Source of the DNA: Aurantibacillus circumpalustris | Lineage (GTDB): Bacteria; Bacteroidota; Bacteroidia; B-17B0; Aurantibacillaceae | NCBI RefSeq assembly: GCF_029625215.1 | Contig: NZ_CP121197.1 | Coordinates: forward strand, 4,340,001-4,404,000 | Direction of reading: 5' to 3' | DNA length: 64,000 nt | Part shown: piece by piece, positions 1 to 64,000 of the stretch | Numbering within the stretch: position 1 is the stretch's first letter | How the letters are laid out: each line of letters opens with the position of its first letter | Program-made: the position numbers and the translations under genes | Notes under the pieces: generated by a model | The model's input: only the letters and a program-made list of their open reading frames with translations | Told to the model about the DNA's origin: nothing | The model's database searches: none

Positions 1-241
1 CGCCTAAATTATTAACAGAATTGAGTAAATCCGGATTTACCTCCAGCATTGTTTTTACTTTGGCCATGTCCTTATGTGCCGCCCCTACAAATTCTTTTAC
101 TAATGAAATTTCTATAGGCGGACCCTTATCTTGATTTTGTTTTGAAAGAGTTTGAGAGGTTGAGATTCCAGGCAATAAAATTAACCCTGTTGCACCCAAA
201 CTTGAACGTATGATAAAGTCCCTTCGTGTTTGATTTTTCAT
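1..241 (-). CDS. Tat-exported ankyrin-repeat-type protein (5' part only)
   Basis: Only the first 80 codons are inside the window; the frame is open to base 1, so the gene continues to the left. The N-terminus has a twin-arginine motif (RRDFI at residues 6-10) followed by a hydrophobic stretch (residues 12-24), which is typical of a Tat signal peptide. After a polar linker the sequence EFVGAAHKDMAKVKTML..NPDLLN resembles the first helix pair of an ankyrin repeat. I infer an exported ankyrin-repeat protein; the repeat family call rests on a single partial repeat. The ATG is the complement of 239-241. It is transcribed in the same direction as uvrA, 92 nt beyond the uvrA stop. Confidence 0.6.
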   Translation of the reverse strand, partial: MKNQTRRDFIIRSSLGATGLILLPGISTSQTLSKQNQDKGPPIEISLVKEFVGAAHKDMAKVKTMLEVNPDLLNSVNNLG

Positions 242-333
242 GGTAATACTAATTTACCATATGATCAATTAATTTCACTAACCCTTATAGGGTGATTTAT
301 CAGTGAATGCCAAAGTGTTCTTTATCCAGCAAA

Positions 334-3192
334 CTATTTCCCTTTATTTAAAGTCGCTAATAAATATTTACTCGTATATCCTTCTTTTGATCGCGCCAAA
401 TCTTCAGGTGTTCCTTCAAATACAACGTTCCCGCCATGTTCACCACCTTCAGGTCCCATATCAACTATCCAATCAGCGCACTTAATCACATCCATATTGT
501 GTTCTATCACCACAATCGAATGTCCTTTCTTCAATAATGCGTCAAACGATTTTAAAAGTTTAGCTACATCATGAAAATGTAATCCCGTAGTTGGTTCATC
601 AAATACAAAAAGTGTGGGTGACGTATTATTTATTTGAATTAAGAAACTGGCAAGCTTAATACGTTGTGCTTCACCTCCGCTCAAAGTACTGCTACTCTGT
701 CCTAATTGCACATAACCTAAACCAACTGCCTGCAAAGCGTTGAGTTTTTCAGTAATTTTATGAGCTATACGGTTGTCTTCATCTTTACTGAAAAAAGTTA
801 TTGCATCATCTACCGTTAAATCTAATATATCCGATATCGATTTTCCTTTGTACAAAATTTCTAAAGTTTCAGATTTATAACGTTTTCCTTTGCAACCTTC
901 GCATTGTAATTGGATATCGGCCATAAACTGCATTTCTACAGTAATTTGCCCTTCACCTTGGCAAACCTCACAGCGTCCACCTTCCACATTAAAACTAAAA
1001 AATCCCGGCTTGTAATTTCTTGTTTTTGCTAACCCTTGTTCAGCAAATAAATTCCGCACTTCATCGAATGCTTTAATATAAGTAACCGGATTACTGCGTG
1101 AAGATTTTCCAATCGGATTTTGATCTACAAACTCCAATTGTTTAATTTGTTTTAAACTGCCACCAATTAAATGATCAGAATTAACGCTTTCAAAATATCC
1201 ATCGAGATAGCGCTGCATATAAGGGATTAGTCCTTTTTTTATTAATGTTGATTTCCCAGAACCACTCACTCCTGTAACACAGGTTAAAACGCCCAAAGGA
1301 AATTTCACTTTCACGTTTTTTAAATTATTATCATTTAAATTACGTACCTCTACAAACTCCTTCCACTTTCTGCGAGTGGTAGGAATTTCAATACGCATTA
1401 AATCATTTAAATACTTTGATGTGTAACCGTTTTTGTTTTTTAATAAATCCTTATGCGTTCCTTGAAAAACCAAATGTCCACCGTCAGTTCCCGCTTCCGG
1501 ACCAATATCAATGAGTTCATCTGCCTGACGCATAATTTCTTCATCGTGTTCAACAATAATAACTGTATTTCCTTGTTGTTGAAGTGAACGCAAAACTTTT
1601 ATTAATCGTTCTGTGTCTCTTGGATGAAGCCCAATGCTGGGTTCATCAAGAATATAAAGACTGCCAACCAAAGTACTTCCTAGTTGTGTTGCAAGATTAA
1701 TACGCTGACTTTCACCACCACTTAAAGTATTCGCCACGCGATTTAACGTAAGATATCCTAAACCAACATCTAACAAATATTGCAAACGATTAGTAATCTC
1801 AGTTAGTAATCGCTTAGCAATTTTCACATCGTGCTCATTTAATTTAATTGTTTTAAAAAAATCAATAAGATTGGTAACGGGCGATAATACTAAATCATTT
1901 ATACATTTTCCATCAATCTTAACATAATTAGCATCTTTTCGTAAACGTGTTCCTTCACAATCGGGACAAGCTGTCTTCCCACGGTAACGGGCCAACATAA
2001 CCCTATATTGAATTTTGTAAGTTTCTTTCTCCAACATTTTAAAGAAAGCATTGAGTCCGTCAAAATGCTGATTACCTGTCCATAATAAGTCGTAATCTTT
2101 TTTAGACAGTTCTATAACAGGCTTATGAATAGGAAAATTAAACTTGTGCGCGCTTTTTATTAATTGATTTTTGTAGGCGCTCATAACCTCTCCATTCCAA
2201 CAAACAATTGCATTCTCGTATACCGACAAACTTTTATTTGGGATAACCAAATCAGGATCCACACCAATAATACTTCCAAAACCTTCACACATCTTGCAGG
2301 CGCCGATTGGATTGTTGAATGTAAAAAAGTTTACGGTTGGTTCTTCAAAAGTTATACCATCTAACTCAAATAAATTGCTGAAATTATTTTTCTCATATTT
2401 ACCATCCACTTTTTCAACCCACACCAAACTTTCTCCATCACCTTCTTGAAAAGCAGTTTGAACACTATCACCCGCCCTATTCACAAAATCTTCATCCTCA
2501 GGCTGCGTTACCAAACGATCAATTAACAAAAATACTTCGGCACTCTTTTTAACAGTTTTAAAATCAATTTCATTAATGCGTTGCATGGTGTCGTTGACCA
2601 TTGCACGTGAAAAGCCTTGTTGTTCGAGTAATTCTAATTGTTTTTGAAACGGTCTGTCTTTTTTCTCATATACTTTCGAAAGAACTAAAACTTTAGAGCC
2701 GGGTTCTAATTCCGTAATAAAATTAACAACATCCGTAACGCTTTGTCGCTTTACTTGCTTGCCACTTACCGGGCTGTATGTTTTTCCAACTCTTGAGAAA
2801 AGTAATTTAAAGTAATCGTAAATTTCCGTGATGGTTCCAACTGTACTGCGAGGATTTCTAGAAATAACTTTCTGCTCAATAGCGATAGCGGGAGAAATCC
2901 CTTTAATGTAATCTACTTGAGGTTTTTCATGTCTTCCCAAAAACTGCCTCGCATAAGCCGAAAGACTTTCCACATAACGTCTTTGTCCTTCAGCATATAA
3001 GGTGTCAAATGCCAACGAAGATTTTCCAGAACCCGAAAGTCCGGTAATAACAATCATTTTATTGCGCGGAATAGCAACATCAATGTTTTTTAAATTATGT
3101 TGACGTGCACCTTTTATGATTATAAATTCTTTTGGACTTAATTTCGTAATATCCACTTTAGCTTCGGCTTTTTTTTCTTTCACTTTCTCCAT
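334..3192 (-). CDS. uvrA: Excinuclease ABC subunit A (UvrA)
   Basis: DNA-damage recognition ATPase of nucleotide excision repair; it loads UvrB at lesions. At 952 residues it is full length. Two ABC ATPase halves are visible: Walker [10 protein letters not shown] (residues 51-59) and GVSGSGKST in the second half, two signature motifs ([20 protein letters not shown]), and two Walker B/D-loop segments ([26 protein letters not shown]). Cysteine pairs of the zinc modules are present ([32 protein letters not shown]). There is a roughly 20-residue Lys/Glu-rich N-terminal extension before the conserved core. It is a single gene with no repair neighbours. The stop is the complement of 334-336. Confidence 0.97.
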
Positions 3193-3240
3193 AAACTAAT
3201 TCAAACAAAATATATTTTCCATCTTACGTCTTCCCTTTTT

Positions 3241-3296
3241 CTCGCGATGACTATCGGGATCCCTTTTCCATTTTACCTTTTCCATTTTCCATTCCA
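3241..3296. repeat. Short intergenic low-complexity repeat
   Basis: The gap between uvrA and the thioredoxin-like gene holds an imperfect palindrome (CGATgactATCG, 3245-3256) followed by two copies of CCTTTTCCATTTT and a third partial copy, up to the stop of the next gene. This looks like the short dispersed intergenic repeats common in some Bacteroidota genomes, but only one locus is visible here, so dispersal is an inference. Confidence 0.35.
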
Positions 3297-3297
3297 A

Positions 3298-3789
3298 CTA
3301 CTCCATCAATTTTATCAAATGCTTCAAAGTCGAAGGATCTTCCCAATTTAAATAACCTACCGTTTCTTTCTTCACTTCGAGTTTGGTATTAATTATGTAG
3401 GAAGTGGGTATCGAATTGATCCCAATTTCACTAAATCGCTGATTCATTTTTAGAAATTTAAATGGATAAGAATGTTTCTCTTTAAATCTTATGATTTTTT
3501 CGAGAGGCTCATCACTCACAACAATTACCTCCACTCCTTCTAAATTCAGAGTTTGAATTGATTTCAAAACATTTAATTCCTCTATACAATTCCCACACCA
3601 GGAAGCTCCAAAGCATAATGCGATTTTTTGACCACGAAAAGACTCTAAATTAATCGCATCACCATTCAAATCACTCAGATTAAGCTCATTTAGATTTATT
3701 GTTGGAGCTACACGGTATTTTTTATAAATAAAAAAGGCCAAAAACACTGCAATTATAAGCCCTAAGGGGTAGATCCATTTTTTTGACAT
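3298..3789 (-). CDS. TlpA-like membrane-anchored thioredoxin-family protein
   Basis: A 163-residue protein with one N-terminal membrane anchor (residues 5-22) and a thioredoxin fold outside the cytoplasmic membrane. The redox motif is W64-C65-G66-N67-C68, and a cis-Pro segment (NSIPTSYIIN) is present further on. The family (TlpA/ResA/AhpC-TSA type) reduces or oxidises disulfides of exported proteins. It is divergent from mtgA, and the short gap must hold both promoters. The specific partner is unknown. A second TlpA-type protein is encoded at 45774-46889. Confidence 0.8.
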   Translation of the reverse strand: MSKKWIYPLGLIIAVFLAFFIYKKYRVAPTINLNELNLSDLNGDAINLESFRGQKIALCFGASWCGNCIEELNVLKSIQTLNLEGVEVIVVSDEPLEKIIRFKEKHSYPFKFLKMNQRFSEIGINSIPTSYIINTKLEVKKETVGYLNWEDPSTLKHLIKLME

Positions 3790-3872
3790 AGTAATTAAGA
3801 CTCGATAGTTAATTGATTTGTAAACTTTTATGTTTAGTCATTAAAATTACAAATAGATTTGCAGCTTATACA

Positions 3873-4622
3873 GTGTTTATACTAAGAAAAATATTTAGAA
3901 TTCTGTTAAGGATTGTTATTGCTTTCCTCATCACAACTGTAGGCTCAACACTTCTCTACAAGTGGCTTCCCGTAAAGATTACACCACTAATGCTTATTCG
4001 TTGCCTCGAGCAAAAAAAGGATGGTGAATCGATGAAACTAAAGCACGAGTGGGTTGTTCTGGATAAAATTTCTCCAAAATTGCAGTTAGCAGTTGTCTGC
4101 AGCGAAGATCAAAATTATCTTAAACATTATGGATTTGATTTCGGAGCTATAGAAAAAGCAATGAAAGCTAATGATGAAGGTAAAAATATTCGTGGTGCAA
4201 GTACAATTTCGCAACAAACAGCAAAAAACGTATTTTTGTGGCCTGGAAGAAGTTACATTCGAAAGGCATTTGAAGTATATTTCACCTTGCTAATTGAATC
4301 AATTTGGAGTAAAGAGCGGATAATGGAGGTTTATTTGAACAGTATTGAAATGGGTAAGGGCGTTTATGGTGCTGAAGCAGCTGCACAGTTTTGGTTTAAA
4401 AAAAGTGCTTCAAAACTAAATAAAGATGAGTGTGCTGCTATAGCATCTATCTTACCTAACCCACGCAAATTTGTCGCTAATCCTGCAAGTCCTTATATTG
4501 CAAAAAGAAAAGAATGGGTAAAAAAGCAAATGAGTTTTTGGGGTAATCAACTCGATTACAACAAGTACAACGATGATGATGAAAACGATAAGAACAAACC
4601 CTTAAAAAAGAAAAAAGAATGA
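3873..4622 (+). CDS. mtgA: Monofunctional peptidoglycan glycosyltransferase (GT51)
   Basis: Polymerises lipid II into glycan strands at the periplasmic face of the inner membrane. After one membrane helix, the GT51 motifs follow in order: the WLPVKITPLMLIR segment typical of MtgA, EDQNYLKHYGFD with the catalytic Glu, RGASTISQQTAKN, and RIMEVYLNSIEMGKGVYG. There is no transpeptidase domain. The start is uncertain: the frame is open back to a TTG at 3813, only 23 nt from the divergent thioredoxin gene. The GTG at 3873 gives the usual short N-terminus and is preferred here. The stop overlaps the next ATG by four bases (ATGA), so the two genes are translationally coupled. The tail is Asp/Lys-rich. 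Confidence 0.9.
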   Translation: MFILRKIFRILLRIVIAFLITTVGSTLLYKWLPVKITPLMLIRCLEQKKDGESMKLKHEWVVLDKISPKLQLAVVCSEDQNYLKHYGFDFGAIEKAMKANDEGKNIRGASTISQQTAKNVFLWPGRSYIRKAFEVYFTLLIESIWSKERIMEVYLNSIEMGKGVYGAEAAAQFWFKKSASKLNKDECAAIASILPNPRKFVANPASPYIAKRKEWVKKQMSFWGNQLDYNKYNDDDENDKNKPLKKKKE

Positions 4623-5782
4623 ACAAAGTTTATATTTTAGTTATCTTATTTGTAATGTTTTTAAGTTATGGGAATTCCCCTACTGATGGCGTTTCGGATA
4701 AGTTATTCTCAAATGATAATCACTCAAACATATATCTCCTAAGTCGGGCACAGAAGGTAATGGCCAATAAACTTGATTTCTGGTTCACCGACATGAACAA
4801 GAAAGGCCTTTTTAACGGAAGTGTTCTTGTATCTAGAGCCGGAAAAGTTATTTATAAAAAATCTTTCGGTATTTCTGATAAATATACCCAGCAGGCGCTT
4901 ACGGACTCTTCCATGTTTCAATTAGCCTCTGTTTCAAAAGTTATTACTGCAACTGCGGTACTTATGCTTCATGAAAGAGAAATCATCGATATTAACAAAC
5001 CTTTCAAATTTTATTTTCCAGATTTTCCATACGAAAATGTTAATGTAAAAGATTTATTAAATCACCGCTCAGGCTTACCAAACTACATCTATACCCTTAA
5101 CAACGAAATTTGCAAACCGAATTATCAAATGGATAATTCAGATATGTATACTTGTTTTGTTTCAAAAAATTCGCGAGAGTACTTAAAGCCCAATACGCGT
5201 TTTAATTACTGCAACACTAATTACGCACTCTTAGCACTTCTTATTGAGAAAACAAGTGGCAAAACATATCCACAATTTCTAAAAGAAGAGTTGTTTACGC
5301 CTCTTGGCATGAAAAACACTGCCACCATAGTTGATATTGATCTAAATAGTGCAAAGGTTACAAAACCATATGATAACCGCTGGAGGCCTGTAGCTTTTGA
5401 CGCAAGCGATTATGTATTAGGAGATAAAAGTATTTATTCAACACCTTTTGATCTTTTTCTTTTTAGCGAAGCAATGTATAACAACAGAATAATTCGCCCT
5501 GAAACACAAGAGTTAGCTTATACTGCATTTAGTAAAGAAAAAAGAGTTGATAATTACGGTTATGGCTGGAGACTTAAGGATTATAAGGATCCTGACAAAA
5601 AAGAGGTATATCATAACGGTTGGTGGCATGGTTACCGCTCTTCCTTCCACCGTCGTTTAAATGACACGTTAACTGTTGTAATTCTTAGTAACCAGTTAAA
5701 CCGTTCGGCTTATCAAACGTATAAAGTATACGAAATTCTTGATAACACAAAAGGCATAGCGCAAGTGGACGAAGAAGAATAA
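4619..5782 (+). CDS. Exported beta-lactamase-fold serine hydrolase
   Basis: A 387-residue protein with an N-terminal signal sequence (residues 1-18). The serine beta-lactamase/DD-peptidase fold (Pfam Beta-lactamase, AmpC/EstB-like) is shown by the S104-V-S-K107 nucleophile motif, Y197-C-N199, and an HNGWWHG segment in the place of the third KTG/HxG box. Family members include D,D-peptidases, esterases and class C beta-lactamases, so the substrate cannot be assigned. Coupling to mtgA by a four-base overlap suggests a cell-wall role such as trimming new peptidoglycan. gldF begins 32 nt downstream. Confidence 0.82.
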   Translation: MNKVYILVILFVMFLSYGNSPTDGVSDKLFSNDNHSNIYLLSRAQKVMANKLDFWFTDMNKKGLFNGSVLVSRAGKVIYKKSFGISDKYTQQALTDSSMFQLASVSKVITATAVLMLHEREIIDINKPFKFYFPDFPYENVNVKDLLNHRSGLPNYIYTLNNEICKPNYQMDNSDMYTCFVSKNSREYLKPNTRFNYCNTNYALLALLIEKTSGKTYPQFLKEELFTPLGMKNTATIVDIDLNSAKVTKPYDNRWRPVAFDASDYVLGDKSIYSTPFDLFLFSEAMYNNRIIRPETQELAYTAFSKEKRVDNYGYGWRLKDYKDPDKKEVYHNGWWHGYRSSFHRRLNDTLTVVILSNQLNRSAYQTYKVYEILDNTKGIAQVDEEE

Positions 5783-5814
5783 TCACTGTTTAATTTTATG
5801 TACTTTTACTCTCC

Positions 5815-6555
5815 ATGTTAACCCTCTATTTAAAAGAAATACGAAGCTTTTTAAGCTCGCTCATCGGCTATATTGCCATCGGTGTGTTTATAACACTTAT
5901 TGGTGTTTTTATGTGGGTAATTCCAACCGAAGGTGGCGGGTATAATATTTTAGATAATGGTTTTTCCAATATTGATCCCTTGTTCTTTATTGCGCCCTGG
6001 GTATATCTATTTTTAATTCCTGCTATCACCATGCGCTCCTTTTCTGAAGAAAAGAAAAATGGTACCATAGAACTTCTGCTAACACGTCCATTAACAGATT
6101 TACAAATTGTGCTTGCAAAATATTTTGCCGGATTCACACTTGTTATCGTTTCTCTCCTACCGACACTTATCTACTATTACAGCGTACATGTATTAGGTGC
6201 GCCAAAAGGAAATATTGATACGGGCGGTATGTGGGGATCTTATATTGGTTTACTTTTTCTTGGTGCCGGTTTTGTTTCTATTGGAATCTTTGCTTCTTCT
6301 ATCGCAGAAAATCAAGTAATTGCTTTTATCATTGCCATGCTACTTTGTTTTTTTTGCTACATCGGTTTTGAATACATTGCGCAAAGTGGTGTGTTTGGAA
6401 AATACGATGCACTTTTCAAAAGTTTAGGAATTAATCATCATTATACCAGTATGAGTCGCGGTGTTGTTGACACCCGCGATATTATTTATTTTATAAGTGT
6501 TATCGCACTTTTTAATCTTTTTACGAAACTAGTTCTTCAAAGCAGAAAATGGTAA
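5815..6555 (+). CDS. gldF: Gliding-motility ABC transporter permease GldF
   Basis: A 246-residue polytopic membrane protein of the ABC-2 permease type, with about six membrane helices and the conserved SFSEEKKNGTIELLLTRPL segment that follows the first helices in GldF-like permeases. In Flavobacterium, GldA (ATPase), GldF and GldG form an ABC transporter linked to gliding. Here gldF overlaps gldG by 7 nt. No gldA ATPase gene is in the window, so the ATPase must be elsewhere. The substrate is unknown in the family. Confidence 0.92.
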   Translation: MLTLYLKEIRSFLSSLIGYIAIGVFITLIGVFMWVIPTEGGGYNILDNGFSNIDPLFFIAPWVYLFLIPAITMRSFSEEKKNGTIELLLTRPLTDLQIVLAKYFAGFTLVIVSLLPTLIYYYSVHVLGAPKGNIDTGGMWGSYIGLLFLGAGFVSIGIFASSIAENQVIAFIIAMLLCFFCYIGFEYIAQSGVFGKYDALFKSLGINHHYTSMSRGVVDTRDIIYFISVIALFNLFTKLVLQSRKW

Positions 6556-8267
6556 CAAAAAAAATAACCACTTCTAATAAACGTAAGGATGTTACTTCTC
6601 TAGCAGCTGTCATCGTAATTATTCTGCTGTTTAACTTTGTGGGTTCCTTTTACTTTGAGCGGTTTGACCTAACAACCGAAAAAAGATATACACTTGCTGA
6701 ATCAACAAAAAATCTATTGAAGAATTTGGATGATGAAGTATATTTAAAAGTATATCTCAATGGTGATTTTGATCCTAGTTTTACTCGCTTAAAAAACGAA
6801 GCGAGAGAAATTTTAGATGAATTTAGAGCTTACTCGAAAAACCAAATCCAATACGAGTTTATTACTCCTGGAGAAGGTGTAACACCAGAAGAAAAAAATA
6901 ATCTCGAAAAACAATTGTACGAAAAAGGTTTGATGCCGGAAGAAATTACGATGCGTAGTAGTGACAAAACTACTCAAAACAGAATCTGGCCCGGCGCAAT
7001 CATAAGTCATAAAGGGAAAGAAACCGTTTGGCAAATATTCAATCGTCAGTCAACGGGAGTTGAAATGGAAACCTCCATTAATAATAGTGTCGAAGAATTA
7101 GAATATAGCCTCACCAACTCCATACGAAAACTTCAACGTACCAAAAGACCAGAAGTTACTTTTATTCAGGGACATCATGAATTGGATACTATACAACAAT
7201 ATAGTTTTATGAAGGCCCTGTCTGAGTACTACGATGTTAATCAAACTACCATTACTCCAGGTAGAGAGCTGAGATCTCTTAAGGGGAGTGATGCCATTAT
7301 AATTTCTAAACCTGATAGTGCATTCACCGATAAAGAAATTTATACAATCGATCAATACATCATGAATGGCGGGAAAGTTTTATGGTTAATCGATCCGGTT
7401 TATACTAACCTCGATTCGCTTCGTACTGGATTTACGCTTGGTTTAAACAGGCCTCTTAATATCGAAGAAATGTTGTTTAAATATGGGGTACGTTTAAACC
7501 CGATACTAATTCAAGATATTCAGTGCAGCTATTTGAAGATAAATACTGGTTTCCAAAAAGGCCAACCAAAATTTGAATTACTTCCTTGGGTTTATTCTCC
7601 GCTAGTATTGCCTGATATCAATCACCCCATCGTAAAAAACCTTGATCTTATTAAGTTCGATTTCTTGAGTACAATTGATACTATTACTTCTGCAAGAAAT
7701 ATTAAAAAAACCATTCTTCTTAAAACATCTAAATACACCAAAACACAGCCAACTCCCGCGCGCATATCTTTAGCTATGACAAAAATGAAACTGAAAGAAT
7801 CACAGTTCATTAATTCCTACCAACCTGTTGCCTGTCTGTTAGAAGGGGAGTTCACTAGTTTCGTGGAAAACCGTCTTCCATCTGTACTTTTAAACGACAC
7901 CAACTTTAAACACATCGACCATGGAAAAAACACAAAAATGATTGTGGTTGCCGATGGCGATGTGGCAAAAAACGAATATGCGAGAAATACCGGACAAGTT
8001 TATCCCTTGGGTTATGATAGAAATACGCAGCAAACCTTTGCCAACAAAACATTTTTAGTAAACTGTGTTAATTATTTACTTGATGACGAAGGCATGCTTC
8101 AATTGCGTTCGCGAGAAGTAAAACTAAGATTGTTAGACAAAAAGAAAATAAAACAACAACATAGTAAATGGCAATTTATTAATGTTGCAATGCCTCTGCT
8201 GATTGTAATAGCTTTTGCCTCTATTCAATTTTACATACGTAAACGCAAATACGCCGCAGCGAAATAA
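6549..8267 (+). CDS. gldG: Gliding-motility ABC transporter component GldG
   Basis: A 572-residue protein with one N-terminal membrane helix (residues 17-33), a large extracytoplasmic region and a C-terminal membrane helix (about residues 545-562) followed by a basic tail. The early segment FDLTTEKRYTLAESTK is characteristic of GldG / IFT52-like ABC transporter auxiliary proteins. The start lies inside gldF (7-nt overlap), so the two subunits should be made together. It is convergent with the response regulator gene; no clear terminator is visible in the 29-nt gap. Confidence 0.92.
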   Translation: MVTKKITTSNKRKDVTSLAAVIVIILLFNFVGSFYFERFDLTTEKRYTLAESTKNLLKNLDDEVYLKVYLNGDFDPSFTRLKNEAREILDEFRAYSKNQIQYEFITPGEGVTPEEKNNLEKQLYEKGLMPEEITMRSSDKTTQNRIWPGAIISHKGKETVWQIFNRQSTGVEMETSINNSVEELEYSLTNSIRKLQRTKRPEVTFIQGHHELDTIQQYSFMKALSEYYDVNQTTITPGRELRSLKGSDAIIISKPDSAFTDKEIYTIDQYIMNGGKVLWLIDPVYTNLDSLRTGFTLGLNRPLNIEEMLFKYGVRLNPILIQDIQCSYLKINTGFQKGQPKFELLPWVYSPLVLPDINHPIVKNLDLIKFDFLSTIDTITSARNIKKTILLKTSKYTKTQPTPARISLAMTKMKLKESQFINSYQPVACLLEGEFTSFVENRLPSVLLNDTNFKHIDHGKNTKMIVVADGDVAKNEYARNTGQVYPLGYDRNTQQTFANKTFLVNCVNYLLDDEGMLQLRSREVKLRLLDKKKIKQQHSKWQFINVAMPLLIVIAFASIQFYIRKRKYAAAK

Positions 8268-8296
8268 AAATAATCCCCGAAAATTTATTGATTCTG

Positions 8297-8974
8297 TTAC
8301 TGGTACAAACTGAAATTAGTTTCCAGTAGTTGATTTTTTACGGCAAACATTACAACGCCAGCTGTATTATTAACGCCCAACTTATTCATAATGTTCTTAC
8401 GGTGAGTATTTACTGTGTGGGTACTTAATTTTAATTTATCAGCAATAAGTTTATTTGATAAACCTTCCGCGATACCCCGAATAATATCAATTTCACGGTC
8501 AGTTACTGGTATACCATCACAACCCAGTGATTTAATAAAAGAATTATTGGTGACAATTTCAGGGCTAGCAGATAAAAATGATACTATCTTACCGCATATA
8601 AATTTCTCCCCCTTAATGGTCGAATTTATTGCTTCTAGAATTTCAATTTTATCGCAATCTTTTAATAAAAAGCTGGTAATTCCGCTATCCAATACTGTAT
8701 TTAATTCTTTTTTTGAAAGGAGTTCTGTAATAACTAAAAACTTTGTGCGTGTATATTTTTTTGTAAGGCCTTTTAATTCGTTTTCTGTAATTCCCAAAGA
8801 AATAAAGTCAGCAATTAAAAGATTGGGCTTTGATAATTGCAATTGGCTAATAAGGTCGTCCTTATCACCACAAACAGAAGGAACAAGCTCGAAGCCTTTT
8901 AGCTCTCCCACCAAAAGTTCGAGACCAACTCTTGATAAAAAATTCTTATCCGCTATAAGTACCTTAATCATCAT
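8297..8974 (-). CDS. LuxR/NarL-type response regulator with altered receiver
   Basis: An N-terminal receiver domain (about residues 1-115) is joined to a C-terminal LuxR-type helix-turn-helix (TDREIDIIRGIAEGLSNKLIADKL, then STHTVNTHRKNIMNKL). The phospho-acceptor Asp (LLIADF), the switch Thr (VITEL) and the conserved Lys (FLLKD) are present. The usual acidic pair after beta-1 reads Asp-Lys (IADKN) instead of Asp-Asp, so metal binding may be changed. The frame opens at a TTG (8992), but the ATGs at 8974 or 8971 give the normal N-terminus MIKVLIAD. No histidine kinase gene lies nearby. The target genes are unknown. Confidence 0.85.
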   Translation of the reverse strand: MMIKVLIADKNFLSRVGLELLVGELKGFELVPSVCGDKDDLISQLQLSKPNLLIADFISLGITENELKGLTKKYTRTKFLVITELLSKKELNTVLDSGITSFLLKDCDKIEILEAINSTIKGEKFICGKIVSFLSASPEIVTNNSFIKSLGCDGIPVTDREIDIIRGIAEGLSNKLIADKLKLSTHTVNTHRKNIMNKLGVNNTAGVVMFAVKNQLLETNFSLYQ

Positions 8975-9005
8975 ACAAAGATACAATAACAATGTTATTG
9001 AGGTG

Positions 9006-9926
9006 TTAAATTTTTATTTTTTTACCATCCGTTGCCAACACACAATTTTCAAATTCTGGTTTAGCCTCCTTCAAAAAGCCACTCAAATCTCTGTATCTAG
9101 CAGAAAAATGTCCTAGTAACAACTGTTTAACATCAGCCATTTTTGCAATTGTTGCAGCTTGACTCGCTGTGGTGTGATATGTTTTTTTTGCACGCTCAAG
9201 ATTATCGTCAAGAAAAGTGCTCTCGTGATAAAGTACATCAACACCTCGAATATGTTTAACTAACTCTTTATCAAAAATAGTATCGCTGCAATATGCATAA
9301 GCTCTTGATTCAGGAGGATCAAGTGTAGCATCAGAATTTTTAACAAGCTCTCCGTCTAAATTAACAACGTCCATTCCTATCTTTAATGCATGAATATCTG
9401 CTAACGAAATATTTAGTTTTTCTAATCTGTATTTATCTATTTTTCTTGCTAGTGGTTTTTCTTTAAACAAAAAGCCAGTACAATAGATGCGGTGTTTTAA
9501 AGGGAAAGAATATACTTCCACTTTTGCATCTTCATAAATTAAATTTTTTCCGTCATTGTTCGTAAACATCCATTTAATTTCATAGCTTAAGTGAGTTTGT
9601 GCAGCTAAATTAATTGTGTCTATAATTGTTTTTAGTTCTTTTGGACAGTATATCGTGAGTTCTTGCTTCCTACCTAAAAGATGCATGCTGCTTAAAAGTC
9701 CTGGTAATCCAAAAAAGTGATCTCCGTGTAAATGCGAAATAAAAATATGATCTATCGCCTGCATTTTTGCTTTGTATCGCCTTAGTTGTATTTGAGTAGC
9801 TTCTCCACAATCTATTAAAAAATAACGCTCAGATATATTTAGCAATTGGGCACTTGGATTTCTATCTGAAGTTGGACTCGCTGAAGAGGAACCTAATATT
9901 AGAAGTTCAAAAGTTTGACGGGTCAT
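9006..9926 (-). CDS. rnz: Ribonuclease Z
   Basis: Metallo-beta-lactamase-fold endonuclease that trims tRNA 3' ends. At 306 residues it is the usual short form. The zinc motif HLHGDH is present in ISHLHGDHFFGLPGLL, the N-terminus has LGSSSASPT, and the later metal ligands appear in YHESTFLDD and the LLGHFSARY segment. It lies 31 nt upstream of the response regulator on the same strand and may be co-transcribed with it. Confidence 0.95.
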   Translation of the reverse strand: MTRQTFELLILGSSSASPTSDRNPSAQLLNISERYFLIDCGEATQIQLRRYKAKMQAIDHIFISHLHGDHFFGLPGLLSSMHLLGRKQELTIYCPKELKTIIDTINLAAQTHLSYEIKWMFTNNDGKNLIYEDAKVEVYSFPLKHRIYCTGFLFKEKPLARKIDKYRLEKLNISLADIHALKIGMDVVNLDGELVKNSDATLDPPESRAYAYCSDTIFDKELVKHIRGVDVLYHESTFLDDNLERAKKTYHTTASQAATIAKMADVKQLLLGHFSARYRDLSGFLKEAKPEFENCVLATDGKKIKI

Positions 9927-10023
9927 CTTAGCAAAATTCTATAATCATTGGTATTCAATGTGTCTAAAGGTACTTATCTTCACTTCCATATCAAAAAACG
10001 ACTCTGAATAATTCGTTTTAATA

Positions 10024-10055
10024 TTTGCTTTAAGTATGCTTTTTGAGTATTTTTG
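10024..10055 (+). promoter_or_regulatory. Bacteroidota-type promoter for ndk
   Basis: The -33 box TTTG (10024-10027) is followed, 20 nt on, by TATTTTTG (10048-10055), a full match to the TAnnTTTG -7 consensus. The ndk ATG is 18 nt downstream, so the leader should be very short. Confidence 0.75.
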
Positions 10056-10073
10056 CACCCTTAATAATAAAAA

Positions 10074-10493
10074 ATGACAGGAAATATTACATTTACAATG
10101 ATTAAACCTGATGCTGTTGAAGCCAACAACATTGGTCCTATTTTAGCTATGATAAACAAAGCCGGATTTAATATTTTGGCAATGAAATACATGCGTTTAA
10201 CAAAAGAGCAAGCTGGTCAGTTTTATGCTGTTCACAAAGAACGCCCTTTCTATGGTGAGCTTACAGAATATATGAGTAGTGGGCCTATTGTTGCAGCTAT
10301 ATTAACTAAACCAAATGCAGTTGCTGATTACCGCCAATTAATTGGAGCTACTGATCCAACCAAAGCAGACGAAGGAACAATTCGTAAAGTTTTTGCAAAA
10401 TCAATTGCTGCTAACGCTGTACACGGTAGTGATAGCAATGAAAACGCTCAAATAGAATCCAATTTTTTCTTTTCTGAACTCGAAAGATTCTAA
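10074..10493 (+). CDS. ndk: Nucleoside-diphosphate kinase
   Basis: Transfers the gamma-phosphate of ATP to nucleoside diphosphates through a phospho-histidine. At 139 residues it is full length. The phosphate-binding N-terminus MIKPDAV and the active-site His117 in NAVHGSDS are both visible. It stands alone with its own promoter upstream and a strong terminator 22 nt downstream, so it is a monocistronic unit. Confidence 0.97.
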
Positions 10494-10515
10494 TTGTTAA
10501 AACTTATAAGTATTG

Positions 10516-10552
10516 AATCCTCTTGTTATTCTAAAAAACAAGAGGATTTTTT
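10516..10552 (+). terminator. Rho-independent terminator of ndk
   Basis: A perfect 12-bp stem (AATCCTCTTGTT at 10516-10527 pairing with 10537-10548) with a 9-nt loop, followed by a run of T. Confidence 0.88.
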
Positions 10553-10697
10553 ATTTTACCAAAGATGTTCAGAAAACAACCAGTTTTAAAGAAAAGCTGC
10601 TTTTTTATAAAAAAGTGCCCAAAAGCATTTTGTTTTATGAATAAAATTGAACAAATTTGTTAAAATTTACAAATCTTTAAATCAACATCATTTTGAT

Positions 10698-13600
10698 ATG
10701 ATAAATTATATGTCACAAAGAATTACTAAAGTTTTAGCCCTTATTGCTTTAAGCGGATTAACTGGCCTTTTGAATGCACAAACAATGAAATGGAAACCTG
10801 CTGGACCCATATACAATGCCGGTAGAGCCCGAAACATTATTGTTGATCAAAGCGACTCTAAAGTGCTCTATGTTGGAAGCGCATCCAGTGGTATCTTCAA
10901 ATCAAAAAATGGAGGGATAAAATGGTACCCCCTTAACGATCAGGCTGTGGTAAGAAACATAAGTTACTTAGCCCAAGGGTCTGATGGTACAATTTATGTT
11001 GGAACTGGTGAAGGTTTTTTAAGGCCTGGGCAAAAGGCCAAGGCTCAAGTTGGTACAGGTTTATACAAATTAAACCAAGCTGATTCTTCTTTAACTTTGC
11101 TAGTATCAAGTAGCGTTGTAGGAACTGAGATAAATCGTGTTGCCTGTAGTCCTTCTAATGCAAATTATGTTGCTTTGGCCACCAACCTTGGTATTTTTGT
11201 GTCGAGCAATGGTGGAGGTGCTTTTACACAGGTTAGTTTGCCACAAGCACCTTCTGGTTCAGGAGTTTCAGGACAAGACGTTAAATTTAACTCAAATGGA
11301 ATACTCTACTGCTCTATTGGTTCTTATGCTGGAACGACTTCATCTTTATCAATTAGTAAAGTTTATAAGTCAACAGATGCAACAGCTTCTACTTTTACAA
11401 ATATAACACCTACATCAAGTTTAATTGATGCGAATTATGGCCGTATTGAATTAGCTATAGCGCCTTCTAATCAAGATGTTATTTATGCCTCTTGCGCAAA
11501 TAACTATGTTGTCCCTAGCTCTGCGACACTGAAAGGTTTATTTGTTTCTTATGATGCGGGTTCTACTTGGGGGTTAATTCTGCAAGGATCTTCCCAGTTA
11601 GATCCCCTCTCAAACGGAGGTACTATAGCTTCAGGTGATTACGCACATGTTATAATGGTTGATCCAAATAACAAAGATATTTTATTCTTTGGCGGTTATT
11701 CCTTTTATGTGTTTTTTAAAACAGGTGGTACAAACCTGAGCCCAGTGGGTAATTGGGTAAACGCTTCTCAAAGTTTTTTCGCAAATAATCAGTCTTATTT
11801 GCATGAAAATATTCACGATATTAAAGTGATACCTGGCGCGCCAAACTCTAAGTATTATTTTGTTACAGACGCAGGAGTATACAGGTCAATCGATCTAAGT
11901 TTTGCTAATCAGAATTCATTTCCATCCTACCAGCCTTTTTACAAAGGAATGGTTACTGGACAGTTTAACTCGGTGAGTATCGAAAGGTTTCCAATTGGAA
12001 AAAATGTTGGCAATGATACCGCTGGTGTAAAAGTTACCCCGTATTCTGGATTTATTGGCGGGACCGGTGGTAATGGACTTAATTATTATAGTGGTTTAGA
12101 CACTATTGTTAGTAAAGAATTAAGCTATTTAGACGCGGATGTATATAACTCTGAGTACTCTAAGATTCTCCCAAATGCTGCCTTTGCAAGTAGAGGAGAT
12201 GGAAGAGTATACAGATCGACCAATATTAAGACATCTCCACCTACAGCTTTAAACTCAAATAAATATACAGGTGTGCTTTCTAAAATATCTCCGACCTCAG
12301 AAACTTTTACTAATTATATTGGGTCTACAAGTGGTACAGCATTTAGACTGTGGGAGTATTATGGTCAAACAATCTCCCCTTCTTCAAGCGTTGCTTTAGT
12401 TGCACCGGATTCAGTAGTATTCTACAACGATACAATAAGATACCAGGCTTCAATGTCAGGAGTTACAACAGGTCTTGCTGAACTAACTACAAAAACAACT
12501 TTTACATTTTCAACCTCAAGGCCAAATCAATATGCCTTGATTGATAGCATTGTTGTAAGAACAGGAACTGTTCAGTTACCAATTACTGGTACATACGCAA
12601 ATCTTCAAACCCCGTTCCTAGAATCTGATAGTCGAACAATTTACGCGAGAGCAATTGACAAGTCATTTTCATCTATTACCACCACCACCGTGATGCCGTG
12701 CATAACGGTTGGAGCATCAACTGTGCCGGTTAATTTCACACTCAACCCCTCAACACTGATAGATAATATTTCTGTCACATTTACCGCGCCTCCTTTTGCA
12801 ACAAAAACAATCACACAGTACCCTGCAACAGCTACGGGAACGTCTATTGTTGTGCCTGATGCGGCTACTTATTATAGGGTTTTCGCTACCATATTTTACA
12901 AATACCAACTTAATGACGTGGTCTCGGTAGTTGATGATAATATTTCAACAAAAACCACTACATATAAATTACCTTTAACTAAAACGACTAATTGGCGCTA
13001 TGGTTCTTTCCCTGCTCGTACCATAGCTTCTACTTCCGCTTTGTCGGTTACCAGTCCCACTTATGTTTTAATGAACAACTCCAAACTTTTGAGTGGTGAT
13101 ACCGTAAAACAATCCTCTCCGACTTTCACTGTGAAACCATACTCAACCACATCATATACTATTCATGCTTTGGGTGATTATACTTTGAAAGCTATACCGA
13201 TTGTGTATAAACTAAGTACCGATCCTTTAACCTATACTTTAACTGCACCTATTAATACAAATGTCACATCGCCTGATTATACTCTAAACCCAGGTGCAAT
13301 TACTCAATCCGCGAATCCTGAATTTACGGTGATGCCTCTGAGCCCATCGCAAACCACTTATACAATTTTATCAGGAACCGGTTCAAATTCCATGTCAACG
13401 ACATTTACTATTGGCGCACCAATCCTTAGCATTAACCCGTCTGCTAATACGCAATCACTTAGCAGTTCTAACTCTTTTAGTCTCACTGTTAACCCGACGG
13501 TAACTACCACTTACACATTATCGCACGCAAGTGGAACAGTAAGTTCATTGGTAACCACAAGTAGTTTACAAACATCCACCATTTCTATCGGTAGTTCTAC

Positions 13601-15017
13601 CTATATAGTTAACCCGACAAATGACATAGGAATAGATGTAACCGATATTAAAGTGAATGTAAAAGGACTTTATACATATACTGTACTAAGTTTAAGTTCA
13701 AATACTCTAGCTGGAAGAGATACAAGTAAAGTCTATAAAACCACTGGAGTAAACCCTAATCTTTCCATCGTTACAACAACCGTTGTCACTTTTGGTGACG
13801 TTCCATTAAATCCAAATAACCCAACAAAGAAAGCACCAATGATTGCCTCAGCAAGATTGGCAATGATTTTAAGGCATCCTGGTGTCACTGGTGGTGCAGA
13901 TGCTATTGTTGTCTCTAAAAATCCGTTAGCTTTAAACGACCCTCTTTCTTTTGTTAGAGTGAGTCAAAGTGGTGCTTATTCGGATGATGCTTCTGGTAAT
14001 CCAACAACAAATGTGGTAAGTTATTCAGATAAACCTACTACTTTGGAATGGAGCAAAAGCGGTACGGAAATATACTTTGCTACCGTTCCTAGTACAACCG
14101 CAGCGCCTCAGATTTACAAGTTATATCGTGTTTCACATATAACAACAATCATGGATTTAACGCCTTCATCGTATTCCGGTAAATTTTACACAGATATTTT
14201 CACATACACTAATAGCGCTGTTGGTTATTCAACCAATCCAAACCCAGTTTCTCCCTACCGTACAACTTTGATTGGAAGCTTTGATAAACCAATCACCAGT
14301 ATTAGTGTTAGTAACGATGGGAAAAATTTAGCAGTAACCTTTAATGGCGCATCAACTGGAACAACAGGAACTGTAATGTATAATAAAAACGATGCTTCAA
14401 AATCGAACCAAACAAATATTGTTTGGGAAGACAAACAAGGTTCGCTTGCAAATGCAGTTACTTATTGTTCCATGATGGAAAAAGGAAATGACAAAATAGT
14501 ATTTGTTGGAACAGACAACGGAATGTTTTATACTTCAGATATTACCTCTGGTTCGTGGAGTTCTGTAAATAGTTCATCGACCGATCAATTACCAAAAGTT
14601 CAGATCTTTGACATCAAACAACAAATACTTAATCCAGGTGACTGTTATAATTCAGGTCAAATCTATGTTGCAACAAACGGACGTGGAGTTTGGACTACAG
14701 GAACTTATTTTACAGCTTATGCTGTAGGTGTTGAAGAAAAACAAAAACCAATTGCGGGTAAAAATCTAAGCCTATACCCAAATCCAACAAATGGTAATGT
14801 AAATATTGCTTTTTCAGGTGTTGAAGGGGAAACAGCTATTCTACAAGTTATGGATATCAGCGGTCGCGTAGTGATATCAGAAGATCTTGGGAAGATGACT
14901 GGTGGTGATTTTAACCATCAATTTGAAACAAATACACTTAATGCTGGAGTTTATATTGTTAATATTCAAAGTAACGCTAAGGTTAAACGTGTTACTAAAC
15001 TAATTGTAACGAAATAA
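10698..15017 (+). CDS. Giant type IX-secreted protein with propeller, Ig-like modules and T9SS sorting domain
   Basis: The mature protein begins after a signal peptide (MSQRITKVLALIALSGLTGL.., cleavage near LNAQ). The first part (about 400 residues) has BNR/sortilin-like propeller repeats (SKNGGIKWYPL, SSNGGGAFTQVSL, SYDAGSTWGLIL). The middle has at least four Ser/Thr-rich modules of about 60 residues, coded at about 13036-13720, each with a variant of P.FTV.P...TTYT. A second propeller-like section (TSISVSNDGKNLAV, GTDNGMFYTSD) follows. The last 85 residues (from LSLYPNPTNGNV) are a type A T9SS sorting domain, so the protein should be exported and anchored or released by the type IX system. 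The frame is open back to a TTG at 10647; the ATG at 10698 or 10710 fits the signal peptide. No catalytic motif is visible; a surface or adhesin role is only a guess. Confidence 0.85.
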   Translation: MINYMSQRITKVLALIALSGLTGLLNAQTMKWKPAGPIYNAGRARNIIVDQSDSKVLYVGSASSGIFKSKNGGIKWYPLNDQAVVRNISYLAQGSDGTIYVGTGEGFLRPGQKAKAQVGTGLYKLNQADSSLTLLVSSSVVGTEINRVACSPSNANYVALATNLGIFVSSNGGGAFTQVSLPQAPSGSGVSGQDVKFNSNGILYCSIGSYAGTTSSLSISKVYKSTDATASTFTNITPTSSLIDANYGRIELAIAPSNQDVIYASCANNYVVPSSATLKGLFVSYDAGSTWGLILQGSSQLDPLSNGGTIASGDYAHVIMVDPNNKDILFFGGYSFYVFFKTGGTNLSPVGNWVNASQSFFANNQSYLHENIHDIKVIPGAPNSKYYFVTDAGVYRSIDLSFANQNSFPSYQPFYKGMVTGQFNSVSIERFPIGKNVGNDTAGVKVTPYSGFIGGTGGNGLNYYSGLDTIVSKELSYLDADVYNSEYSKILPNAAFASRGDGRVYRSTNIKTSPPTALNSNKYTGVLSKISPTSETFTNYIGSTSGTAFRLWEYYGQTISPSSSVALVAPDSVVFYNDTIRYQASMSGVTTGLAELTTKTTFTFSTSRPNQYALIDSIVVRTGTVQLPITGTYANLQTPFLESDSRTIYARAIDKSFSSITTTTVMPCITVGASTVPVNFTLNPSTLIDNISVTFTAPPFATKTITQYPATATGTSIVVPDAATYYRVFATIFYKYQLNDVVSVVDDNISTKTTTYKLPLTKTTNWRYGSFPARTIASTSALSVTSPTYVLMNNSKLLSGDTVKQSSPTFTVKPYSTTSYTIHALGDYTLKAIPIVYKLSTDPLTYTLTAPINTNVTSPDYTLNPGAITQSANPEFTVMPLSPSQTTYTILSGTGSNSMSTTFTIGAPILSINPSANTQSLSSSNSFSLTVNPTVTTTYTLSHASGTVSSLVTTSSLQTSTISIGSSTYIVNPTNDIGIDVTDIKVNVKGLYTYTVLSLSSNTLAGRDTSKVYKTTGVNPNLSIVTTTVVTFGDVPLNPNNPTKKAPMIASARLAMILRHPGVTGGADAIVVSKNPLALNDPLSFVRVSQSGAYSDDASGNPTTNVVSYSDKPTTLEWSKSGTEIYFATVPSTTAAPQIYKLYRVSHITTIMDLTPSSYSGKFYTDIFTYTNSAVGYSTNPNPVSPYRTTLIGSFDKPITSISVSNDGKNLAVTFNGASTGTTGTVMYNKNDASKSNQTNIVWEDKQGSLANAVTYCSMMEKGNDKIVFVGTDNGMFYTSDITSGSWSSVNSSSTDQLPKVQIFDIKQQILNPGDCYNSGQIYVATNGRGVWTTGTYFTAYAVGVEEKQKPIAGKNLSLYPNPTNGNVNIAFSGVEGETAILQVMDISGRVVISEDLGKMTGGDFNHQFETNTLNAGVYIVNIQSNAKVKRVTKLIVTK

Positions 15018-15037
15018 CAGCTAAATCTTAATAACAA

Positions 15038-15068
15038 AAAGCTGCTCCTGTTGAGCAGCTTTTTTTTT
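15038..15068 (+). terminator. Rho-independent terminator
   Basis: A 10-bp stem (AAAGCTGCTC / GAGCAGCTTT) with loop CTGTT and nine T residues, 20 nt after the stop of the giant secreted protein and just upstream of murQ. Confidence 0.9.
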
Positions 15069-15084
15069 GACTTAATTTTAAATT

Positions 15085-15891
15085 ATGAAAACCACTGAGG
15101 CAGATTCCTTTTACGATAATCTTGAAAAAATGAGCGTTTCAGAATTGCTCATTAACATGAATAAGGAGGATAAAACGGTTCCCAACGCGATTGAAAAAGT
15201 TATCCCTCAAATTGAATTGCTTGTAAATCAAATTGTCATAAAGTTAAATAGCGGCGGTAGATTATTCTACATGGGCGCCGGAACAAGTGGAAGACTAGGT
15301 ATTGTAGACGCTAGTGAATGTCCGCCCACCTATGGAATTGATCACGGGATCGTTATAGGAATTATTGCCGGTGGTGATGAAGCTATTAGAAAAGCTGTAG
15401 AATTTGCAGAAGACGATGTCCATCAAGGTTGGCTCGATCTTAAAAAGAACAAGATAAATTCAAAAGATGTTGTGATAGGAATAGCTGCATCAGGCTCAAC
15501 TCCATATGTTATAGGTGCCTTGCAAGCCTGTAACGAAAATAATATTGTAACCGCATGCATAACTTGCAACCCGAAAAGTGAATTAGCCAAAGTTTCTAAG
15601 TTTCCAATTGAAGTTATTGTTGGTCCCGAATTCGTCACAGGCTCCACACGTATGAAAAGTGGCACCGCTCAAAAACTTGTTTTAAATATGATCTCAACTT
15701 CTGTAATGATAAAGTTGGGACGAGTTAAAGGAAATAAAATGGTTGACATGCAACTGAGCAACGACAAGCTTGTTGATCGCGGAACGCAAATGCTAATGAA
15801 AAATGCTGGCATTAACGATTACGAGGAGGCTAAAAATCTGTTATTAAAACACGGCAGTGTACGAAAGGCAACAGAAGCTTATAAAAAATAA
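15085..15891 (+). CDS. murQ: N-acetylmuramic acid 6-phosphate etherase
   Basis: Cleaves the lactyl ether of MurNAc-6-phosphate to give GlcNAc-6-phosphate during cell-wall recycling, in the cytoplasm. The SIS domain is clear: YMGAGTSGRLGIVDASECPPTYG is the MurQ signature, and GIAASGSTPYVIGAL and TGSTRMKSGTAQKL follow. At 268 residues it is close to the short end of the family. No anhydro-MurNAc kinase or muropeptide transporter gene is next to it. It is convergent with the exonuclease gene, with only 5 nt between stops. Confidence 0.95.
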   Translation: MKTTEADSFYDNLEKMSVSELLINMNKEDKTVPNAIEKVIPQIELLVNQIVIKLNSGGRLFYMGAGTSGRLGIVDASECPPTYGIDHGIVIGIIAGGDEAIRKAVEFAEDDVHQGWLDLKKNKINSKDVVIGIAASGSTPYVIGALQACNENNIVTACITCNPKSELAKVSKFPIEVIVGPEFVTGSTRMKSGTAQKLVLNMISTSVMIKLGRVKGNKMVDMQLSNDKLVDRGTQMLMKNAGINDYEEAKNLLLKHGSVRKATEAYKK

Positions 15892-15896
15892 GCCCA

Positions 15897-16703
15897 CTAA
15901 AGTAATTTCATTCGCAATCGAAGTTTAGTAATTACCTTTTTTGTGTAGAGTGGAAAGTCTCCATTCATCATCCAACTGTAGTATGAAGGCTCTTTTGCAA
16001 ACACCTCGACAACTGGTTTATCTTTATGTTTTCCAAAACTAAAAACTTCCTGCCCTTTTTCATTAAATACAATTCTGCCTGCAAGATCAACGTTTTTAGC
16101 TCTTGCACTAAAATCACTCAACTTAGAAATATCATTTACAACAGGTTGGTAGGTTTTTCCTTTATCATCCGTCATTTCAAGTCCTTCGTATTTCTCTAAT
16201 TGCGCTTTAAAAACTTCAAAGGTGGCAACTACATCTGCTTCAGCACTGTGCGCATTCTCCAAAGGTTTATCGCAATAAAATTTGTAAGCCGCCTTTAAAT
16301 TTCTTGGCTCCATAAAATGGAAAATATTCTGAACGTCTACCAACTTTCTTCCTTCTAAATCAAAATCTACCTCAGCTCTTAAAAACTCTTCTGCTAATAA
16401 AGGTATATCATATTTATTTGAATTGTATCCTGCAAAATCAGAATTACCAATAAATCTCAATAATTCAGGCGCCGCTTGCTTAAACGTTATAGCATCTGAA
16501 ATATCTTTATCATAAATTCCGTGAATCTTTGAAACCACATCTGGTATTGGTATTTCGGGGTTTATTCTTAAAATTTTGGTTTCTGTGGTATTATCTACAT
16601 TCAGTTTAAGAAGACAAATTTCAACTATCCTATCTGAACCAATGCTAAGACCAGTGGCTTCAATGTCTAAAAAAATAAGTGGTTTATGGAGTTTAATTTT
16701 CAT
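15897..16703 (-). CDS. DnaQ-type 3'-5' exonuclease (DEDDh family)
   Basis: A 268-residue protein with an N-terminal exonuclease domain: Exo I FLDIEATGL, Exo II in FAGYNSNKYDIPLL and Exo III HSAEADVVAT, the DEDDh pattern. The C-terminal quarter (FGKHKDKPVVEVFAKEPSYYSWM) looks like the small domain found after exonucleases of the ExoX type. It is probably a stand-alone nuclease for DNA repair or RNA turnover rather than the Pol III epsilon subunit. It is 24 nt downstream of ispH on the same strand and may share its transcript. Confidence 0.82.
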   Translation of the reverse strand: MKIKLHKPLIFLDIEATGLSIGSDRIVEICLLKLNVDNTTETKILRINPEIPIPDVVSKIHGIYDKDISDAITFKQAAPELLRFIGNSDFAGYNSNKYDIPLLAEEFLRAEVDFDLEGRKLVDVQNIFHFMEPRNLKAAYKFYCDKPLENAHSAEADVVATFEVFKAQLEKYEGLEMTDDKGKTYQPVVNDISKLSDFSARAKNVDLAGRIVFNEKGQEVFSFGKHKDKPVVEVFAKEPSYYSWMMNGDFPLYTKKVITKLRLRMKLL

Positions 16704-16727
16704 GAATTCAATTTAATAAAAATATTT

Positions 16728-17957
16728 TTATGCAGGCTCTAAATGTTTTAAAACCTCTTCAAGTGGTTTTACTTCCTCAAAAAAAGTATTCAACTTATGA
16801 ATTATGCCCTCGAGCAAGGAATCTGGGCAAGAGGCGCCACTTGTAATAATAATTTTTATATTTTTTTTATTCGGTAAAAAGTTTTTAGTTGTTAGGATGC
16901 TTTTTTTCGAATAATCATAATGCTTAATTGTTTCCTTATCTACTATTTCAGCGGATGATGAAATAAAATAACTCGGAAATTTACGTTCACATAATTCCAC
17001 CAAATGAGAAGTATTGCTGCTATTATATCCTCCAACAATGATTGCAAGATCGGCATCTGTTTCAAGTAAACCATATGTCGCATCTTGATTTTCGTTGGTA
17101 GCGTAACACAGAGTATCCCGTGTATCTGCGTAATGATCGCTTATCGTTTCACTGCCAAACTTCTGCACCATTACCTCTTTAAAAAAATCAGAAATACCCT
17201 GCGTTTCTGTCGCAAGCATGGTTGTTTGATTTATCACTCCTAGTTTTTCAAAATGTTTATTTATGTCGAAACCTTTGGTAAATTTTCCTTCAAATTCTTT
17301 TTCAAACTCTTTCTGACTTTTTTTTCCTAAAACGTATGGCTTTAATTTCTCAGCATCTCTCATGTCTCGCACAATAACCACTGCTTCACTATCAATCGCA
17401 CTTCTAGAAAACGTTGAGCGGGTCTCTTCATGTGTATTTTTACCATGAATAATAATAGTGTGTTTTGATTTTCCTATTTGTTCTGATTTTTTCCAGACTC
17501 TTTCTACAAACGGACAAGTTGTATTATACGATTCTGTTTTAATTCCCTTTTCACTAAGTAAACTTAATAAAGGCAATGGTGCGCCAAAAGCGGGAATCAT
17601 CACAATATCATCATTTGTTAAAACATCAAAGGATATTAATTGTTTACCATGAGTGTCTTGTAAAAACCGAACCCCTCTTTCGGTTAAATCCTTATTCACC
17701 TCAGGATTATGAATCATTTCACTTAGCAAAAAAATACGTTTACCCGGATTTTCTTCCAGGGCTCTAAATGCAATTTCAATGGCGTTTTCTACCCCATAAC
17801 AAAATCCAAAATGCCGTGCAACATAATATTTTACCGATCCAAAATCAAGAATAGTAGGACTATTATCACGTTTACGAGGATCTTGTATTTTTCGAAATTG
17901 TTTTATTTTCGAAATAATAGGACTTCTATAAAACTCAGGTACTTTAAACGTTTTCAT
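16728..17957 (-). CDS. ispH: 4-hydroxy-3-methylbut-2-enyl diphosphate reductase, long form
   Basis: Last step of the MEP isoprenoid pathway: makes IPP and DMAPP using a [4Fe-4S] cluster. The three cluster cysteines are in GFCYGV, NTTCPFV and SGASCPDS; the substrate motif HGKNTHEET is present. At 409 residues it is much longer than the 310-residue E. coli enzyme. It has about 45 extra N-terminal residues and an insertion after HEET (roughly residues 200-250). Length and motifs resemble the long cyanobacterial/plant-type enzyme (from memory). It is 16 nt downstream of xerD on the same strand. Confidence 0.93.
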   Translation of the reverse strand: MKTFKVPEFYRSPIISKIKQFRKIQDPRKRDNSPTILDFGSVKYYVARHFGFCYGVENAIEIAFRALEENPGKRIFLLSEMIHNPEVNKDLTERGVRFLQDTHGKQLISFDVLTNDDIVMIPAFGAPLPLLSLLSEKGIKTESYNTTCPFVERVWKKSEQIGKSKHTIIIHGKNTHEETRSTFSRSAIDSEAVVIVRDMRDAEKLKPYVLGKKSQKEFEKEFEGKFTKGFDINKHFEKLGVINQTTMLATETQGISDFFKEVMVQKFGSETISDHYADTRDTLCYATNENQDATYGLLETDADLAIIVGGYNSSNTSHLVELCERKFPSYFISSSAEIVDKETIKHYDYSKKSILTTKNFLPNKKNIKIIITSGASCPDSLLEGIIHKLNTFFEEVKPLEEVLKHLEPA

Positions 17958-17973
17958 GTATTAAACAAAGTTA

Positions 17974-18882
17974 CTATTTTTTATTGCGTGGATGATAACT
18001 CAAGATATTGTCGCGAAGAAATTGTTTATCAAGATGTGTGTATATTTCTGTTGTAGTAATACTTTCATGTCCGAGCATCTCTTGAACAGCCCTGAGATCA
18101 GCTCCTCCCTCAACTAAATGTGTTGCAAATGAATGACGAAAAGTATGAGGGCTCAATGCTTTTTTTATCCCCGCTTTATCCGCCAAATCTTTAATGATAT
18201 AAAATACCATTACACGCGATAACTTCCCCCCTCTTCTATTTAAGTATAAAATATCTTCCGATTCCTTTTTAATAGACAAGTGAACCCTAACATTATTTAA
18301 ATAATTCAACACAAGTTTTTTTGCAACATTACCGATAGGCACCAAACGTTCTTTGTTTCCTTTTCCCACAATTTTAATATACCCATTGTCTAAATGAAGA
18401 TCTGTAATTTTTAAACCAACAAGTTCGCTCACACGTAAACCACAACTATAAAGTGTTTCAAGAATGCTTGCATTTCGGTCTCCCTCTGCGCTACTTCTGT
18501 CAATGCAAGCGATCATACTATCAATCTCTTCCACACTTAAAAACGAAGGGAGCTTTCTTGTAAGTTTAGGCGTTTCTAATAGTTCGGCAGGACTTTGTTT
18601 TAAATCGTTTTCAAGCAATAAAAATTTATAAAATGTTTTTAATCCTGAAACTACTCGCGCTTGAGTAGCGGCCGAAAAACCAAGGCTGGCAATCCACTCA
18701 ACAAAATCCTGTAATTGGCGGTAGTTGAATTTGTCAGGCGTTTGATGATTTAAAAATCCTTCGGAATAATTTTCTAATTTTTCTAAGTCATCAGCATAGG
18801 CTTCAATTGAGTTTTTCGACAAAGACCTTTCCAGCTGAAGAAATTGCTTAAATCTTATATAATAGGAGTTCCAGGAGCTCAT
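17974..18882 (-). CDS. xerD: Tyrosine recombinase XerD
   Basis: A 302-residue site-specific recombinase for chromosome dimer resolution. An N-terminal SAM-like core-binding domain (residues 5-90) is followed by the catalytic domain with the R..K..HxxR..H..Y set: CGLRVSEL, GKGNKERLVP, SPHTFRHSFATHL, LGHESITTTEIYTH (nucleophile Tyr). It is divergent from aroQ, as often seen for xerD in Bacteroidota, which argues for the housekeeping enzyme rather than a mobile-element integrase. The partner xerC is at 36486-37379. Confidence 0.92.
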   Translation of the reverse strand: MSSWNSYYIRFKQFLQLERSLSKNSIEAYADDLEKLENYSEGFLNHQTPDKFNYRQLQDFVEWIASLGFSAATQARVVSGLKTFYKFLLLENDLKQSPAELLETPKLTRKLPSFLSVEEIDSMIACIDRSSAEGDRNASILETLYSCGLRVSELVGLKITDLHLDNGYIKIVGKGNKERLVPIGNVAKKLVLNYLNNVRVHLSIKKESEDILYLNRRGGKLSRVMVFYIIKDLADKAGIKKALSPHTFRHSFATHLVEGGADLRAVQEMLGHESITTTEIYTHLDKQFLRDNILSYHPRNKK

Positions 18883-18935
18883 TTAAATAAAAAGAAACAG
18901 TTTTTCGATTAAAAAATTAGTCTTAATTTCATCGA

Positions 18936-19349
18936 ATGAAGATAATGATAATAAACGGGCCTAACTTAAATCTTTTGGGGAAACGAGAACCGGAAATATA
19001 CGGCGCGACTGATTTTGAGACTTATCTTAAAACACTAAAAGAAAAATTCAAAGATAGCGAGATTCATTATTTTCAAAGTAATGTTGAGGGCGAACTCATT
19101 AACAAACTGCATGAAGTTGGTTTTTCTTTTGATGGTATCATTATTAACGCGGGAGGCTACACGCATACCTCTGTTGCACTAGCAGATGCTATCTCTTCCA
19201 TTAAAACACCAGTTATTGAAGTTCATATTAGCAATGTTTTTGCCCGAGAAGATTTTAGACATGTTTCTTATCTTGGTGCAAATTGCAAAGGAAGTATCAG
19301 TGGCTTTGGATTAAAAAGTTATGAACTCGCTTTGCTTAGTCTTCTGTAA
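18936..19349 (+). CDS. aroQ: Type II 3-dehydroquinate dehydratase
   Basis: Third step of the shikimate pathway: dehydrates 3-dehydroquinate. At 137 residues it is slightly short of the usual 145-150 but complete. Signature segments are visible: INGPNLNLLGKREPEIYG (with the catalytic Tyr), FQSNVEGELI, INAGGYTHTSVALADA and EVHISNVFAREDFRH (active-site His). It is a single gene divergent from xerD. Confidence 0.95.
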   Translation: MKIMIINGPNLNLLGKREPEIYGATDFETYLKTLKEKFKDSEIHYFQSNVEGELINKLHEVGFSFDGIIINAGGYTHTSVALADAISSIKTPVIEVHISNVFAREDFRHVSYLGANCKGSISGFGLKSYELALLSLL

Positions 19350-19488
19350 TACCTTAATATTTGAGTGGCTTTAACAATGAGGTATAGGGCTCAGAGTGAC
19401 CGAGTCGGAACAATTAATTGAGCAACTATACGTATTATTTCTGTAGCAAATTCACTCAGTGCCTCTGTCTCTCCGTGTTGAAAAAGCT

Positions 19489-20112
19489 TTAAGACAAAAC
19501 CTCCAAACTCCCCAAGCCCTCTCTTATTACTTCTATCTCATTACCGCTGCAATCAATAATTGTTGAAGGATAAAGGTTTCCAAATCCGCCATCAATTACA
19601 ATATCTGCAATTTCACCAAACTGCTGCAAAATTATTTCCGGGTCTGCAAAATATTCTACAATGTCATCGTTTGTGTCAACCAAACTTGAAGAAATAAGAG
19701 GGTTTCCAAGCCTTTCAACAATTTCTTTACAGATGGCATTATTCGGAACACGAATACCCACCGTTTTTTTATTCTGCTTTAATAATTTTGGAACGTTATT
19801 GTTTGCTTCTAAAATAAAAGTGTAAGGCCCAGGCAAAGCCTTCTTCATAATTCTAAAAATATGATTTGGAATAGCTTTTGCATATTCAGAAAGATGACTC
19901 AGGTCTGAACAAACAAATGAAAAATTAGATTTCTCAGGCTTTATATTTTTTATTTTACAAATACGTTCGATTGCCCTTGTATGTGTAATATCACAACCTA
20001 AAGCATAAACGGTGTCTGTTGGATAGATAATTATTCCTCCATCTTTTAAGCATGCAACAATTTGAGAAATTGATTCGTAAGCAATATTATTTTCGTTAAT
20101 TCTCAATAACAT
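19489..20112 (-). CDS. L-threonylcarbamoyladenylate synthase-type protein (Sua5/YciO/TsaC)
   Basis: A 207-residue YrdC-fold protein. The N-terminal segment IIIYPTDTVYALGCD and KIKNIKPEKSNFSFVC form the nucleotide-binding pocket typical of the family, and VGIRVPNNAI and PLISSSLV follow. The family makes threonylcarbamoyl-AMP for tRNA t6A. The FSFVC segment in place of KRP..-type motifs and the lack of the Sua5 C-terminal domain place it with the short YciO/TsaC group, so the exact role is not certain. It stands alone; the 139-nt gap to aroQ has no gene. Confidence 0.85.
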   Translation of the reverse strand: MLLRINENNIAYESISQIVACLKDGGIIIYPTDTVYALGCDITHTRAIERICKIKNIKPEKSNFSFVCSDLSHLSEYAKAIPNHIFRIMKKALPGPYTFILEANNNVPKLLKQNKKTVGIRVPNNAICKEIVERLGNPLISSSLVDTNDDIVEYFADPEIILQQFGEIADIVIDGGFGNLYPSTIIDCSGNEIEVIREGLGSLEVLS

Positions 20113-20192
20113 AGTGTGAAGTTACAAAAAAAGAGATAGGCTACTTGAATACAATTCCTTTTGTTATTTTTACCAAAACTCAAACCTTATCA

Positions 20193-21437
20193 ATGACCAT
20201 TCATAATAAGACTCACATTTCACGCGAGAATAAATTAATGATTGGCTCTTTTATTATTTCTCTACTCGTATTGTTTTATAAACGTCCTGATTCTTTTTAC
20301 CATTCGCAGTTTTGGGCTGAAGAAGGCGTTGTTTTTTTTGCTGAAGCCTACCATGAAGGATTTAGTAGTCTTTATAATACCTGCGCCGGCTACTTTCACC
20401 TCTATCCAAGGCTAATTGCTTGCTTTTCTGTTGCAGTGGGCTTACCCTTACATATTGCTCCATTTGTTTTTTGTTATTCATGGTTACTGGTATTTTTTAT
20501 ACTGCTATACTATATTTGGAAAAGGCTTCCTTATTCAGATATTCAACGTTTTTTTATTGCCATTTGCGTTTCGCTCATCCCAACCCAATCTGAAATAATA
20601 ATGAACCTTACCAATTTGCAGTGGACAATGGTTTTGTTTCCGATTATTATTTTCTCATCAACAAATTTTGACAAAAACAAAAAATGGTTTTATGCCGATC
20701 TTCTGTTTCTCTTTCTCTCTGGCTTTACCGGCCCAAATTATACAGTACTTTTACCGCTATTCCTCTTTTCAGTTTTTATACAACGTCATCAATTTAAAAA
20801 TGACAAAAGAAAAACAATTTCTTATTTACTGGTTATCTCCATTGGGATTATTGGAGCGATAGCCTTATCCGGTAACGGCAACATTAATCGAACAGAAGGA
20901 GAATTTACACTTTTCAATGAAGGCTTTATTCATTATTTATTTGTTCAGTATTGGTTTCTGCTTTTAGGAAAGTTTGCTTTAAACCTGCCTTTTGTAATTA
21001 TGACAATTGGAGTAGTAGCAGTTTTTATTTATATGCTGGTGCTTGTACTTAAAATTCACAAGTCAAACACAAATCTTTTCCCTATTCTTTCCTTCTATTG
21101 CGGGACACTATTTCTCATCACCACGCTCATTGCATATCGCAATGAACCTTCACTTCTCGACCCCTACTATCGTGGAGTGCGTAATTTTTACATTCCCGCT
21201 CTCATGTTTATGTGGGTTTTTATTTCCGTTTTATATGAAAACAAATCCACACATACAGGTTTATCTCTAATCTTTATAGGATTTCTCATTCAAACAATTC
21301 TATTCGTAAAACCTTTTAGTTTTGAAGATAATCAATTAAGAACGTATTCAGGGAAAATTCACACTCAGGATACGCTAAGTATTCCCGTAAATCCATCTGG
21401 TTGGTATATTCGAATTGACAATAGAAACGTCAAGTAA
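20193..21437 (+). CDS. Polytopic membrane protein of unknown function (GT-C-like)
   Basis: About 414 residues with around ten hydrophobic segments from residue 17 onwards. The first periplasmic loop has FWAEEGVVFFAEAY, an acidic motif after the first helix, similar in position to the catalytic loop of GT-C-fold membrane glycosyltransferases, and the last part is soluble (PSGWYIRID). I do not recognise the family; a lipid-linked sugar transferase is a guess. The frame is open back to a TTG at 20145, but the ATG at 20193 gives a normal short N-terminus before the first helix. It has no functional neighbours. Confidence 0.6.
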   Translation: MTIHNKTHISRENKLMIGSFIISLLVLFYKRPDSFYHSQFWAEEGVVFFAEAYHEGFSSLYNTCAGYFHLYPRLIACFSVAVGLPLHIAPFVFCYSWLLVFFILLYYIWKRLPYSDIQRFFIAICVSLIPTQSEIIMNLTNLQWTMVLFPIIIFSSTNFDKNKKWFYADLLFLFLSGFTGPNYTVLLPLFLFSVFIQRHQFKNDKRKTISYLLVISIGIIGAIALSGNGNINRTEGEFTLFNEGFIHYLFVQYWFLLLGKFALNLPFVIMTIGVVAVFIYMLVLVLKIHKSNTNLFPILSFYCGTLFLITTLIAYRNEPSLLDPYYRGVRNFYIPALMFMWVFISVLYENKSTHTGLSLIFIGFLIQTILFVKPFSFEDNQLRTYSGKIHTQDTLSIPVNPSGWYIRIDNRNVK

Positions 21438-21510
21438 ACAAGGCTTCATTACTTTTATTTTAAAAGCTTTGAATTCCCAAAAAAAGCCAAAAAATAAAAT
21501 CACCCCCCTC

Positions 21511-21532
21511 GTTAACAAGTCGTTAACTTGTT
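21511..21532. promoter_or_regulatory. Inverted repeat upstream of the TonB-type receptor
   Basis: AACAAGT (21514-21520) and ACTTGTT (21526-21532) form a perfect 7-bp inverted repeat with a 5-nt centre; GTTAAC also occurs twice, 11 nt apart. It lies about 58 nt before the receptor ATG and just upstream of a weak -7 match (TACTTTCG). It could be an operator; no regulator is identified. Confidence 0.4.
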
Positions 21533-21590
21533 CTGTATCCTTTTTTAAATACTTTCGTTACAGATTTAATTCAAAGTCAAAACCCTAAGA

Positions 21591-24326
21591 ATGAGCAAAA
21601 AAATACTAATTCTTTTATTCTTTTTGTTCACAGTTTTCTTAAAAGGGCAAACCCTTAAATTTACCGGTAATATTAACGATACAAGTGCCAACAATGGCCT
21701 TCCAAACGTTCTAATGATGGTGCTTAAGTTTAGTGATTCTACGCTTATTAAACACACGCGAACTAATAACACAGGTTTCTTTAAACCTATTCAGGTTCCA
21801 CTTGATACTTATCTTGTAATTTTATCACATCCAAGCCATAGCGATAAAACCTTTTTATTAGTGCCTTCTTCCAAAGATTCTGTTTACAATTTTAAAAATG
21901 TTGTACTACCGCCAAAATCGTTTGTATTAAATGAAATTGAAATTGTTGCCCCAAAAGAAAAAAGTTACTATAAAGGCGATACTCTTATTTTTACTGCCGA
22001 CTCTTTTAAAACAGGAGCAAATGCCACAGTGGAAGACCTTCTCAAAAGATTGCCTGGCATGCAGGTAGATGCAAATGGGAAAATTACTGTACAAGGTAAA
22101 GAAGTTGATCAGGTTTTAGTGGATGGCGACGAATTTTTCGGAACGGATCCAACCATTGCCACGCGTAACCTCAACGCATCTTCAATAGATAACGTACAGG
22201 TTTTTGATAAAAAAAATGAAAGTACTGAAGAAGGCGCTAATGAAACATTAAAGGTTATAAATCTAAAATTGAAGGACGATGCCAAGAAAGGTTATTTTGG
22301 AAAAGTATCAGGCGCCAGTGATTTTCAAAAATTTTATGAAGGAGAATTTTTAGCAAATCATTTTAAAGGGAGCCGCAAGGTAAGTTTATTTGGATTGGTA
22401 GCAAATACACCAAAACAGGCTTTTGGTGGTGGAGATGCTTATAAATATGGCTTGAGTGGTGAACAGAACTGGATTTACGATGATGAAACTGGTAATTGGA
22501 TAAATAACAATGAACGAGGAACAGGCGTACCTCTTACAATTAAATCTGGTTTTTATTTTAATGATAAGATTGGGGAAAACACAAAAATAAATGCCGATTA
22601 TACGTTTAATCAAAATCAGTTATTCTCCGGTTCAGAAACAAACACCCAATTTTTTCTTGCAGACACAAGTTACTCCAACCTGAAAATAAAAACCAGTGAA
22701 TCAAAAAATCAAAACCATTCTTTTAATTTTCGTGTCATCCAAAAATTAGATTCACTCACAGAACTTACATTAGCTCCAAAAATTAAATATACTACATCAG
22801 ATAATTCCACTATACAAACGGATGATTTTATTTCTGGAGAAATTGCTACAACTCGTCGAACAGTCATAAAAAACACAAACTCAAATCAAACAAGCGACGC
22901 TAATATTTATTTGAAACTGAGTCGCAACTTTATGAAGAAAGATCGCAACATAAGTATCTCTTATCAACCCATCTTTAATTCAAGTAACAATGACACAAAA
23001 TTAAATACAGATTTTATTTATTATGAAGGTCAGGCCAACGACAGCAGTTTGGTTCAGAAAAGAACGCAGAAAAATTCTAAAATAGAACACAATGCCTCTT
23101 TGATTTATACAGAACCTTTCACAAAAAAAATTAAAGGTGAGTTTAGTTACAACTTTACAAATAATCAAAATTCTAATAACAGAGAAACATTTAACTATAG
23201 GGCAACTGGTTATGATTTATTAGATTCAAACCTCTCTAATAATTTTGAAAACAAACGTGTCATTCACAGAGCAGGTACCAAACTCACGTACGAAGTAAAA
23301 AAATACAGAATAACGGTAGGTAGTTATTTTAGAAATATTGAGCAGCAGAATGTGAATATAACAACCGGGAATAAACTACAATTAAAGGTAAACAATATTC
23401 TTCCGCTTGCCTCATTTAATTACAGAATAAATCAAGGGTCAAATTTATCTTTTCGGTATAACTCTTCTTCTCAACAACCCGATTTACAGCAAATGCAGCC
23501 TGTGCGCGATAACACAGATCCAAATCGTATTTCGATTGGTAACCCAGATCTTAAACCTACTTTCAGTAATAATTTATCTCTCAACTATTATTTTTATAAA
23601 GGTATTAAAGATGTAAATTTTTGGGTTGGTGGAAATTATGGTAATACTAATAACCAAATTTCTTATGCGACCACCTATGATTCGGAAGGTAGGGCCATAA
23701 CTCAACCGGTTAACGTGAATGGAAACTATAATGGAAACGTTTGGCTTGGAGGAGGTTTCCCTCTCTTTAAAAAATTCATAAAAACCTATTACAATTTTAA
23801 TGGGAGTTTCTCAAACAATGTTTCTTTGGTTAACAGCACGAAAAACATTTCTCAAAACACAAGTCTAGGGCCAAGCATGAGTGTGGAAAAAAATGCCGAA
23901 AAATTTAACATTCGTATCGGCGGCGATTACAGCTATAACATCCCAAAATCTACCATCAGTATACAATCTAACCAACCTTATTATAGTTACGGATTAGAAG
24001 GAAGTGTTGTACTCAAGATTCGGAAAAAGTTTATTATTTCAACCGATGGCCGCTACAATGATAATGGTAATCGTACGCCTGGATACAATATCCATTATTT
24101 TATTTGGAACGCTTCCATTGCTCGTCTGTTTCTTAAAACAGGAAACTTAGCTCTGTCTCTCAACGCAAACGACATTCTAAATCAAAACATAAGCAACCAA
24201 AGATATATTAGCAGCAATCAAATCGTAGATACTAAAACGCAAATAATAAAACGCTATTTTCTTTTGAAACTGCTTTACAAATTCAACAACCAAAAAACTA
24301 AAGTAGAAGGCGATGATGACTTTTAA
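21591..24326 (+). CDS. TonB-dependent-receptor-like outer-membrane protein with carboxypeptidase-regulatory N-domain
   Basis: A 911-residue outer-membrane protein. The order is signal peptide (residues 1-19), a CarboxypepD-reg-like beta-sandwich (about 22-105), a TonB plug domain containing VEDLLKRLPGMQVDANGK and VLVDGDEFFGTDP, then a long 22-stranded-barrel-like region rich in Asn and aromatic residues (outer-membrane protein beta-barrel family type). The plug lies unusually close to the barrel and there is no clear SusD partner, so it is not a classic SusC. It overlaps a GLPGLI gene by 14 nt. Members of this pairing are often linked to metal or peptide uptake, but the substrate is unknown. 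Confidence 0.85.
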   Translation: MSKKILILLFFLFTVFLKGQTLKFTGNINDTSANNGLPNVLMMVLKFSDSTLIKHTRTNNTGFFKPIQVPLDTYLVILSHPSHSDKTFLLVPSSKDSVYNFKNVVLPPKSFVLNEIEIVAPKEKSYYKGDTLIFTADSFKTGANATVEDLLKRLPGMQVDANGKITVQGKEVDQVLVDGDEFFGTDPTIATRNLNASSIDNVQVFDKKNESTEEGANETLKVINLKLKDDAKKGYFGKVSGASDFQKFYEGEFLANHFKGSRKVSLFGLVANTPKQAFGGGDAYKYGLSGEQNWIYDDETGNWINNNERGTGVPLTIKSGFYFNDKIGENTKINADYTFNQNQLFSGSETNTQFFLADTSYSNLKIKTSESKNQNHSFNFRVIQKLDSLTELTLAPKIKYTTSDNSTIQTDDFISGEIATTRRTVIKNTNSNQTSDANIYLKLSRNFMKKDRNISISYQPIFNSSNNDTKLNTDFIYYEGQANDSSLVQKRTQKNSKIEHNASLIYTEPFTKKIKGEFSYNFTNNQNSNNRETFNYRATGYDLLDSNLSNNFENKRVIHRAGTKLTYEVKKYRITVGSYFRNIEQQNVNITTGNKLQLKVNNILPLASFNYRINQGSNLSFRYNSSSQQPDLQQMQPVRDNTDPNRISIGNPDLKPTFSNNLSLNYYFYKGIKDVNFWVGGNYGNTNNQISYATTYDSEGRAITQPVNVNGNYNGNVWLGGGFPLFKKFIKTYYNFNGSFSNNVSLVNSTKNISQNTSLGPSMSVEKNAEKFNIRIGGDYSYNIPKSTISIQSNQPYYSYGLEGSVVLKIRKKFIISTDGRYNDNGNRTPGYNIHYFIWNASIARLFLKTGNLALSLNANDILNQNISNQRYISSNQIVDTKTQIIKRYFLLKLLYKFNNQKTKVEGDDDF

Positions 24327-25038
24327 AAAACTCTTTTTTGTTTTATTTCTTTTTAGTTTCATTGTGAAATTTGAAGCGCAAATAACTTCCGCTAAGATTA
24401 CCTACGAGCGTAAAACAAATCTTTATAAAAAATTTAAAAGCAAAGACTATGTGTTGCGTTGGATTAAGGAAGAAGATAAAATTAAGATTGATTATTTTGA
24501 ATTATTTATTACTGACAGTTGCTCAGTTTTCAGACCTCAGGAAAATGAGCTGAAAGAAAATTACAGCTGGACAACAAGTAAGAATACAGTTTATCAATAC
24601 CCCGATCAAAACAAACGCTATTTAATAAAAACTATGTGGGGAGAGGAATTACATTTGACCGATACGCTTAGAAAACGAGAATGGCATGTAACCGAAAGCA
24701 CACGAAAAATAGCTGGATATGTTTGTAGAAAAGCTATCTGGCACGTCAACGATAGTACGCGAATTCATGCCTGGTTCAGCTACGACATCACTCCGTCTGC
24801 AGGTCCCGAAAGTTTTAATGGCCTTCCAGGAACAATTCTTGGCATTGCAAACGAAGATGGTGGTATTGTGTATTTCGCTAAAAAAATAGAAATCTTAAAA
24901 CCCGAAGCAAAGCTATTTGTCCCGCCTAAAAAGAAAAAAATATATACCGTTACTGAATTAATAGCAGAACTTACCAAGCAATATGGCTACGAAGAATGGT
25001 TTAAAGACAACCTTGAAATGAACTTTGGTATTTGGTAA
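24313..25038 (+). CDS. GLPGLI family protein
   Basis: A 241-residue exported protein with a signal peptide (residues 1-22, ending near KFEA). The family-defining motif GLPGTILGI is present in SFNGLPGTILGIANEDGG, with IAGYVCRKAIW upstream. Function in the family is unknown. It starts inside the preceding receptor gene (14-nt overlap; ATGATG allows a start at 24313 or 24316), which is the usual genomic partner, so both products probably act together at the outer membrane. Confidence 0.9.
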   Translation: MMTFKKLFFVLFLFSFIVKFEAQITSAKITYERKTNLYKKFKSKDYVLRWIKEEDKIKIDYFELFITDSCSVFRPQENELKENYSWTTSKNTVYQYPDQNKRYLIKTMWGEELHLTDTLRKREWHVTESTRKIAGYVCRKAIWHVNDSTRIHAWFSYDITPSAGPESFNGLPGTILGIANEDGGIVYFAKKIEILKPEAKLFVPPKKKKIYTVTELIAELTKQYGYEEWFKDNLEMNFGIW

Positions 25039-25139
25039 TTCCAAACTAACTTTTAATTCACATTATGTATACACGCTCCGATGTTTCTAGTTTCTGATCT
25101 AGCTATGAGTGATTTTTTTGATTTTTTTACTCAATTCTA

Positions 25140-25171
25140 TTTGGAATAATCGTTCCGAATACTTAATTTTG
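25140..25171 (+). promoter_or_regulatory. Promoter with embedded operator-like palindrome for the TetR gene
   Basis: -33 box TTTG (25140-25143), 20-nt spacer, -7 box TAATTTTG (25164-25171). Between them lies GGAA-N6-TTCC (25143-25156), a short palindrome overlapping the -33 box. TetR proteins usually bind such sites in their own promoters, so autoregulation is inferred. Confidence 0.6.
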
Positions 25172-25190
25172 TTTTACAAAAATCACACAT

Positions 25191-25772
25191 ATGCCAAAAG
25201 TAAAACAATTCAACAAGGAAAAAGTTTTAGAGGTAGCCTCAACTATTTTCCACCAAAAAGGATATAATGGCACCTCCATTGATGAAATTCTAAAGGCCAC
25301 TGGTCTTAGTCGGAGCAGTTTGTATGATTCCTTTAAGGATAAACACAATTTATATTTACAATCCCTTGAGTTTTATAAAAATGCTGAGAAAGACGGTTAC
25401 GAAACTGTTAATCAAAAAAAACTTAACGGTATGCAAAAAATAGAATTTCTATTTAAGGAAGTCGTAAATCATTTAGTTGCACATCCTAATGACAATGGTT
25501 GTTTAATGGTGAATGCAGCAGCTGAAATGAGCAAACACTGCGAAAAAACCGCTAAACTGATTTGTAATAACAAAGAAGACATGCATGAGCTTTTTACAAC
25601 TTGGTTAAACGAAGCACAGACAAGTAAGGTAATAAACCTTTCAAATGCACCTAAATCATACGCGCCATTTCTATTTAACTCCCTTTGTGGACTAAAAGTG
25701 CTTAGTCAAAGCGGTGCCACCAAAACCGAATTAAATAATGTAGTGAAAGTTACTTTAGATGCAATTGTTTAA
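25191..25772 (+). CDS. TetR/AcrR family transcriptional regulator
   Basis: A 193-residue repressor-type protein. The N-terminal helix-turn-helix is clear (VLEVASTIFHQKGYNGTSID, then EILKATGLSRSSLYDSFKDKHNLY). The C-terminal ligand domain contains CLMVNAAAEMSKH, a segment found in the TetR_C_16/YxaF-like group. It is followed after 2 nt by the tatD gene, so the two are co-transcribed, although TatD is unlikely to be the regulated function. The inducer is unknown. Confidence 0.88.
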   Translation: MPKVKQFNKEKVLEVASTIFHQKGYNGTSIDEILKATGLSRSSLYDSFKDKHNLYLQSLEFYKNAEKDGYETVNQKKLNGMQKIEFLFKEVVNHLVAHPNDNGCLMVNAAAEMSKHCEKTAKLICNNKEDMHELFTTWLNEAQTSKVINLSNAPKSYAPFLFNSLCGLKVLSQSGATKTELNNVVKVTLDAIV

Positions 25773-25774
25773 AA

Positions 25775-26542
25775 ATGTTGATTGACACACACACACATCT
25801 TTACGCTGAAGAATTTAATTCAGACCGAAAAAATCTAATTAACAACGCTATCTCAAATGGCGTTAAAGAATTTTACCTGCCAAATATTGACTCTACTTCT
25901 CTAGCTAGTATGCTTGAGGTTGAAGAACAAATGCCTGAGTGCTGTTTTGCAATGATGGGGTTACACCCCTGTTCAGTCAATGCAAACTATCAAACTGAGC
26001 TTTCATTAGTAAAAGAATGGCTTGCTAAAAGAAAATTTATTGCTGTAGGAGAAATTGGGATTGATTTATATTGGGACAAAACCTTCTTTGAGGAGCAAAA
26101 AACGGCGTTTAGAAAGCAAATTGAATGGGCTTTAGAATATAATTACCCAATTTCGATACATTGCAGGGAAGCATTTGACCCGATCTACGATATATTAATC
26201 TCTTATAAAACACGTCCAAAAGCCGTTTTTCATTGTTTTTCGGGTAATTTAGAGCAGGCTAACAAAATAATAGCCCTTGGAGGCTTCAAATTAGGAATTG
26301 GAGGCGTTATAACCTTTAAAAACTCAGGATTAGATAAGGTTATAGAGCAAATTTCGCTGGAGCACTTAGTTTTGGAAACTGATGCGCCTTATTTGGCTCC
26401 TATACCTTTTCGAGGAAAAAGAAATGAACCAGGTTATATTCTTGAAGTAGCCAAAAAAATAGCGGCCATTAAGGATGTTTCTATGACCGAAGTTGCAAAA
26501 ATTACAAGTGAAAACGCTAAATATATCTTTCGTAATGGATAA
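25775..26542 (+). CDS. TatD family metal-dependent hydrolase
   Basis: A 255-residue TIM-barrel amidohydrolase-fold DNase-like protein. Metal ligands are in place: IDTHTHLY, AVGEIGIDLYW, SIHCREAF, VFHCFSGN and LETDAPYLAP. The family has 3'-5' exonuclease or other metal-dependent hydrolase activity. It starts 2 nt after the TetR regulator and ends 58 nt before the rplM promoter region. Confidence 0.93.
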   Translation: MLIDTHTHLYAEEFNSDRKNLINNAISNGVKEFYLPNIDSTSLASMLEVEEQMPECCFAMMGLHPCSVNANYQTELSLVKEWLAKRKFIAVGEIGIDLYWDKTFFEEQKTAFRKQIEWALEYNYPISIHCREAFDPIYDILISYKTRPKAVFHCFSGNLEQANKIIALGGFKLGIGGVITFKNSGLDKVIEQISLEHLVLETDAPYLAPIPFRGKRNEPGYILEVAKKIAAIKDVSMTEVAKITSENAKYIFRNG

Positions 26543-26577
26543 ATTGTTGAAAAACTACAGTTATTTTTCAAAAAAGT

Positions 26578-26608
26578 TTTGTTCACTAAAAAAAACTTCA
26601 TACATTTG
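26578..26608 (+). promoter_or_regulatory. Promoter of the rplM-rpsI-rpsB cluster
   Basis: -33 TTTG (26578-26581), 19-nt spacer, -7 TACATTTG (26601-26608): a full consensus match. The transcript would start about 35 nt before the rplM start. Confidence 0.8.
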
Positions 26609-26647
26609 CACCCCCTAATTCGGGGAAAAGACTAAAATTTTTACAAA

Positions 26648-27103
26648 GTGGACGCATTAAGTTATAAAACAAAATTTGCCAACAAGGCTACAGCCAACAA
26701 AGAATGGTTGCTTGTTGACGCTGAAAATGAAGTAGTTGGACGTTTAGCAACCAAAGTTGCCATGTTGCTTCGTGGAAAACACAAACCAAGCTACACACCG
26801 CATGCAGATGCTGGTAGCAATGTAATTATCATTAATGCTGAGAAAGTACGCTTTACCGGTAAGAAATTTACTGATAAAGAATACATTCGTTATACAGGAT
26901 ATCAAGGTGGTCAGCGTTTTGCTACCCCAAAAGAAGTAATGGCTAAAAAACCTCAAGACATTTTATCACATGCTATTCATGGTATGTTACCAAAAGGTCG
27001 CTTAGGTAGAACCTTAAATACAAACATTCGTATTTTCGTTGGTACAGAGCATGGTCATGAGGCACAACAGCCTAAAAAAGTAGATTTAAGTAAAATAAAG
27101 TAA
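26648..27103 (+). CDS. rplM: 50S ribosomal protein L13
   Basis: uL13, 151 residues, with the usual motifs VDAENEVVGRLATKVAMLLRGK, KPSYTPHAD and KEWLL. The start is a GTG at 26648; the residues DALSYKTKF after it match the normal Bacteroidota N-terminus, so the GTG is accepted. First gene of the cluster rplM-rpsI-rpsB-tsf-pyrH, with 11 nt to rpsI. Confidence 0.97.
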   Translation: MDALSYKTKFANKATANKEWLLVDAENEVVGRLATKVAMLLRGKHKPSYTPHADAGSNVIIINAEKVRFTGKKFTDKEYIRYTGYQGGQRFATPKEVMAKKPQDILSHAIHGMLPKGRLGRTLNTNIRIFVGTEHGHEAQQPKKVDLSKIK

Positions 27104-27114
27104 TTATAAATTAA

Positions 27115-27501
27115 ATGGAAGTAATTAACACATCTGGTCGCAGAAAAACTTCAGTTGCTCGTGCTTATGTAACAGCAGGTACGGGAAACATTGAGGTAAA
27201 CGGAAGAGATTTCAAAGAATATTTCAAAACACCAACCCTACACTATTATGTAACACAATCTTTAATGGTTTCAAACCTTCGCGAGGCTTATGATGTTAAA
27301 GTTAATGTTGCCGGTGGTGGTATTACAGGTCAGGCACAAGCTATTCGTTTAGCAATTGCTAAAGCATTGGTTGAAATGAATGCAGATCTTAAAAAAGATC
27401 TTCGTGCAGCAGGTTTAATTACACGTGACCCGCGTATGGTTGAACGTAAAAAATTCGGTCAGAAAAAAGCTCGTGCTCGCTTCCAATTCAGCAAACGTTA
27501 A
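27115..27501 (+). CDS. rpsI: 30S ribosomal protein S9
   Basis: uS9, 128 residues, with GRRKTSVARAYV at the N-terminus and the basic C-terminal tail that ends KARARFQFSKR, which reaches the P-site tRNA. It is 11 nt after rplM, the universal gene pair, and 30 nt before rpsB. Confidence 0.97.
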   Translation: MEVINTSGRRKTSVARAYVTAGTGNIEVNGRDFKEYFKTPTLHYYVTQSLMVSNLREAYDVKVNVAGGGITGQAQAIRLAIAKALVEMNADLKKDLRAAGLITRDPRMVERKKFGQKKARARFQFSKR

Positions 27502-27531
27502 TATTTTATTTAAAGAAAGAGAACATAAAAA

Positions 27532-28380
27532 ATGTCAGCAAGAACATCATTTAACGAATTACTTGAATCAGGTGCACACTTTGGTCACCTTAAAAGCAAA
27601 TGGAATCCAGCAATGGCTCCTTATATTTATGCCGAAAAAAACGGTATCCATATTATTGACTTAAACAAAACGGTTGCTAAGATTGACGAAGCAGCAGACG
27701 CCTTAAAACAAATCGCACGTTCTGGACGTAAAGTTTTATTTGTAGCTACTAAAAAACAAGCAAAAGATATAGTTGCCGAAAAAGTGAAATCAGTTAACAT
27801 GCCTTATGTTACTGAGCGCTGGCCAGGTGGAATGTTGACTAACTTTGCTACAATCCGTAAATCGGTTCGTCGTATGAGTCAAATCGACAAAATGTTTGCT
27901 GATGGAACTTTCGCTAACGTTTCGAAACGTGAGCGTTTACAGTTTTCTCGTGAGCGTGCTAAATTAGAAACTCAATTTGGTTCAGTAGCAGATTTAACTC
28001 GTTTACCAGCTGCTTTATTTATTGTCGATATTACAAAAGAACACATCGCAGTTGCAGAAGCAAAACGTTTAAACATTCCAACATTTGCAATCGTTGATAC
28101 TAACTCAAATCCAAATTTAGTTGACTTTGCAGTTCCTGCTAATGATGACGCTTCAACTTCTATCGCTTACATCATTGATTTAATGGTAAATGCAGTAAAA
28201 GAAGGTTTGTCTGATCGCAAGATGGATAAAGAAGCTAATGCTGAAGAAAACGACACTAAAGAATTAAGTGCTACTGAAGCTGAAGAATTAGCTGATGGCG
28301 CAATCATTAAAGGTGCAAAAGTTGAAGAAGAAGAAGGTGGGGCTAAAAAACCTCGTCGTAGAGTGGCAGCAAAAAAATAA
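27532..28380 (+). CDS. rpsB: 30S ribosomal protein S2
   Basis: uS2, 282 residues. The core (about 1-225) has SGAHFGH, WNPAMAPYIY, TERWPGGMLTNF and LPAALFIVD. The C-terminal tail (about 55 residues) is first acidic (EEND, ATEAEE) and then basic (KKPRRRVAAKK), longer than in E. coli and typical of Bacteroidota. A terminator follows, so tsf is transcribed by read-through or separately. Confidence 0.97.
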   Translation: MSARTSFNELLESGAHFGHLKSKWNPAMAPYIYAEKNGIHIIDLNKTVAKIDEAADALKQIARSGRKVLFVATKKQAKDIVAEKVKSVNMPYVTERWPGGMLTNFATIRKSVRRMSQIDKMFADGTFANVSKRERLQFSRERAKLETQFGSVADLTRLPAALFIVDITKEHIAVAEAKRLNIPTFAIVDTNSNPNLVDFAVPANDDASTSIAYIIDLMVNAVKEGLSDRKMDKEANAEENDTKELSATEAEELADGAIIKGAKVEEEEGGAKKPRRRVAAKK

Positions 28381-28402
28381 TTTTAATATAAATTTTTAAA
28401 AG

Positions 28403-28436
28403 CGGTCACTCTGGCAACAGGCTGACCGTTTTTTTT
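28403..28436 (+). terminator. Terminator between rpsB and tsf
   Basis: Stem CGGTCA (28403-28408) / TGACCG (28423-28428), extended by partial pairing of the loop, followed by eight T. Its place inside the ribosomal cluster suggests partial attenuation before tsf. Confidence 0.75.
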
Positions 28437-28508
28437 AGCCATGAAGCAGATCGAAGATCATTTCATGCAAAACAACAAGAAACAATAAACTAGAAATAAT
28501 AAATAAAA

Positions 28509-29333
28509 ATGGCAATTACAGCAGCAGAAGTAAACAAATTACGCCAGCAAACAGGTGCAGGCATGATGGATTGTAAAAAAGCATTAGAAGAAAGCAACGG
28601 CGATTTTGAAGCCGCTGTAGATTTTCTTCGTAAAAAAGGTGCAAAGGTAGCAGCTAACCGTGCAGACCGTGACGCAAAAGAAGGTGTAGTTTTAGCTAAA
28701 ACCTCATCAGATAATAAAACAGGTGTTGTTATTAGCATTAACTGCGAAACAGATTTCGTAGCGCAAAATGCAGATTTTATTCAGTTCGCTGAAACAGTTG
28801 CTAATGTTGCTTTAACAAAACAACCAGCAACAGTTGAAGAACTTAAATCTTTGCCATACAACGATCAAATTACCATTGCTGAGAAGTTTTTGGAGCAAAT
28901 TGGTAAGATCGGTGAGAAAATTGATATAGGATACTACAGTGTGGTTTCTGCTCCTCAAGTTGTAGGCTATATTCACCCAGGAAATCGTTTAGCGGTTGCT
29001 GTTGGTTTTAACAAAACTGTTACTCCGGAAATTGCTAAAAATATAGCTATGCAGGCAGCCGCAATGGCTCCAGTAGCTATTGATAAAGACGATGTAGATA
29101 AAACTACTATCGATCGTGAATTAGACATTGCTCGTGAGACTACTCGTGCAGAGGGTAAACCAGAAGATATGGTTGAAAAAATTGCTCAAGGTAAATTAAA
29201 TAAATTCTATAAAGATTCTACATTATTAAATCAAGAATTCTTTATCGATAACAAAATGACTGTACGCCAGTTTTTACAAGGTGTTGAAAAAGACCTAACG
29301 GTTTCTGCCTTAAAGCGTTATTCATTATCGTAA
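28509..29333 (+). CDS. tsf: Translation elongation factor Ts
   Basis: Nucleotide-exchange factor for EF-Tu, 274 residues. The N-terminal UBA-like domain (VNKLRQQTGAGMMDCKKALEESNGDFEAAVDFLRKKG) and the core motif NCETDFVAQN are clear. It follows rpsB as in most bacteria; a strong terminator stands 7 nt after the stop. Confidence 0.97.
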   Translation: MAITAAEVNKLRQQTGAGMMDCKKALEESNGDFEAAVDFLRKKGAKVAANRADRDAKEGVVLAKTSSDNKTGVVISINCETDFVAQNADFIQFAETVANVALTKQPATVEELKSLPYNDQITIAEKFLEQIGKIGEKIDIGYYSVVSAPQVVGYIHPGNRLAVAVGFNKTVTPEIAKNIAMQAAAMAPVAIDKDDVDKTTIDRELDIARETTRAEGKPEDMVEKIAQGKLNKFYKDSTLLNQEFFIDNKMTVRQFLQGVEKDLTVSALKRYSLS

Positions 29334-29340
29334 ATTATTA

Positions 29341-29369
29341 ATCCCGACTTTTTAGTCGGGATTTTTTTT
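29341..29369 (+). terminator. Rho-independent terminator of tsf
   Basis: Perfect 8-bp stem ATCCCGAC / GTCGGGAT with a six-T/A loop and eight T downstream. Confidence 0.9.
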
Positions 29370-29433
29370 GATATTTTTTTATTTAAACTTCCCTTGTTCT
29401 TAATTGCAGCTTGAACAAGATAAAAAACGAACT

Positions 29434-30141
29434 ATGAAATACAAACGCATACTTTTAAAACTAAGCGGAGAAGCCTTAATGGGAAATAAAGGTTTTGGAA
29501 TCGATCAAGAACGCTTAATGGAATATGCTCAAGAAATTAAAACGGTTTATAACGCAGGTTGTCAGGTAGCCATTGTAATTGGTGGTGGAAACATCTTCCG
29601 CGGAATCCAAGCCGAAAAAGGCGGCATGGATCGTGTACATGGCGATTATATGGGAATGCTAGCTACTGTCATTAATAGTATGGCTATTCAAAGCGCTTTA
29701 GAAGGATTAGGAGTGCATACACGTTTACAAAGTGCTATTAAAATGGAACAAATTTGTGAGCCGTACATTCGACGCAAAGCAGTGCGACATTTAGAAAAAG
29801 GCCGTGTCGTCATTTTTGGCGCAGGAACAGGAAATCCTTATTTTACAACGGATACAGCTGCCACTTTAAGAGCCATAGAAATTGAAGCCAATGTAATTTT
29901 AAAAGGAACGCGTGTTGACGGGATCTACACAGCAGACCCTGAAAAAGATAAAACAGCAACTAAATACGAAACCATTTCTTTTGATGAAGTATACAGTAAA
30001 GGTCTTGAAGTTATGGATATGACCGCCTTTACCTTATGTAAAGAAAATAATCTTCCTATTATTGTTTTTGACATGAACAAAAAAGGAAATCTTAAAAATT
30101 TAGTTGAAGGAGAAAAAATTGGGACTTTAGTTGAAATGTAG
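29434..30141 (+). CDS. pyrH: UMP kinase
   Basis: Phosphorylates UMP to UDP; bacterial hexameric amino-acid-kinase fold. From the ATG at 29434 it is 235 residues: [40 protein letters not shown] and [15 protein letters not shown] are diagnostic. The frame is open to a TTG at 29404, but the ATG gives the normal N-terminus. In most bacteria frr follows pyrH; here two hairpins and the convergent dnaG follow instead. Confidence 0.97.
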
Positions 30142-30157
30142 TGTAGTTCCGTAATAA

Positions 30158-30233
30158 CTTTTCCAAAGTTATTCAAAAAAAGCAATTAAACTTTGGAAAA
30201 GATCAATGCCGCAGGAGCCCCTGCGGCTTTTTT
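30158..30233 (+). terminator. Tandem hairpins after pyrH
   Basis: The first hairpin is a 13-bp perfect stem (30158-30170 pairing with 30189-30201) with an 18-nt loop. The second is GCCGCAGG (30208-30215) / CCTGCGGC (30220-30227) with a 4-nt loop and six T, a strong plus-strand terminator for pyrH. The T run lacks a minus-strand counterpart, so the second hairpin does not look bidirectional for dnaG. Confidence 0.85.
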
Positions 30234-32262
30234 ATTTTATCACCTCTCTCCCCAAAAGTTTGTTCACCCTGCCTTTCAGAGAATCTAAATGTTTTAATTC
30301 TTCTAATACCTTTAACGAATCTTCGTATGAAATTGTTTTTAATTCCATTTGTTTCTCATGAATAAAATGGCTCAACTTTCTACTCTTAAAACTAAATAAA
30401 GACCGTTGCGCGTCGCGTTTTGCATTATCAATTTCTTTAGGAACTAAAACGCCAAAGTTTTTCCATTTAGGACTGATTTCATATTTATCAATCACATGAT
30501 TGATAATAAAACTACTAACAATTGGATTCGGCGACCGTAAAAAATGCTCTATGTTTGGTAAATTTTGCTGTTTTAATTGCTCTATGTATTCATCCAAAAC
30601 CATTTTATATAATGGATTTTCATAAACAATTTCGTCGCGCCACAATTCAAAAATAATAAACTCACCAAGTGTTATTTCTAACTCATGCTCCATGTTTACT
30701 TCGTCTTCTGCCTGTGTAGTAATAAGCATATTTCCATACTTAATCAACAAACACAAAAGCTTTTCTTCCTCCGCATCAAAACCATACAACTCCGATTCAG
30801 GAGCAGCTTCCATAAAACTTGTATCGTCCAGACTTGCTGGATCAAAAGCTCCTTCTTCACTTGTAGATTGATTTTGTGTGCCAGTTTGTTGCCCTGATGG
30901 TCGTTGACTTTGCGACGACGATGATTTACTTCCCTTGCGTCGTATTTTATTTACTTCTAACTGAAGAATAGATTCCTCTATCTCCATGATGTTAGCGCAC
31001 TCTTTAATGTAAATGCTGCGAATAATATTATCGGGAATAACTGCAATATTTTCCACGATATCTTTTATTACTCCCGCCCTTTTTATGGGGTCGTTCGCAG
31101 TTTCTGTTTTTAATTTCTTGGCTTTGAAATATAAAAAATCGTCTGTGCTATTTTTGATGTAATCTTGAAACTCTTGTATAGTTACTTTTCTACTGTAAGA
31201 ATCCGGATCGTCATTATTTGGAAACTGGAGTAACCTAACATTCATCCCTTCCTCCAATAGTAGCGGAATTGCACGATTACTTGCCTTTTGCCCAGCTTCA
31301 TCACCATCGTACAAAACAATAATGTTTCGTGTAAAACGATGAATAGATTTAATTTGATCGACCGTTAAAGATGTTCCACTAGATGCTACAACATTTTCTA
31401 TACCCGCTTGATGCATCGCAATAACATCCATGTAGCCTTCTACCAAATAACAAGCATCGTTATTTTGAATAGCTTTTTTTCCTAACCACAACCCGTACAA
31501 AATTTTACTCTTGTTGTAAATTTCTGTCTCGGGACTATTAATGTATTTGGCGGTTTTTTTATCAGTACTTAAAGTCCTTCCTCCAAAAGCAACCACACGC
31601 CCGCCGTCATCCTGAATTGGAAACATCACGCGTCCTGCGTAGCGGTCAAAAAGATCAGCCTCAGCAAGTTCTTTCCCTTCAACGTAACGATTGCTCACAA
31701 TGCTCATGCCCGTTTTAGCAAGATACTTGGGAGCATAACTACTTTTAACAGCTGCTTTCGTAAAAGCGTTGCGCTCTTCTAAACTATATCCTAATTGAAA
31801 TTTAGCAATGATATCATCTCTTAATTCACGTTCTTTAAAATAACCTAGACCAATTGATTTTCCCTCATCGGTATTCATCATGGTTTCGGTAAAGTAACGT
31901 TGCGCATATTGCATCACAATCAACATGCTCTCACGCTCTGTTTGTTGCTCGCGTTCTTCAGGAGTTATCTCCTTTTCAATAACTTCAATATTATATTTCC
32001 TAGCTAGCCATTTAAGAGCCTCCGGATAACTTAACTGCAAGTGATCCATGATAAAATTCACAGAATTTCCAGCCTTCCCACAACCAAAACATTTATAAAT
32101 ACCTTTTACTGCAGATACCGTAAAAGAAGGAGTTTTTTCTCCGTGAAAAGGACAAAGTCCTAAAAGATTGGTACCCCGTTTTTTTAAGGTGATAAATTCT
32201 CCAACAACCTCCTCAACAAGGGCGGCATCTAATATTTTATCAACGGTAACTCTAGGGATCAC
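30232..32262 (-). CDS. dnaG: DNA primase
   Basis: Makes RNA primers at the replication fork. At 676 residues it is full length. The N-terminal CHC2 zinc finger has C37, H40, C58 and C61; the TOPRIM domain has LVEGYMDVIAMHQAG and VLYDGDEAGQKA. A Ser/Gln-rich linker (about residues 448-470) leads to the C-terminal helicase-binding region. The start is a GTG at 32262; MIPRVTVDKILDAA then matches the family N-terminus. It is convergent with pyrH. Confidence 0.96.
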   Translation of the reverse strand: MIPRVTVDKILDAALVEEVVGEFITLKKRGTNLLGLCPFHGEKTPSFTVSAVKGIYKCFGCGKAGNSVNFIMDHLQLSYPEALKWLARKYNIEVIEKEITPEEREQQTERESMLIVMQYAQRYFTETMMNTDEGKSIGLGYFKERELRDDIIAKFQLGYSLEERNAFTKAAVKSSYAPKYLAKTGMSIVSNRYVEGKELAEADLFDRYAGRVMFPIQDDGGRVVAFGGRTLSTDKKTAKYINSPETEIYNKSKILYGLWLGKKAIQNNDACYLVEGYMDVIAMHQAGIENVVASSGTSLTVDQIKSIHRFTRNIIVLYDGDEAGQKASNRAIPLLLEEGMNVRLLQFPNNDDPDSYSRKVTIQEFQDYIKNSTDDFLYFKAKKLKTETANDPIKRAGVIKDIVENIAVIPDNIIRSIYIKECANIMEIEESILQLEVNKIRRKGSKSSSSQSQRPSGQQTGTQNQSTSEEGAFDPASLDDTSFMEAAPESELYGFDAEEEKLLCLLIKYGNMLITTQAEDEVNMEHELEITLGEFIIFELWRDEIVYENPLYKMVLDEYIEQLKQQNLPNIEHFLRSPNPIVSSFIINHVIDKYEISPKWKNFGVLVPKEIDNAKRDAQRSLFSFKSRKLSHFIHEKQMELKTISYEDSLKVLEELKHLDSLKGRVNKLLGREVIK

Positions 32263-32305
32263 TTTATTAAAATAAGGACATTAAAGATACTAAATTCTAA
32301 GAATT

Positions 32306-33331
32306 TTAACAAACGTACTTGAGAACCTGAATGGTCCTAGCAAGCATGTCATCCGTGTAATCCAGGTGCGTAACGAAACGAATAGTCTGTTTTCCAAAAG
32401 AAGAAATCTTAATTCCATTGTCGCGCAATTTTTTTTCAAACGCTTCACCACTTATTATTTCCTTCTTCAAATTAAAAATAAGAATGTTTGTATAAACCGG
32501 AAGAATAGATTCTACAAAAGGTAATTCACGCAAGACTTGTTCTAACTTTTTTGCTCTTAAATGATCTTCTTTTAAACGTGTGATGTTATTTTTTAAAGCG
32601 TACAAACCGGCCGCTGCTAAAAAACCAGCCTGACGCATGCCGCCTCCAAAAACTTTTCTATAACGACGGGCTTTCTTAATAAAATCTTTATCTCCTAAAA
32701 GTAATGAGCCAACCGGTGCTCCCAAGCCTTTTGATAAACAAATTGAAATCGAATGAAAATAATTTCCAATTTCTTTTGGAGTATCTCCAGTTTCAACTAA
32801 GGCATTAAAAATACGCGCTCCATCTAAATGCAATTTTAAATTTTTGTCACGACACAATTCGTACACTGGTTTTATTTGTTCTTTTGTATAGAAGCTTCCT
32901 CCTGCTCTATTCACAGTGTTTTCAAGGGAAACTAAACTTGTTTTTGTTAACCAATCAAAATCGCCATTGATACAAGGCTCTATCATCTCTGCAGAAATTC
33001 TTCCTTCGTTTCCTTGAATTAATCTTGCCTGAACGCCTGAATTAAAGGAAATTCCACCACCTTCATAATTAAAAATATGAGAATTCACGTCGCAAATTAC
33101 CTCGTCTCCTGGTTGTGTATGCACTTTAATGGCAATTTGATTTGTCATAGTACCACTAGGGCAATACAAGGCTGCTTCTTTACCGAATAAATTAGCAGCA
33201 TAATTTTCAAGTTCAATTACAGTAGGGTCTTCATTAAACACATCATCGCCAACCTTCGCCGTCATCATTGCCTCTAACATAAGCGCTGAAGGTTTTGTAA
33301 CGGTATCGCTTCTTAAATCAATGAACTCCAT
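32306..33331 (-). CDS. ltaE: Low-specificity L-threonine aldolase
   Basis: PLP enzyme that splits L-threonine or L-allo-threonine into glycine and acetaldehyde. 341 residues: the N-terminal IDLRSDTVTKP is the family hallmark, LHLDGARIFNA carries the PLP-binding Asp, and CLSKGLGAPVGS carries the Schiff-base Lys. It begins 3 nt after the stop of the E1 gene, so the two are one operon; the functional link is not obvious. Confidence 0.93.
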   Translation of the reverse strand: MEFIDLRSDTVTKPSALMLEAMMTAKVGDDVFNEDPTVIELENYAANLFGKEAALYCPSGTMTNQIAIKVHTQPGDEVICDVNSHIFNYEGGGISFNSGVQARLIQGNEGRISAEMIEPCINGDFDWLTKTSLVSLENTVNRAGGSFYTKEQIKPVYELCRDKNLKLHLDGARIFNALVETGDTPKEIGNYFHSISICLSKGLGAPVGSLLLGDKDFIKKARRYRKVFGGGMRQAGFLAAAGLYALKNNITRLKEDHLRAKKLEQVLRELPFVESILPVYTNILIFNLKKEIISGEAFEKKLRDNGIKISSFGKQTIRFVTHLDYTDDMLARTIQVLKYVC

Positions 33332-33334
33332 AAT

Positions 33335-35335
33335 TTAATATTTCCAAAGTTTTAATAATTTTTCTTTAAATCGTTCTTTGGGTAAGAAATTATGTTCAAG
33401 ATCAACATTCATCGGAACCGGCGTATCCAAACTTCCTTCACGCATAACAGGAGCGTCTAAATAATCAAAACAGTTTTCCGAAATCAAGGAAGCAATTTCG
33501 CCTGCAATTCCACCTGTTAAAGTATCTTCATGCATCACAATCACTTTACCTGTTTTTTTAACAGAAGCATAAACTGCTTCAATATCAAGCGGAGCAAGGG
33601 TTCTAAGATCCAATAAATCGGCACTCATATCGTTATTTTCAGTTAATGCTTCTAATGCCCAATGCACTCCTAAACCGTAAGTAACAATTGTAAGATCATT
33701 TCCTTCTTTTAATAATTTTGCTTTACCAAAAGGTATAGTATAATATCCGTCAGGAACATCTTCTGCAATACTTCTATACAAAGCTTTGTGTTCAAAATAC
33801 ATCACAGGATTTGGATCATCAAACGCTGTTAGCAGCAAGCCTTTTGCATCGCTTGGAAATGCGGGGTAAGCAATTTTTAAACCCGGCGTTTTAAAAAACC
33901 AAGCTTCGTTACTTTGACTGTGAAATGGTCCTGCCGCAACGGCTGCTCCTGTTGGCATGCGGACAACCACATCAGCATTTTGTCCCCATCTATAATAACT
34001 CTTTGCTAAATTATTTACAATCTGCGTCATGCCTTCGCTAACAAAATCTGCAAATTGCATTTCTACCATAGCCTTGTGTCCGTTAATAGACAAGCCAAAG
34101 CCAGCTCCTAAAATTGCACTTTCACATAAAGGCGTATTTCTTACACGTTCTTTTCCAAAAGCTTCTACAAATCCTTCTGTAATTTTAAACACACCACCAT
34201 AGTCTGCAATATCCTGTCCCATTAAAACAAGATTTTTATGTTTTTGCATTGCCAGTTTCATACCATTACTAATAGCATCAATCAAGCGCATGTTTGTTTT
34301 ACTTTCAGAAACACTGCTAGTATCTTCAACAGAAAAATCTTTGAATAATTCTTTTAATTCCTTTGCAGTATCTGGCGTTGGATTTTTTTCAGCAAACGCG
34401 ATTTCTAAACCTTCATCAATTTCTTTTTTTATTTCGGTGCGTGTATTTGCTATCAGTTCTTCAGTGAGAACACCTTCATCAAGCAAGAATTTTTCGAATG
34501 TAGCTACAGGATCTTTTCTTCCCCAAACATCGAACAATTCTTTTGGCACATACTTGGTACCGCTCGCCTCTTCGTGACCGCGCATACGAAAAGTAACACA
34601 TTCTAAAATAACAGGACGTGGATCATTACGAATACTCTCGCTCAAAGTTTTTATAGTTTCATACACTTTCAGTACGTTGTTACCGTCTATCGAAACTCCT
34701 TCAATACCATAACCAATAGCTTTGTCAGCAAAAGAACTACAGCGGAATTGTTCATTGCTTGGTGTACTTAAACCGTAGCCATTATTTTCAATTACAAAAA
34801 TTACCGGTAAATTCCACACTGCCGCAGTGTTTATACTTTCGTGAAAATCACCTTCACTTGCTCCACCGTCACCACTAAAAACAACTGTTACCTTTTTTTC
34901 TCTTCTTATTTTGTTAGCCAAAGCAATACCATCTGCTACGCCTAATTGTGGGCCAAGATGAGAGATCATACCAACAATGTGATATTCATTGGTTCCAAAA
35001 TGAAAAGAACGATCACGTCCTTGTGTAAATCCACCAGGTTTTCCCTGAAATTGAGAAAATAAACGATTTAATGGGATTTTACGAGTAGTAAAAACACCAA
35101 GATTTCTATGCATTGGTAAAATATATTCATCCGAATTGAGTGCAGTTGCAACACCTACTGATATTGCTTCCTGACCGATACCACTAAACCATTTTGCGAT
35201 TTTTCCCTGACGAAGAAGTAATAACATCTTTTCTTCAATCATTCTAGGTTTTAAAATGTTTGTGTAAAGTTCCAACAAAGTGGAATCCTTATGCTTTTTT
35301 TTCTCAAACTTAACAGGCGTTTCAGCTGTAATCAT
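33335..35335 (-). CDS. 2-oxoacid dehydrogenase E1, fused alpha and beta subunits
   Basis: Thiamine-diphosphate-dependent E1 of a branched-chain or pyruvate-type 2-oxoacid dehydrogenase complex. 666 residues in two parts: an alpha half (about 1-325) with the TPP motif GDGGASEGDFHES..ENNGYG, and a beta half (from about 350) with NMRLIDAISNGMKLAM, LMGQDIADYGGVFKITEGF and GAAVAAGPFHSQS. In many bacteria these are two genes; single-chain alpha-beta fusions are common in Bacteroidota. E2 and E3 genes are not in the window. It precedes ltaE by 3 nt. The substrate (branched-chain versus pyruvate) cannot be decided here. Confidence 0.92.
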   Translation of the reverse strand: MITAETPVKFEKKKHKDSTLLELYTNILKPRMIEEKMLLLLRQGKIAKWFSGIGQEAISVGVATALNSDEYILPMHRNLGVFTTRKIPLNRLFSQFQGKPGGFTQGRDRSFHFGTNEYHIVGMISHLGPQLGVADGIALANKIRREKKVTVVFSGDGGASEGDFHESINTAAVWNLPVIFVIENNGYGLSTPSNEQFRCSSFADKAIGYGIEGVSIDGNNVLKVYETIKTLSESIRNDPRPVILECVTFRMRGHEEASGTKYVPKELFDVWGRKDPVATFEKFLLDEGVLTEELIANTRTEIKKEIDEGLEIAFAEKNPTPDTAKELKELFKDFSVEDTSSVSESKTNMRLIDAISNGMKLAMQKHKNLVLMGQDIADYGGVFKITEGFVEAFGKERVRNTPLCESAILGAGFGLSINGHKAMVEMQFADFVSEGMTQIVNNLAKSYYRWGQNADVVVRMPTGAAVAAGPFHSQSNEAWFFKTPGLKIAYPAFPSDAKGLLLTAFDDPNPVMYFEHKALYRSIAEDVPDGYYTIPFGKAKLLKEGNDLTIVTYGLGVHWALEALTENNDMSADLLDLRTLAPLDIEAVYASVKKTGKVIVMHEDTLTGGIAGEIASLISENCFDYLDAPVMREGSLDTPVPMNVDLEHNFLPKERFKEKLLKLWKY

Positions 35336-35367
35336 TCTTATTAAATATTAAATTTATTAATTGAGAT

Positions 35368-36066
35368 TTATCTTTTTCCAAGTAGCAAAGTAACTCCGAA
35401 GCCAATGTTTATCCAACTCATAAAATAGTTATTGGATTTGTCCCGAAGCTCATCAATTGCATTAAATCTTGGTTCCTTGGGATCGAACTTATAAAATGCC
35501 GTTGTATAGGCTACCATTATTGAAAAAGTAAGCGATCTATCTGTGATAAAACTCACGGATATTTCAGGCTGTAAAAGTCCGGCATTAAATTTTGAAGCCG
35601 GAAATGGAAGATTGGCGTCTGCACTATCATTTACGACATTATTGTAATGCATTAATGAGTAGCCAGCATTTAGGCCAAACGTTGCAAAACCTTTTTCGAA
35701 AAAATGATCGTAGCCGATTTTAATAAAAGGTGTATTACCAATTAATCGCGTATTATAAGACAAAGTTGCTCCGGTTGCATTTCCCTTTGGATCTTTGGCT
35801 TGATAAAAAGCAAATACAGCTTTGTTATTTTGAAAGTGGCTATATTGATAACCAACTCCGATGAAAAATGTACTAAACACGCGAGCATTTAAACTCAGAT
35901 TGGTTTCAAAAATACCATTGAATGCAGTCCTGAATTTTTGGCTGCTTAAAGATTTTTGTATACCAATATTGTACCTTACTGTGTAGGGTGCGCTCCTTTT
36001 ATCTCTAGTTTGAGAGAATGTAATTAAAGGGCTAATAAAAATTAAGACTAGAAGTATTTGACGCAT
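35368..36066 (-). CDS. Putative outer-membrane beta-barrel protein, unknown function
   Basis: A 232-residue protein with a clear signal peptide (MRQILLVLIFISPLITFSQT). The rest alternates hydrophobic and polar residues with aromatic girdles (FSTFFIGVGYQYSHF, PFIKIGYDHFF, ATFGLNAGYSLMHY, MSWINIGFGVTLLLG) and a strand-like C-terminal end, as in small 8-stranded outer-membrane barrels. No family recognised. It is 32 nt upstream of the E1 gene on the same strand. Confidence 0.6.
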   Translation of the reverse strand: MRQILLVLIFISPLITFSQTRDKRSAPYTVRYNIGIQKSLSSQKFRTAFNGIFETNLSLNARVFSTFFIGVGYQYSHFQNNKAVFAFYQAKDPKGNATGATLSYNTRLIGNTPFIKIGYDHFFEKGFATFGLNAGYSLMHYNNVVNDSADANLPFPASKFNAGLLQPEISVSFITDRSLTFSIMVAYTTAFYKFDPKEPRFNAIDELRDKSNNYFMSWINIGFGVTLLLGKR

Positions 36067-36098
36067 TTCCTGTTAAAGATAAAGCTAATTGCTTGAAT

Positions 36099-36131
36099 AA
36101 AAAAAGTCGCCACTTTAATTCGTAGCGACTT
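36099..36131 (-). terminator. Minus-strand terminator after hpf
   Basis: Stem AAGTCGC (36104-36110) / GCGACTT (36125-36131) with an A run on the plus strand (T run on the transcript), 22 nt past the hpf stop. Confidence 0.78.
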
Positions 36132-36152
36132 CTCAATTGGCTCTTTTTAGAA

Positions 36153-36458
36153 CTACTGATGATGCTCTATTAATTTATCTTTATGTTTCTTTATTTGCGT
36201 TTTAAGCGCTTCACAAACCAAGTCAGTGGCTTCCTCAAAACTTACACATTGTTTCTTAGCAAAAAACTCTTGTCCTTTTCCGAGTATTTTTACTTCAGAA
36301 ATTTTATTATCACTCGTACTACTTTTATCGAGTCGCAACGTTACTTCACCGCTGATTATTCCATCATAAAATGTATTTAGTTTTTCAACTTTTTCATTGA
36401 TAAAGTCGAGTAACTTTCTGTCTGCAGTAAAATGCACTGATTGAATGTTGATTGTCAT
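36153..36458 (-). CDS. hpf: Ribosome hibernation promoting factor (HPF/RaiA, short form)
   Basis: A 101-residue protein with the beta-alpha-beta-beta-beta-alpha layout of short HPF/YfiA: NIQSVHFTADRKLLDFINEKVEKL, then EVTLRLDKSSTSDNKISEVKILGKGQEFFAKKQ and a C-terminal helix (SFEEATDLVCEALKTQIKKHKDKL). The family binds the 30S decoding centre and stores idle ribosomes in stationary phase. It is 27 nt downstream of xerC. It has an exceptionally strong Shine-Dalgarno sequence, unlike its neighbours, so its translation may respond to ribosome state. Confidence 0.93.
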   Translation of the reverse strand: MTINIQSVHFTADRKLLDFINEKVEKLNTFYDGIISGEVTLRLDKSSTSDNKISEVKILGKGQEFFAKKQCVSFEEATDLVCEALKTQIKKHKDKLIEHHQ

Positions 36459-36465
36459 AGCTTTT

Positions 36466-36474
36466 CCTCCTTTT
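36466..36474 (-). promoter_or_regulatory. Extended Shine-Dalgarno sequence of hpf
   Basis: The transcript reads AAAAGGAGG, then 7 nt, then ATG. This pairs over at least eight bases with the 16S rRNA tail (CCUCCUUU). I checked the leaders of the other genes in the window and found no comparable site. Bacteroidota ribosomes normally mask their anti-Shine-Dalgarno. Confidence 0.85.
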
Positions 36475-36485
36475 AATTTATGTTA

Positions 36486-37379
36486 CTAATTGCCCGATCG
36501 TGGATGGGCTTGATTATACGATTTTTTTAATTTATCTATTGAATTGTGTGTGTATATCTGAGTCGCCGATAAATTGGCGTGCCCTAATAATTCTTTTACA
36601 GCATTAATATCTGCACCATTATTTAATAAATGAGTCGCAAAGGTGTGTCGCAAAACATGTGGACTTTTTTTCTTATTTGTAGTTACACTGCTTAAAATTC
36701 CTTTTACAATCTTTGTAATTTTCCCAGCGCTTAATGCTTTATTACTGAGCGTAACAAATAGGTGCGGATTATCAAGGTTATTTTCTTTCTTTTCTTTTAG
36801 ATAAGAAACAATACTTCTTTTTAATTCAACGTCAAATGGAATGATTCTCTCTTTACTTCTCTTACCTAATACCTTTAGTTGAGTATTGAACAAATCAACA
36901 TCACTTTCTTTTAAACTTAATATTTCCGCCCGCCTCAAACCTGTTTGATACAATACGTCAATAATTAATTTATCGCGCATTCCTTCAAAACCTTTAGCAA
37001 AGTGCTTGGTTTTAAAAATTTCAGCAAGATGATTTTCATCTATAAAAACAGGTAATCGTTTCGGTGTTTTTGGTCCCTGAATTTTTTGAGTTGGATTTAC
37101 ATCCACCAATCCATTTTTAAGTAAATATTTGAAAAAAGATTTTAAAGTGCTGATCTTCCTATTAACACTTCTAGCAGAAATACCATTATCCATTAAGGAT
37201 GCAATGAAAGATCTAACGTATTGGAAAGAAATTGTGGAAAGCGAATAGGACATTATTTCCTTATCTAAAAAGGAGAAAAACTGTTTAAGATCTGCTTCGT
37301 AATTTTTCGATGTAAGAGGGCTAAATCTTTTTTGTAGATTTAAGTAGGATAAAAAACCGTTTACTGCGCCCTCAACCAT
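36486..37379 (-). CDS. xerC: Tyrosine recombinase XerC
   Basis: A 297-residue recombinase, partner of XerD at dif. The N-terminal core-binding domain (FLSYLNLQKRFSPLTSKNYEADLKQF) is followed by the catalytic set TGLRRAEIL, LGKRSKERIIP, HVLRHTFATHLL and LGHANLSATQIYTH (Tyr nucleophile). It lies between rpsU and hpf; a minus-strand terminator is just before its start, so it relies on read-through or an unseen promoter. There are no mobile-element features nearby. Confidence 0.9.
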   Translation of the reverse strand: MVEGAVNGFLSYLNLQKRFSPLTSKNYEADLKQFFSFLDKEIMSYSLSTISFQYVRSFIASLMDNGISARSVNRKISTLKSFFKYLLKNGLVDVNPTQKIQGPKTPKRLPVFIDENHLAEIFKTKHFAKGFEGMRDKLIIDVLYQTGLRRAEILSLKESDVDLFNTQLKVLGKRSKERIIPFDVELKRSIVSYLKEKKENNLDNPHLFVTLSNKALSAGKITKIVKGILSSVTTNKKKSPHVLRHTFATHLLNNGADINAVKELLGHANLSATQIYTHNSIDKLKKSYNQAHPRSGN

Positions 37380-37386
37380 ATAAAAT

Positions 37387-37426
37387 AAAAAATCCTAATC
37401 GAAATTATACATTTCAAATTAGGATT
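37387..37426 (-). terminator. Minus-strand terminator after rpsU
   Basis: Perfect 9-bp stem (AATCCTAAT at 37391-37399 / ATTAGGATT at 37418-37426) with an 18-nt loop and a T run on the transcript, placed between rpsU and xerC, ending 8 nt before the xerC ATG. Confidence 0.78.
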
Positions 37427-37459
37427 GCAATTAAAATATCTAAAAAAATAGAAAAAGGG

Positions 37460-37657
37460 CTATTTTTCGATAGCGCCGATTTGTAATTTTTGCTTGTAAG
37501 AAGCTTTAATGATTTCTTCGCGACGACGAACTGAAGGTTTTGTGAATTTTGAACGATCACGTAGTTGCTTTACAACACCAGTTTTTTCAAACTTCTTCTT
37601 GTACTTTTTTAAAGCTTTTTCAATATTATCGCCTTCTTTAATCTGAACTATTAACAT
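37460..37657 (-). CDS. rpsU: 30S ribosomal protein S21
   Basis: bS21, 65 residues: MLIVQIKEGDNIEKALKKYKKK is the family N-terminus, and SVRRREEIIKASYKQKL the basic C-terminal part. In Bacteroidota bS21 helps hold the 16S 3' tail away from mRNA. Its leader (about 22 nt from the predicted promoter) has no Shine-Dalgarno. It is followed by a terminator, then xerC and hpf on the same strand. Confidence 0.95.
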   Translation of the reverse strand: MLIVQIKEGDNIEKALKKYKKKFEKTGVVKQLRDRSKFTKPSVRRREEIIKASYKQKLQIGAIEK

Positions 37658-37686
37658 TTTTACTTGTTTATTTAAATTTAGAGGGG

Positions 37687-37694
37687 CAAATATA
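37687..37694 (-). promoter_or_regulatory. Putative -7 box of the rpsU promoter
   Basis: On the minus strand TATATTTG matches TAnnTTTG, 30 nt upstream of the rpsU ATG. The -33 position shows TTTC (3 of 4) at 20-nt spacing, so the promoter is likely but not perfect. Confidence 0.5.
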
Positions 37695-37784
37695 TGGTTT
37701 TTATTGTACTTAAAGAAAATATTTTAAAGATTTTTAGTGATTAATTCGTGCCTAAAAGTCTAAATTTACGGCTTATACCGATTT

Positions 37785-38783
37785 ATGCAGAAAGACAGCT
37801 TCCAAAAGTTCAAAAAACTCCTTAAAAACAGCCAAAATATAGCTATTGTGACCCATTGGAGTCCAGATGGTGATGCAATGGGGAGTAGTTTGGCCTTATA
37901 CCTATTCTTGTTTAAATTGAATAAGAAAGTAAGTGTTATTGTTCCAAATGCCTACCCTGATTTCCTTCACTGGCTGCCTGGAAATAAACAAGTAATTAAC
38001 TTTCAAGCAAATGAAAAAAAGGCCGAAAAGATCCTAATGTCAGCGGACGCTATTTTCACTTTAGACTTTAATTCCTATAAACGCTTAGAAAAACTTGGAA
38101 ATATTCTTGAGAAAACAGAAGCTCCTAAGGTTTTAATTGATCACCACCAACAACCAGATGACTACCCTACTTTGTATTTTCATGACGTAGACGCTTGCAG
38201 CACTTGCGAACTTATTTTTGATTTTATTGTTGGACTTGGAGAAAAAAAACTCATTGACAAGAAAATCGCAGCCTGCCTTTACACCGGTTTAATGACAGAT
38301 ACTGGATCGTTCAGGTATCCAAGTGTAACCCATAAAACTCACCTTATTCTTTCAGAACTTTTAAAAACTGGCATTGTTCCGAGCGATATACACAGCGCTG
38401 TTTACGATAACTATAGTCTCGACCGTCTAAAATTATTAGGTTTTGCGCTAAACGAGAAACTAAAAATGGTACCGGGTTGTCCAGTAGCCTATTTCACTTT
38501 AACCGAAAAAGAACTTAGCACGTTTAATTATCAAAAAGGAGATATAGAAGGACTCGTCAACTACCCTTTTTCAATTAAAGGGATTAAAGTTTGCGCGCTA
38601 TTTAATGAGTCTGAAGGATATGTAAAAATTTCGTTTAGAAGCAAAGGAAAAATTGATATGAACCTTTTTGCGCGTAAATATTTTAGTGGTGGTGGTCATA
38701 TTAATGCCGCTGGTGGTAAAAGCACACTGAGCCTAAAAGACACTGAAAGTAAATTTGTTGAATTAGTTAAAGAATTGTTTTAA
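37785..38783 (+). CDS. nrnA: DHH/DHHA1 phosphoesterase (NrnA-like nanoRNase/pAp phosphatase)
   Basis: A 332-residue cytoplasmic phosphoesterase. The DHH domain has VTHWSPDGDAMGSS, TLDFN and LIDHHQQPDD; the DHHA1 domain ends with the GGGHINAAGG motif. The family degrades 2-5-nt RNA fragments and 3'-phosphoadenosine 5'-phosphate; length and motifs fit NrnA, though other DHH hydrolases are possible. It overlaps the next gene by one base (TAATG), so translation is coupled. Confidence 0.88.
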   Translation: MQKDSFQKFKKLLKNSQNIAIVTHWSPDGDAMGSSLALYLFLFKLNKKVSVIVPNAYPDFLHWLPGNKQVINFQANEKKAEKILMSADAIFTLDFNSYKRLEKLGNILEKTEAPKVLIDHHQQPDDYPTLYFHDVDACSTCELIFDFIVGLGEKKLIDKKIAACLYTGLMTDTGSFRYPSVTHKTHLILSELLKTGIVPSDIHSAVYDNYSLDRLKLLGFALNEKLKMVPGCPVAYFTLTEKELSTFNYQKGDIEGLVNYPFSIKGIKVCALFNESEGYVKISFRSKGKIDMNLFARKYFSGGGHINAAGGKSTLSLKDTESKFVELVKELF

Positions 38784-39292
38784 TGGCTTTTAAAGTAATA
38801 ACAAGGTTTATTCTTAAATTTAAAATAAGACGGGATAATCTAACTCGTAAAAGAAAATTCATTTCCTGGGATAAAGTTGAAAAGATTGCACTGATTATAG
38901 AAAAGCATAATTCGTTGAATAAAAGCGCTATTGACAAACTTCTTGAAGAATCAAAAAAATATATTGAAGTTTTTTATATTGAAACAGATTCAAAAGAGCA
39001 TACTTTTGGGGACTGGAATTGTTTTTCAAAAAAGGATAAATCCCTTTTGAATCTCCCAAAAAAATTCAATCTAAACGAGCTAACATTGAAAAATTTTGAT
39101 ATTGTCATTAACACTTGTGATGAAAATAATTTATTTGCTACAGCCCTTGCGTTATCAATACAAGCCCAGTTAAAATGTGGGGAAAATAAAAGTTTTGACT
39201 TAGCAGATCTAATTATAACAAAGAAACAAGCTGATAATTTGAAAAATTACTTAGATGATACATTTAAATATCTAAGAATGATAAAAGCTTAA
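38783..39292 (+). CDS. Small hypothetical protein (DUF6913-like)
   Basis: A 169-residue protein with a basic N-terminus (FKVITRFILKFKIRRDNLTRKRK) and no signal peptide. The central part (VEKIALIIEKHNSLNKSAIDKL) and FDIVINTCDENNLFATALAL resemble the DUF6913 family of Bacteroidota as I recall it; function unknown. It overlaps the nrnA stop by one base, so it is translated with it. Confidence 0.65.
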   Translation: MAFKVITRFILKFKIRRDNLTRKRKFISWDKVEKIALIIEKHNSLNKSAIDKLLEESKKYIEVFYIETDSKEHTFGDWNCFSKKDKSLLNLPKKFNLNELTLKNFDIVINTCDENNLFATALALSIQAQLKCGENKSFDLADLIITKKQADNLKNYLDDTFKYLRMIKA

Positions 39293-39356
39293 TCTGTTTT
39301 TTCACATGAAATATTTACATAAATTTATTGAATAGTTTAACCGTTGATAATAGGGT

Positions 39357-40997
39357 ATGGATATAGAATTTAATAAGAACGAAGACACAATGCGCTTACT
39401 CATTAGCCAAATGGAACAGCGTTTACAAAAAATACATTTGGGTGGAGGTAAAGCCAGAATTGAAAAATTAAAAGACCAAGGTAAAATGACAGCGCGCGAG
39501 CGTATCGATTTTTTACTTGATAAAGATACCTCTCGTTTTGAAATGGGAGCTTTTGCAGGTTATGAAATGTATGCTGAACACGGCGGTTGTCCTGGAGGTG
39601 GTGTAGTTATTGTGATTGGTTACGTGAGTGGTAAACAGTGTATTGTTGTTGCAAATGACGCTACTGTTAAGGCCGGCGCTTGGTTTCCGATTACAGGTAA
39701 GAAAAATTTACGTGCCCAAGAAATAGCAATGGAGAACCGTTTACCGATTATTTATTTAGTAGACAGTGCCGGTGTTTATCTTCCATTACAGGATGAGATT
39801 TTCCCAGACAAAGAACATTTTGGAAGAATTTTTAGAAATAATGCTGTTATGAGTAGTATGGGAATACTTCAAGTAGCAGCAGTAATGGGTAGTTGTGTTG
39901 CAGGTGGAGCTTATTTACCTATCATGAGCGATGAGGCCATGATTGTTGACAAAACCGGTTCCATTTTTTTAGCGGGAAGTTATCTTGTGAAGGCTGCTAT
40001 TGGTGAACATATTGACAATGAGACCCTCGGAGGCGCTACAACACATTGCGAAATTAGCGGGGTAACAGACTATAAATGCAAAGATGATCAGGATTGTTTA
40101 ACCCGAATCCGTAACATCATGTCAAAGGTTGGGGACTACGAAAAGGCTGGTTTTAATAGAATTGAAGCTGCTCTTCCTAAAAAAGATCCAAAAGAAATTT
40201 ATGGTATTTTACCTGACTCACGCGATAAACAATATGACATGCGTGACATTATTGAAAGATTTGTTGATAACGGGGTGCACGAAGAGTACAAAGAATTATA
40301 TGGGCAAAGTATTATTTGCACTTATGCCAGAGTTGATGGCTGGGCTGTAGGAATCGTTGCTAACCAACGCAAAATAGTTAAAGGTAAAAAGCCAGGCGGA
40401 AGCAATGAAATGCAGTTTGGAGGGGTTATCTATAGCGATAGCGCAGATAAAGCAGCACGATTTATTATGAATTGTAACCAAAAGAAAATACCATTAATCT
40501 TTTTGCAGGACGCAACCGGTTTTATGGTAGGTTCTAGAAGCGAACAAGGCGGTATAATTAAAGATGGCGCAAAAATGGTAAACGCGATGGCTAATAGTGT
40601 TGTACCTAAATTTACAATCGTAATAGGAAACAGTTATGGAGCTGCAAATTATGCTATGTGTGGTAAAGCGTATGACCCAAGATTAATTGTTGGCTGGCCA
40701 ACTGCAAAAATAGCGGTAATGGGTGGTTCGCAAGCGGCTCGTGTTTTAGTGCAAATTGAGGTCGCCAGCTTAAAAGCCAATGGCGAAGAAATTACTGAAG
40801 AATACGAAACAGAACTATTTAATAAAACAAAAGACCGTTACGATAAACAGACAACTCCTTATTACGCGGCTTCACGTCTTTGGATAGATGCCATAATTGA
40901 TCCACTTGAAACTAGAAAAGTGATCAGCATGGGTATTGAAATGGCTAACCATGCTCCACTTACAAAACAGTACAATGTCGGTATGCTACAAACATAA
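39357..40997 (+). CDS. Acyl-CoA carboxylase carboxyltransferase (beta) subunit
   Basis: A 546-residue biotin-dependent carboxyltransferase with two crotonase-fold halves. GKMTARERIDFLLD and the FPDKEHFGRIFRNNAVMSSMGI segment (typical of methylcrotonyl/propionyl-type beta subunits) are in the first half; LQDATGFMVGS and GNSYGAANYAMCGKAYDPR in the second. Exact acyl-CoA (propionyl, methylcrotonyl or other) cannot be fixed from sequence alone. No biotin carboxylase or enoyl-CoA hydratase gene is adjacent, so the alpha subunit is elsewhere. Confidence 0.9.
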   Translation: MDIEFNKNEDTMRLLISQMEQRLQKIHLGGGKARIEKLKDQGKMTARERIDFLLDKDTSRFEMGAFAGYEMYAEHGGCPGGGVVIVIGYVSGKQCIVVANDATVKAGAWFPITGKKNLRAQEIAMENRLPIIYLVDSAGVYLPLQDEIFPDKEHFGRIFRNNAVMSSMGILQVAAVMGSCVAGGAYLPIMSDEAMIVDKTGSIFLAGSYLVKAAIGEHIDNETLGGATTHCEISGVTDYKCKDDQDCLTRIRNIMSKVGDYEKAGFNRIEAALPKKDPKEIYGILPDSRDKQYDMRDIIERFVDNGVHEEYKELYGQSIICTYARVDGWAVGIVANQRKIVKGKKPGGSNEMQFGGVIYSDSADKAARFIMNCNQKKIPLIFLQDATGFMVGSRSEQGGIIKDGAKMVNAMANSVVPKFTIVIGNSYGAANYAMCGKAYDPRLIVGWPTAKIAVMGGSQAARVLVQIEVASLKANGEEITEEYETELFNKTKDRYDKQTTPYYAASRLWIDAIIDPLETRKVISMGIEMANHAPLTKQYNVGMLQT

Positions 40998-41236
40998 TTT
41001 GGTAACATTAAAAAGTTGATCAGGTGATTGTTTTTATTTGAGCCTACTTAAATAAATTTATTATTCGTAGCCTAAATATTATGGGTATCACTATGGTTTT
41101 ACACTTTGATACTTTCCTATTTTGGGCTACAAATCATCCAAAATCTTAAACTTTTCGTATATAAAGAAAAGCTTAATAAGTCTAACCTAAATCTCGCAAA
41201 CATGTATCTTTCAACCTTCAACGCTTAGTTATAAGA

Positions 41237-42679
41237 ATGGCAGAAACAAGTATATCAGAAAGTATCATAAAACACGAATTCAATAAATCCATTGAAAAGT
41301 TTCATGTTATAGCTTGTTGGGTAGGTCTAATTTTAAATATTGTTTGGTTTATCAGTGATTACTTTGTTATAAAAGAATACCTGATTCCCTTTTTAATTTT
41401 CAGGCTTGCTGTTTCCTTATCAGCAGCGGTACTCATTTTCTTTAGAAATAGTCTTGGCTTAAACATTTTTACCTGTATGTTTATTTTAATTCTAGGCATT
41501 TCTATTCAAAACGCCTACATGTGGAGTGTTATGGATATTGCACACTTCCAAAAACATGCCTATGCCTATATGGTTCTATTTATAGGTGTTGCAATGCTTG
41601 CACTTTGGGAGCTGAAATTTTCCTTTATTCTTGCAGCAATAACAGTGATTGCAAATATTATTTTTTATAAATTGAATAGTATTTTATCCGTAGAAGATTT
41701 TCTAATTAATGGCGGTTTAATAACTCTTTCAGTTATTATATTCTGCATATTCACAATCCGAACACGTTATAGGCTGACTTATAATGAAATAAAATTTCGT
41801 TTGGAATTAGAACATTCAAAAAAATTAATAGAACAAAAACACGAGGAATTACTTCTTCAAAAAATAGAAATTCAAAGTCAAAAAGATTCGCTTGAAGAAA
41901 AAAATCGTGAAATAACAGATAGTATTAATTATGCCAAAAACATTCAAAATGCTTTCATACCCTCTGAACAGAAATTTAACTCTCACTTTAATGATAGTTT
42001 TGTTTTATTTAAACCAAAAGATATTGTAAGTGGTGATTTTTATTGGATACACGAAAAAAATGGCACTACGTTTTACGTAACGGCAGATTGCACCGGGCAC
42101 GGCGTCCCTGGTGGATTTATGACTATGCTGGGTCTTTCTTTTTTAGATGAGATTATTGTTGGGCAGGAAGTTCAAGATCCAGCCAAAGTACTAAACTTAA
42201 TGCGGGATAAAATTATAAGTACATTAAATCAATCTGGAAACGTTGGTCAAAATAAAGATGGAATGGATATAACGGTTTGCAGAATAAATAAAAATGAAAA
42301 AAAACTTACCTTTTCATCCGCCAACAACGATATTTATTTAATACGAAACAATTCCAAATTTGAAAACGGAAAAGAATTTATTGAATATAAAGCTAATCGT
42401 CAATCTTGCGGCTATAGCGATTTGAATAAACTTTTTACTTCGGAAAGCATTTCTTTAAACGAAGGAGACTGTATTTATACCTTTACAGATGGTTTTGCAG
42501 ATCAGTTTGGCGGACCAAAAGGTAAAAAATTTCGATATAAGCAGTTTGAGGAAATACTCATTAATAATTCACACCTTAGATTTTCAGCACAAAAAAACTT
42601 ACTAAATAACATGAATAACGCCTGGCGCGGAGATCATGAACAGGTTGATGATATACTTGTGATTGGTATAAAAATTTAA
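41237..42679 (+). CDS. Membrane-bound SpoIIE/PP2C-type serine phosphatase
   Basis: A 480-residue protein with about six membrane helices in the first 175 residues, a coiled coil (about 190-235: SKKLIEQKHEELLLQKIEIQ..), then a SpoIIE-type PP2C phosphatase. Metal-binding residues are visible in GDFYW, TADCTGHGVPGGF, NKDGMDITVC, FTDGFADQFGG and EQVDDILVIG. The usual targets are anti-sigma or anti-anti-sigma proteins, none of which is in the window. The C-terminal domain is close to the paralogue at 47005-48198. Its stop overlaps the convergent gene by 4 nt (TTAA). The 239-nt upstream gap has no gene and no clear promoter match. Confidence 0.85.
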   Translation: MAETSISESIIKHEFNKSIEKFHVIACWVGLILNIVWFISDYFVIKEYLIPFLIFRLAVSLSAAVLIFFRNSLGLNIFTCMFILILGISIQNAYMWSVMDIAHFQKHAYAYMVLFIGVAMLALWELKFSFILAAITVIANIIFYKLNSILSVEDFLINGGLITLSVIIFCIFTIRTRYRLTYNEIKFRLELEHSKKLIEQKHEELLLQKIEIQSQKDSLEEKNREITDSINYAKNIQNAFIPSEQKFNSHFNDSFVLFKPKDIVSGDFYWIHEKNGTTFYVTADCTGHGVPGGFMTMLGLSFLDEIIVGQEVQDPAKVLNLMRDKIISTLNQSGNVGQNKDGMDITVCRINKNEKKLTFSSANNDIYLIRNNSKFENGKEFIEYKANRQSCGYSDLNKLFTSESISLNEGDCIYTFTDGFADQFGGPKGKKFRYKQFEEILINNSHLRFSAQKNLLNNMNNAWRGDHEQVDDILVIGIKI

Positions 42680-43533
42680 TTTATAGTAAATTTTTTATCT
42701 GCTTTAGCCTTTTCTAGAAGATTCTTTTTGTACTCCATCACCAAGGCTGTTTTCCGGATATTAATAATATATTTTTTAATATTATTTGCTTCAAAATTTA
42801 TTGGGGATAGTCCGTTCTTAACTTTTACATCCTTCACTTTTAAATAATAATAAAACTCGTCATCAGCAAACTCAACAACCCTACCAGGGCTTAAATTAAA
42901 GTCAGGCTGCTCTCTTAAAGCGGGAATTTCTTTTTTAATATCCTCCAAGAAAAGCCATGTACTGTCATTCATAAAAAAATTCTCAGCATTCTGAACACAA
43001 AGGTCATTCAGTAATTCCTTGTCTTTTGGGTTAAATGAATTTAATAATTTTTTGATCTTTGGAAGCGCAGGAGTTCTGACAGGTATTTTAAAATAATTTA
43101 CTTTAATAATGTTTTCATTTAATATAAAATTGTCACGGTGTTCTTCGTAGTAAGATTCAATTTCAGACCTATTTATTACAGTATCCAAATTAGCTTCTAT
43201 TAACTTGGTTTGATAAATGTAATTTATTAATGAACGTCTATAGGATTCTACTTGCTTTTCAATATCAATTTCATCCTCACTCAATTTATCAATGGCTTCC
43301 TGATAAAACAAAGCATCAGTAGCCCAATTTTCTATTGATTTTTTCGCGTTGTAAATACTATCCTTAATTATACCTGTGCTAATAAACTCGGTATTGTATT
43401 CACTTATATCCAAGCTTTCGTTTCCCGCTGTGGCTATGATTCTTAGATCCTTATTCTCTTTTGTATCAACAGCATTTTTACATGTAAAAAAGGTAGTTAA
43501 AAATAATATATAGGCAATTTGCTTCACGCTCAC
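42676..43533 (-). CDS. Exported SurA/parvulin-like chaperone lipoprotein (catalytic domain degenerate)
   Basis: A 285-residue protein starting at GTG (43533) or the in-frame GTG at 43527. A lipobox-like end of the signal peptide (LTTFFTC) suggests a lipoprotein. The helical N-part (residues 35-115) resembles the SurA chaperone region; the later part (VNYFKIPVRTPALPKIK, SPGRVVEFADDEFYYYLKV) resembles a parvulin fold without the usual catalytic signature. It is 103 nt downstream of the two-parvulin PPIase on the same strand, but a strong terminator lies between. Probably an outer-membrane-protein chaperone; this is inferred. Confidence 0.6.
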   Translation of the reverse strand: MSVKQIAYILFLTTFFTCKNAVDTKENKDLRIIATAGNESLDISEYNTEFISTGIIKDSIYNAKKSIENWATDALFYQEAIDKLSEDEIDIEKQVESYRRSLINYIYQTKLIEANLDTVINRSEIESYYEEHRDNFILNENIIKVNYFKIPVRTPALPKIKKLLNSFNPKDKELLNDLCVQNAENFFMNDSTWLFLEDIKKEIPALREQPDFNLSPGRVVEFADDEFYYYLKVKDVKVKNGLSPINFEANNIKKYIINIRKTALVMEYKKNLLEKAKADKKFTIN

Positions 43534-43582
43534 AATTTGGGTTAAAGTTAAATTAAACTTCTTTAGATCAAAATAATATAAT

Positions 43583-43615
43583 AAAAAAAACCGGCTGTTT
43601 TATCTAAACAGCCGG
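43583..43615 (-). terminator. Minus-strand terminator after the PPIase gene
   Basis: Perfect 10-bp stem CCGGCTGTTT (43591-43600) / AAACAGCCGG (43606-43615) with loop TATCT and an eight-base A run on the plus strand, i.e. a T run on the transcript. Confidence 0.9.
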
Positions 43616-43636
43616 CTAGTTAAATTTTTACTAAAC

Positions 43637-45733
43637 CTATTTAACGGTATCTAAAGCTTCTTGATTTAATTTCACTATGTATTTACTCTTTAAATAAGAC
43701 AGCCATTCTTTGTCCAAGTAATTCTGATAATCAGCAGTAACACTTCCACGACATTCTCCTAAAGTTTTAGGCGTTTTTGGTGACAGTTTATTTACTACTA
43801 TAACATTAATGTTATTTTCTTCCTTAATATCATTTTCAAGAACACCGCTCTTCCAATTAGCGTCTACATTTTTATTTTCACCTTTCAAATACGTAATGTT
43901 TTCTACAGAAACGTTTAACTGAGAAGATTTATTTAGAGCATCTGTTATTTGTTTCTCTGACTTACCAGCTTTTAAAGATTTACGAACATCTTTTGCTACT
44001 TTCTCATTCAAACATTTGTAGGTAGTAACATCAGCACGCTCATCCCAAAGATAATTATTCTTATTCCCCTCATAGAACGCTCTTAAACCAGCAGTGTCCT
44101 TCACTGCCCTACTCCACACCTTTTGATCCGTAAGGTCAAACAACAAAATCCCATCTCTGTACTCACGGTACAAATTTGCAAACTCAACATACTTTTTTTC
44201 CAAGTGAGAATCTTCATAAGCAACCATAGATTCTTCTACCCATGTTTTGTATGTGCTCCTTACTAATTCATTTAGATCAGCGTTTGTTTTATATGTCATT
44301 TGCGTCTCCATGAATTTCGCAAAGTCATTTTGTGTATATGACTTTCCAGCAAGGTTAAATATCTCCTTATTACCAAGCTTTGAAGCTCTCTCTGCTTTCC
44401 AAGTTGCTTTTAAATAAGTTGAATCTATAATCTTTACAAAGTCAGCCAAATTTTTCGCATTCTCTTTGAACCCATTTTCTTTCTTAATTTTTTCAATTAG
44501 AGCGACACGTCCCATTTGAGATCTGCTGTCTCGCGCTACACGTGCCTTCAATTCATTCTTGATTTCATCAAAAGTAGGGAGTACTTTTAAATCCATCCGT
44601 TTAATTATATGCCATCCAAATGGGGTAAGCACCGGAGTACTGATATCATTATTATTTCTCAAACCAAAAGCTGCATCTTCAAATGATTTTGGTAAACGTC
44701 CTCCCTTAAAAGGTTGAAGTTGACCACCCCTGTCGCTACTTTGCTTGTCATCACTGAACTGGCGCGCAAGCTCTTCGAAATTTTGACCAGCTTTTAATTT
44801 CGTGTAAATTTCATCAATTTTTACCTTGGCGTTTTTCTTGTCCTGTTCACTTGCCTCTTTAGGGAATTTTGACATGATATGAGCTACAGTTAATTCACCA
44901 CGACTAACTCTCTTGTCATAAACCTTTAAAATATGATATCCAAATCTTGTACGTACAATCGGACTAATCTCACCAACAGCCGTATTATATGCAGCAGACT
45001 CAAATGGATACACCATATCGAGTGCCGAAAAGTAGTTTAAATCTCCTTTGTTTTCAGACGCAGAAGGGTCGTCGCTACAAATGCTTGCAAAAGCAATAAA
45101 CTTATCCGCTTCGTTTCGTGAATTGGCTGCTAGGCTCTTAATAAGCTTTGTCCTAGCAAATAACAGTGTACTATCTTGATTCTTTAAACGCTTTGATACT
45201 TCTGTAGTGTTTCGTAATAGCTTTTCGTAATTAGCTATATCAGCTTGGGTTGGAAGTTTTCCCAAAACTGCATTTCTTATAATATTAATTCTTGTCCAAG
45301 CCTCAAGAGTATCTTTAGGCAAAGCAGATTCATCCAATTTAATGAGAATGTGACTAGCACGAACCTCAGACTTCATTCGCTCGTAAGCTTCAGTTAATAA
45401 ACTTTCATTCGTATTTTTATCTGTAAGATAAGGCGCTGCCAACTGTCTTCTATAGCCAGCCAACTCAGATTTGAAAGATTCCAATGTATCCAAACCAAGA
45501 CTTTCCGCCTCAAAAACTTTGCTCTTATACAGGGAAAATAAATCTACATATTCTTTTATAGATTTAGAACTAGCAGATGTTTCTTTACCATTGTTTTTAT
45601 GATAAACAGCTTCGAATTCAGATTTTTTAATGGGTTTCTCGTTAATTGTCATTACAACAGGATCTTGAGCTTTAATACTATTTACAAATGTAGTAACGGT
45701 TAAAGCAACAACAATTAGGCTTTTATTCTTCAT
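43637..45733 (-). CDS. Periplasmic peptidyl-prolyl isomerase with two parvulin domains
   Basis: A 698-residue protein with a signal peptide (MKNKSLIVVALTVTTFVNSI). Two PpiC-type rotamase domains are visible: the first starts at VRASHILIKLDE and ends GEISPIVRTRFGYHILKV; the second starts at LTVAHIMSKFPKEASEQDKK and holds FSDDKQSSDRGGQL and FGWHIIKRM. A helical SurA-like segment precedes them and a 300-residue C-terminal region with no recognised domain follows. The role is folding of outer-membrane or secreted proteins. A TlpA-type thioredoxin gene lies 40 nt upstream on the same strand. Confidence 0.88.
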   Translation of the reverse strand: MKNKSLIVVALTVTTFVNSIKAQDPVVMTINEKPIKKSEFEAVYHKNNGKETSASSKSIKEYVDLFSLYKSKVFEAESLGLDTLESFKSELAGYRRQLAAPYLTDKNTNESLLTEAYERMKSEVRASHILIKLDESALPKDTLEAWTRINIIRNAVLGKLPTQADIANYEKLLRNTTEVSKRLKNQDSTLLFARTKLIKSLAANSRNEADKFIAFASICSDDPSASENKGDLNYFSALDMVYPFESAAYNTAVGEISPIVRTRFGYHILKVYDKRVSRGELTVAHIMSKFPKEASEQDKKNAKVKIDEIYTKLKAGQNFEELARQFSDDKQSSDRGGQLQPFKGGRLPKSFEDAAFGLRNNNDISTPVLTPFGWHIIKRMDLKVLPTFDEIKNELKARVARDSRSQMGRVALIEKIKKENGFKENAKNLADFVKIIDSTYLKATWKAERASKLGNKEIFNLAGKSYTQNDFAKFMETQMTYKTNADLNELVRSTYKTWVEESMVAYEDSHLEKKYVEFANLYREYRDGILLFDLTDQKVWSRAVKDTAGLRAFYEGNKNNYLWDERADVTTYKCLNEKVAKDVRKSLKAGKSEKQITDALNKSSQLNVSVENITYLKGENKNVDANWKSGVLENDIKEENNINVIVVNKLSPKTPKTLGECRGSVTADYQNYLDKEWLSYLKSKYIVKLNQEALDTVK

Positions 45734-45773
45734 ACTTTAAAAAATTTTGTGCAAATTTAGTTCTTCTGATGGA

Positions 45774-46889
45774 TTATTTGATGATTTCGGCGAGTTTTTC
45801 GTCAAGCGCAGTACCACGAAGGTCTTTAGCTATTATTTTACCATCCTTGTCTATTAAATAGTTCTGTGGGATTCCTGTTACACCATACATTTTACCAACT
45901 TCATTTCCCCATCCCTTTAAATCACTGATGTGAGTCCATGTTAAATTATCCTGCTGAATTGCATTCACCCAAGGATCTTTATTGGAATCCATTGAAACTC
46001 CTAAAACTGTAAAGCCTTTATCTTTATAACGCGCATAAGCAGCAACAACATTAGGGTTTTCCATTCTGCACGGCCTGCACCAACTTGCCCAAAAATCAAT
46101 TAAAACATACTTCCCTCTGAAATCAGAAAGACTTACTTTTTTTCCTTCAGGTGTATTTTGAGAAAAATCAGTTGCTTTGTAACCAACCATGGTTCCCTTT
46201 GCAGCTTCCACTCTTTTGTTAGCCGATTTAATATTTGAATTTCCATCTAAACTCTTATCAATGTATGATAAAGCTTCTATTACCTCCGAGAGTGGAATGG
46301 CGGCATTGTTAAGATCATTGCCAATTATATATGCGCTTACAGGGGACTTAGGGTGCGTTTTAAGGTAGTTTTTCAAACCCGCCATGTATTGCGTGTTTAA
46401 ATTCTGATATTCTACTTTAATAGCATTTTGCGCATTCAAATCATTGTTCTGCATCGCTGTATTAAAATCCGTCTGCAGCTTTTGCTGAACAGCGATCAAA
46501 TTGTTTATAAAGTTTCGATATTCAAAATATTCATTCTGTAACGAACCAGCTTCAACAACCGAGTACATCATTGAGTCTGCGATTAATTTAACTTTTGCGT
46601 TTGTTTCATCTGCAAATAAAAAAACCAATGTTGGGTCTGTTTTAATACTAAACCAATAGAGAGTCGGCTCGGTATTCTTTAGGTTAAACGAAAATTTTTC
46701 CCCAGAAATTCTTGCGGAGTCTTTAATTTCAGTTTCCCCTGATTTATGAGATACATAGACAACTTTTCCGGAGTAATTCCTTATCGATCCATCTACTTTA
46801 AACGAGAATTTTTTTTCTGGAGCCTGTTTTTGAGAAAAAGATGAGCTAAAAACAAACAATAAAACAATAAATACAATTCCTTTTTTCAT
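45774..46889 (-). CDS. TlpA/AhpC-TSA thioredoxin-family protein with DUF4369-like N-domain
   Basis: About 371 residues from the ATG at 46889 (the frame is open to 46919, but MKKGIVFIVLLFVFSSSFSQ is the natural signal peptide). The N-terminal beta-domain (VDGSIRNYSGKVVYVSHKSG..) matches the DUF4369 type; a helical linker leads to a C-terminal thioredoxin domain with W-C-R-P-C (FWASWCRPCRMENP) and a cis-Pro loop (GVTGIPQNYLID). These proteins handle disulfides in the periplasm. It lies 40 nt upstream of the parvulin gene and may share its transcript. Confidence 0.88.
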   Translation of the reverse strand: MKKGIVFIVLLFVFSSSFSQKQAPEKKFSFKVDGSIRNYSGKVVYVSHKSGETEIKDSARISGEKFSFNLKNTEPTLYWFSIKTDPTLVFLFADETNAKVKLIADSMMYSVVEAGSLQNEYFEYRNFINNLIAVQQKLQTDFNTAMQNNDLNAQNAIKVEYQNLNTQYMAGLKNYLKTHPKSPVSAYIIGNDLNNAAIPLSEVIEALSYIDKSLDGNSNIKSANKRVEAAKGTMVGYKATDFSQNTPEGKKVSLSDFRGKYVLIDFWASWCRPCRMENPNVVAAYARYKDKGFTVLGVSMDSNKDPWVNAIQQDNLTWTHISDLKGWGNEVGKMYGVTGIPQNYLIDKDGKIIAKDLRGTALDEKLAEIIK

Positions 46890-47004
46890 AGTTACTAAGC
46901 GTATCAACAAATATACCAAGATTTGAAATTACTTGGTGAAATTTAGAATTTTTAACAGACAAACCAAAGTGCAAGATTTTCATCTCTAAATACTTATAAT
47001 TCAC

Positions 47005-48198
47005 CTAAATTCTGACACCAATTATTAGCACATCATCTACTTGCTCAGCAGTTGATTTCCATTGATTAAACTTGCTTTTCAATTCTTTCTTTATGTCTTT
47101 TAAACTTAGTTGATTGATATTAATCAATAGTTCCTTCAGCGGTTTATACATGAATTTTTTGCCATACGGTCCACCAAATTGGTCGGCAAACCCATCTGTA
47201 AAAGCAATAATAAGATCGCCCTTCTCAAGTTGAATTTCTTGTAATGTAAACGGTTTTATTTCTCCCATTGGTTTACCCACAGGCATTTTATCGGCTTTGT
47301 AATCCACTAGTTCATTGTTACGAATTAGCCATAATGAATTATTGGCTGCTGCAAACTGAAGTTTGTTATTTTTAAAATCGAAATTACAGATTAATGCGTC
47401 CATCCCATCTTTTCCACCATCAATACTACCGTCATTAGCCATGTGCTCCATTATTCGCTTTCTAGTATAATCTAGAATTTCATTTGGAAGAATTAATTTT
47501 TCCGCATTAACAGCTTCACTTAAACAGGAGATATTTAAGATACTCATAATCGCTCCTGGCACCCCATGCCCTGTGCTATCAGCAGTTACTAAAGAAAAAT
47601 TATTCTCGTTTAGTTTTGCGCCCCAATAAAAATCACCGCTAACAATATCTTTAGGTTGAAATAAAACAAAGTGTTCTGGTAGATTTTCCTTGAGAAGCGC
47701 ATCGCTTGCTAACAATGCATTCTGAATTCGTTTCGCGTAATTAACACTATCCAAAATCTCCTGATGTTTATGTTCAATCTCTATCTTTAATTCATTAATT
47801 CTTTCCTTTTCCTTATGTATGGCAGTACTTGTACTCCATAATTTTTTTACTTTCTCGTCTAGTTTTTTCTTCTCACCTTCCAGCTTCTCCTTTTCTAATG
47901 TAAGACGTTCATTATCCTCATCTACCTTTCTTCTCTCCTTATGAACTGTTTCACTCATTTGCCAAAGCTTACGGTTCTTTTCCGCCATCTTCTTCTTTTC
48001 AAGCTCAGCTTGTTCTTTTTCAAATTGATGAGAAGGAGTGTTTGCTTTTAATTCATTGAAGGATTTTTCTAATGCCTCCTTTTCGGATACTAAACTTTCT
48101 ATTACAGCCAGTTGTTTTCTTCTTTTTCGTGAAATAAAAACAAAACAAAGTGTAACAAGAAATATCAATAAGAATAATACGACTATTGTGAAATTCAT
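47005..48198 (-). CDS. SpoIIE/PP2C-type phosphatase with coiled-coil linker
   Basis: A 397-residue protein with a single N-terminal membrane helix (residues 2-21), about 120 residues of charged coiled coil (EKEALEKSFNELK..EKKKLDEKVKKLW), then a SpoIIE-type phosphatase domain with GDFYW, TADSTGHGVPGAIM, GKDGMDALIC, FTDGFADQFGG and EQVDDVLIIG. The end of the domain is nearly the same as that of the protein at 41237-42679, so the two are paralogues. Input is through the membrane or coiled coil; the target is unknown. It sits just downstream of the gld operon on the same strand. Confidence 0.85.
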   Translation of the reverse strand: MNFTIVVLFLLIFLVTLCFVFISRKRRKQLAVIESLVSEKEALEKSFNELKANTPSHQFEKEQAELEKKKMAEKNRKLWQMSETVHKERRKVDEDNERLTLEKEKLEGEKKKLDEKVKKLWSTSTAIHKEKERINELKIEIEHKHQEILDSVNYAKRIQNALLASDALLKENLPEHFVLFQPKDIVSGDFYWGAKLNENNFSLVTADSTGHGVPGAIMSILNISCLSEAVNAEKLILPNEILDYTRKRIMEHMANDGSIDGGKDGMDALICNFDFKNNKLQFAAANNSLWLIRNNELVDYKADKMPVGKPMGEIKPFTLQEIQLEKGDLIIAFTDGFADQFGGPYGKKFMYKPLKELLININQLSLKDIKKELKSKFNQWKSTAEQVDDVLIIGVRI

Positions 48199-48605
48199 GT
48201 TATTTTATGGATCAAATTTTTAATTAATTCTTCTAAAAAAGAACAAGGGGTAAAATTCTTGTTACACAAACCTAAGTAACCTCGTACAATGACGACAATA
48301 TTTCTTATAGCAACAATATCAATAAAGGCATACTCGAATTAATTTTCAGAAATAACAAAGATATGGTTCTGAAAGGGAAAATATATTGTTTTTAAAATCA
48401 AAAACAGTTAATCACACTTCAGCTCATAATTTAGAATTTTATATAAACTAAATATCAACAACTTATATTACGATCAAGTGTAAATATAACCTCTTTAAGA
48501 ACCATACATAAAAAATACAACTAAATCTATGTGCGATATTAGCTTTAGCGTAAGTGCAAAAAAAAACTTTCCGAATTGGAAAGTTTTTTAATTTTAAATT
48601 CTTTT
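48199..48605. other. 407-nt gap between gldN and the SpoIIE-type phosphatase
   Basis: No gene seen. It contains the gldN terminator (48561-48589). On the minus strand there are two -7 matches: TAGGTTTG (48267-48274, 69 nt before the phosphatase start, with ATTG in the -33 place) and TATCTTTG (48356-48363). These suggest the phosphatase has its own promoter and is not part of the gld operon. The rest is AT-rich with nothing recognised. Confidence 0.5.
48561..48589. terminator. Bidirectional terminator after gldN
   Basis: Perfect 12-bp inverted repeat with loop GAATT, flanked by A and T runs on both sides, so it can act in both directions. It ends the porP-gldKLMN transcription unit on the minus strand. 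Confidence 0.88.
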
Positions 48606-49466
48606 TTAGAAATGCCACAAATCGTGTTCAAATTTAAAGATATCTCCCTTAATTTTATCCGACTCCAAAAGAGCGTCTAACCCTTTAGCATATTGTTCAA
48701 TTTTTCTATCGTAAACATTCGATTCCTTTTTTATCGAACTTGCAAATTGCCTTTTCCAAAAAACATCCTCAAACGTCCTACGTTCGCTATCATTTCTTAC
48801 ATTAAAAACTTCGTGTTTTGCGAAAAAAGGACGACAGGCTGGAAAGTATACGTAAAATTGATTTACACATCCTAAGTCCTCTTTACCTTTAATGGCGGCT
48901 CCAAAACCTAATCCTATTATTCTCACTTCCAGAGTAGACTTTTGTTTATCAAAAAACCAATCCTCCTTCAATTCTATCTCACAGAAATTGTTGTATAACC
49001 AAGTAGAATCAATTGCACCAGCAACACGAATAAACACTGAGTTACCTTGATCATCAAATTGCTCAGAGTCAGTCGAATCACTCTTAATAACCATTTTTTC
49101 GCGTATTTCCGCTTTTTCATAAGGAGAAAGAAATTCTTCATCATGAAAAGCAATAATTTGACCTGACAAAATATATTTTGTCATCAATTGCATAATTGAA
49201 ATTCTACTTACGTTTGGATCTACAGGAAAATATAATGGTTGATTTACCTTCTCTCGAATATCAATTACTCTCCAAATACGTTTTTCCCAAATCACATCTC
49301 CCTCTCGTAAGTGAGTATAAGGGATAAAACGTCTATTTACTGCATTTTCCTTATCATAAATCCCGTCCTTGTAATCACCTGGCTGAAAAATACTTTGCTG
49401 CGCATTAATAGAATTTACTAAAAATACAAAAAGTGCAATCAATTTAATATGTACGAAAAATCTCAT
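48606..49466 (-). CDS. gldN: Type IX secretion / gliding protein GldN (PorN)
   Basis: A 286-residue periplasmic protein with a signal peptide (residues 1-22). The segments YTHLREGDVIWEKRIWRVIDIREK, NQPLYFP and GAAIKGKEDLGCV are characteristic of GldN/PorN. In the type IX system GldN binds GldK to form the large periplasmic ring. Last gene of the porP-gldK-gldL-gldM-gldN order, 11 nt after gldM, followed by a strong terminator. Confidence 0.94.
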   Translation of the reverse strand: MRFFVHIKLIALFVFLVNSINAQQSIFQPGDYKDGIYDKENAVNRRFIPYTHLREGDVIWEKRIWRVIDIREKVNQPLYFPVDPNVSRISIMQLMTKYILSGQIIAFHDEEFLSPYEKAEIREKMVIKSDSTDSEQFDDQGNSVFIRVAGAIDSTWLYNNFCEIELKEDWFFDKQKSTLEVRIIGLGFGAAIKGKEDLGCVNQFYVYFPACRPFFAKHEVFNVRNDSERRTFEDVFWKRQFASSIKKESNVYDRKIEQYAKGLDALLESDKIKGDIFKFEHDLWHF

Positions 49467-49477
49467 AGTTACTTAAT

Positions 49478-51154
49478 TTATCTGTTAATTTTGATTCCGC
49501 ATGTTGAGCTATAAGGAAGCCCATCAGGACCTTTAACTTTAATATCTATATAAATTTTCGATCCAACATCTACCCCGCGAAAAATAGCCAATGCATCCGC
49601 AGAAAGATTAGAACCATTACCACTAGCAACCTTAACACTTCCTTTAATTTTACCAATAATTTCATAACTCTGAACGATATAATTTGCTTGAAAATCAAAC
49701 CCACTAGCACCAGCACCAATAGCGGCCACGGTACTTAATTCGCCTTTTTTCATTTCATCCGGGGCAAACTTACCGCCAATTTTAGCATCTGGTTTTGGTA
49801 AAGGTTTTACTCTAAACTTTTGAGGAGGTCCAACTGGTTTTACCCCATCTGGTCCTTTTTTAGAAACAGTTATCGAGCATTCTCCTGTTCCACTAAATGT
49901 AAAATCATATTTACCAGCCTCAGCCTTTGGAACAAACTTTACACCAGCACCAACTGCATTAATAACAATATCACTTGGAGAAACGCCTGCTGCACCAGCA
50001 GAAACTGGGTTTACAACACCCCGATAAAATACATTCATTTGATCAGCAGAAACAGCCACGGCAGATTTAGCTACTTTATACTCACCCTTAAATGGATAGT
50101 ATTCAAAAGAACCATCGGGCTTTTTATATTTAATAACCCCAGAATATTTTTGATCACCAGGCGCACCTGTACCTACAGAGTATTTGCCCATTCCAAATTC
50201 AATAGGAACTGAGGAACCTTTACCACCTTTTGCAGCTGAGGCTGAGTCTACACCTACCATAACTTCCATATCGCCTGCTCCAAGTTTTGAATTCGTTGCG
50301 GCTAAAAATATTTCAGCTTTATAAGGTTCACCCGCAGAAATATATGATGATGGTGCAATTACTTTCGCATAAATATTGTCAAATTTAATAGCCAATTTAC
50401 CACTTGCTCCACTAAAAACTTGTAAAATTTCCGCTTCCACATTTTTTAGATCGGCCTGCATTTTATTCAAGTTCACAAGAACAGCCGCCATTGGCAAGTG
50501 ATAGACGTTATCCTCTTCCCAAGTAAATTCATGCTTATCTTCAATAAACCCCATTGGTGTTGGTTTAATGAATCCAATCTTCTTTTTTAAATTACTATAA
50601 TCTTCATCTAATAAATGTAATCCATCGGTTTTTTGCATTTTGTCAAGCTGAGCAATTAACTTGTCATGTAATTGAGTTAATTTTCTTCCCAACTCAACCG
50701 CTGTCAAAGGACCGTCACTTGGATGATCACCCGTACCGAGCATCACAGTCATTGGTTTATCATAGTTACCAATTTGACCATTATAAGGATCTTTTCTAAG
50801 CTTAATACTATCAACTGTTTCAGGTATTTTCATGTCTCCACCGAGTACATACCTTACCATGTTAACCTTAACACTATCAATATACCTAAAAACACCAAAT
50901 ATGTCTTTCTGAGAACGTTGAGCCTCTTGGAAATAAGGGGCTGCTGCTGCATTACCATTAATGGAAGACTTGAACGCATCAGTTATTCGTTGGTTATTTT
51001 CCGCAATATTTTTTTTGGATTTTTCCAAACTCTCATTCACTGAAATGTACCCGTTTAAGATTGATTTAGACACGTTAAGGGCTAACATGGCAGTTAGTAC
51101 TAAGTACATTAAGCCAATCATCTTCTGTCTAGGGGTTTCTTTTCCGCCTGCCAT
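49478..51154 (-). CDS. gldM: Type IX secretion / gliding protein GldM (PorM)
   Basis: A 558-residue protein with one N-terminal helix in MAGGKETPRQKMIGLMYLVLTAMLALNVSKS, the GldM hallmark, and a long periplasmic part with several beta domains. With GldL it forms the proton-driven motor that powers the type IX system, its periplasmic part reaching GldK/GldN. Gly/Ala/Lys-rich loops lie between domains. It is 73 nt downstream of gldL and 11 nt upstream of gldN. Confidence 0.95.
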   Translation of the reverse strand: MAGGKETPRQKMIGLMYLVLTAMLALNVSKSILNGYISVNESLEKSKKNIAENNQRITDAFKSSINGNAAAAPYFQEAQRSQKDIFGVFRYIDSVKVNMVRYVLGGDMKIPETVDSIKLRKDPYNGQIGNYDKPMTVMLGTGDHPSDGPLTAVELGRKLTQLHDKLIAQLDKMQKTDGLHLLDEDYSNLKKKIGFIKPTPMGFIEDKHEFTWEEDNVYHLPMAAVLVNLNKMQADLKNVEAEILQVFSGASGKLAIKFDNIYAKVIAPSSYISAGEPYKAEIFLAATNSKLGAGDMEVMVGVDSASAAKGGKGSSVPIEFGMGKYSVGTGAPGDQKYSGVIKYKKPDGSFEYYPFKGEYKVAKSAVAVSADQMNVFYRGVVNPVSAGAAGVSPSDIVINAVGAGVKFVPKAEAGKYDFTFSGTGECSITVSKKGPDGVKPVGPPQKFRVKPLPKPDAKIGGKFAPDEMKKGELSTVAAIGAGASGFDFQANYIVQSYEIIGKIKGSVKVASGNGSNLSADALAIFRGVDVGSKIYIDIKVKGPDGLPYSSTCGIKINR

Positions 51155-51227
51155 TTTTTAAATTTGTTTTATAGTAAAGTGATACACTAATTATTAATAA
51201 GTCTGAAATACCTTTTAAGATACAAGT

Positions 51228-52031
51228 CTAAGAAGGTTTAACGTTCATAGCACTTAACATGTTTCCGTAAACGGTATTTAACGAAGTTAAATTACTAGAT
51301 AAAGTAGCCATTTCTTGACGGTATTTTTTAGTGTCATCAACAGAATCGTGTAAATTTTTCATTAATTCAGATAAACCATCATAGAATTTACTTGTTGCCT
51401 CCAGATGAGACTGACTACCTTGTAATTGCAATTCATAAGTAGCGTTTAAAGCAGACAAATTTTTTGAAACTTTAGTTAAGGAATCACCGATAGAACTACC
51501 CGCATCATTAGAATCTGCCAAATTAGCCATCGCATCAGCAGCGCGGCTATAAGTGTCAGATAACTGAGACACATTTTTAGAAGCATTTCTAACATTATCA
51601 ACATATTCATTTGTAGCTACTGTAGCGTTGCTGATATCAGAAATTTTTCCAGTAGTATCAGTCAAAGCTCTAATACCAGAACCAAGACTTTCTATTAATT
51701 CTGGTCCAATTTTAGCATCAGCCAATAAATTATCTAATTGAGCAGTTATAGGTAAATTAGATTCATCTTCTTCATTTTGAGGGGTTTCATCGTGACCCAT
51801 ACCTGCTAACTCAGGGTAAGCAAGTGTCCAGTCAACCTCTTCGTGCGGAACATCAAGACCAAAAGCTATAAATAACATAGTCTCAACAATTAACCCAACA
51901 GGAAGCATGATCTCTGCTCCAGGATAATGTTGAATTTTAAATAAGGCTCCTAGAATAACGATAGCTGCACCGAAACAAGAACCAAGGTGCATGACTTTTT
52001 TCATGCCTTTTACTTTAGGTAATCTACTCAT
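51228..52031 (-). CDS. gldL: Type IX secretion / gliding protein GldL (PorL)
   Basis: A 267-residue inner-membrane protein with two membrane helices close together (about residues 12-32 and 38-57; HLGSCFGAAIVILGALFK, IMLPVGLIVETMLFIAFG). It holds Lys27-like and Glu residues of the motor channel, then a long cytoplasmic helical part (about 90-265). It is the stator partner of GldM. Confidence 0.95.
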   Translation of the reverse strand: MSRLPKVKGMKKVMHLGSCFGAAIVILGALFKIQHYPGAEIMLPVGLIVETMLFIAFGLDVPHEEVDWTLAYPELAGMGHDETPQNEEDESNLPITAQLDNLLADAKIGPELIESLGSGIRALTDTTGKISDISNATVATNEYVDNVRNASKNVSQLSDTYSRAADAMANLADSNDAGSSIGDSLTKVSKNLSALNATYELQLQGSQSHLEATSKFYDGLSELMKNLHDSVDDTKKYRQEMATLSSNLTSLNTVYGNMLSAMNVKPS

Positions 52032-52088
52032 AGCTGATTTTATTAATTAATTGTGTTATTATTATTTGTTAGTTGTGTTTCTTAAATT

Positions 52089-53627
52089 TTAAAAGTTATC
52101 ATATTTAGATCTTCCTAGGAAAGTCATAACATTCCGAAAACCTAAATAACATTTTGCTGTATCTTGATATTCATAAGTACGGGCACTCGTTTGCAAGTAA
52201 TAACCTACATCCTTCCAACTTCCACCACGTATAACTTTTCTTTTTAAAACATTAGCATCTTTATCCTGAGCTTCATAAACGTAATCAGGATTTAAATCGT
52301 GTTGAAAATCGTAAGCAGATTCATCAAATGCGTTGCTTGTCCACTCAGATGCATTACCTGCCATGCAATACAATCCGTAATCATTTGGATTATACTGATA
52401 GATATAAAGAGTATGAAAACCACCGTCGTCTATATAAGAACCTCTGAGCGGTTTAAAATTCCCTAAAAAACATCCTTTTGAATTTCTTATGTATGGCCCA
52501 CCCCATGGATAAGGTGACTTTTCAAGACCACCACGAGCTGCATATTCCCACTCACTTTCCGTAGGTAAACGGAAATCATTAATAATTGATTGTCCAGTAC
52601 CGATTAGGAAGTTATTCAATAAATTTGATCTCCAAATACTGAACGCTCGGGCTTGCTTCCAAGTAACACCAACAACAGGATAGTCATCGTAAGATGGATG
52701 CCAAAAATACATGTTAGTTAGAGGTTCGTTGAAAGAGTATGTGAAATCATGCACCCAAGCAAGAGTATCAGGATAAACATTTATGATGTCCTTAATAATA
52801 AATACGGATCTGTCCACACCCTTACGTTCCCTAGGAATATAATTCCCTTGTCCAACTGAAACTTGATCTTTTACATTGTAAGTACCAAGTGTTTTGTTGT
52901 CTTTTGCAGGATCTGCAACTGCAGTTGCAGGCGTACCAGCTGCTCCATTTTGACCGTCGTTTAGAGTTACACCATTAATATAATCAGCTTTTTTATACTC
53001 ATGCGCTGCATCTTGAACATCAGGAGACTTATTTGGAATAAATCGGTTTGTTTTAGAAGCAGCTAAACGGATATCAACTCTGTAATACTCATAATTAAGC
53101 TTTCTAGTATCGATTTCCTTTCTATTGTAGAAACGTTCCCCTTCAGGTAAATACATTGGCTGCAAAATTCCACGGATTTCTTCATCGCCTGAATCCCATT
53201 CAATGTCATTTGTCCAATTCACATAAGGTTCCTGCAAATTATTATCTGTTGTATAAACTGGCCAAGCAGCAAGGAAATCTTCTTGTGAAATTCCAAAAGC
53301 CTCTTCTTGTCCACCTGCAATTAATAATCTACGTGCTATTGAATCTCTTACCCAATAAACAAACTGACGATACTCATTATTGGAAATTTCAGAATCATCA
53401 ATATAGAATGCTTGAACGGAAACTACTTTAGATTTCGTTGTGTGGGCCATTGGTGCCTCCTCATCATCGGGACCCATATGGTAACTTCCCATTGGAATAA
53501 ACAACGTGCCAAAAGGGTCAGGTTGATACCATTTTTCACGGCCGATAACACCAATTAATTCGCCAGAACGTTTATTGCAACCTGCAACAACCGCGACGAA
53601 TAAAGCCAATATCAAGAGTTTTTTCAT
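52089..53627 (-). CDS. gldK: Type IX secretion / gliding lipoprotein GldK (PorK)
   Basis: A 512-residue lipoprotein: lipobox VVAGC at the end of the signal peptide (Cys17). The rest belongs to the FGE-sulfatase fold: YHMGPDDEEAP, DNEYRQFVYWVRD-type segments near the start, VVGVTWKQARAFSIWRS, RLPTESEWEYAARGG and GNASEWTSNAF at the end. The fold has lost its enzyme role in this family; GldK forms the periplasmic ring with GldN. A roughly 70-residue Gly/Ala-rich insertion (GVTLNDGQNGAAGTPAT..) is present. It is 57 nt upstream of gldL. Confidence 0.94.
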   Translation of the reverse strand: MKKLLILALFVAVVAGCNKRSGELIGVIGREKWYQPDPFGTLFIPMGSYHMGPDDEEAPMAHTTKSKVVSVQAFYIDDSEISNNEYRQFVYWVRDSIARRLLIAGGQEEAFGISQEDFLAAWPVYTTDNNLQEPYVNWTNDIEWDSGDEEIRGILQPMYLPEGERFYNRKEIDTRKLNYEYYRVDIRLAASKTNRFIPNKSPDVQDAAHEYKKADYINGVTLNDGQNGAAGTPATAVADPAKDNKTLGTYNVKDQVSVGQGNYIPRERKGVDRSVFIIKDIINVYPDTLAWVHDFTYSFNEPLTNMYFWHPSYDDYPVVGVTWKQARAFSIWRSNLLNNFLIGTGQSIINDFRLPTESEWEYAARGGLEKSPYPWGGPYIRNSKGCFLGNFKPLRGSYIDDGGFHTLYIYQYNPNDYGLYCMAGNASEWTSNAFDESAYDFQHDLNPDYVYEAQDKDANVLKRKVIRGGSWKDVGYYLQTSARTYEYQDTAKCYLGFRNVMTFLGRSKYDNF

Positions 53628-53757
53628 ATTACTTATTTTTGTTTATAACCACAACTTTAACTAAGGTTACTAAGATACTTTTTTGTAAAGTTATTAACAT
53701 TAAATGTTAGTTGTAAAAGGTTTAAACGAATTTTTCACTTAAAGGTTACACATTATT

Positions 53758-54747
53758 TTATTCCAAAAAGCGATCGCTACGGTAAGTTGTTGTTTTTTTA
53801 ACCGGAGGAGAATAGCAAACACCTAAGATAAATTCAACAGAACCTTTTGCATAGGTTTTAAGTTTTGGTGTAGTGAAATCATATGAAACGCCTACTTTGT
53901 AACTTAAAGAATTCCCTCGAAGTGCTTGACTTTGAAATCCAGCCAGAATTGAGGCTGCATCATTCACACGGTAAGTTCCTCCGAGCCATATCATATCGCT
54001 CCAAAGGAAAGTTAAATTTGCATCCAAAGAAGAAGAAGCAAGGTCATTTTTGTACATCACATTAGGTGTGATTTTGCTCCATTTTGTTGGTTGGAATGTA
54101 TAGCCAGCCATTAAATAATAATGAGCCTTTACTTTGAACCCTAAGTCTCCTTCTTTAATTTGTTGAGAAGGAAGATGGGTTGAAGATATCCCTACATAAG
54201 CTTTTCCAGGGATGTTATAGAATATCCCTAAACCCAAATCATATGTTAATTTATTTAAGTCACCATTTGAGAATGTTGCTACACCACTAGGCCCGATACC
54301 GCCTGATCCAGGAATACTTGGGTCATTTTTTAAAGGCTCAGGAACAATCCATTGGTCATTTATTGTTTTTTGAAGAATTCCAACATCTAATCCAAGTCCT
54401 AAAGTACCCGAACCTATTTTTGTGATATTGTAAGAACCTGCAATACGGGCATAATTTGTTTTCATTGCTCCAATTTTATCACTCATAAACGTGATACCCA
54501 CTCCAAGAGGCAAAGCTTTCAAACGCATGTCAGCGGAAAGTGCAAATGTTGTAGGAGAACCATCAAAACTGATCCATTGCTTTCTGTACTGAAGAACACC
54601 ACAAACTGCACCTGTAGTACCAGCGTAACCGGGATTATAGATCAGTTTGTTATACATAAATTGAGTAAATTGCGGGTCCTGTTGAGCTACTGCAACCCCA
54701 GTAAAACCAGCCATTGCAAAGGCAATTTTAACGAAAAGTTTTTTCAT
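53758..54747 (-). CDS. porP: Type IX secretion membrane protein PorP/SprF family
   Basis: A 329-residue outer-membrane barrel with signal peptide (residues 1-21, ending VAVA). QDPQFTQFMYNKLIYNPGYAGT is the hallmark of the PorP/SprF family, and the tail has barrel strands. The gene is first in the porP-gldK-gldL-gldM-gldN order known from Porphyromonas. The family links outer-membrane components to the GldK/N ring. Whether it is the functional PorP or an SprF paralogue for one adhesin cannot be settled, but the operon position favours PorP. Confidence 0.9.
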   Translation of the reverse strand: MKKLFVKIAFAMAGFTGVAVAQQDPQFTQFMYNKLIYNPGYAGTTGAVCGVLQYRKQWISFDGSPTTFALSADMRLKALPLGVGITFMSDKIGAMKTNYARIAGSYNITKIGSGTLGLGLDVGILQKTINDQWIVPEPLKNDPSIPGSGGIGPSGVATFSNGDLNKLTYDLGLGIFYNIPGKAYVGISSTHLPSQQIKEGDLGFKVKAHYYLMAGYTFQPTKWSKITPNVMYKNDLASSSLDANLTFLWSDMIWLGGTYRVNDAASILAGFQSQALRGNSLSYKVGVSYDFTTPKLKTYAKGSVEFILGVCYSPPVKKTTTYRSDRFLE

Positions 54748-55105
54748 ACTTTGTTTTTAAGAATTACGACGCACATTGTAATAGAATGTACTTAGGCTGC
54801 TAAATTAGTTAAAGAATTTTAAAAAACAAATATTCTCGGTTACTTTTATTGGTTTACACTCAAAACAATCTGATAATAAACAAGTTAAGTTGAATTATCC
54901 CAAACAACAAGATGTTAATATCTTGTTGTTTTAACACTTTAAAAGGTGTGTTTTTGGCCCTGTTAAGTTATTTGGCTGCAATTGTTAAATTATTTGGGTT
55001 TTCGAACTTATTACGTTGATTTCAGTTTATCGTTTATAACTATAATTTTGTAGATTAGAATTTAAGCTGTATATTTGCAGCCCGAAATAATAAAACAAAA
55101 TTACA
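54748..55105. other. 358-nt divergent gap between porP and rpmE2
   Basis: No gene. From left to right it holds the porP leader with no clear minus-strand promoter, a perfect 12-bp hairpin (54902-54913 / 54920-54931, loop GTTAAT), two 14-nt near-identical direct repeats 22 nt apart (54962-54975 and 54984-54997), and the rpmE2 promoter. The first elements lie upstream of both transcripts, so they are more likely protein-binding sites than terminators. Confidence 0.65.
55047..55077 (+). promoter_or_regulatory. Promoter of rpmE2
   Basis: -33 TTTG (55047-55050), 19-nt spacer, -7 TATATTTG (55070-55077); full consensus match, 28 nt before the ATG. Confidence 0.78.
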
Positions 55106-55357
55106 ATGAAAAAAGAAATTCATCCTGAAAATTATAGATTGTGTGTATTTAAAGATATGAGTAACGGTTACTCCTTTTTAACTCGTTCATGTGCTGACAC
55201 GAAAGAAACACTGCAATGGGAAGATGGTAACGAGTATCCATTAGTTAAATTAGATATATCAATGACTTCTCACCCTTTTTATACAGGTAAACAAGTATTG
55301 GTTGATACAGCCGGTCGCGTTGATAAGTTCCGTACTCGTTACGCTAAGAAGAAATAA
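55106..55357 (+). CDS. rpmE2: 50S ribosomal protein L31 type B
   Basis: bL31, 83 residues. [57 protein letters not shown] and the basic end fit type B, which lacks the zinc-binding cysteine pairs of type A. A single gene between its own promoter and terminator. In many bacteria type B is induced when zinc is short; whether that holds here is not shown by sequence. Confidence 0.94.
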
Positions 55358-55380
55358 TGTTTTTTTAAATTTGAAAAACT

Positions 55381-55411
55381 AAACCGATTTGTAGTTACAG
55401 ATCGGTTTTTT
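55381..55411 (+). terminator. Terminator after rpmE2
   Basis: Stem AAACCGAT (55381-55388) / ATCGGTTT (55401-55408) followed by T residues, 24 nt after the stop. Confidence 0.82.
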
Positions 55412-55432
55412 TATTGTAAAGCAAGTATACTA

Positions 55433-56827
55433 TTACTTTCCGATGCAAAACTTAGTGAATATATTTTCAAGGAGATCCTCATTTGTGACTTCACCAGTAA
55501 TAGCGCCTAGCTCATCAAGAGCGTAACGAATGTCGAGAGCCAATAAATCACTTGGGATATTTTCATTTAATCCATTTATCACTTTGTTTAAAGCTTCACT
55601 TGCGTTTTTAAGAGAGTTTGCGTGTCGTGCGTTTGTAACAATTGTATCTGTAGTATCCACAGTTCTAGTATCAAAAAGATTTACAAGTTTTTGTTTAAGT
55701 AAATTCACATTCTTGTTTCCTTTGGCTGATATGTAGATAATTTCGGGGAAATCAGAAAACTCGTCTTTCAAATCTAGTTGATTTTCTGTGTCGATTTTAT
55801 TCGCAACAATCACTAACTGTGAAGATCCAATGTAATCACTTAATAAATCGATTTCTCTTTTTAAATCTCCACTACTTAATGTGTGGGCATCAAATAGATA
55901 AATAATAATTGCTGATTTTCTTATTACTTCAAGGGCCCGATTAACGCCAATTTGTTCTACTATATCTGATGTTATTCTAAGGCCAGCGGTATCAATAAAC
56001 CTAAACAAAACACCTTCAATAATTATTTCATCTTCAATAGTATCTCGTGTTGTGCCAGGAATTTCACTTACAATAGCTCGATCATCTTCAAGTAATACAT
56101 TTAGCAAAGTGGATTTTCCTGCATTTGGTTTGCCAACTATGGCTACAGGAATACCATTCTTAATCACATTCCCAATTTCGAAACTGTCTCCTAATTTCCG
56201 GATAACGGAATTGATGGTTGTGACTAGATTTTTAAGATCGGTTCTGTCAGCAAACTCAACATCTTCCTCACTAAAATCTAATTCTAATTCAATTAGCGAA
56301 GCAAAGTTTACAAGATTATTTCTTAATAATTTAATTTTATCACTGAATCCACCACGCATTTGTTGCATGGCAACTTGATGAGAAATCGAGGAATTGCTTG
56401 CAATAAGATCAGCCACTGCCTCTGCTTGACTGAGGTCTAGTTTTTGATTTAAAAAAGCCCTCATAGTAAATTCACCAGGTTGCGCCATTCTAGCACCAGT
56501 ATTTAAAAAAAGTTTTAAAAGTTGTTGTTGAATAAAAGGTGAACCGTGGCAGGATACTTCAACACTATTTTGGCCTGTATATGATTTTAATCCTATAAAT
56601 AAAGTTACAATTACTTCATCAATAATGACATCTTCATGAAGCAAAATTCCAAAATTTGCTGTATGAGAGGGTTGTTTAATTAAGGATTTTTTTTTGAGGT
56701 CTTTAGTGTAAAAAAACTGATCGACAATCTGAATAGCTTGAGGTCCACTTAACCTTATAACTGCAATAGCGGCGCTTCCATGAGCAGTTGCTAAAGCTAC
56801 AATTGTATCTTCGGTGTTAATTTTCAT
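55433..56827 (-). CDS. mnmE: tRNA modification GTPase MnmE (TrmE)
   Basis: With MnmG it makes the 5-carboxymethylaminomethyl group on wobble uridine of tRNAs. 464 residues: an N-terminal formyl-THF-binding domain (DTIVALATAHGSAAIAVIRLSG), a helical domain, and an inserted GTPase domain with GKPNAGKST (G1), PGTTRDTIED (G2), DTAGL (G3) and NKID (G4). The C-terminal FCIGK, with the catalytic Cys, is present. It stands alone. Confidence 0.96.
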   Translation of the reverse strand: MKINTEDTIVALATAHGSAAIAVIRLSGPQAIQIVDQFFYTKDLKKKSLIKQPSHTANFGILLHEDVIIDEVIVTLFIGLKSYTGQNSVEVSCHGSPFIQQQLLKLFLNTGARMAQPGEFTMRAFLNQKLDLSQAEAVADLIASNSSISHQVAMQQMRGGFSDKIKLLRNNLVNFASLIELELDFSEEDVEFADRTDLKNLVTTINSVIRKLGDSFEIGNVIKNGIPVAIVGKPNAGKSTLLNVLLEDDRAIVSEIPGTTRDTIEDEIIIEGVLFRFIDTAGLRITSDIVEQIGVNRALEVIRKSAIIIYLFDAHTLSSGDLKREIDLLSDYIGSSQLVIVANKIDTENQLDLKDEFSDFPEIIYISAKGNKNVNLLKQKLVNLFDTRTVDTTDTIVTNARHANSLKNASEALNKVINGLNENIPSDLLALDIRYALDELGAITGEVTNEDLLENIFTKFCIGK

Positions 56828-57232
56828 AAAGTACTAAAGTATCTAAAATTATTGGTTAAAGACGCCTAAAATAGCTAGGCAAATATTTATAACACAAAAA
56901 TTATTTTCTTGTTGATTTTGTGCTCTAGTTGGAACTTTTTGCCAATTAGCCTTTGAAATGTGATGAATAATTTTCATAAAGAACCATAGACATTATAGAT
57001 TTGGGAAATTTGAAGAAATAGTAAAATAACATCCGTGATTTTATAAATCAGGAAATAAGAATTCTTAAAACTTTGGAGAAATAATTTTTATTGTGTAATC
57101 TAATTACGTGTATATTACTTATAAAACACAAGAAAACCATTGTTTAGAAAAGGGACATTTTTTTTGTCAATATCATTAATTTTTGTTTACTTGCAGTAAA
57201 ATTTAATCTACCTTTAAACCATCATTATACCG
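56828..57232. other. 405-nt gap between mnmE and the lipoprotein gene
   Basis: AT-rich gap between divergent genes. No gene, hairpin or strong promoter match was seen; the nearest is TACCTTTA about 25 nt before the ATG at 57233, which misses the last base of the -7 consensus. Confidence 0.5.
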
Positions 57233-58144
57233 ATGAATATTTTTAAATATATGTTTAATAAACAATTCTTGGTGTTTACCATAACTGTTTTCTCTTTCGC
57301 TTCCTGCGGTGGCGGTAAGAATGAGGAAGAAAAGGATGATTTAATAGAGACCCCAGATACAGTTAAAGCAGCGGTCTTAAATGTTGGCGGTGAGTTATTT
57401 AGTGTTCCTTCACCTATTCAGACAGCAATGTTGATACAAAAGAGCGGTGTTACCTACGATAAATCAATTCTAAGCTCTTCCAATAAAGTAAACACTTATT
57501 CCACGGATTTTTCTCGTGCGCTCAACTTAGGAATATACGGTGCTGATTTAGGTTATGTTTCACTGAACAACCAAACTCAAGATGCTTTAGGATATCTTGC
57601 TTCCATAAAACAACTTACTGATAAACTGGGCATTTCGGCAGCATTCGATGGTCCTACAATGGATCGTATAAAAAATAACATAACCAACAAAGACAGTATG
57701 ATGGTTCTTGTAGGTATTGCATACAGGGGTAGCGATGCTTATTTAAAGGAAAATCAAAGAACCGATATTAGCAGTTTGATTTTGACTGGCGGTTGGATAG
57801 AAAGTATGCATTTTTCTTTAACTGCATATAAGGTTAAATCTACTGATGCGATTAGGTTTAGAATAGCTGAGCAAAAACAGGCAATTAACAGTATTATCAA
57901 AATCCTTAAAAATTATAATAATCCAGAAGTTATTGAACTAAACATTGCGCTTACAGCTCTAGCAGAAGTTTATGAGGGTATTCAATTTAAATACAATTTT
58001 GTAGAGCCAATTACTGATACCGCAAAAAAAGTTACATACATTAATAGTACTACTGAGGTTATTATTTCTGATGAGCAACTAAGTCAGATTACTCAAAAAC
58101 TTAATCAAATAAGAGGTAAAATAGTTAATACAACAAAATCATAA
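57233..58144 (+). CDS. Lipoprotein of unknown function
   Basis: A 303-residue protein; start at 57233 or the in-frame ATG at 57251. The signal peptide ends in a lipobox (SFASC) followed by Gly-Gly-Gly and an acidic linker (KNEEEKDD), typical of Bacteroidota surface or outer-membrane lipoproteins. The rest is largely helical (YLASIKQLTDKLG, AIRFRIAEQKQAINSII, QLSQITQKLNQIRGK); no family recognised. The next gene starts 8 nt downstream, so they form an operon; a terminator follows that gene. Confidence 0.7.
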   Translation: MNIFKYMFNKQFLVFTITVFSFASCGGGKNEEEKDDLIETPDTVKAAVLNVGGELFSVPSPIQTAMLIQKSGVTYDKSILSSSNKVNTYSTDFSRALNLGIYGADLGYVSLNNQTQDALGYLASIKQLTDKLGISAAFDGPTMDRIKNNITNKDSMMVLVGIAYRGSDAYLKENQRTDISSLILTGGWIESMHFSLTAYKVKSTDAIRFRIAEQKQAINSIIKILKNYNNPEVIELNIALTALAEVYEGIQFKYNFVEPITDTAKKVTYINSTTEVIISDEQLSQITQKLNQIRGKIVNTTKS

Positions 58145-58152
58145 TAAATCGG

Positions 58153-58581
58153 ATGAAGAAATTTATTTTAGTATTATCTTTAATAATAGGGGTTAGTTGT
58201 ATTAATAAATCGGCAGCTCAATGCGATTCGATAGCTAATATGTGTGCGAAACATATTATTTCAACTTTTATATCAGACGGACAACAATACAGATCTTTAC
58301 TTCTTAATTCAGAAGAATACGCCGAGTTTCATACCACATTTTTTGGGGAAACAACTTATCGTATTGCTGCCTGTAGTGGAAGGTCGGACGGCAACCTTAT
58401 TTTTAATATTTATGATCAAGATCGTCATTTATTGTTTAGCAATCATTCTCAAAGAAATGCACCGTATTGGGACTTTAAAGTAAAATCAACAGTTGAAACT
58501 ATTATTGAAGCTCAACTTGATGTGAATAAAAATCCCGGATCTGGTTGTGCTGTAATTCTTATCGGATTCAAGCAAAAATAA
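58153..58581 (+). CDS. Small exported protein of unknown function
   Basis: A 142-residue protein with a signal peptide (MKKFILVLSLIIGVSC). It has alternating beta segments (GETTYRIAACSGRSDGNLIFNIYDQDRHLLFSN, ETIIEAQLDVN, GCAVILIGFKQ) and four Cys residues after the signal, suggesting a small beta-sandwich, perhaps similar to pre-peptidase C-terminal domains. Function unknown. It is 8 nt after the lipoprotein gene; a terminator follows. Confidence 0.65.
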   Translation: MKKFILVLSLIIGVSCINKSAAQCDSIANMCAKHIISTFISDGQQYRSLLLNSEEYAEFHTTFFGETTYRIAACSGRSDGNLIFNIYDQDRHLLFSNHSQRNAPYWDFKVKSTVETIIEAQLDVNKNPGSGCAVILIGFKQK

Positions 58582-58606
58582 TTTTATAAAAAGAGATTTT
58601 TATTTT

Positions 58607-58637
58607 AAGGATAAAACACATTTTTATCCTTTTTTTG
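58607..58637 (+). terminator. Terminator separating the two halves of the ABCG cluster
   Basis: Perfect 10-bp stem AAGGATAAAA (58607-58616) / TTTTATCCTT (58622-58631) with a 5-nt loop and T run. It ends the lipoprotein/small-protein transcript before the next two genes. Confidence 0.85.
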
Positions 58638-58675
58638 TATCTTGGAGTTTCTTAAATTATACTATTTAATATTTA

Positions 58676-59170
58676 ATGATGCTTAGATTTATCACTTTTT
58701 GTTTCCTTACAATTACATCAATTGCTTATGGACAGATAAACTGTGAAACAGCCTTTGTAACAGATACCATGTCTGTACCGGAAACGGAAAAGATTCTTCA
58801 AGGTCAATACCTTGAAATACAATTAAAAGATTTTTCGATGGTACGAATATTTCGAACTAACGATGATAAGTACTTTCTTAGATTTATTGTAAAGCAAAAT
58901 TTTTACTTTGATAAGGTCGATGTTCTCGAGATACGATCAGGGAGCAAAAGTTATTACGTCAAAAACACAAAACAGTTTAAAATTGATAAAACAAGTGGAT
59001 TATTTGTAGTTGAAGTTTTTAAAAATTATATTTCAACTTTGAAAGAGGCGGGTATTACTTCTCTTTATTTTGCGAAATCTGTGACAGATTTTACGAGGCA
59101 AGATGCTAGTCGAGTAAAACAAATTTCTAAATGTTTATATGATTTCATCACAGAAAAAAATAAAAATTAA
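58676..59170 (+). CDS. Small exported protein upstream of the ABCG-type transporter
   Basis: A 164-residue protein with a signal peptide (MMLRFITFCFLTITSIAYGQ). The mature part has alternating strands (YLEIQLKDFSMVRIFRTNDDKYFLRFIVKQNFYFDKVDVLEIRS, kept here as one beta-rich region) and a C-terminal helix. No family recognised. It is 5 nt upstream of the transporter gene, so the two are certainly co-transcribed; a periplasmic partner of the transporter is inferred. Confidence 0.65.
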   Translation: MMLRFITFCFLTITSIAYGQINCETAFVTDTMSVPETEKILQGQYLEIQLKDFSMVRIFRTNDDKYFLRFIVKQNFYFDKVDVLEIRSGSKSYYVKNTKQFKIDKTSGLFVVEVFKNYISTLKEAGITSLYFAKSVTDFTRQDASRVKQISKCLYDFITEKNKN

Positions 59171-59175
59171 ATAAA

Positions 59176-62100
59176 ATGAGTGAACGAATATTAAGGGCGT
59201 TGATGCAAATGTTTGCCATTATTGCGAAAGTAGATGGTATAAACAATACTGGACGACAGATTGTACAATCTTTTTTAAAGCAACAACTGAATCTTGAACA
59301 AGTTGAAATTTACCTTAAAATATTCGACGAATATCTTGAATCACATCAGAACGCCAGTAAACGTAAAGAAGGCGCACAAAAAAGAACTTCTTTAAATTCG
59401 GTAAAAGTTTTAAAGATTTGTACGCAAATTAATCAGGAGCTTGAACAACCTCAAAAAGTAATTGTACTTATTCGTTTACTTGAATTTATTTATTCAAGTA
59501 ATGAGATTTCAGAGCAAGAGTATGAGTTTGTTTTAACAGTGGCTGATACTTTCAATATTCCGACAAATGAATTTCAGTTGTTAAAAGCGTTTATACAAGA
59601 TAGTTCGGAAAAAGTTCCAAATAATCCGAACATACTTGTTATTAACGATAAGCCAAGCGGTTACATGAATCAAAGCAAACACGTGTATTGCGAACCAGTG
59701 CATGAAGATGTTCGCATTATTCAAATTGAAAGTGTGGCGATGTACGCCTTAAGGATTTACGGAAAAATAGAACTACAATTGAATGGTCAAGGAATTTCGA
59801 GTGATCGCGTTCATATTTTCACTCCTGGATCTTCTATTCGTTCGAGTAAAATAAAACCAATTTATTATAGTGATATTATTGGTCGTTTTTTAAATGATGA
59901 GTCCCGACCAAGAATTACCTTTGAAGTAACTAACCTAGAATACAAATTTAAGGGCGGAAAATTAGGCTTACGTGATATCAATATTAGTGAAGAAAGTGGG
60001 AAGTTGATTGGAATTATGGGTGGTTCTGGAGCTGGTAAATCTACTTTATTAAATGTATTAAACAGTATGGAAACACCAAGTGGTGGATCTGTAAAAATTA
60101 ATGGTAAAAATATTCACACAGAGCAAGAAGAAATTAAAGGCGTAATCGGGCATGTTAGTCAAGACGATTTACTTATAGAAGAACTGACTGTATACGAGAA
60201 CTTGTTTTACAATGCTAAACTTTGTTTTGGAAATCTGCCTGATGAAGAGATTTCTAAGAACTGTAATGAATTGTTGGCAAATATTGGATTAAGCGAGACC
60301 CGTCATTTAAAAGTGGGATCTCCTTTGGAAAAAACAATATCAGGAGGTCAGCGTAAACGTTTAAATATATCTCTTGAATTAATACGAGAACCAAGTGTGT
60401 TGTTTGTGGATGAGCCTACCTCTGGTTTATCGTCGCGTGATTCGGAAAATATTATGGATCTTCTAAAGGAACTTGCTTTAAAAGGGAAACTAATTTTTGT
60501 AGTTATTCACCAACCATCGTCAGACATATATAAAATGTTTGACAAGTTAATGATATTAGATGTTGGTGGTTATCCAATATATTATGGTAATCCTGTTGAT
60601 GCAGTAAGTTATTTTAAGCGTTTAGTTAATCATGTAAATGCTGAAGAATCGGAGTGTGGAAATTGTGGAAATGTGAATCCAGAGCAAATTTTTAATATAA
60701 TAGAAAGTAAGGTATTAGATGAATACGGGAATTTAACTTATAGTAGAAAGGTTAGTCCTGTTACCTGGAATACTCACTACAAAGAATTAATTGAAACTGA
60801 GATACATTCAGAGAAAAAACATACCGAAATCCCTGAGAGTATTTTTAAAATTCCGAATATTTTAAAGCAGTTTAAAGTGTTTTTAACGCGTGATGTCAAA
60901 AGCAAATTGACAAATACTCAGTACTTACTTATTAACTTTATTGAAGCTCCCTTACTTGCCTTAATACTGGCATACTTGGTAAGATATTTTAATGTTGATG
61001 AAGAAAATATTAAAGGCTACATCTATAAGGATAATGATAATATTCCTGCCTATATGTTTATGTCGGTTGTAGTTGCTTTATTTATTGGGCTTACAGTTAG
61101 TGCTGAGGAAATTATTCGCGATAGAAAAATCAGAAAACGAGAGTCATTTTTAAACTTAAGTAAAGGGAGCTATTTGTGGAGTAAGATCATTATTATGTTT
61201 ATTCTTTCTGCAGTTCAAACTTTCACTTTTGTTCTCGTAGGAAATTCAATACTTGGCATCGAAGGAATGTACAGCGATTATTGGTTTGTTTTATTTACAA
61301 CCTCTTGCTTTGCGAATATATTAGGATTAAATATTTCGTCAGCCTTTAATAGCGCAGTTACGATTTATATATTAATTCCATTTCTTATTATTCCACAATT
61401 ACTGCTTGCAGGTGTTGTTGTTAAATTTGATAAATTAAACCCAACACTTGCTGCTCAAGGAAGCGTGCCTGTGGTTGGGGAAATGATGGCTAGCCGTTGG
61501 GCTTTTGAAGCATTAGCTGTTAATCAATTTAAAGAAAACGCCTATGAAAAGCATGTATATAAACTTGACAAACGAATAAGTACTGCCTCGTACAAAAAAG
61601 ACTACTGGATGCAAAGACTTAATAACAAAGTTGTAAAGATTGGAAATGAAATTAAGGCTGGGAAAAAAGCATCGGAGTTAAAATATGATATTGATCTTTT
61701 GTACAGTGAATTAAAAAAAGAAGAACAATTTACCAAAAAGAAATTTCCGGGACTTGATAAGATTACGCCAGAAAAATATAACGAAAATTCGGCTGCAGAA
61801 ATAAAAGACTATCTAGACAATACTTTGAAGAATTATTACATTAACATGGAAAATTCGGCTCGTAAAAAGCAAGATGCTCTTATTTCGGAATTGATTAAGA
61901 AACTTGGTAATCCAGGTCTTGTTGATTTACAGGATAGGTCAGAAAACCGTAATTTGATCCAATTGGTGAAAAATGAAAATGATTTTGGTGAAAAATGCCT
62001 AGAAAAAGACGGGCGTTTTATACAAAGGACTGACCCAGTCTTTCAAGATCCAACCGAGTCCAAAATTGGTAGAGCTCACTTTTTCGCTCCAACTAAAAAC

Positions 62101-62259
62101 TTATTTGGAAGATACTATTCTACATTTGGGTTTAATATGTGTATAATATGGTTAATGAGTTTGATACTTATTGTAACACTTTATTTCGATGTGTTTAAAA
62201 AAATATTGGATGGAATTGAACGTTTGTTTTCGATTTTTAAGAAGAAAAAACAATACTAA
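59176..62259 (+). CDS. TerB-like/ABCG-type fused transporter with large extracytoplasmic insertion
   Basis: A 1027-residue protein in one chain. Residues 1-140 are helical and TerB-like (MQMFAIIAKVDG, ISEQEYEFVLTVADTFNI); 150-240 form an unknown beta-rich domain. The ABC ATPase spans about 250-480: Walker A GGSGAGKST (near 281), signature ISGGQRKRLNIS (near 387), Walker B LFVDEPTSGL (near 406). A Cys-pair linker follows (ECGNCGNVNPEQI). The ABC-2 membrane domain (about 580-1005) has five helices, then a roughly 200-residue Lys/Glu-rich extracytoplasmic segment before the last helix. ATPase-first domain order and signature are ABCG type. Substrate unknown. It follows the small exported protein by 5 nt and ends at a terminator. 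Confidence 0.85.
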   Translation: MSERILRALMQMFAIIAKVDGINNTGRQIVQSFLKQQLNLEQVEIYLKIFDEYLESHQNASKRKEGAQKRTSLNSVKVLKICTQINQELEQPQKVIVLIRLLEFIYSSNEISEQEYEFVLTVADTFNIPTNEFQLLKAFIQDSSEKVPNNPNILVINDKPSGYMNQSKHVYCEPVHEDVRIIQIESVAMYALRIYGKIELQLNGQGISSDRVHIFTPGSSIRSSKIKPIYYSDIIGRFLNDESRPRITFEVTNLEYKFKGGKLGLRDINISEESGKLIGIMGGSGAGKSTLLNVLNSMETPSGGSVKINGKNIHTEQEEIKGVIGHVSQDDLLIEELTVYENLFYNAKLCFGNLPDEEISKNCNELLANIGLSETRHLKVGSPLEKTISGGQRKRLNISLELIREPSVLFVDEPTSGLSSRDSENIMDLLKELALKGKLIFVVIHQPSSDIYKMFDKLMILDVGGYPIYYGNPVDAVSYFKRLVNHVNAEESECGNCGNVNPEQIFNIIESKVLDEYGNLTYSRKVSPVTWNTHYKELIETEIHSEKKHTEIPESIFKIPNILKQFKVFLTRDVKSKLTNTQYLLINFIEAPLLALILAYLVRYFNVDEENIKGYIYKDNDNIPAYMFMSVVVALFIGLTVSAEEIIRDRKIRKRESFLNLSKGSYLWSKIIIMFILSAVQTFTFVLVGNSILGIEGMYSDYWFVLFTTSCFANILGLNISSAFNSAVTIYILIPFLIIPQLLLAGVVVKFDKLNPTLAAQGSVPVVGEMMASRWAFEALAVNQFKENAYEKHVYKLDKRISTASYKKDYWMQRLNNKVVKIGNEIKAGKKASELKYDIDLLYSELKKEEQFTKKKFPGLDKITPEKYNENSAAEIKDYLDNTLKNYYINMENSARKKQDALISELIKKLGNPGLVDLQDRSENRNLIQLVKNENDFGEKCLEKDGRFIQRTDPVFQDPTESKIGRAHFFAPTKNLFGRYYSTFGFNMCIIWLMSLILIVTLYFDVFKKILDGIERLFSIFKKKKQY

Positions 62260-62279
62260 GCTTTTATTAATTTGCGTTG

Positions 62280-62310
62280 AACACCGGGAAGAAATTTTCG
62301 GTGTTTTTTT
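62280..62310 (+). terminator. Terminator after the ABCG-type transporter
   Basis: Stem AACACCG (62280-62286) / CGGTGTT (62299-62305) with a T run, 21 nt after the stop. Confidence 0.75.
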
Positions 62311-62344
62311 ATTGAACCACATAATAAACATAAGGGCATATAAG
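62311..62344. repeat. 34-nt direct repeat, copy 1
   Basis: A 34-nt stretch beginning ATTGAACCACATAATAAACA that recurs at 62396-62429 with a single mismatch (ATAATA versus ATAAGA), 85 nt apart start to start. Not coding. Confidence 0.85.
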
Positions 62345-62395
62345 TTGGCAGCATTCAGTAATCAGTTGGCAGTATTGGGTGTCGACTTAAAAAAG

Positions 62396-62429
62396 ATTGA
62401 ACCACATAAGAAACATAAGGGCATATAAG
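62396..62429. repeat. 34-nt direct repeat, copy 2
   Basis: Second copy of the repeat at 62311-62344 (33 of 34 identical). AGTTGGCAG also occurs twice in the segment between the two copies, so the gap is made of short repeated words. Confidence 0.85.
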
Positions 62430-62454
62430 GGTGCCAAATGAATTTCAAATGTTC

Positions 62455-64000
62455 TTAAAACTGAAAATAAATGAAAGGTTGCATCTCACCACTCATAAGC
62501 TGATACATTAGAAATATGGCAATACACGCAAGAAGTCCCATTACGACAAACGAACGTGAAGCAAACCAATTGCGGTAAGCTGACTTCATTTTTTCAGGGA
62601 TCCAGTGTATCAGGTAACCAATTACTATAAGAGCAAATACAAATTTGTATCCTTTAATAATTTCTAGAAAAAGCTCAAAACTTAAATGATTGCCTATTCG
62701 ATCAAAGATGGCATTTACCGTTTCGAGATTTGTACTTCTAAAAAATATTCGCGTGAAGCTAATAAAACTAAGGGTTACGAGCATTAGTATAATTTTAACA
62801 CCTAAATTATTAGTGTTCTTAAAGGGAGAAATTTTCTTCCAAAATTTATGGACAATTAATCCAATGCCGTTTAATCCACCCCAAATTATAAAAAGCCAAC
62901 TACTGCCATGCCAGAGACCTCCAAGCAACATCGTAACCATTAAATTAATATTTGTATTAATACTTCTTCTAATCGAATTTGAAAAATAAGATAAGAGCAA
63001 CAAGAAAACAGTAGCAAATAAAAACACCAAAATAAGCCATAGTTTACCGCTCAGAAAAACTAAAAATAGTGCGATGATAGTGATAGCGAAGTATGAACCC
63101 AGGGTTCCATGTCTATTACCTCCTAATGGGATGTACAAATACTCTTGCAACCAAGTTGAAAGCGAAATATGCCAACGTTTCCAAAACTCGCTGGTGCTCG
63201 TGGCTTTGTAAGGTGAATTAAAATTTATTTTAAGTCTGAAACCTAAAATCAATGCTAATCCGATGGCCATATCGGTATACCCACTGAAATCCATATAGAT
63301 TTGGAGTGAATAGCCAAAAATTCCAATTATTGATTCAATACCTGTATAAAAATGTGGGTTGTCAAAAATGCGATCTACGTAATTTACTGCAATATAGTCA
63401 GCAACAATTTTTTTACAAAAACCATTTATGATCCAGAAGAAAGCGAGACCAAATTCCTTTTTTTCTAATTTATATGGTTGGTAGATTTGATAAATAAAAT
63501 CGTGGGCTTTCACAATTGGCCCGGCAACCAAATGCGGAAAAAAACAAACAAAAAAACCGTAATCAAAAATTGTTTTTACAGGCTCGACTTTACCGCGATA
63601 AAGATCAATTGTATACGAAAGAGATTGAAATGTAAAAAAGGATACACCCACAGGTAATAAGAGTTTATCTACGCTAAAATGAGTTGAGAAAAATGAATTT
63701 GAAAATTGCGCGAAATGATTGAAGAAAGGTACACGATTGCCAGTTATGTCGTTAAAACTTTCGGTAAAAAAATAGGCGTACTTAAAATAGCTGAGCAAAC
63801 TAAGATTAAGTATAACACTCACAGTTAAAAATATTTTTTTATTTAGAACAGTGTTAGATTTGTGAATTCTCTTACCCCAGAAATAATCGCTACATATTGT
63901 AAATATTAGCAGAATTACAAATACACCGCTTGTTTTAAAATAAAAAAATAAACTTACTGCTAATAAATAAATGGTTCTTAATTTATTGACTTTATAAACA
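62455..64000 (-). CDS. MBOAT-family membrane O-acyltransferase (AlgI-like), 5' end outside window
   Basis: Membrane-bound O-acyltransferase. The frame stays open through the right edge; reading upstream from the GTG at 63822 gives LLAVSLFFYFKTSGVFVILL, CSDYFWGKRIHKS and LTVSVILNLSLLSYFKYAYF, the normal MBOAT N-terminal region, so the start lies beyond 64000. Inside, FFTFQSLSYTIDLYRGKVEP, FFPHLVAGPIVK, YMDFSGYTDMAIGLALILGF, WHISLSTWLQEYLYIPLGGN and GGLWHGSSW (active-site His) are diagnostic. AlgI-like members O-acetylate exopolysaccharide or other cell-surface glycans. The SGNH/AlgJ-like partner, if any, would be outside the window. Confidence 0.92.
   Translation of the reverse strand, partial: VYKVNKLRTIYLLAVSLFFYFKTSGVFVILLIFTICSDYFWGKRIHKSNTVLNKKIFLTVSVILNLSLLSYFKYAYFFTESFNDITGNRVPFFNHFAQFSNSFFSTHFSVDKLLLPVGVSFFTFQSLSYTIDLYRGKVEPVKTIFDYGFFVCFFPHLVAGPIVKAHDFIYQIYQPYKLEKKEFGLAFFWIINGFCKKIVADYIAVNYVDRIFDNPHFYTGIESIIGIFGYSLQIYMDFSGYTDMAIGLALILGFRLKINFNSPYKATSTSEFWKRWHISLSTWLQEYLYIPLGGNRHGTLGSYFAITIIALFLVFLSGKLWLILVFLFATVFLLLLSYFSNSIRRSINTNINLMVTMLLGGLWHGSSWLFIIWGGLNGIGLIVHKFWKKISPFKNTNNLGVKIILMLVTLSFISFTRIFFRSTNLETVNAIFDRIGNHLSFELFLEIIKGYKFVFALIVIGYLIHWIPEKMKSAYRNWFASRSFVVMGLLACIAIFLMYQLMSGEMQPFIYFQF

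Follow-up and report, generated by a model that had tools for sequence, protein, structure and literature searches.

Why should the gene for a ribosome hibernation factor carry a strong Shine-Dalgarno (SD) site in a bacterium whose ribosomes probably hide the very sequence that would read it? The question is raised by hpf of Aurantibacillus circumpalustris, which lies in the 64,000-nucleotide stretch of DNA analysed here (the window). It was approached through the site itself, its rarity in the genome, its conservation in relatives and its genomic context.

The hpf gene and its Shine-Dalgarno site

The gene (36153..36458, minus strand) encodes a short hibernation promoting factor of 101 aa. 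The product is an HPF/S30AE protein with a Ribosomal_S30AE domain (PF02482, E 2.6e-19) that covers residues 3-96, leaving no space for a second domain, and the C-terminal dimerisation domain of long HPF is absent from it. Along the minus strand, the stop codon TAG of an upstream xerC gene (36488-36486) is followed by the 27-nt TAACATAAATTAAAAGGAGGAAAAGCT and the hpf start codon ATG (36458-36456). AAAAGGAGG occupies 36474-36466, 7 nt 5' of this ATG, and contains the SD core AAAGGAGG (36466..36473, minus strand), separated from the start by the spacer AAAAGCT (36459..36465, minus strand). The genome has two 16S rRNA genes, and because the 3' end of both reads ...GGAACACCTCCTTTCT, the core forms eight contiguous pairs with CCUCCUUU in the tail, at a duplex energy of -12.2 kcal/mol; this value is independent of the tail end chosen, provided that the tail contains CCUCCUUU. 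The site thus combines complementarity to the organism's own 16S 3' tail with a position inside the 4-10 nt before the start that define an SD. The leader RNA is unstructured, with the SD accessible and a fold test unremarkable, and no Rfam matches were found within the window. The best reading is that hpf translation starts by true pairing between the SD and the 16S tail.

The original observation of a strong SD, 7 nt and an ATG ahead of hpf is therefore borne out, although the site had also been called extended, and this description does not hold. The extended sites of the rpsU type span 9-13 bp, at -14 to -21 (PMC9976891), whereas the hpf site is a strong core SD of 8 bp only: an A follows GGAGG in the leader, so that pairing extends no further.

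Rarity of strong sites in the window and the genome

That no other start in the window has anything similar was confirmed. The 43 other starts came from a gene caller, which missed the short hpf itself, and the two best of them, the first a doubtful TTG start, reach -8.0 and -6.5, against -12.2 for hpf. The background for the genome came from 851 kb of sequence, made up of 40 stretches together with the window and three small loci. Since the stretches had been chosen around AAGGAGG sites, SD counts in them are biased, and AAGGAGG-containing sites were left out of the background. On this basis, 4 of 352 confident genes reach -9 and none reaches -12, compared with 37 and 8, respectively, of 1055 mock windows. 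Genes reach either level more rarely than mock windows, which indicates that SDs are depleted or avoided in this genome.

An exhaustive search of the genome, covering AAGGAGG cores with ATG starts (AAGGAGG-N2-13-ATG), returned 81 sites against 129 for the backward control, most of them inside genes. Once the sites inside genes were removed, about nine remained at plausible gene starts, namely hpf and about eight others: rplE, rplF, rplI, hsp20 and genes for tonB-like, SPFH-like, response regulator and HipA-like proteins. Here and below, all genes except hpf, xerC and rpsU carry names that we presume from reading the protein sequences. The claim that the genome otherwise lacks SDs was thus too broad, and hpf is one of very few carriers, not the sole one.

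Several of these other sites deserve description. The strong SDs of rplE, rplF and rplI lie at 8221 and 9638 of locus L222 and at 5130 of locus L221. The hsp20 gene (locus L205, genome position 1825698, minus strand) has a perfect strong SD, AAAAGGAGG, that its genus homologues lack, bar one or two; a reading of these sites as a stress regulon was dropped because the hsp20 SD is not kept across the genus. Furthermore, AAGGAGGATTAACCATG occurs four times in the genome (1279352, 1283540, 2525983 and 2530219), in two pairs with about 4.2 kb between members, as a duplicated element.

Conservation within the genus

Alignment of hpf leaders from relatives had been put forward as a check, and the site proved to be kept, both in the genus and in many families of Bacteroidia. 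Within the genus, 35 of 36 hpf leaders reach -9 or better and GGAGG is invariant in 34 of the 36, while the flanks vary and the spacing ranges from 5 to 9 nt, a pattern that speaks for maintenance by selection. At the same genus loci no SD was found at xerC (0/34) or at rpsU (0/32). One leader without GGAGG (locus L065) pairs in a shifted register as AGAAAGGA, still at -10.3. Two genus members with small genomes (G003 and G024; loci L274 and L294) gave no hpf match, and the rplI SD is missing from them as well.

The shifted variant bears on the nature of the site. GGA-rich leaders are targets of CsrA in other phyla, and GGAGG might accordingly serve a CsrA-type regulator or a small RNA and not the ribosome. 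The AGAAAGGA variant, however, retains pairing with 16S rRNA while losing GGAGG, the distance from GGAGG to the ATG is typical of an SD, and the window has no Rfam match. A CsrA binding site was rejected, as no CsrA was found in the genome, and we give this family of explanations only the slimmest chance.

The SD is not exclusive to hpf within the genus. In 25 genus genomes it is present at rplI in 19 and at rpsR in none, and the rplF leader has GGAGG or GAGGAG in all six members sampled. With rplI and rplF bearing SDs too, the site is no mark of hibernation alone. The main rival explanation starts here: the SDs of hpf, rplI, rplF, rplE and a few other genes might simply aid initiation or start positioning on all ribosomes, with no regulation by bS21. 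It would account for the similar sites on rplE, rplF and rplI in this genome, the latter two in much of the genus, and it agrees with the moderate SDs, -8 to -12, listed by McNutt et al. on such genes in certain Bacteroidia (PMC9976891). Against it, SDs are depleted across the genome, and on the ribosomes of wild-type Flavobacterium johnsoniae a strong AGGAGGU site in a reporter gave no gain and even slightly less GFP (PMC9976891). We regard a general boost as possible, though rather unlikely.

Spread across Bacteroidia

In 395 Bacteroidia genomes, a search pattern designed to display the hpf leader gave matches in 136. A count by eye puts GGAGG leaders in about 13 of the 34 family codes with genuine matches, and two more families have AGAAAGGAG leaders, giving roughly 13-15 of 34 sampled families. 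Named loci place the hpf SD in Pedobacter, Mucilaginibacter and Daejeonella, among others, and hence in Sphingobacteriaceae; the family names of genomes known here by handle (G) were inferred from such loci. In Flavobacteriaceae-like, Fluviicola-like and several other families hpf has no SD; many families of Bacteroidia are SD-less at this gene. In the openly available literature we came across no report of an SD at hpf in Bacteroidia.

Among 143 xerC-hpf loci placed on a tree, 78 have the hpf SD, which has changed state at least 17 times. Such a history would be compatible with scattered losses of a relic of ancestral SD use that has no present function. The invariance of GGAGG in 34 of 36 genus leaders, despite variable flanks and spacing, speaks against this, and we consider a relic very improbable. 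Independent pairs on the same tree revealed no coupling between the hpf SD and the rpsU SD. Where both genes have one, as in Pedobacter and Mucilaginibacter, the rpsU site reaches about -17 and the hpf site about -12; in rpsU GGAGG is followed by T, and in hpf by A (66 of the 76 hpf leaders with GGAGG).

Other SD-bearing starts were noted in individual lineages. In the Sphingobacteriaceae-like genome G139, genes with AAGGAGG starts, as read from their proteins, include hpf, rpsR, rsmH and ftsW; hpf is the AAGGAGG gene start that G139 and the genome under study have in common. The rsmH-like gene of G139, for a 16S rRNA methyltransferase, has an SD of -16.3, and the ftsW-like gene one of -13.8 (loci L303 and L302). 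In Fluviicola-like loci (Crocinitomicaceae; L145, L146, L156, L163, L167 and L203), AAAGGAG precedes xerC, the middle gene, but neither rpsU nor hpf. L146 is titled Candidatus Kuenenia stuttgartiensis, but its rpsU-xerC-hpf locus is that of a member of Flavobacteriales and almost the same as L145, which makes it a mislabelled MAG. The lineages with the altered ASD (anti-SD) UCUCA are Flavobacteriales, in which hpf mostly has no SD.

Neighbouring genes and transcript context

The genes rpsU, xerC and hpf share one direction on the minus strand, rpsU being two genes upstream of hpf. The first (37460..37657, minus strand; PF01165) encodes bS21 of 65 aa with Tyr54, and its leader has no SD, although rpsU carries one in numerous relatives. 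The second (36486..37379, minus strand; PF00589, PF02899) encodes a XerC/D-like tyrosine recombinase and is likewise without an SD (leader -4.8). Between them lies a hairpin with a T run (approximate limits 37386..37427, minus strand; fold z -3.4), apparently a terminator or attenuator that limits xerC-hpf; a stable hairpin 5' of xerC is found across the whole genus, with a median of -16.8 kcal/mol. As the hairpin parts rpsU from xerC, xerC and hpf seem to be expressed through read-through or from an unrecognised promoter. The hairpin with its T run stops about 10 nt short of the start of xerC and recurs genus-wide (loci L004-L033). Directly 3' of hpf, an inverted repeat with a T run read from the sequence (approximate limits 36097..36135, minus strand) is a probable terminator.

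With hpf as the last gene, 27 nt behind xerC, the SD might serve to recapture ribosomes that have just finished xerC. Gaps are short in the SD-bearing loci (median 27 nt) and shorter still in the SD-less ones (median 15, p 0.002, in a comparison that ignores relatedness), as if tight coupling could replace the SD. However, the SD is kept in L153, L169 and L200, where xerC is not adjacent and hpf is preceded instead by some unrelated gene, divergent in L153, or by a gap of more than 170 nt. This argues against a pure coupling role, which we consider distinctly unlikely.

A proposed role for bS21-deficient ribosomes

In F. johnsoniae, bS21, bS18 and bS6 together form a pocket that holds the 16S tail. 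When bS21 is lost or mutated there (deltaC or Y54A), translation of rpsU'-gfp increases 3-4-fold, and a tuf reporter carrying AGGAGGU rises more than 2-fold in deltaC and about 1.7-fold in Y54A or upon depletion (PMC9976891). By the same calculation, the site of that reporter has a strength of -12.5, compared with -12.2 for hpf. Tyr54, the bS21 residue that contacts the tail, is present in the bS21 of this genome and in 75 of 75 hpf-SD loci in which bS21 was found. With a site as strong as that of the reporter and this tyrosine in place, hpf is expected to respond once the ASD is freed.

We therefore favour, with a probability of roughly 55%, the reading that hpf is translated by SD pairing, gains an advantage once the 16S tail is released, loss of bS21 being the best-supported route, and has ribosome storage as its output. 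In this uncultured lineage of Bacteroidia, initiation on hpf would use the 8-bp pairing with the 16S tail. Unaltered ribosomes in this class keep the tail in the bS21-bS18-bS6 pocket, as probably happens in this organism too, and read SD-less messages; a maintained SD would then favour hpf whenever the tail is free, making it one of few favoured messages. The tail would most plausibly be freed on 30S subunits without bS21, in late assembly or after loss under stress, or where the pocket is open for other reasons. Abnormal ribosome composition would in this way lead to more HPF and hence to ribosome storage; that an altered ribosome triggers storage is something the data suggest but do not prove.

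The complementarity to 16S rRNA, the conservation in the genus, the hpf SDs of other families, the depletion of SDs in the genome, the shifted but still strong pairing in L065, the retention of the SD away from xerC and the unstructured leader all speak for this mechanism. Against it stand the strength of the site, which at about -12 is below the published mark of bS21 autoregulation (stronger than -13; PMC9976891), the many families with an SD-less hpf, and the uncoupled behaviour of the hpf and rpsU SDs on the tree. The original interpretation thus survives in part: the site is conserved, its strength equals that of a responsive reporter and Tyr54 is kept, but the idea that bS21-deficient ribosomes are the main readers of hpf is not supported, the SD is not exclusive to hpf and a link through rpsU autoregulation fails, as rpsU has no SD in the genus and the published rpsU feedback loop is therefore absent here.

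A bolder extension would be a tiered SD regulon that bS21-deficient ribosomes read in many Bacteroidia outside Flavobacteriales, in which rpsU (about -17) first restores bS21 and hpf (about -12) parks ribosomes at deeper deficiency, the genus studied here having lost the rpsU tier so that a shortage of bS21 would bring hibernation and not repair. We offer this as speculation that is unlikely to hold in full.

Relation to known systems

Few specialised ribosomes have a defined regulatory output; in bacteria the clear case is bS21 controlling its own gene. A conserved SD at hpf would bring ribosome storage under the same switch, which would thereby gain a physiological output. We found a single genome-wide SD survey (McNutt et al. 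2023, PMC9976891). It covered 200 Flavobacteriales, in which it judged SD control to be confined to rpsU, dealt with ribosomal genes only in other orders, and makes no mention of hpf. Its conclusion for Flavobacteriales should not be extended to the whole class. Since the culturable Pedobacter and Mucilaginibacter carry both hpf and rpsU SDs, the idea is directly testable.

Compared with bS21 autoregulation of rpsU (PMC9976891), the hpf site shares a strong SD in a class with an occluded ASD, a class-specific bS21 with Tyr54 and an SD strength in the responsive range. It differs in the gene concerned, in length and strength (8 bp and about -12, against 9-13 bp and about -20), in belonging to a genus whose rpsU is SD-less, and in a dependence on bS21 that is putative here. 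As it lacks both hallmarks of the rpsU class, the gene and the extended length, we file it as a variant that possibly works likewise and not as a member. The moderate SDs on rpsR, rplE, rplF and rplI in Bacteroidia (PMC9976891) lie in the same range, -8 to -14, and those of rplE, rplF and rplI occur in this genome too; hpf, however, is no ribosomal protein gene and is the steadier carrier in the genus (35/36, against 19/25 for rplI). In bacteria that use SDs routinely, AAAGGAGG with a 7-nt spacing would be a textbook site; here, in contrast, it stands in an SD-depleted genome of a class known to sequester the ASD.
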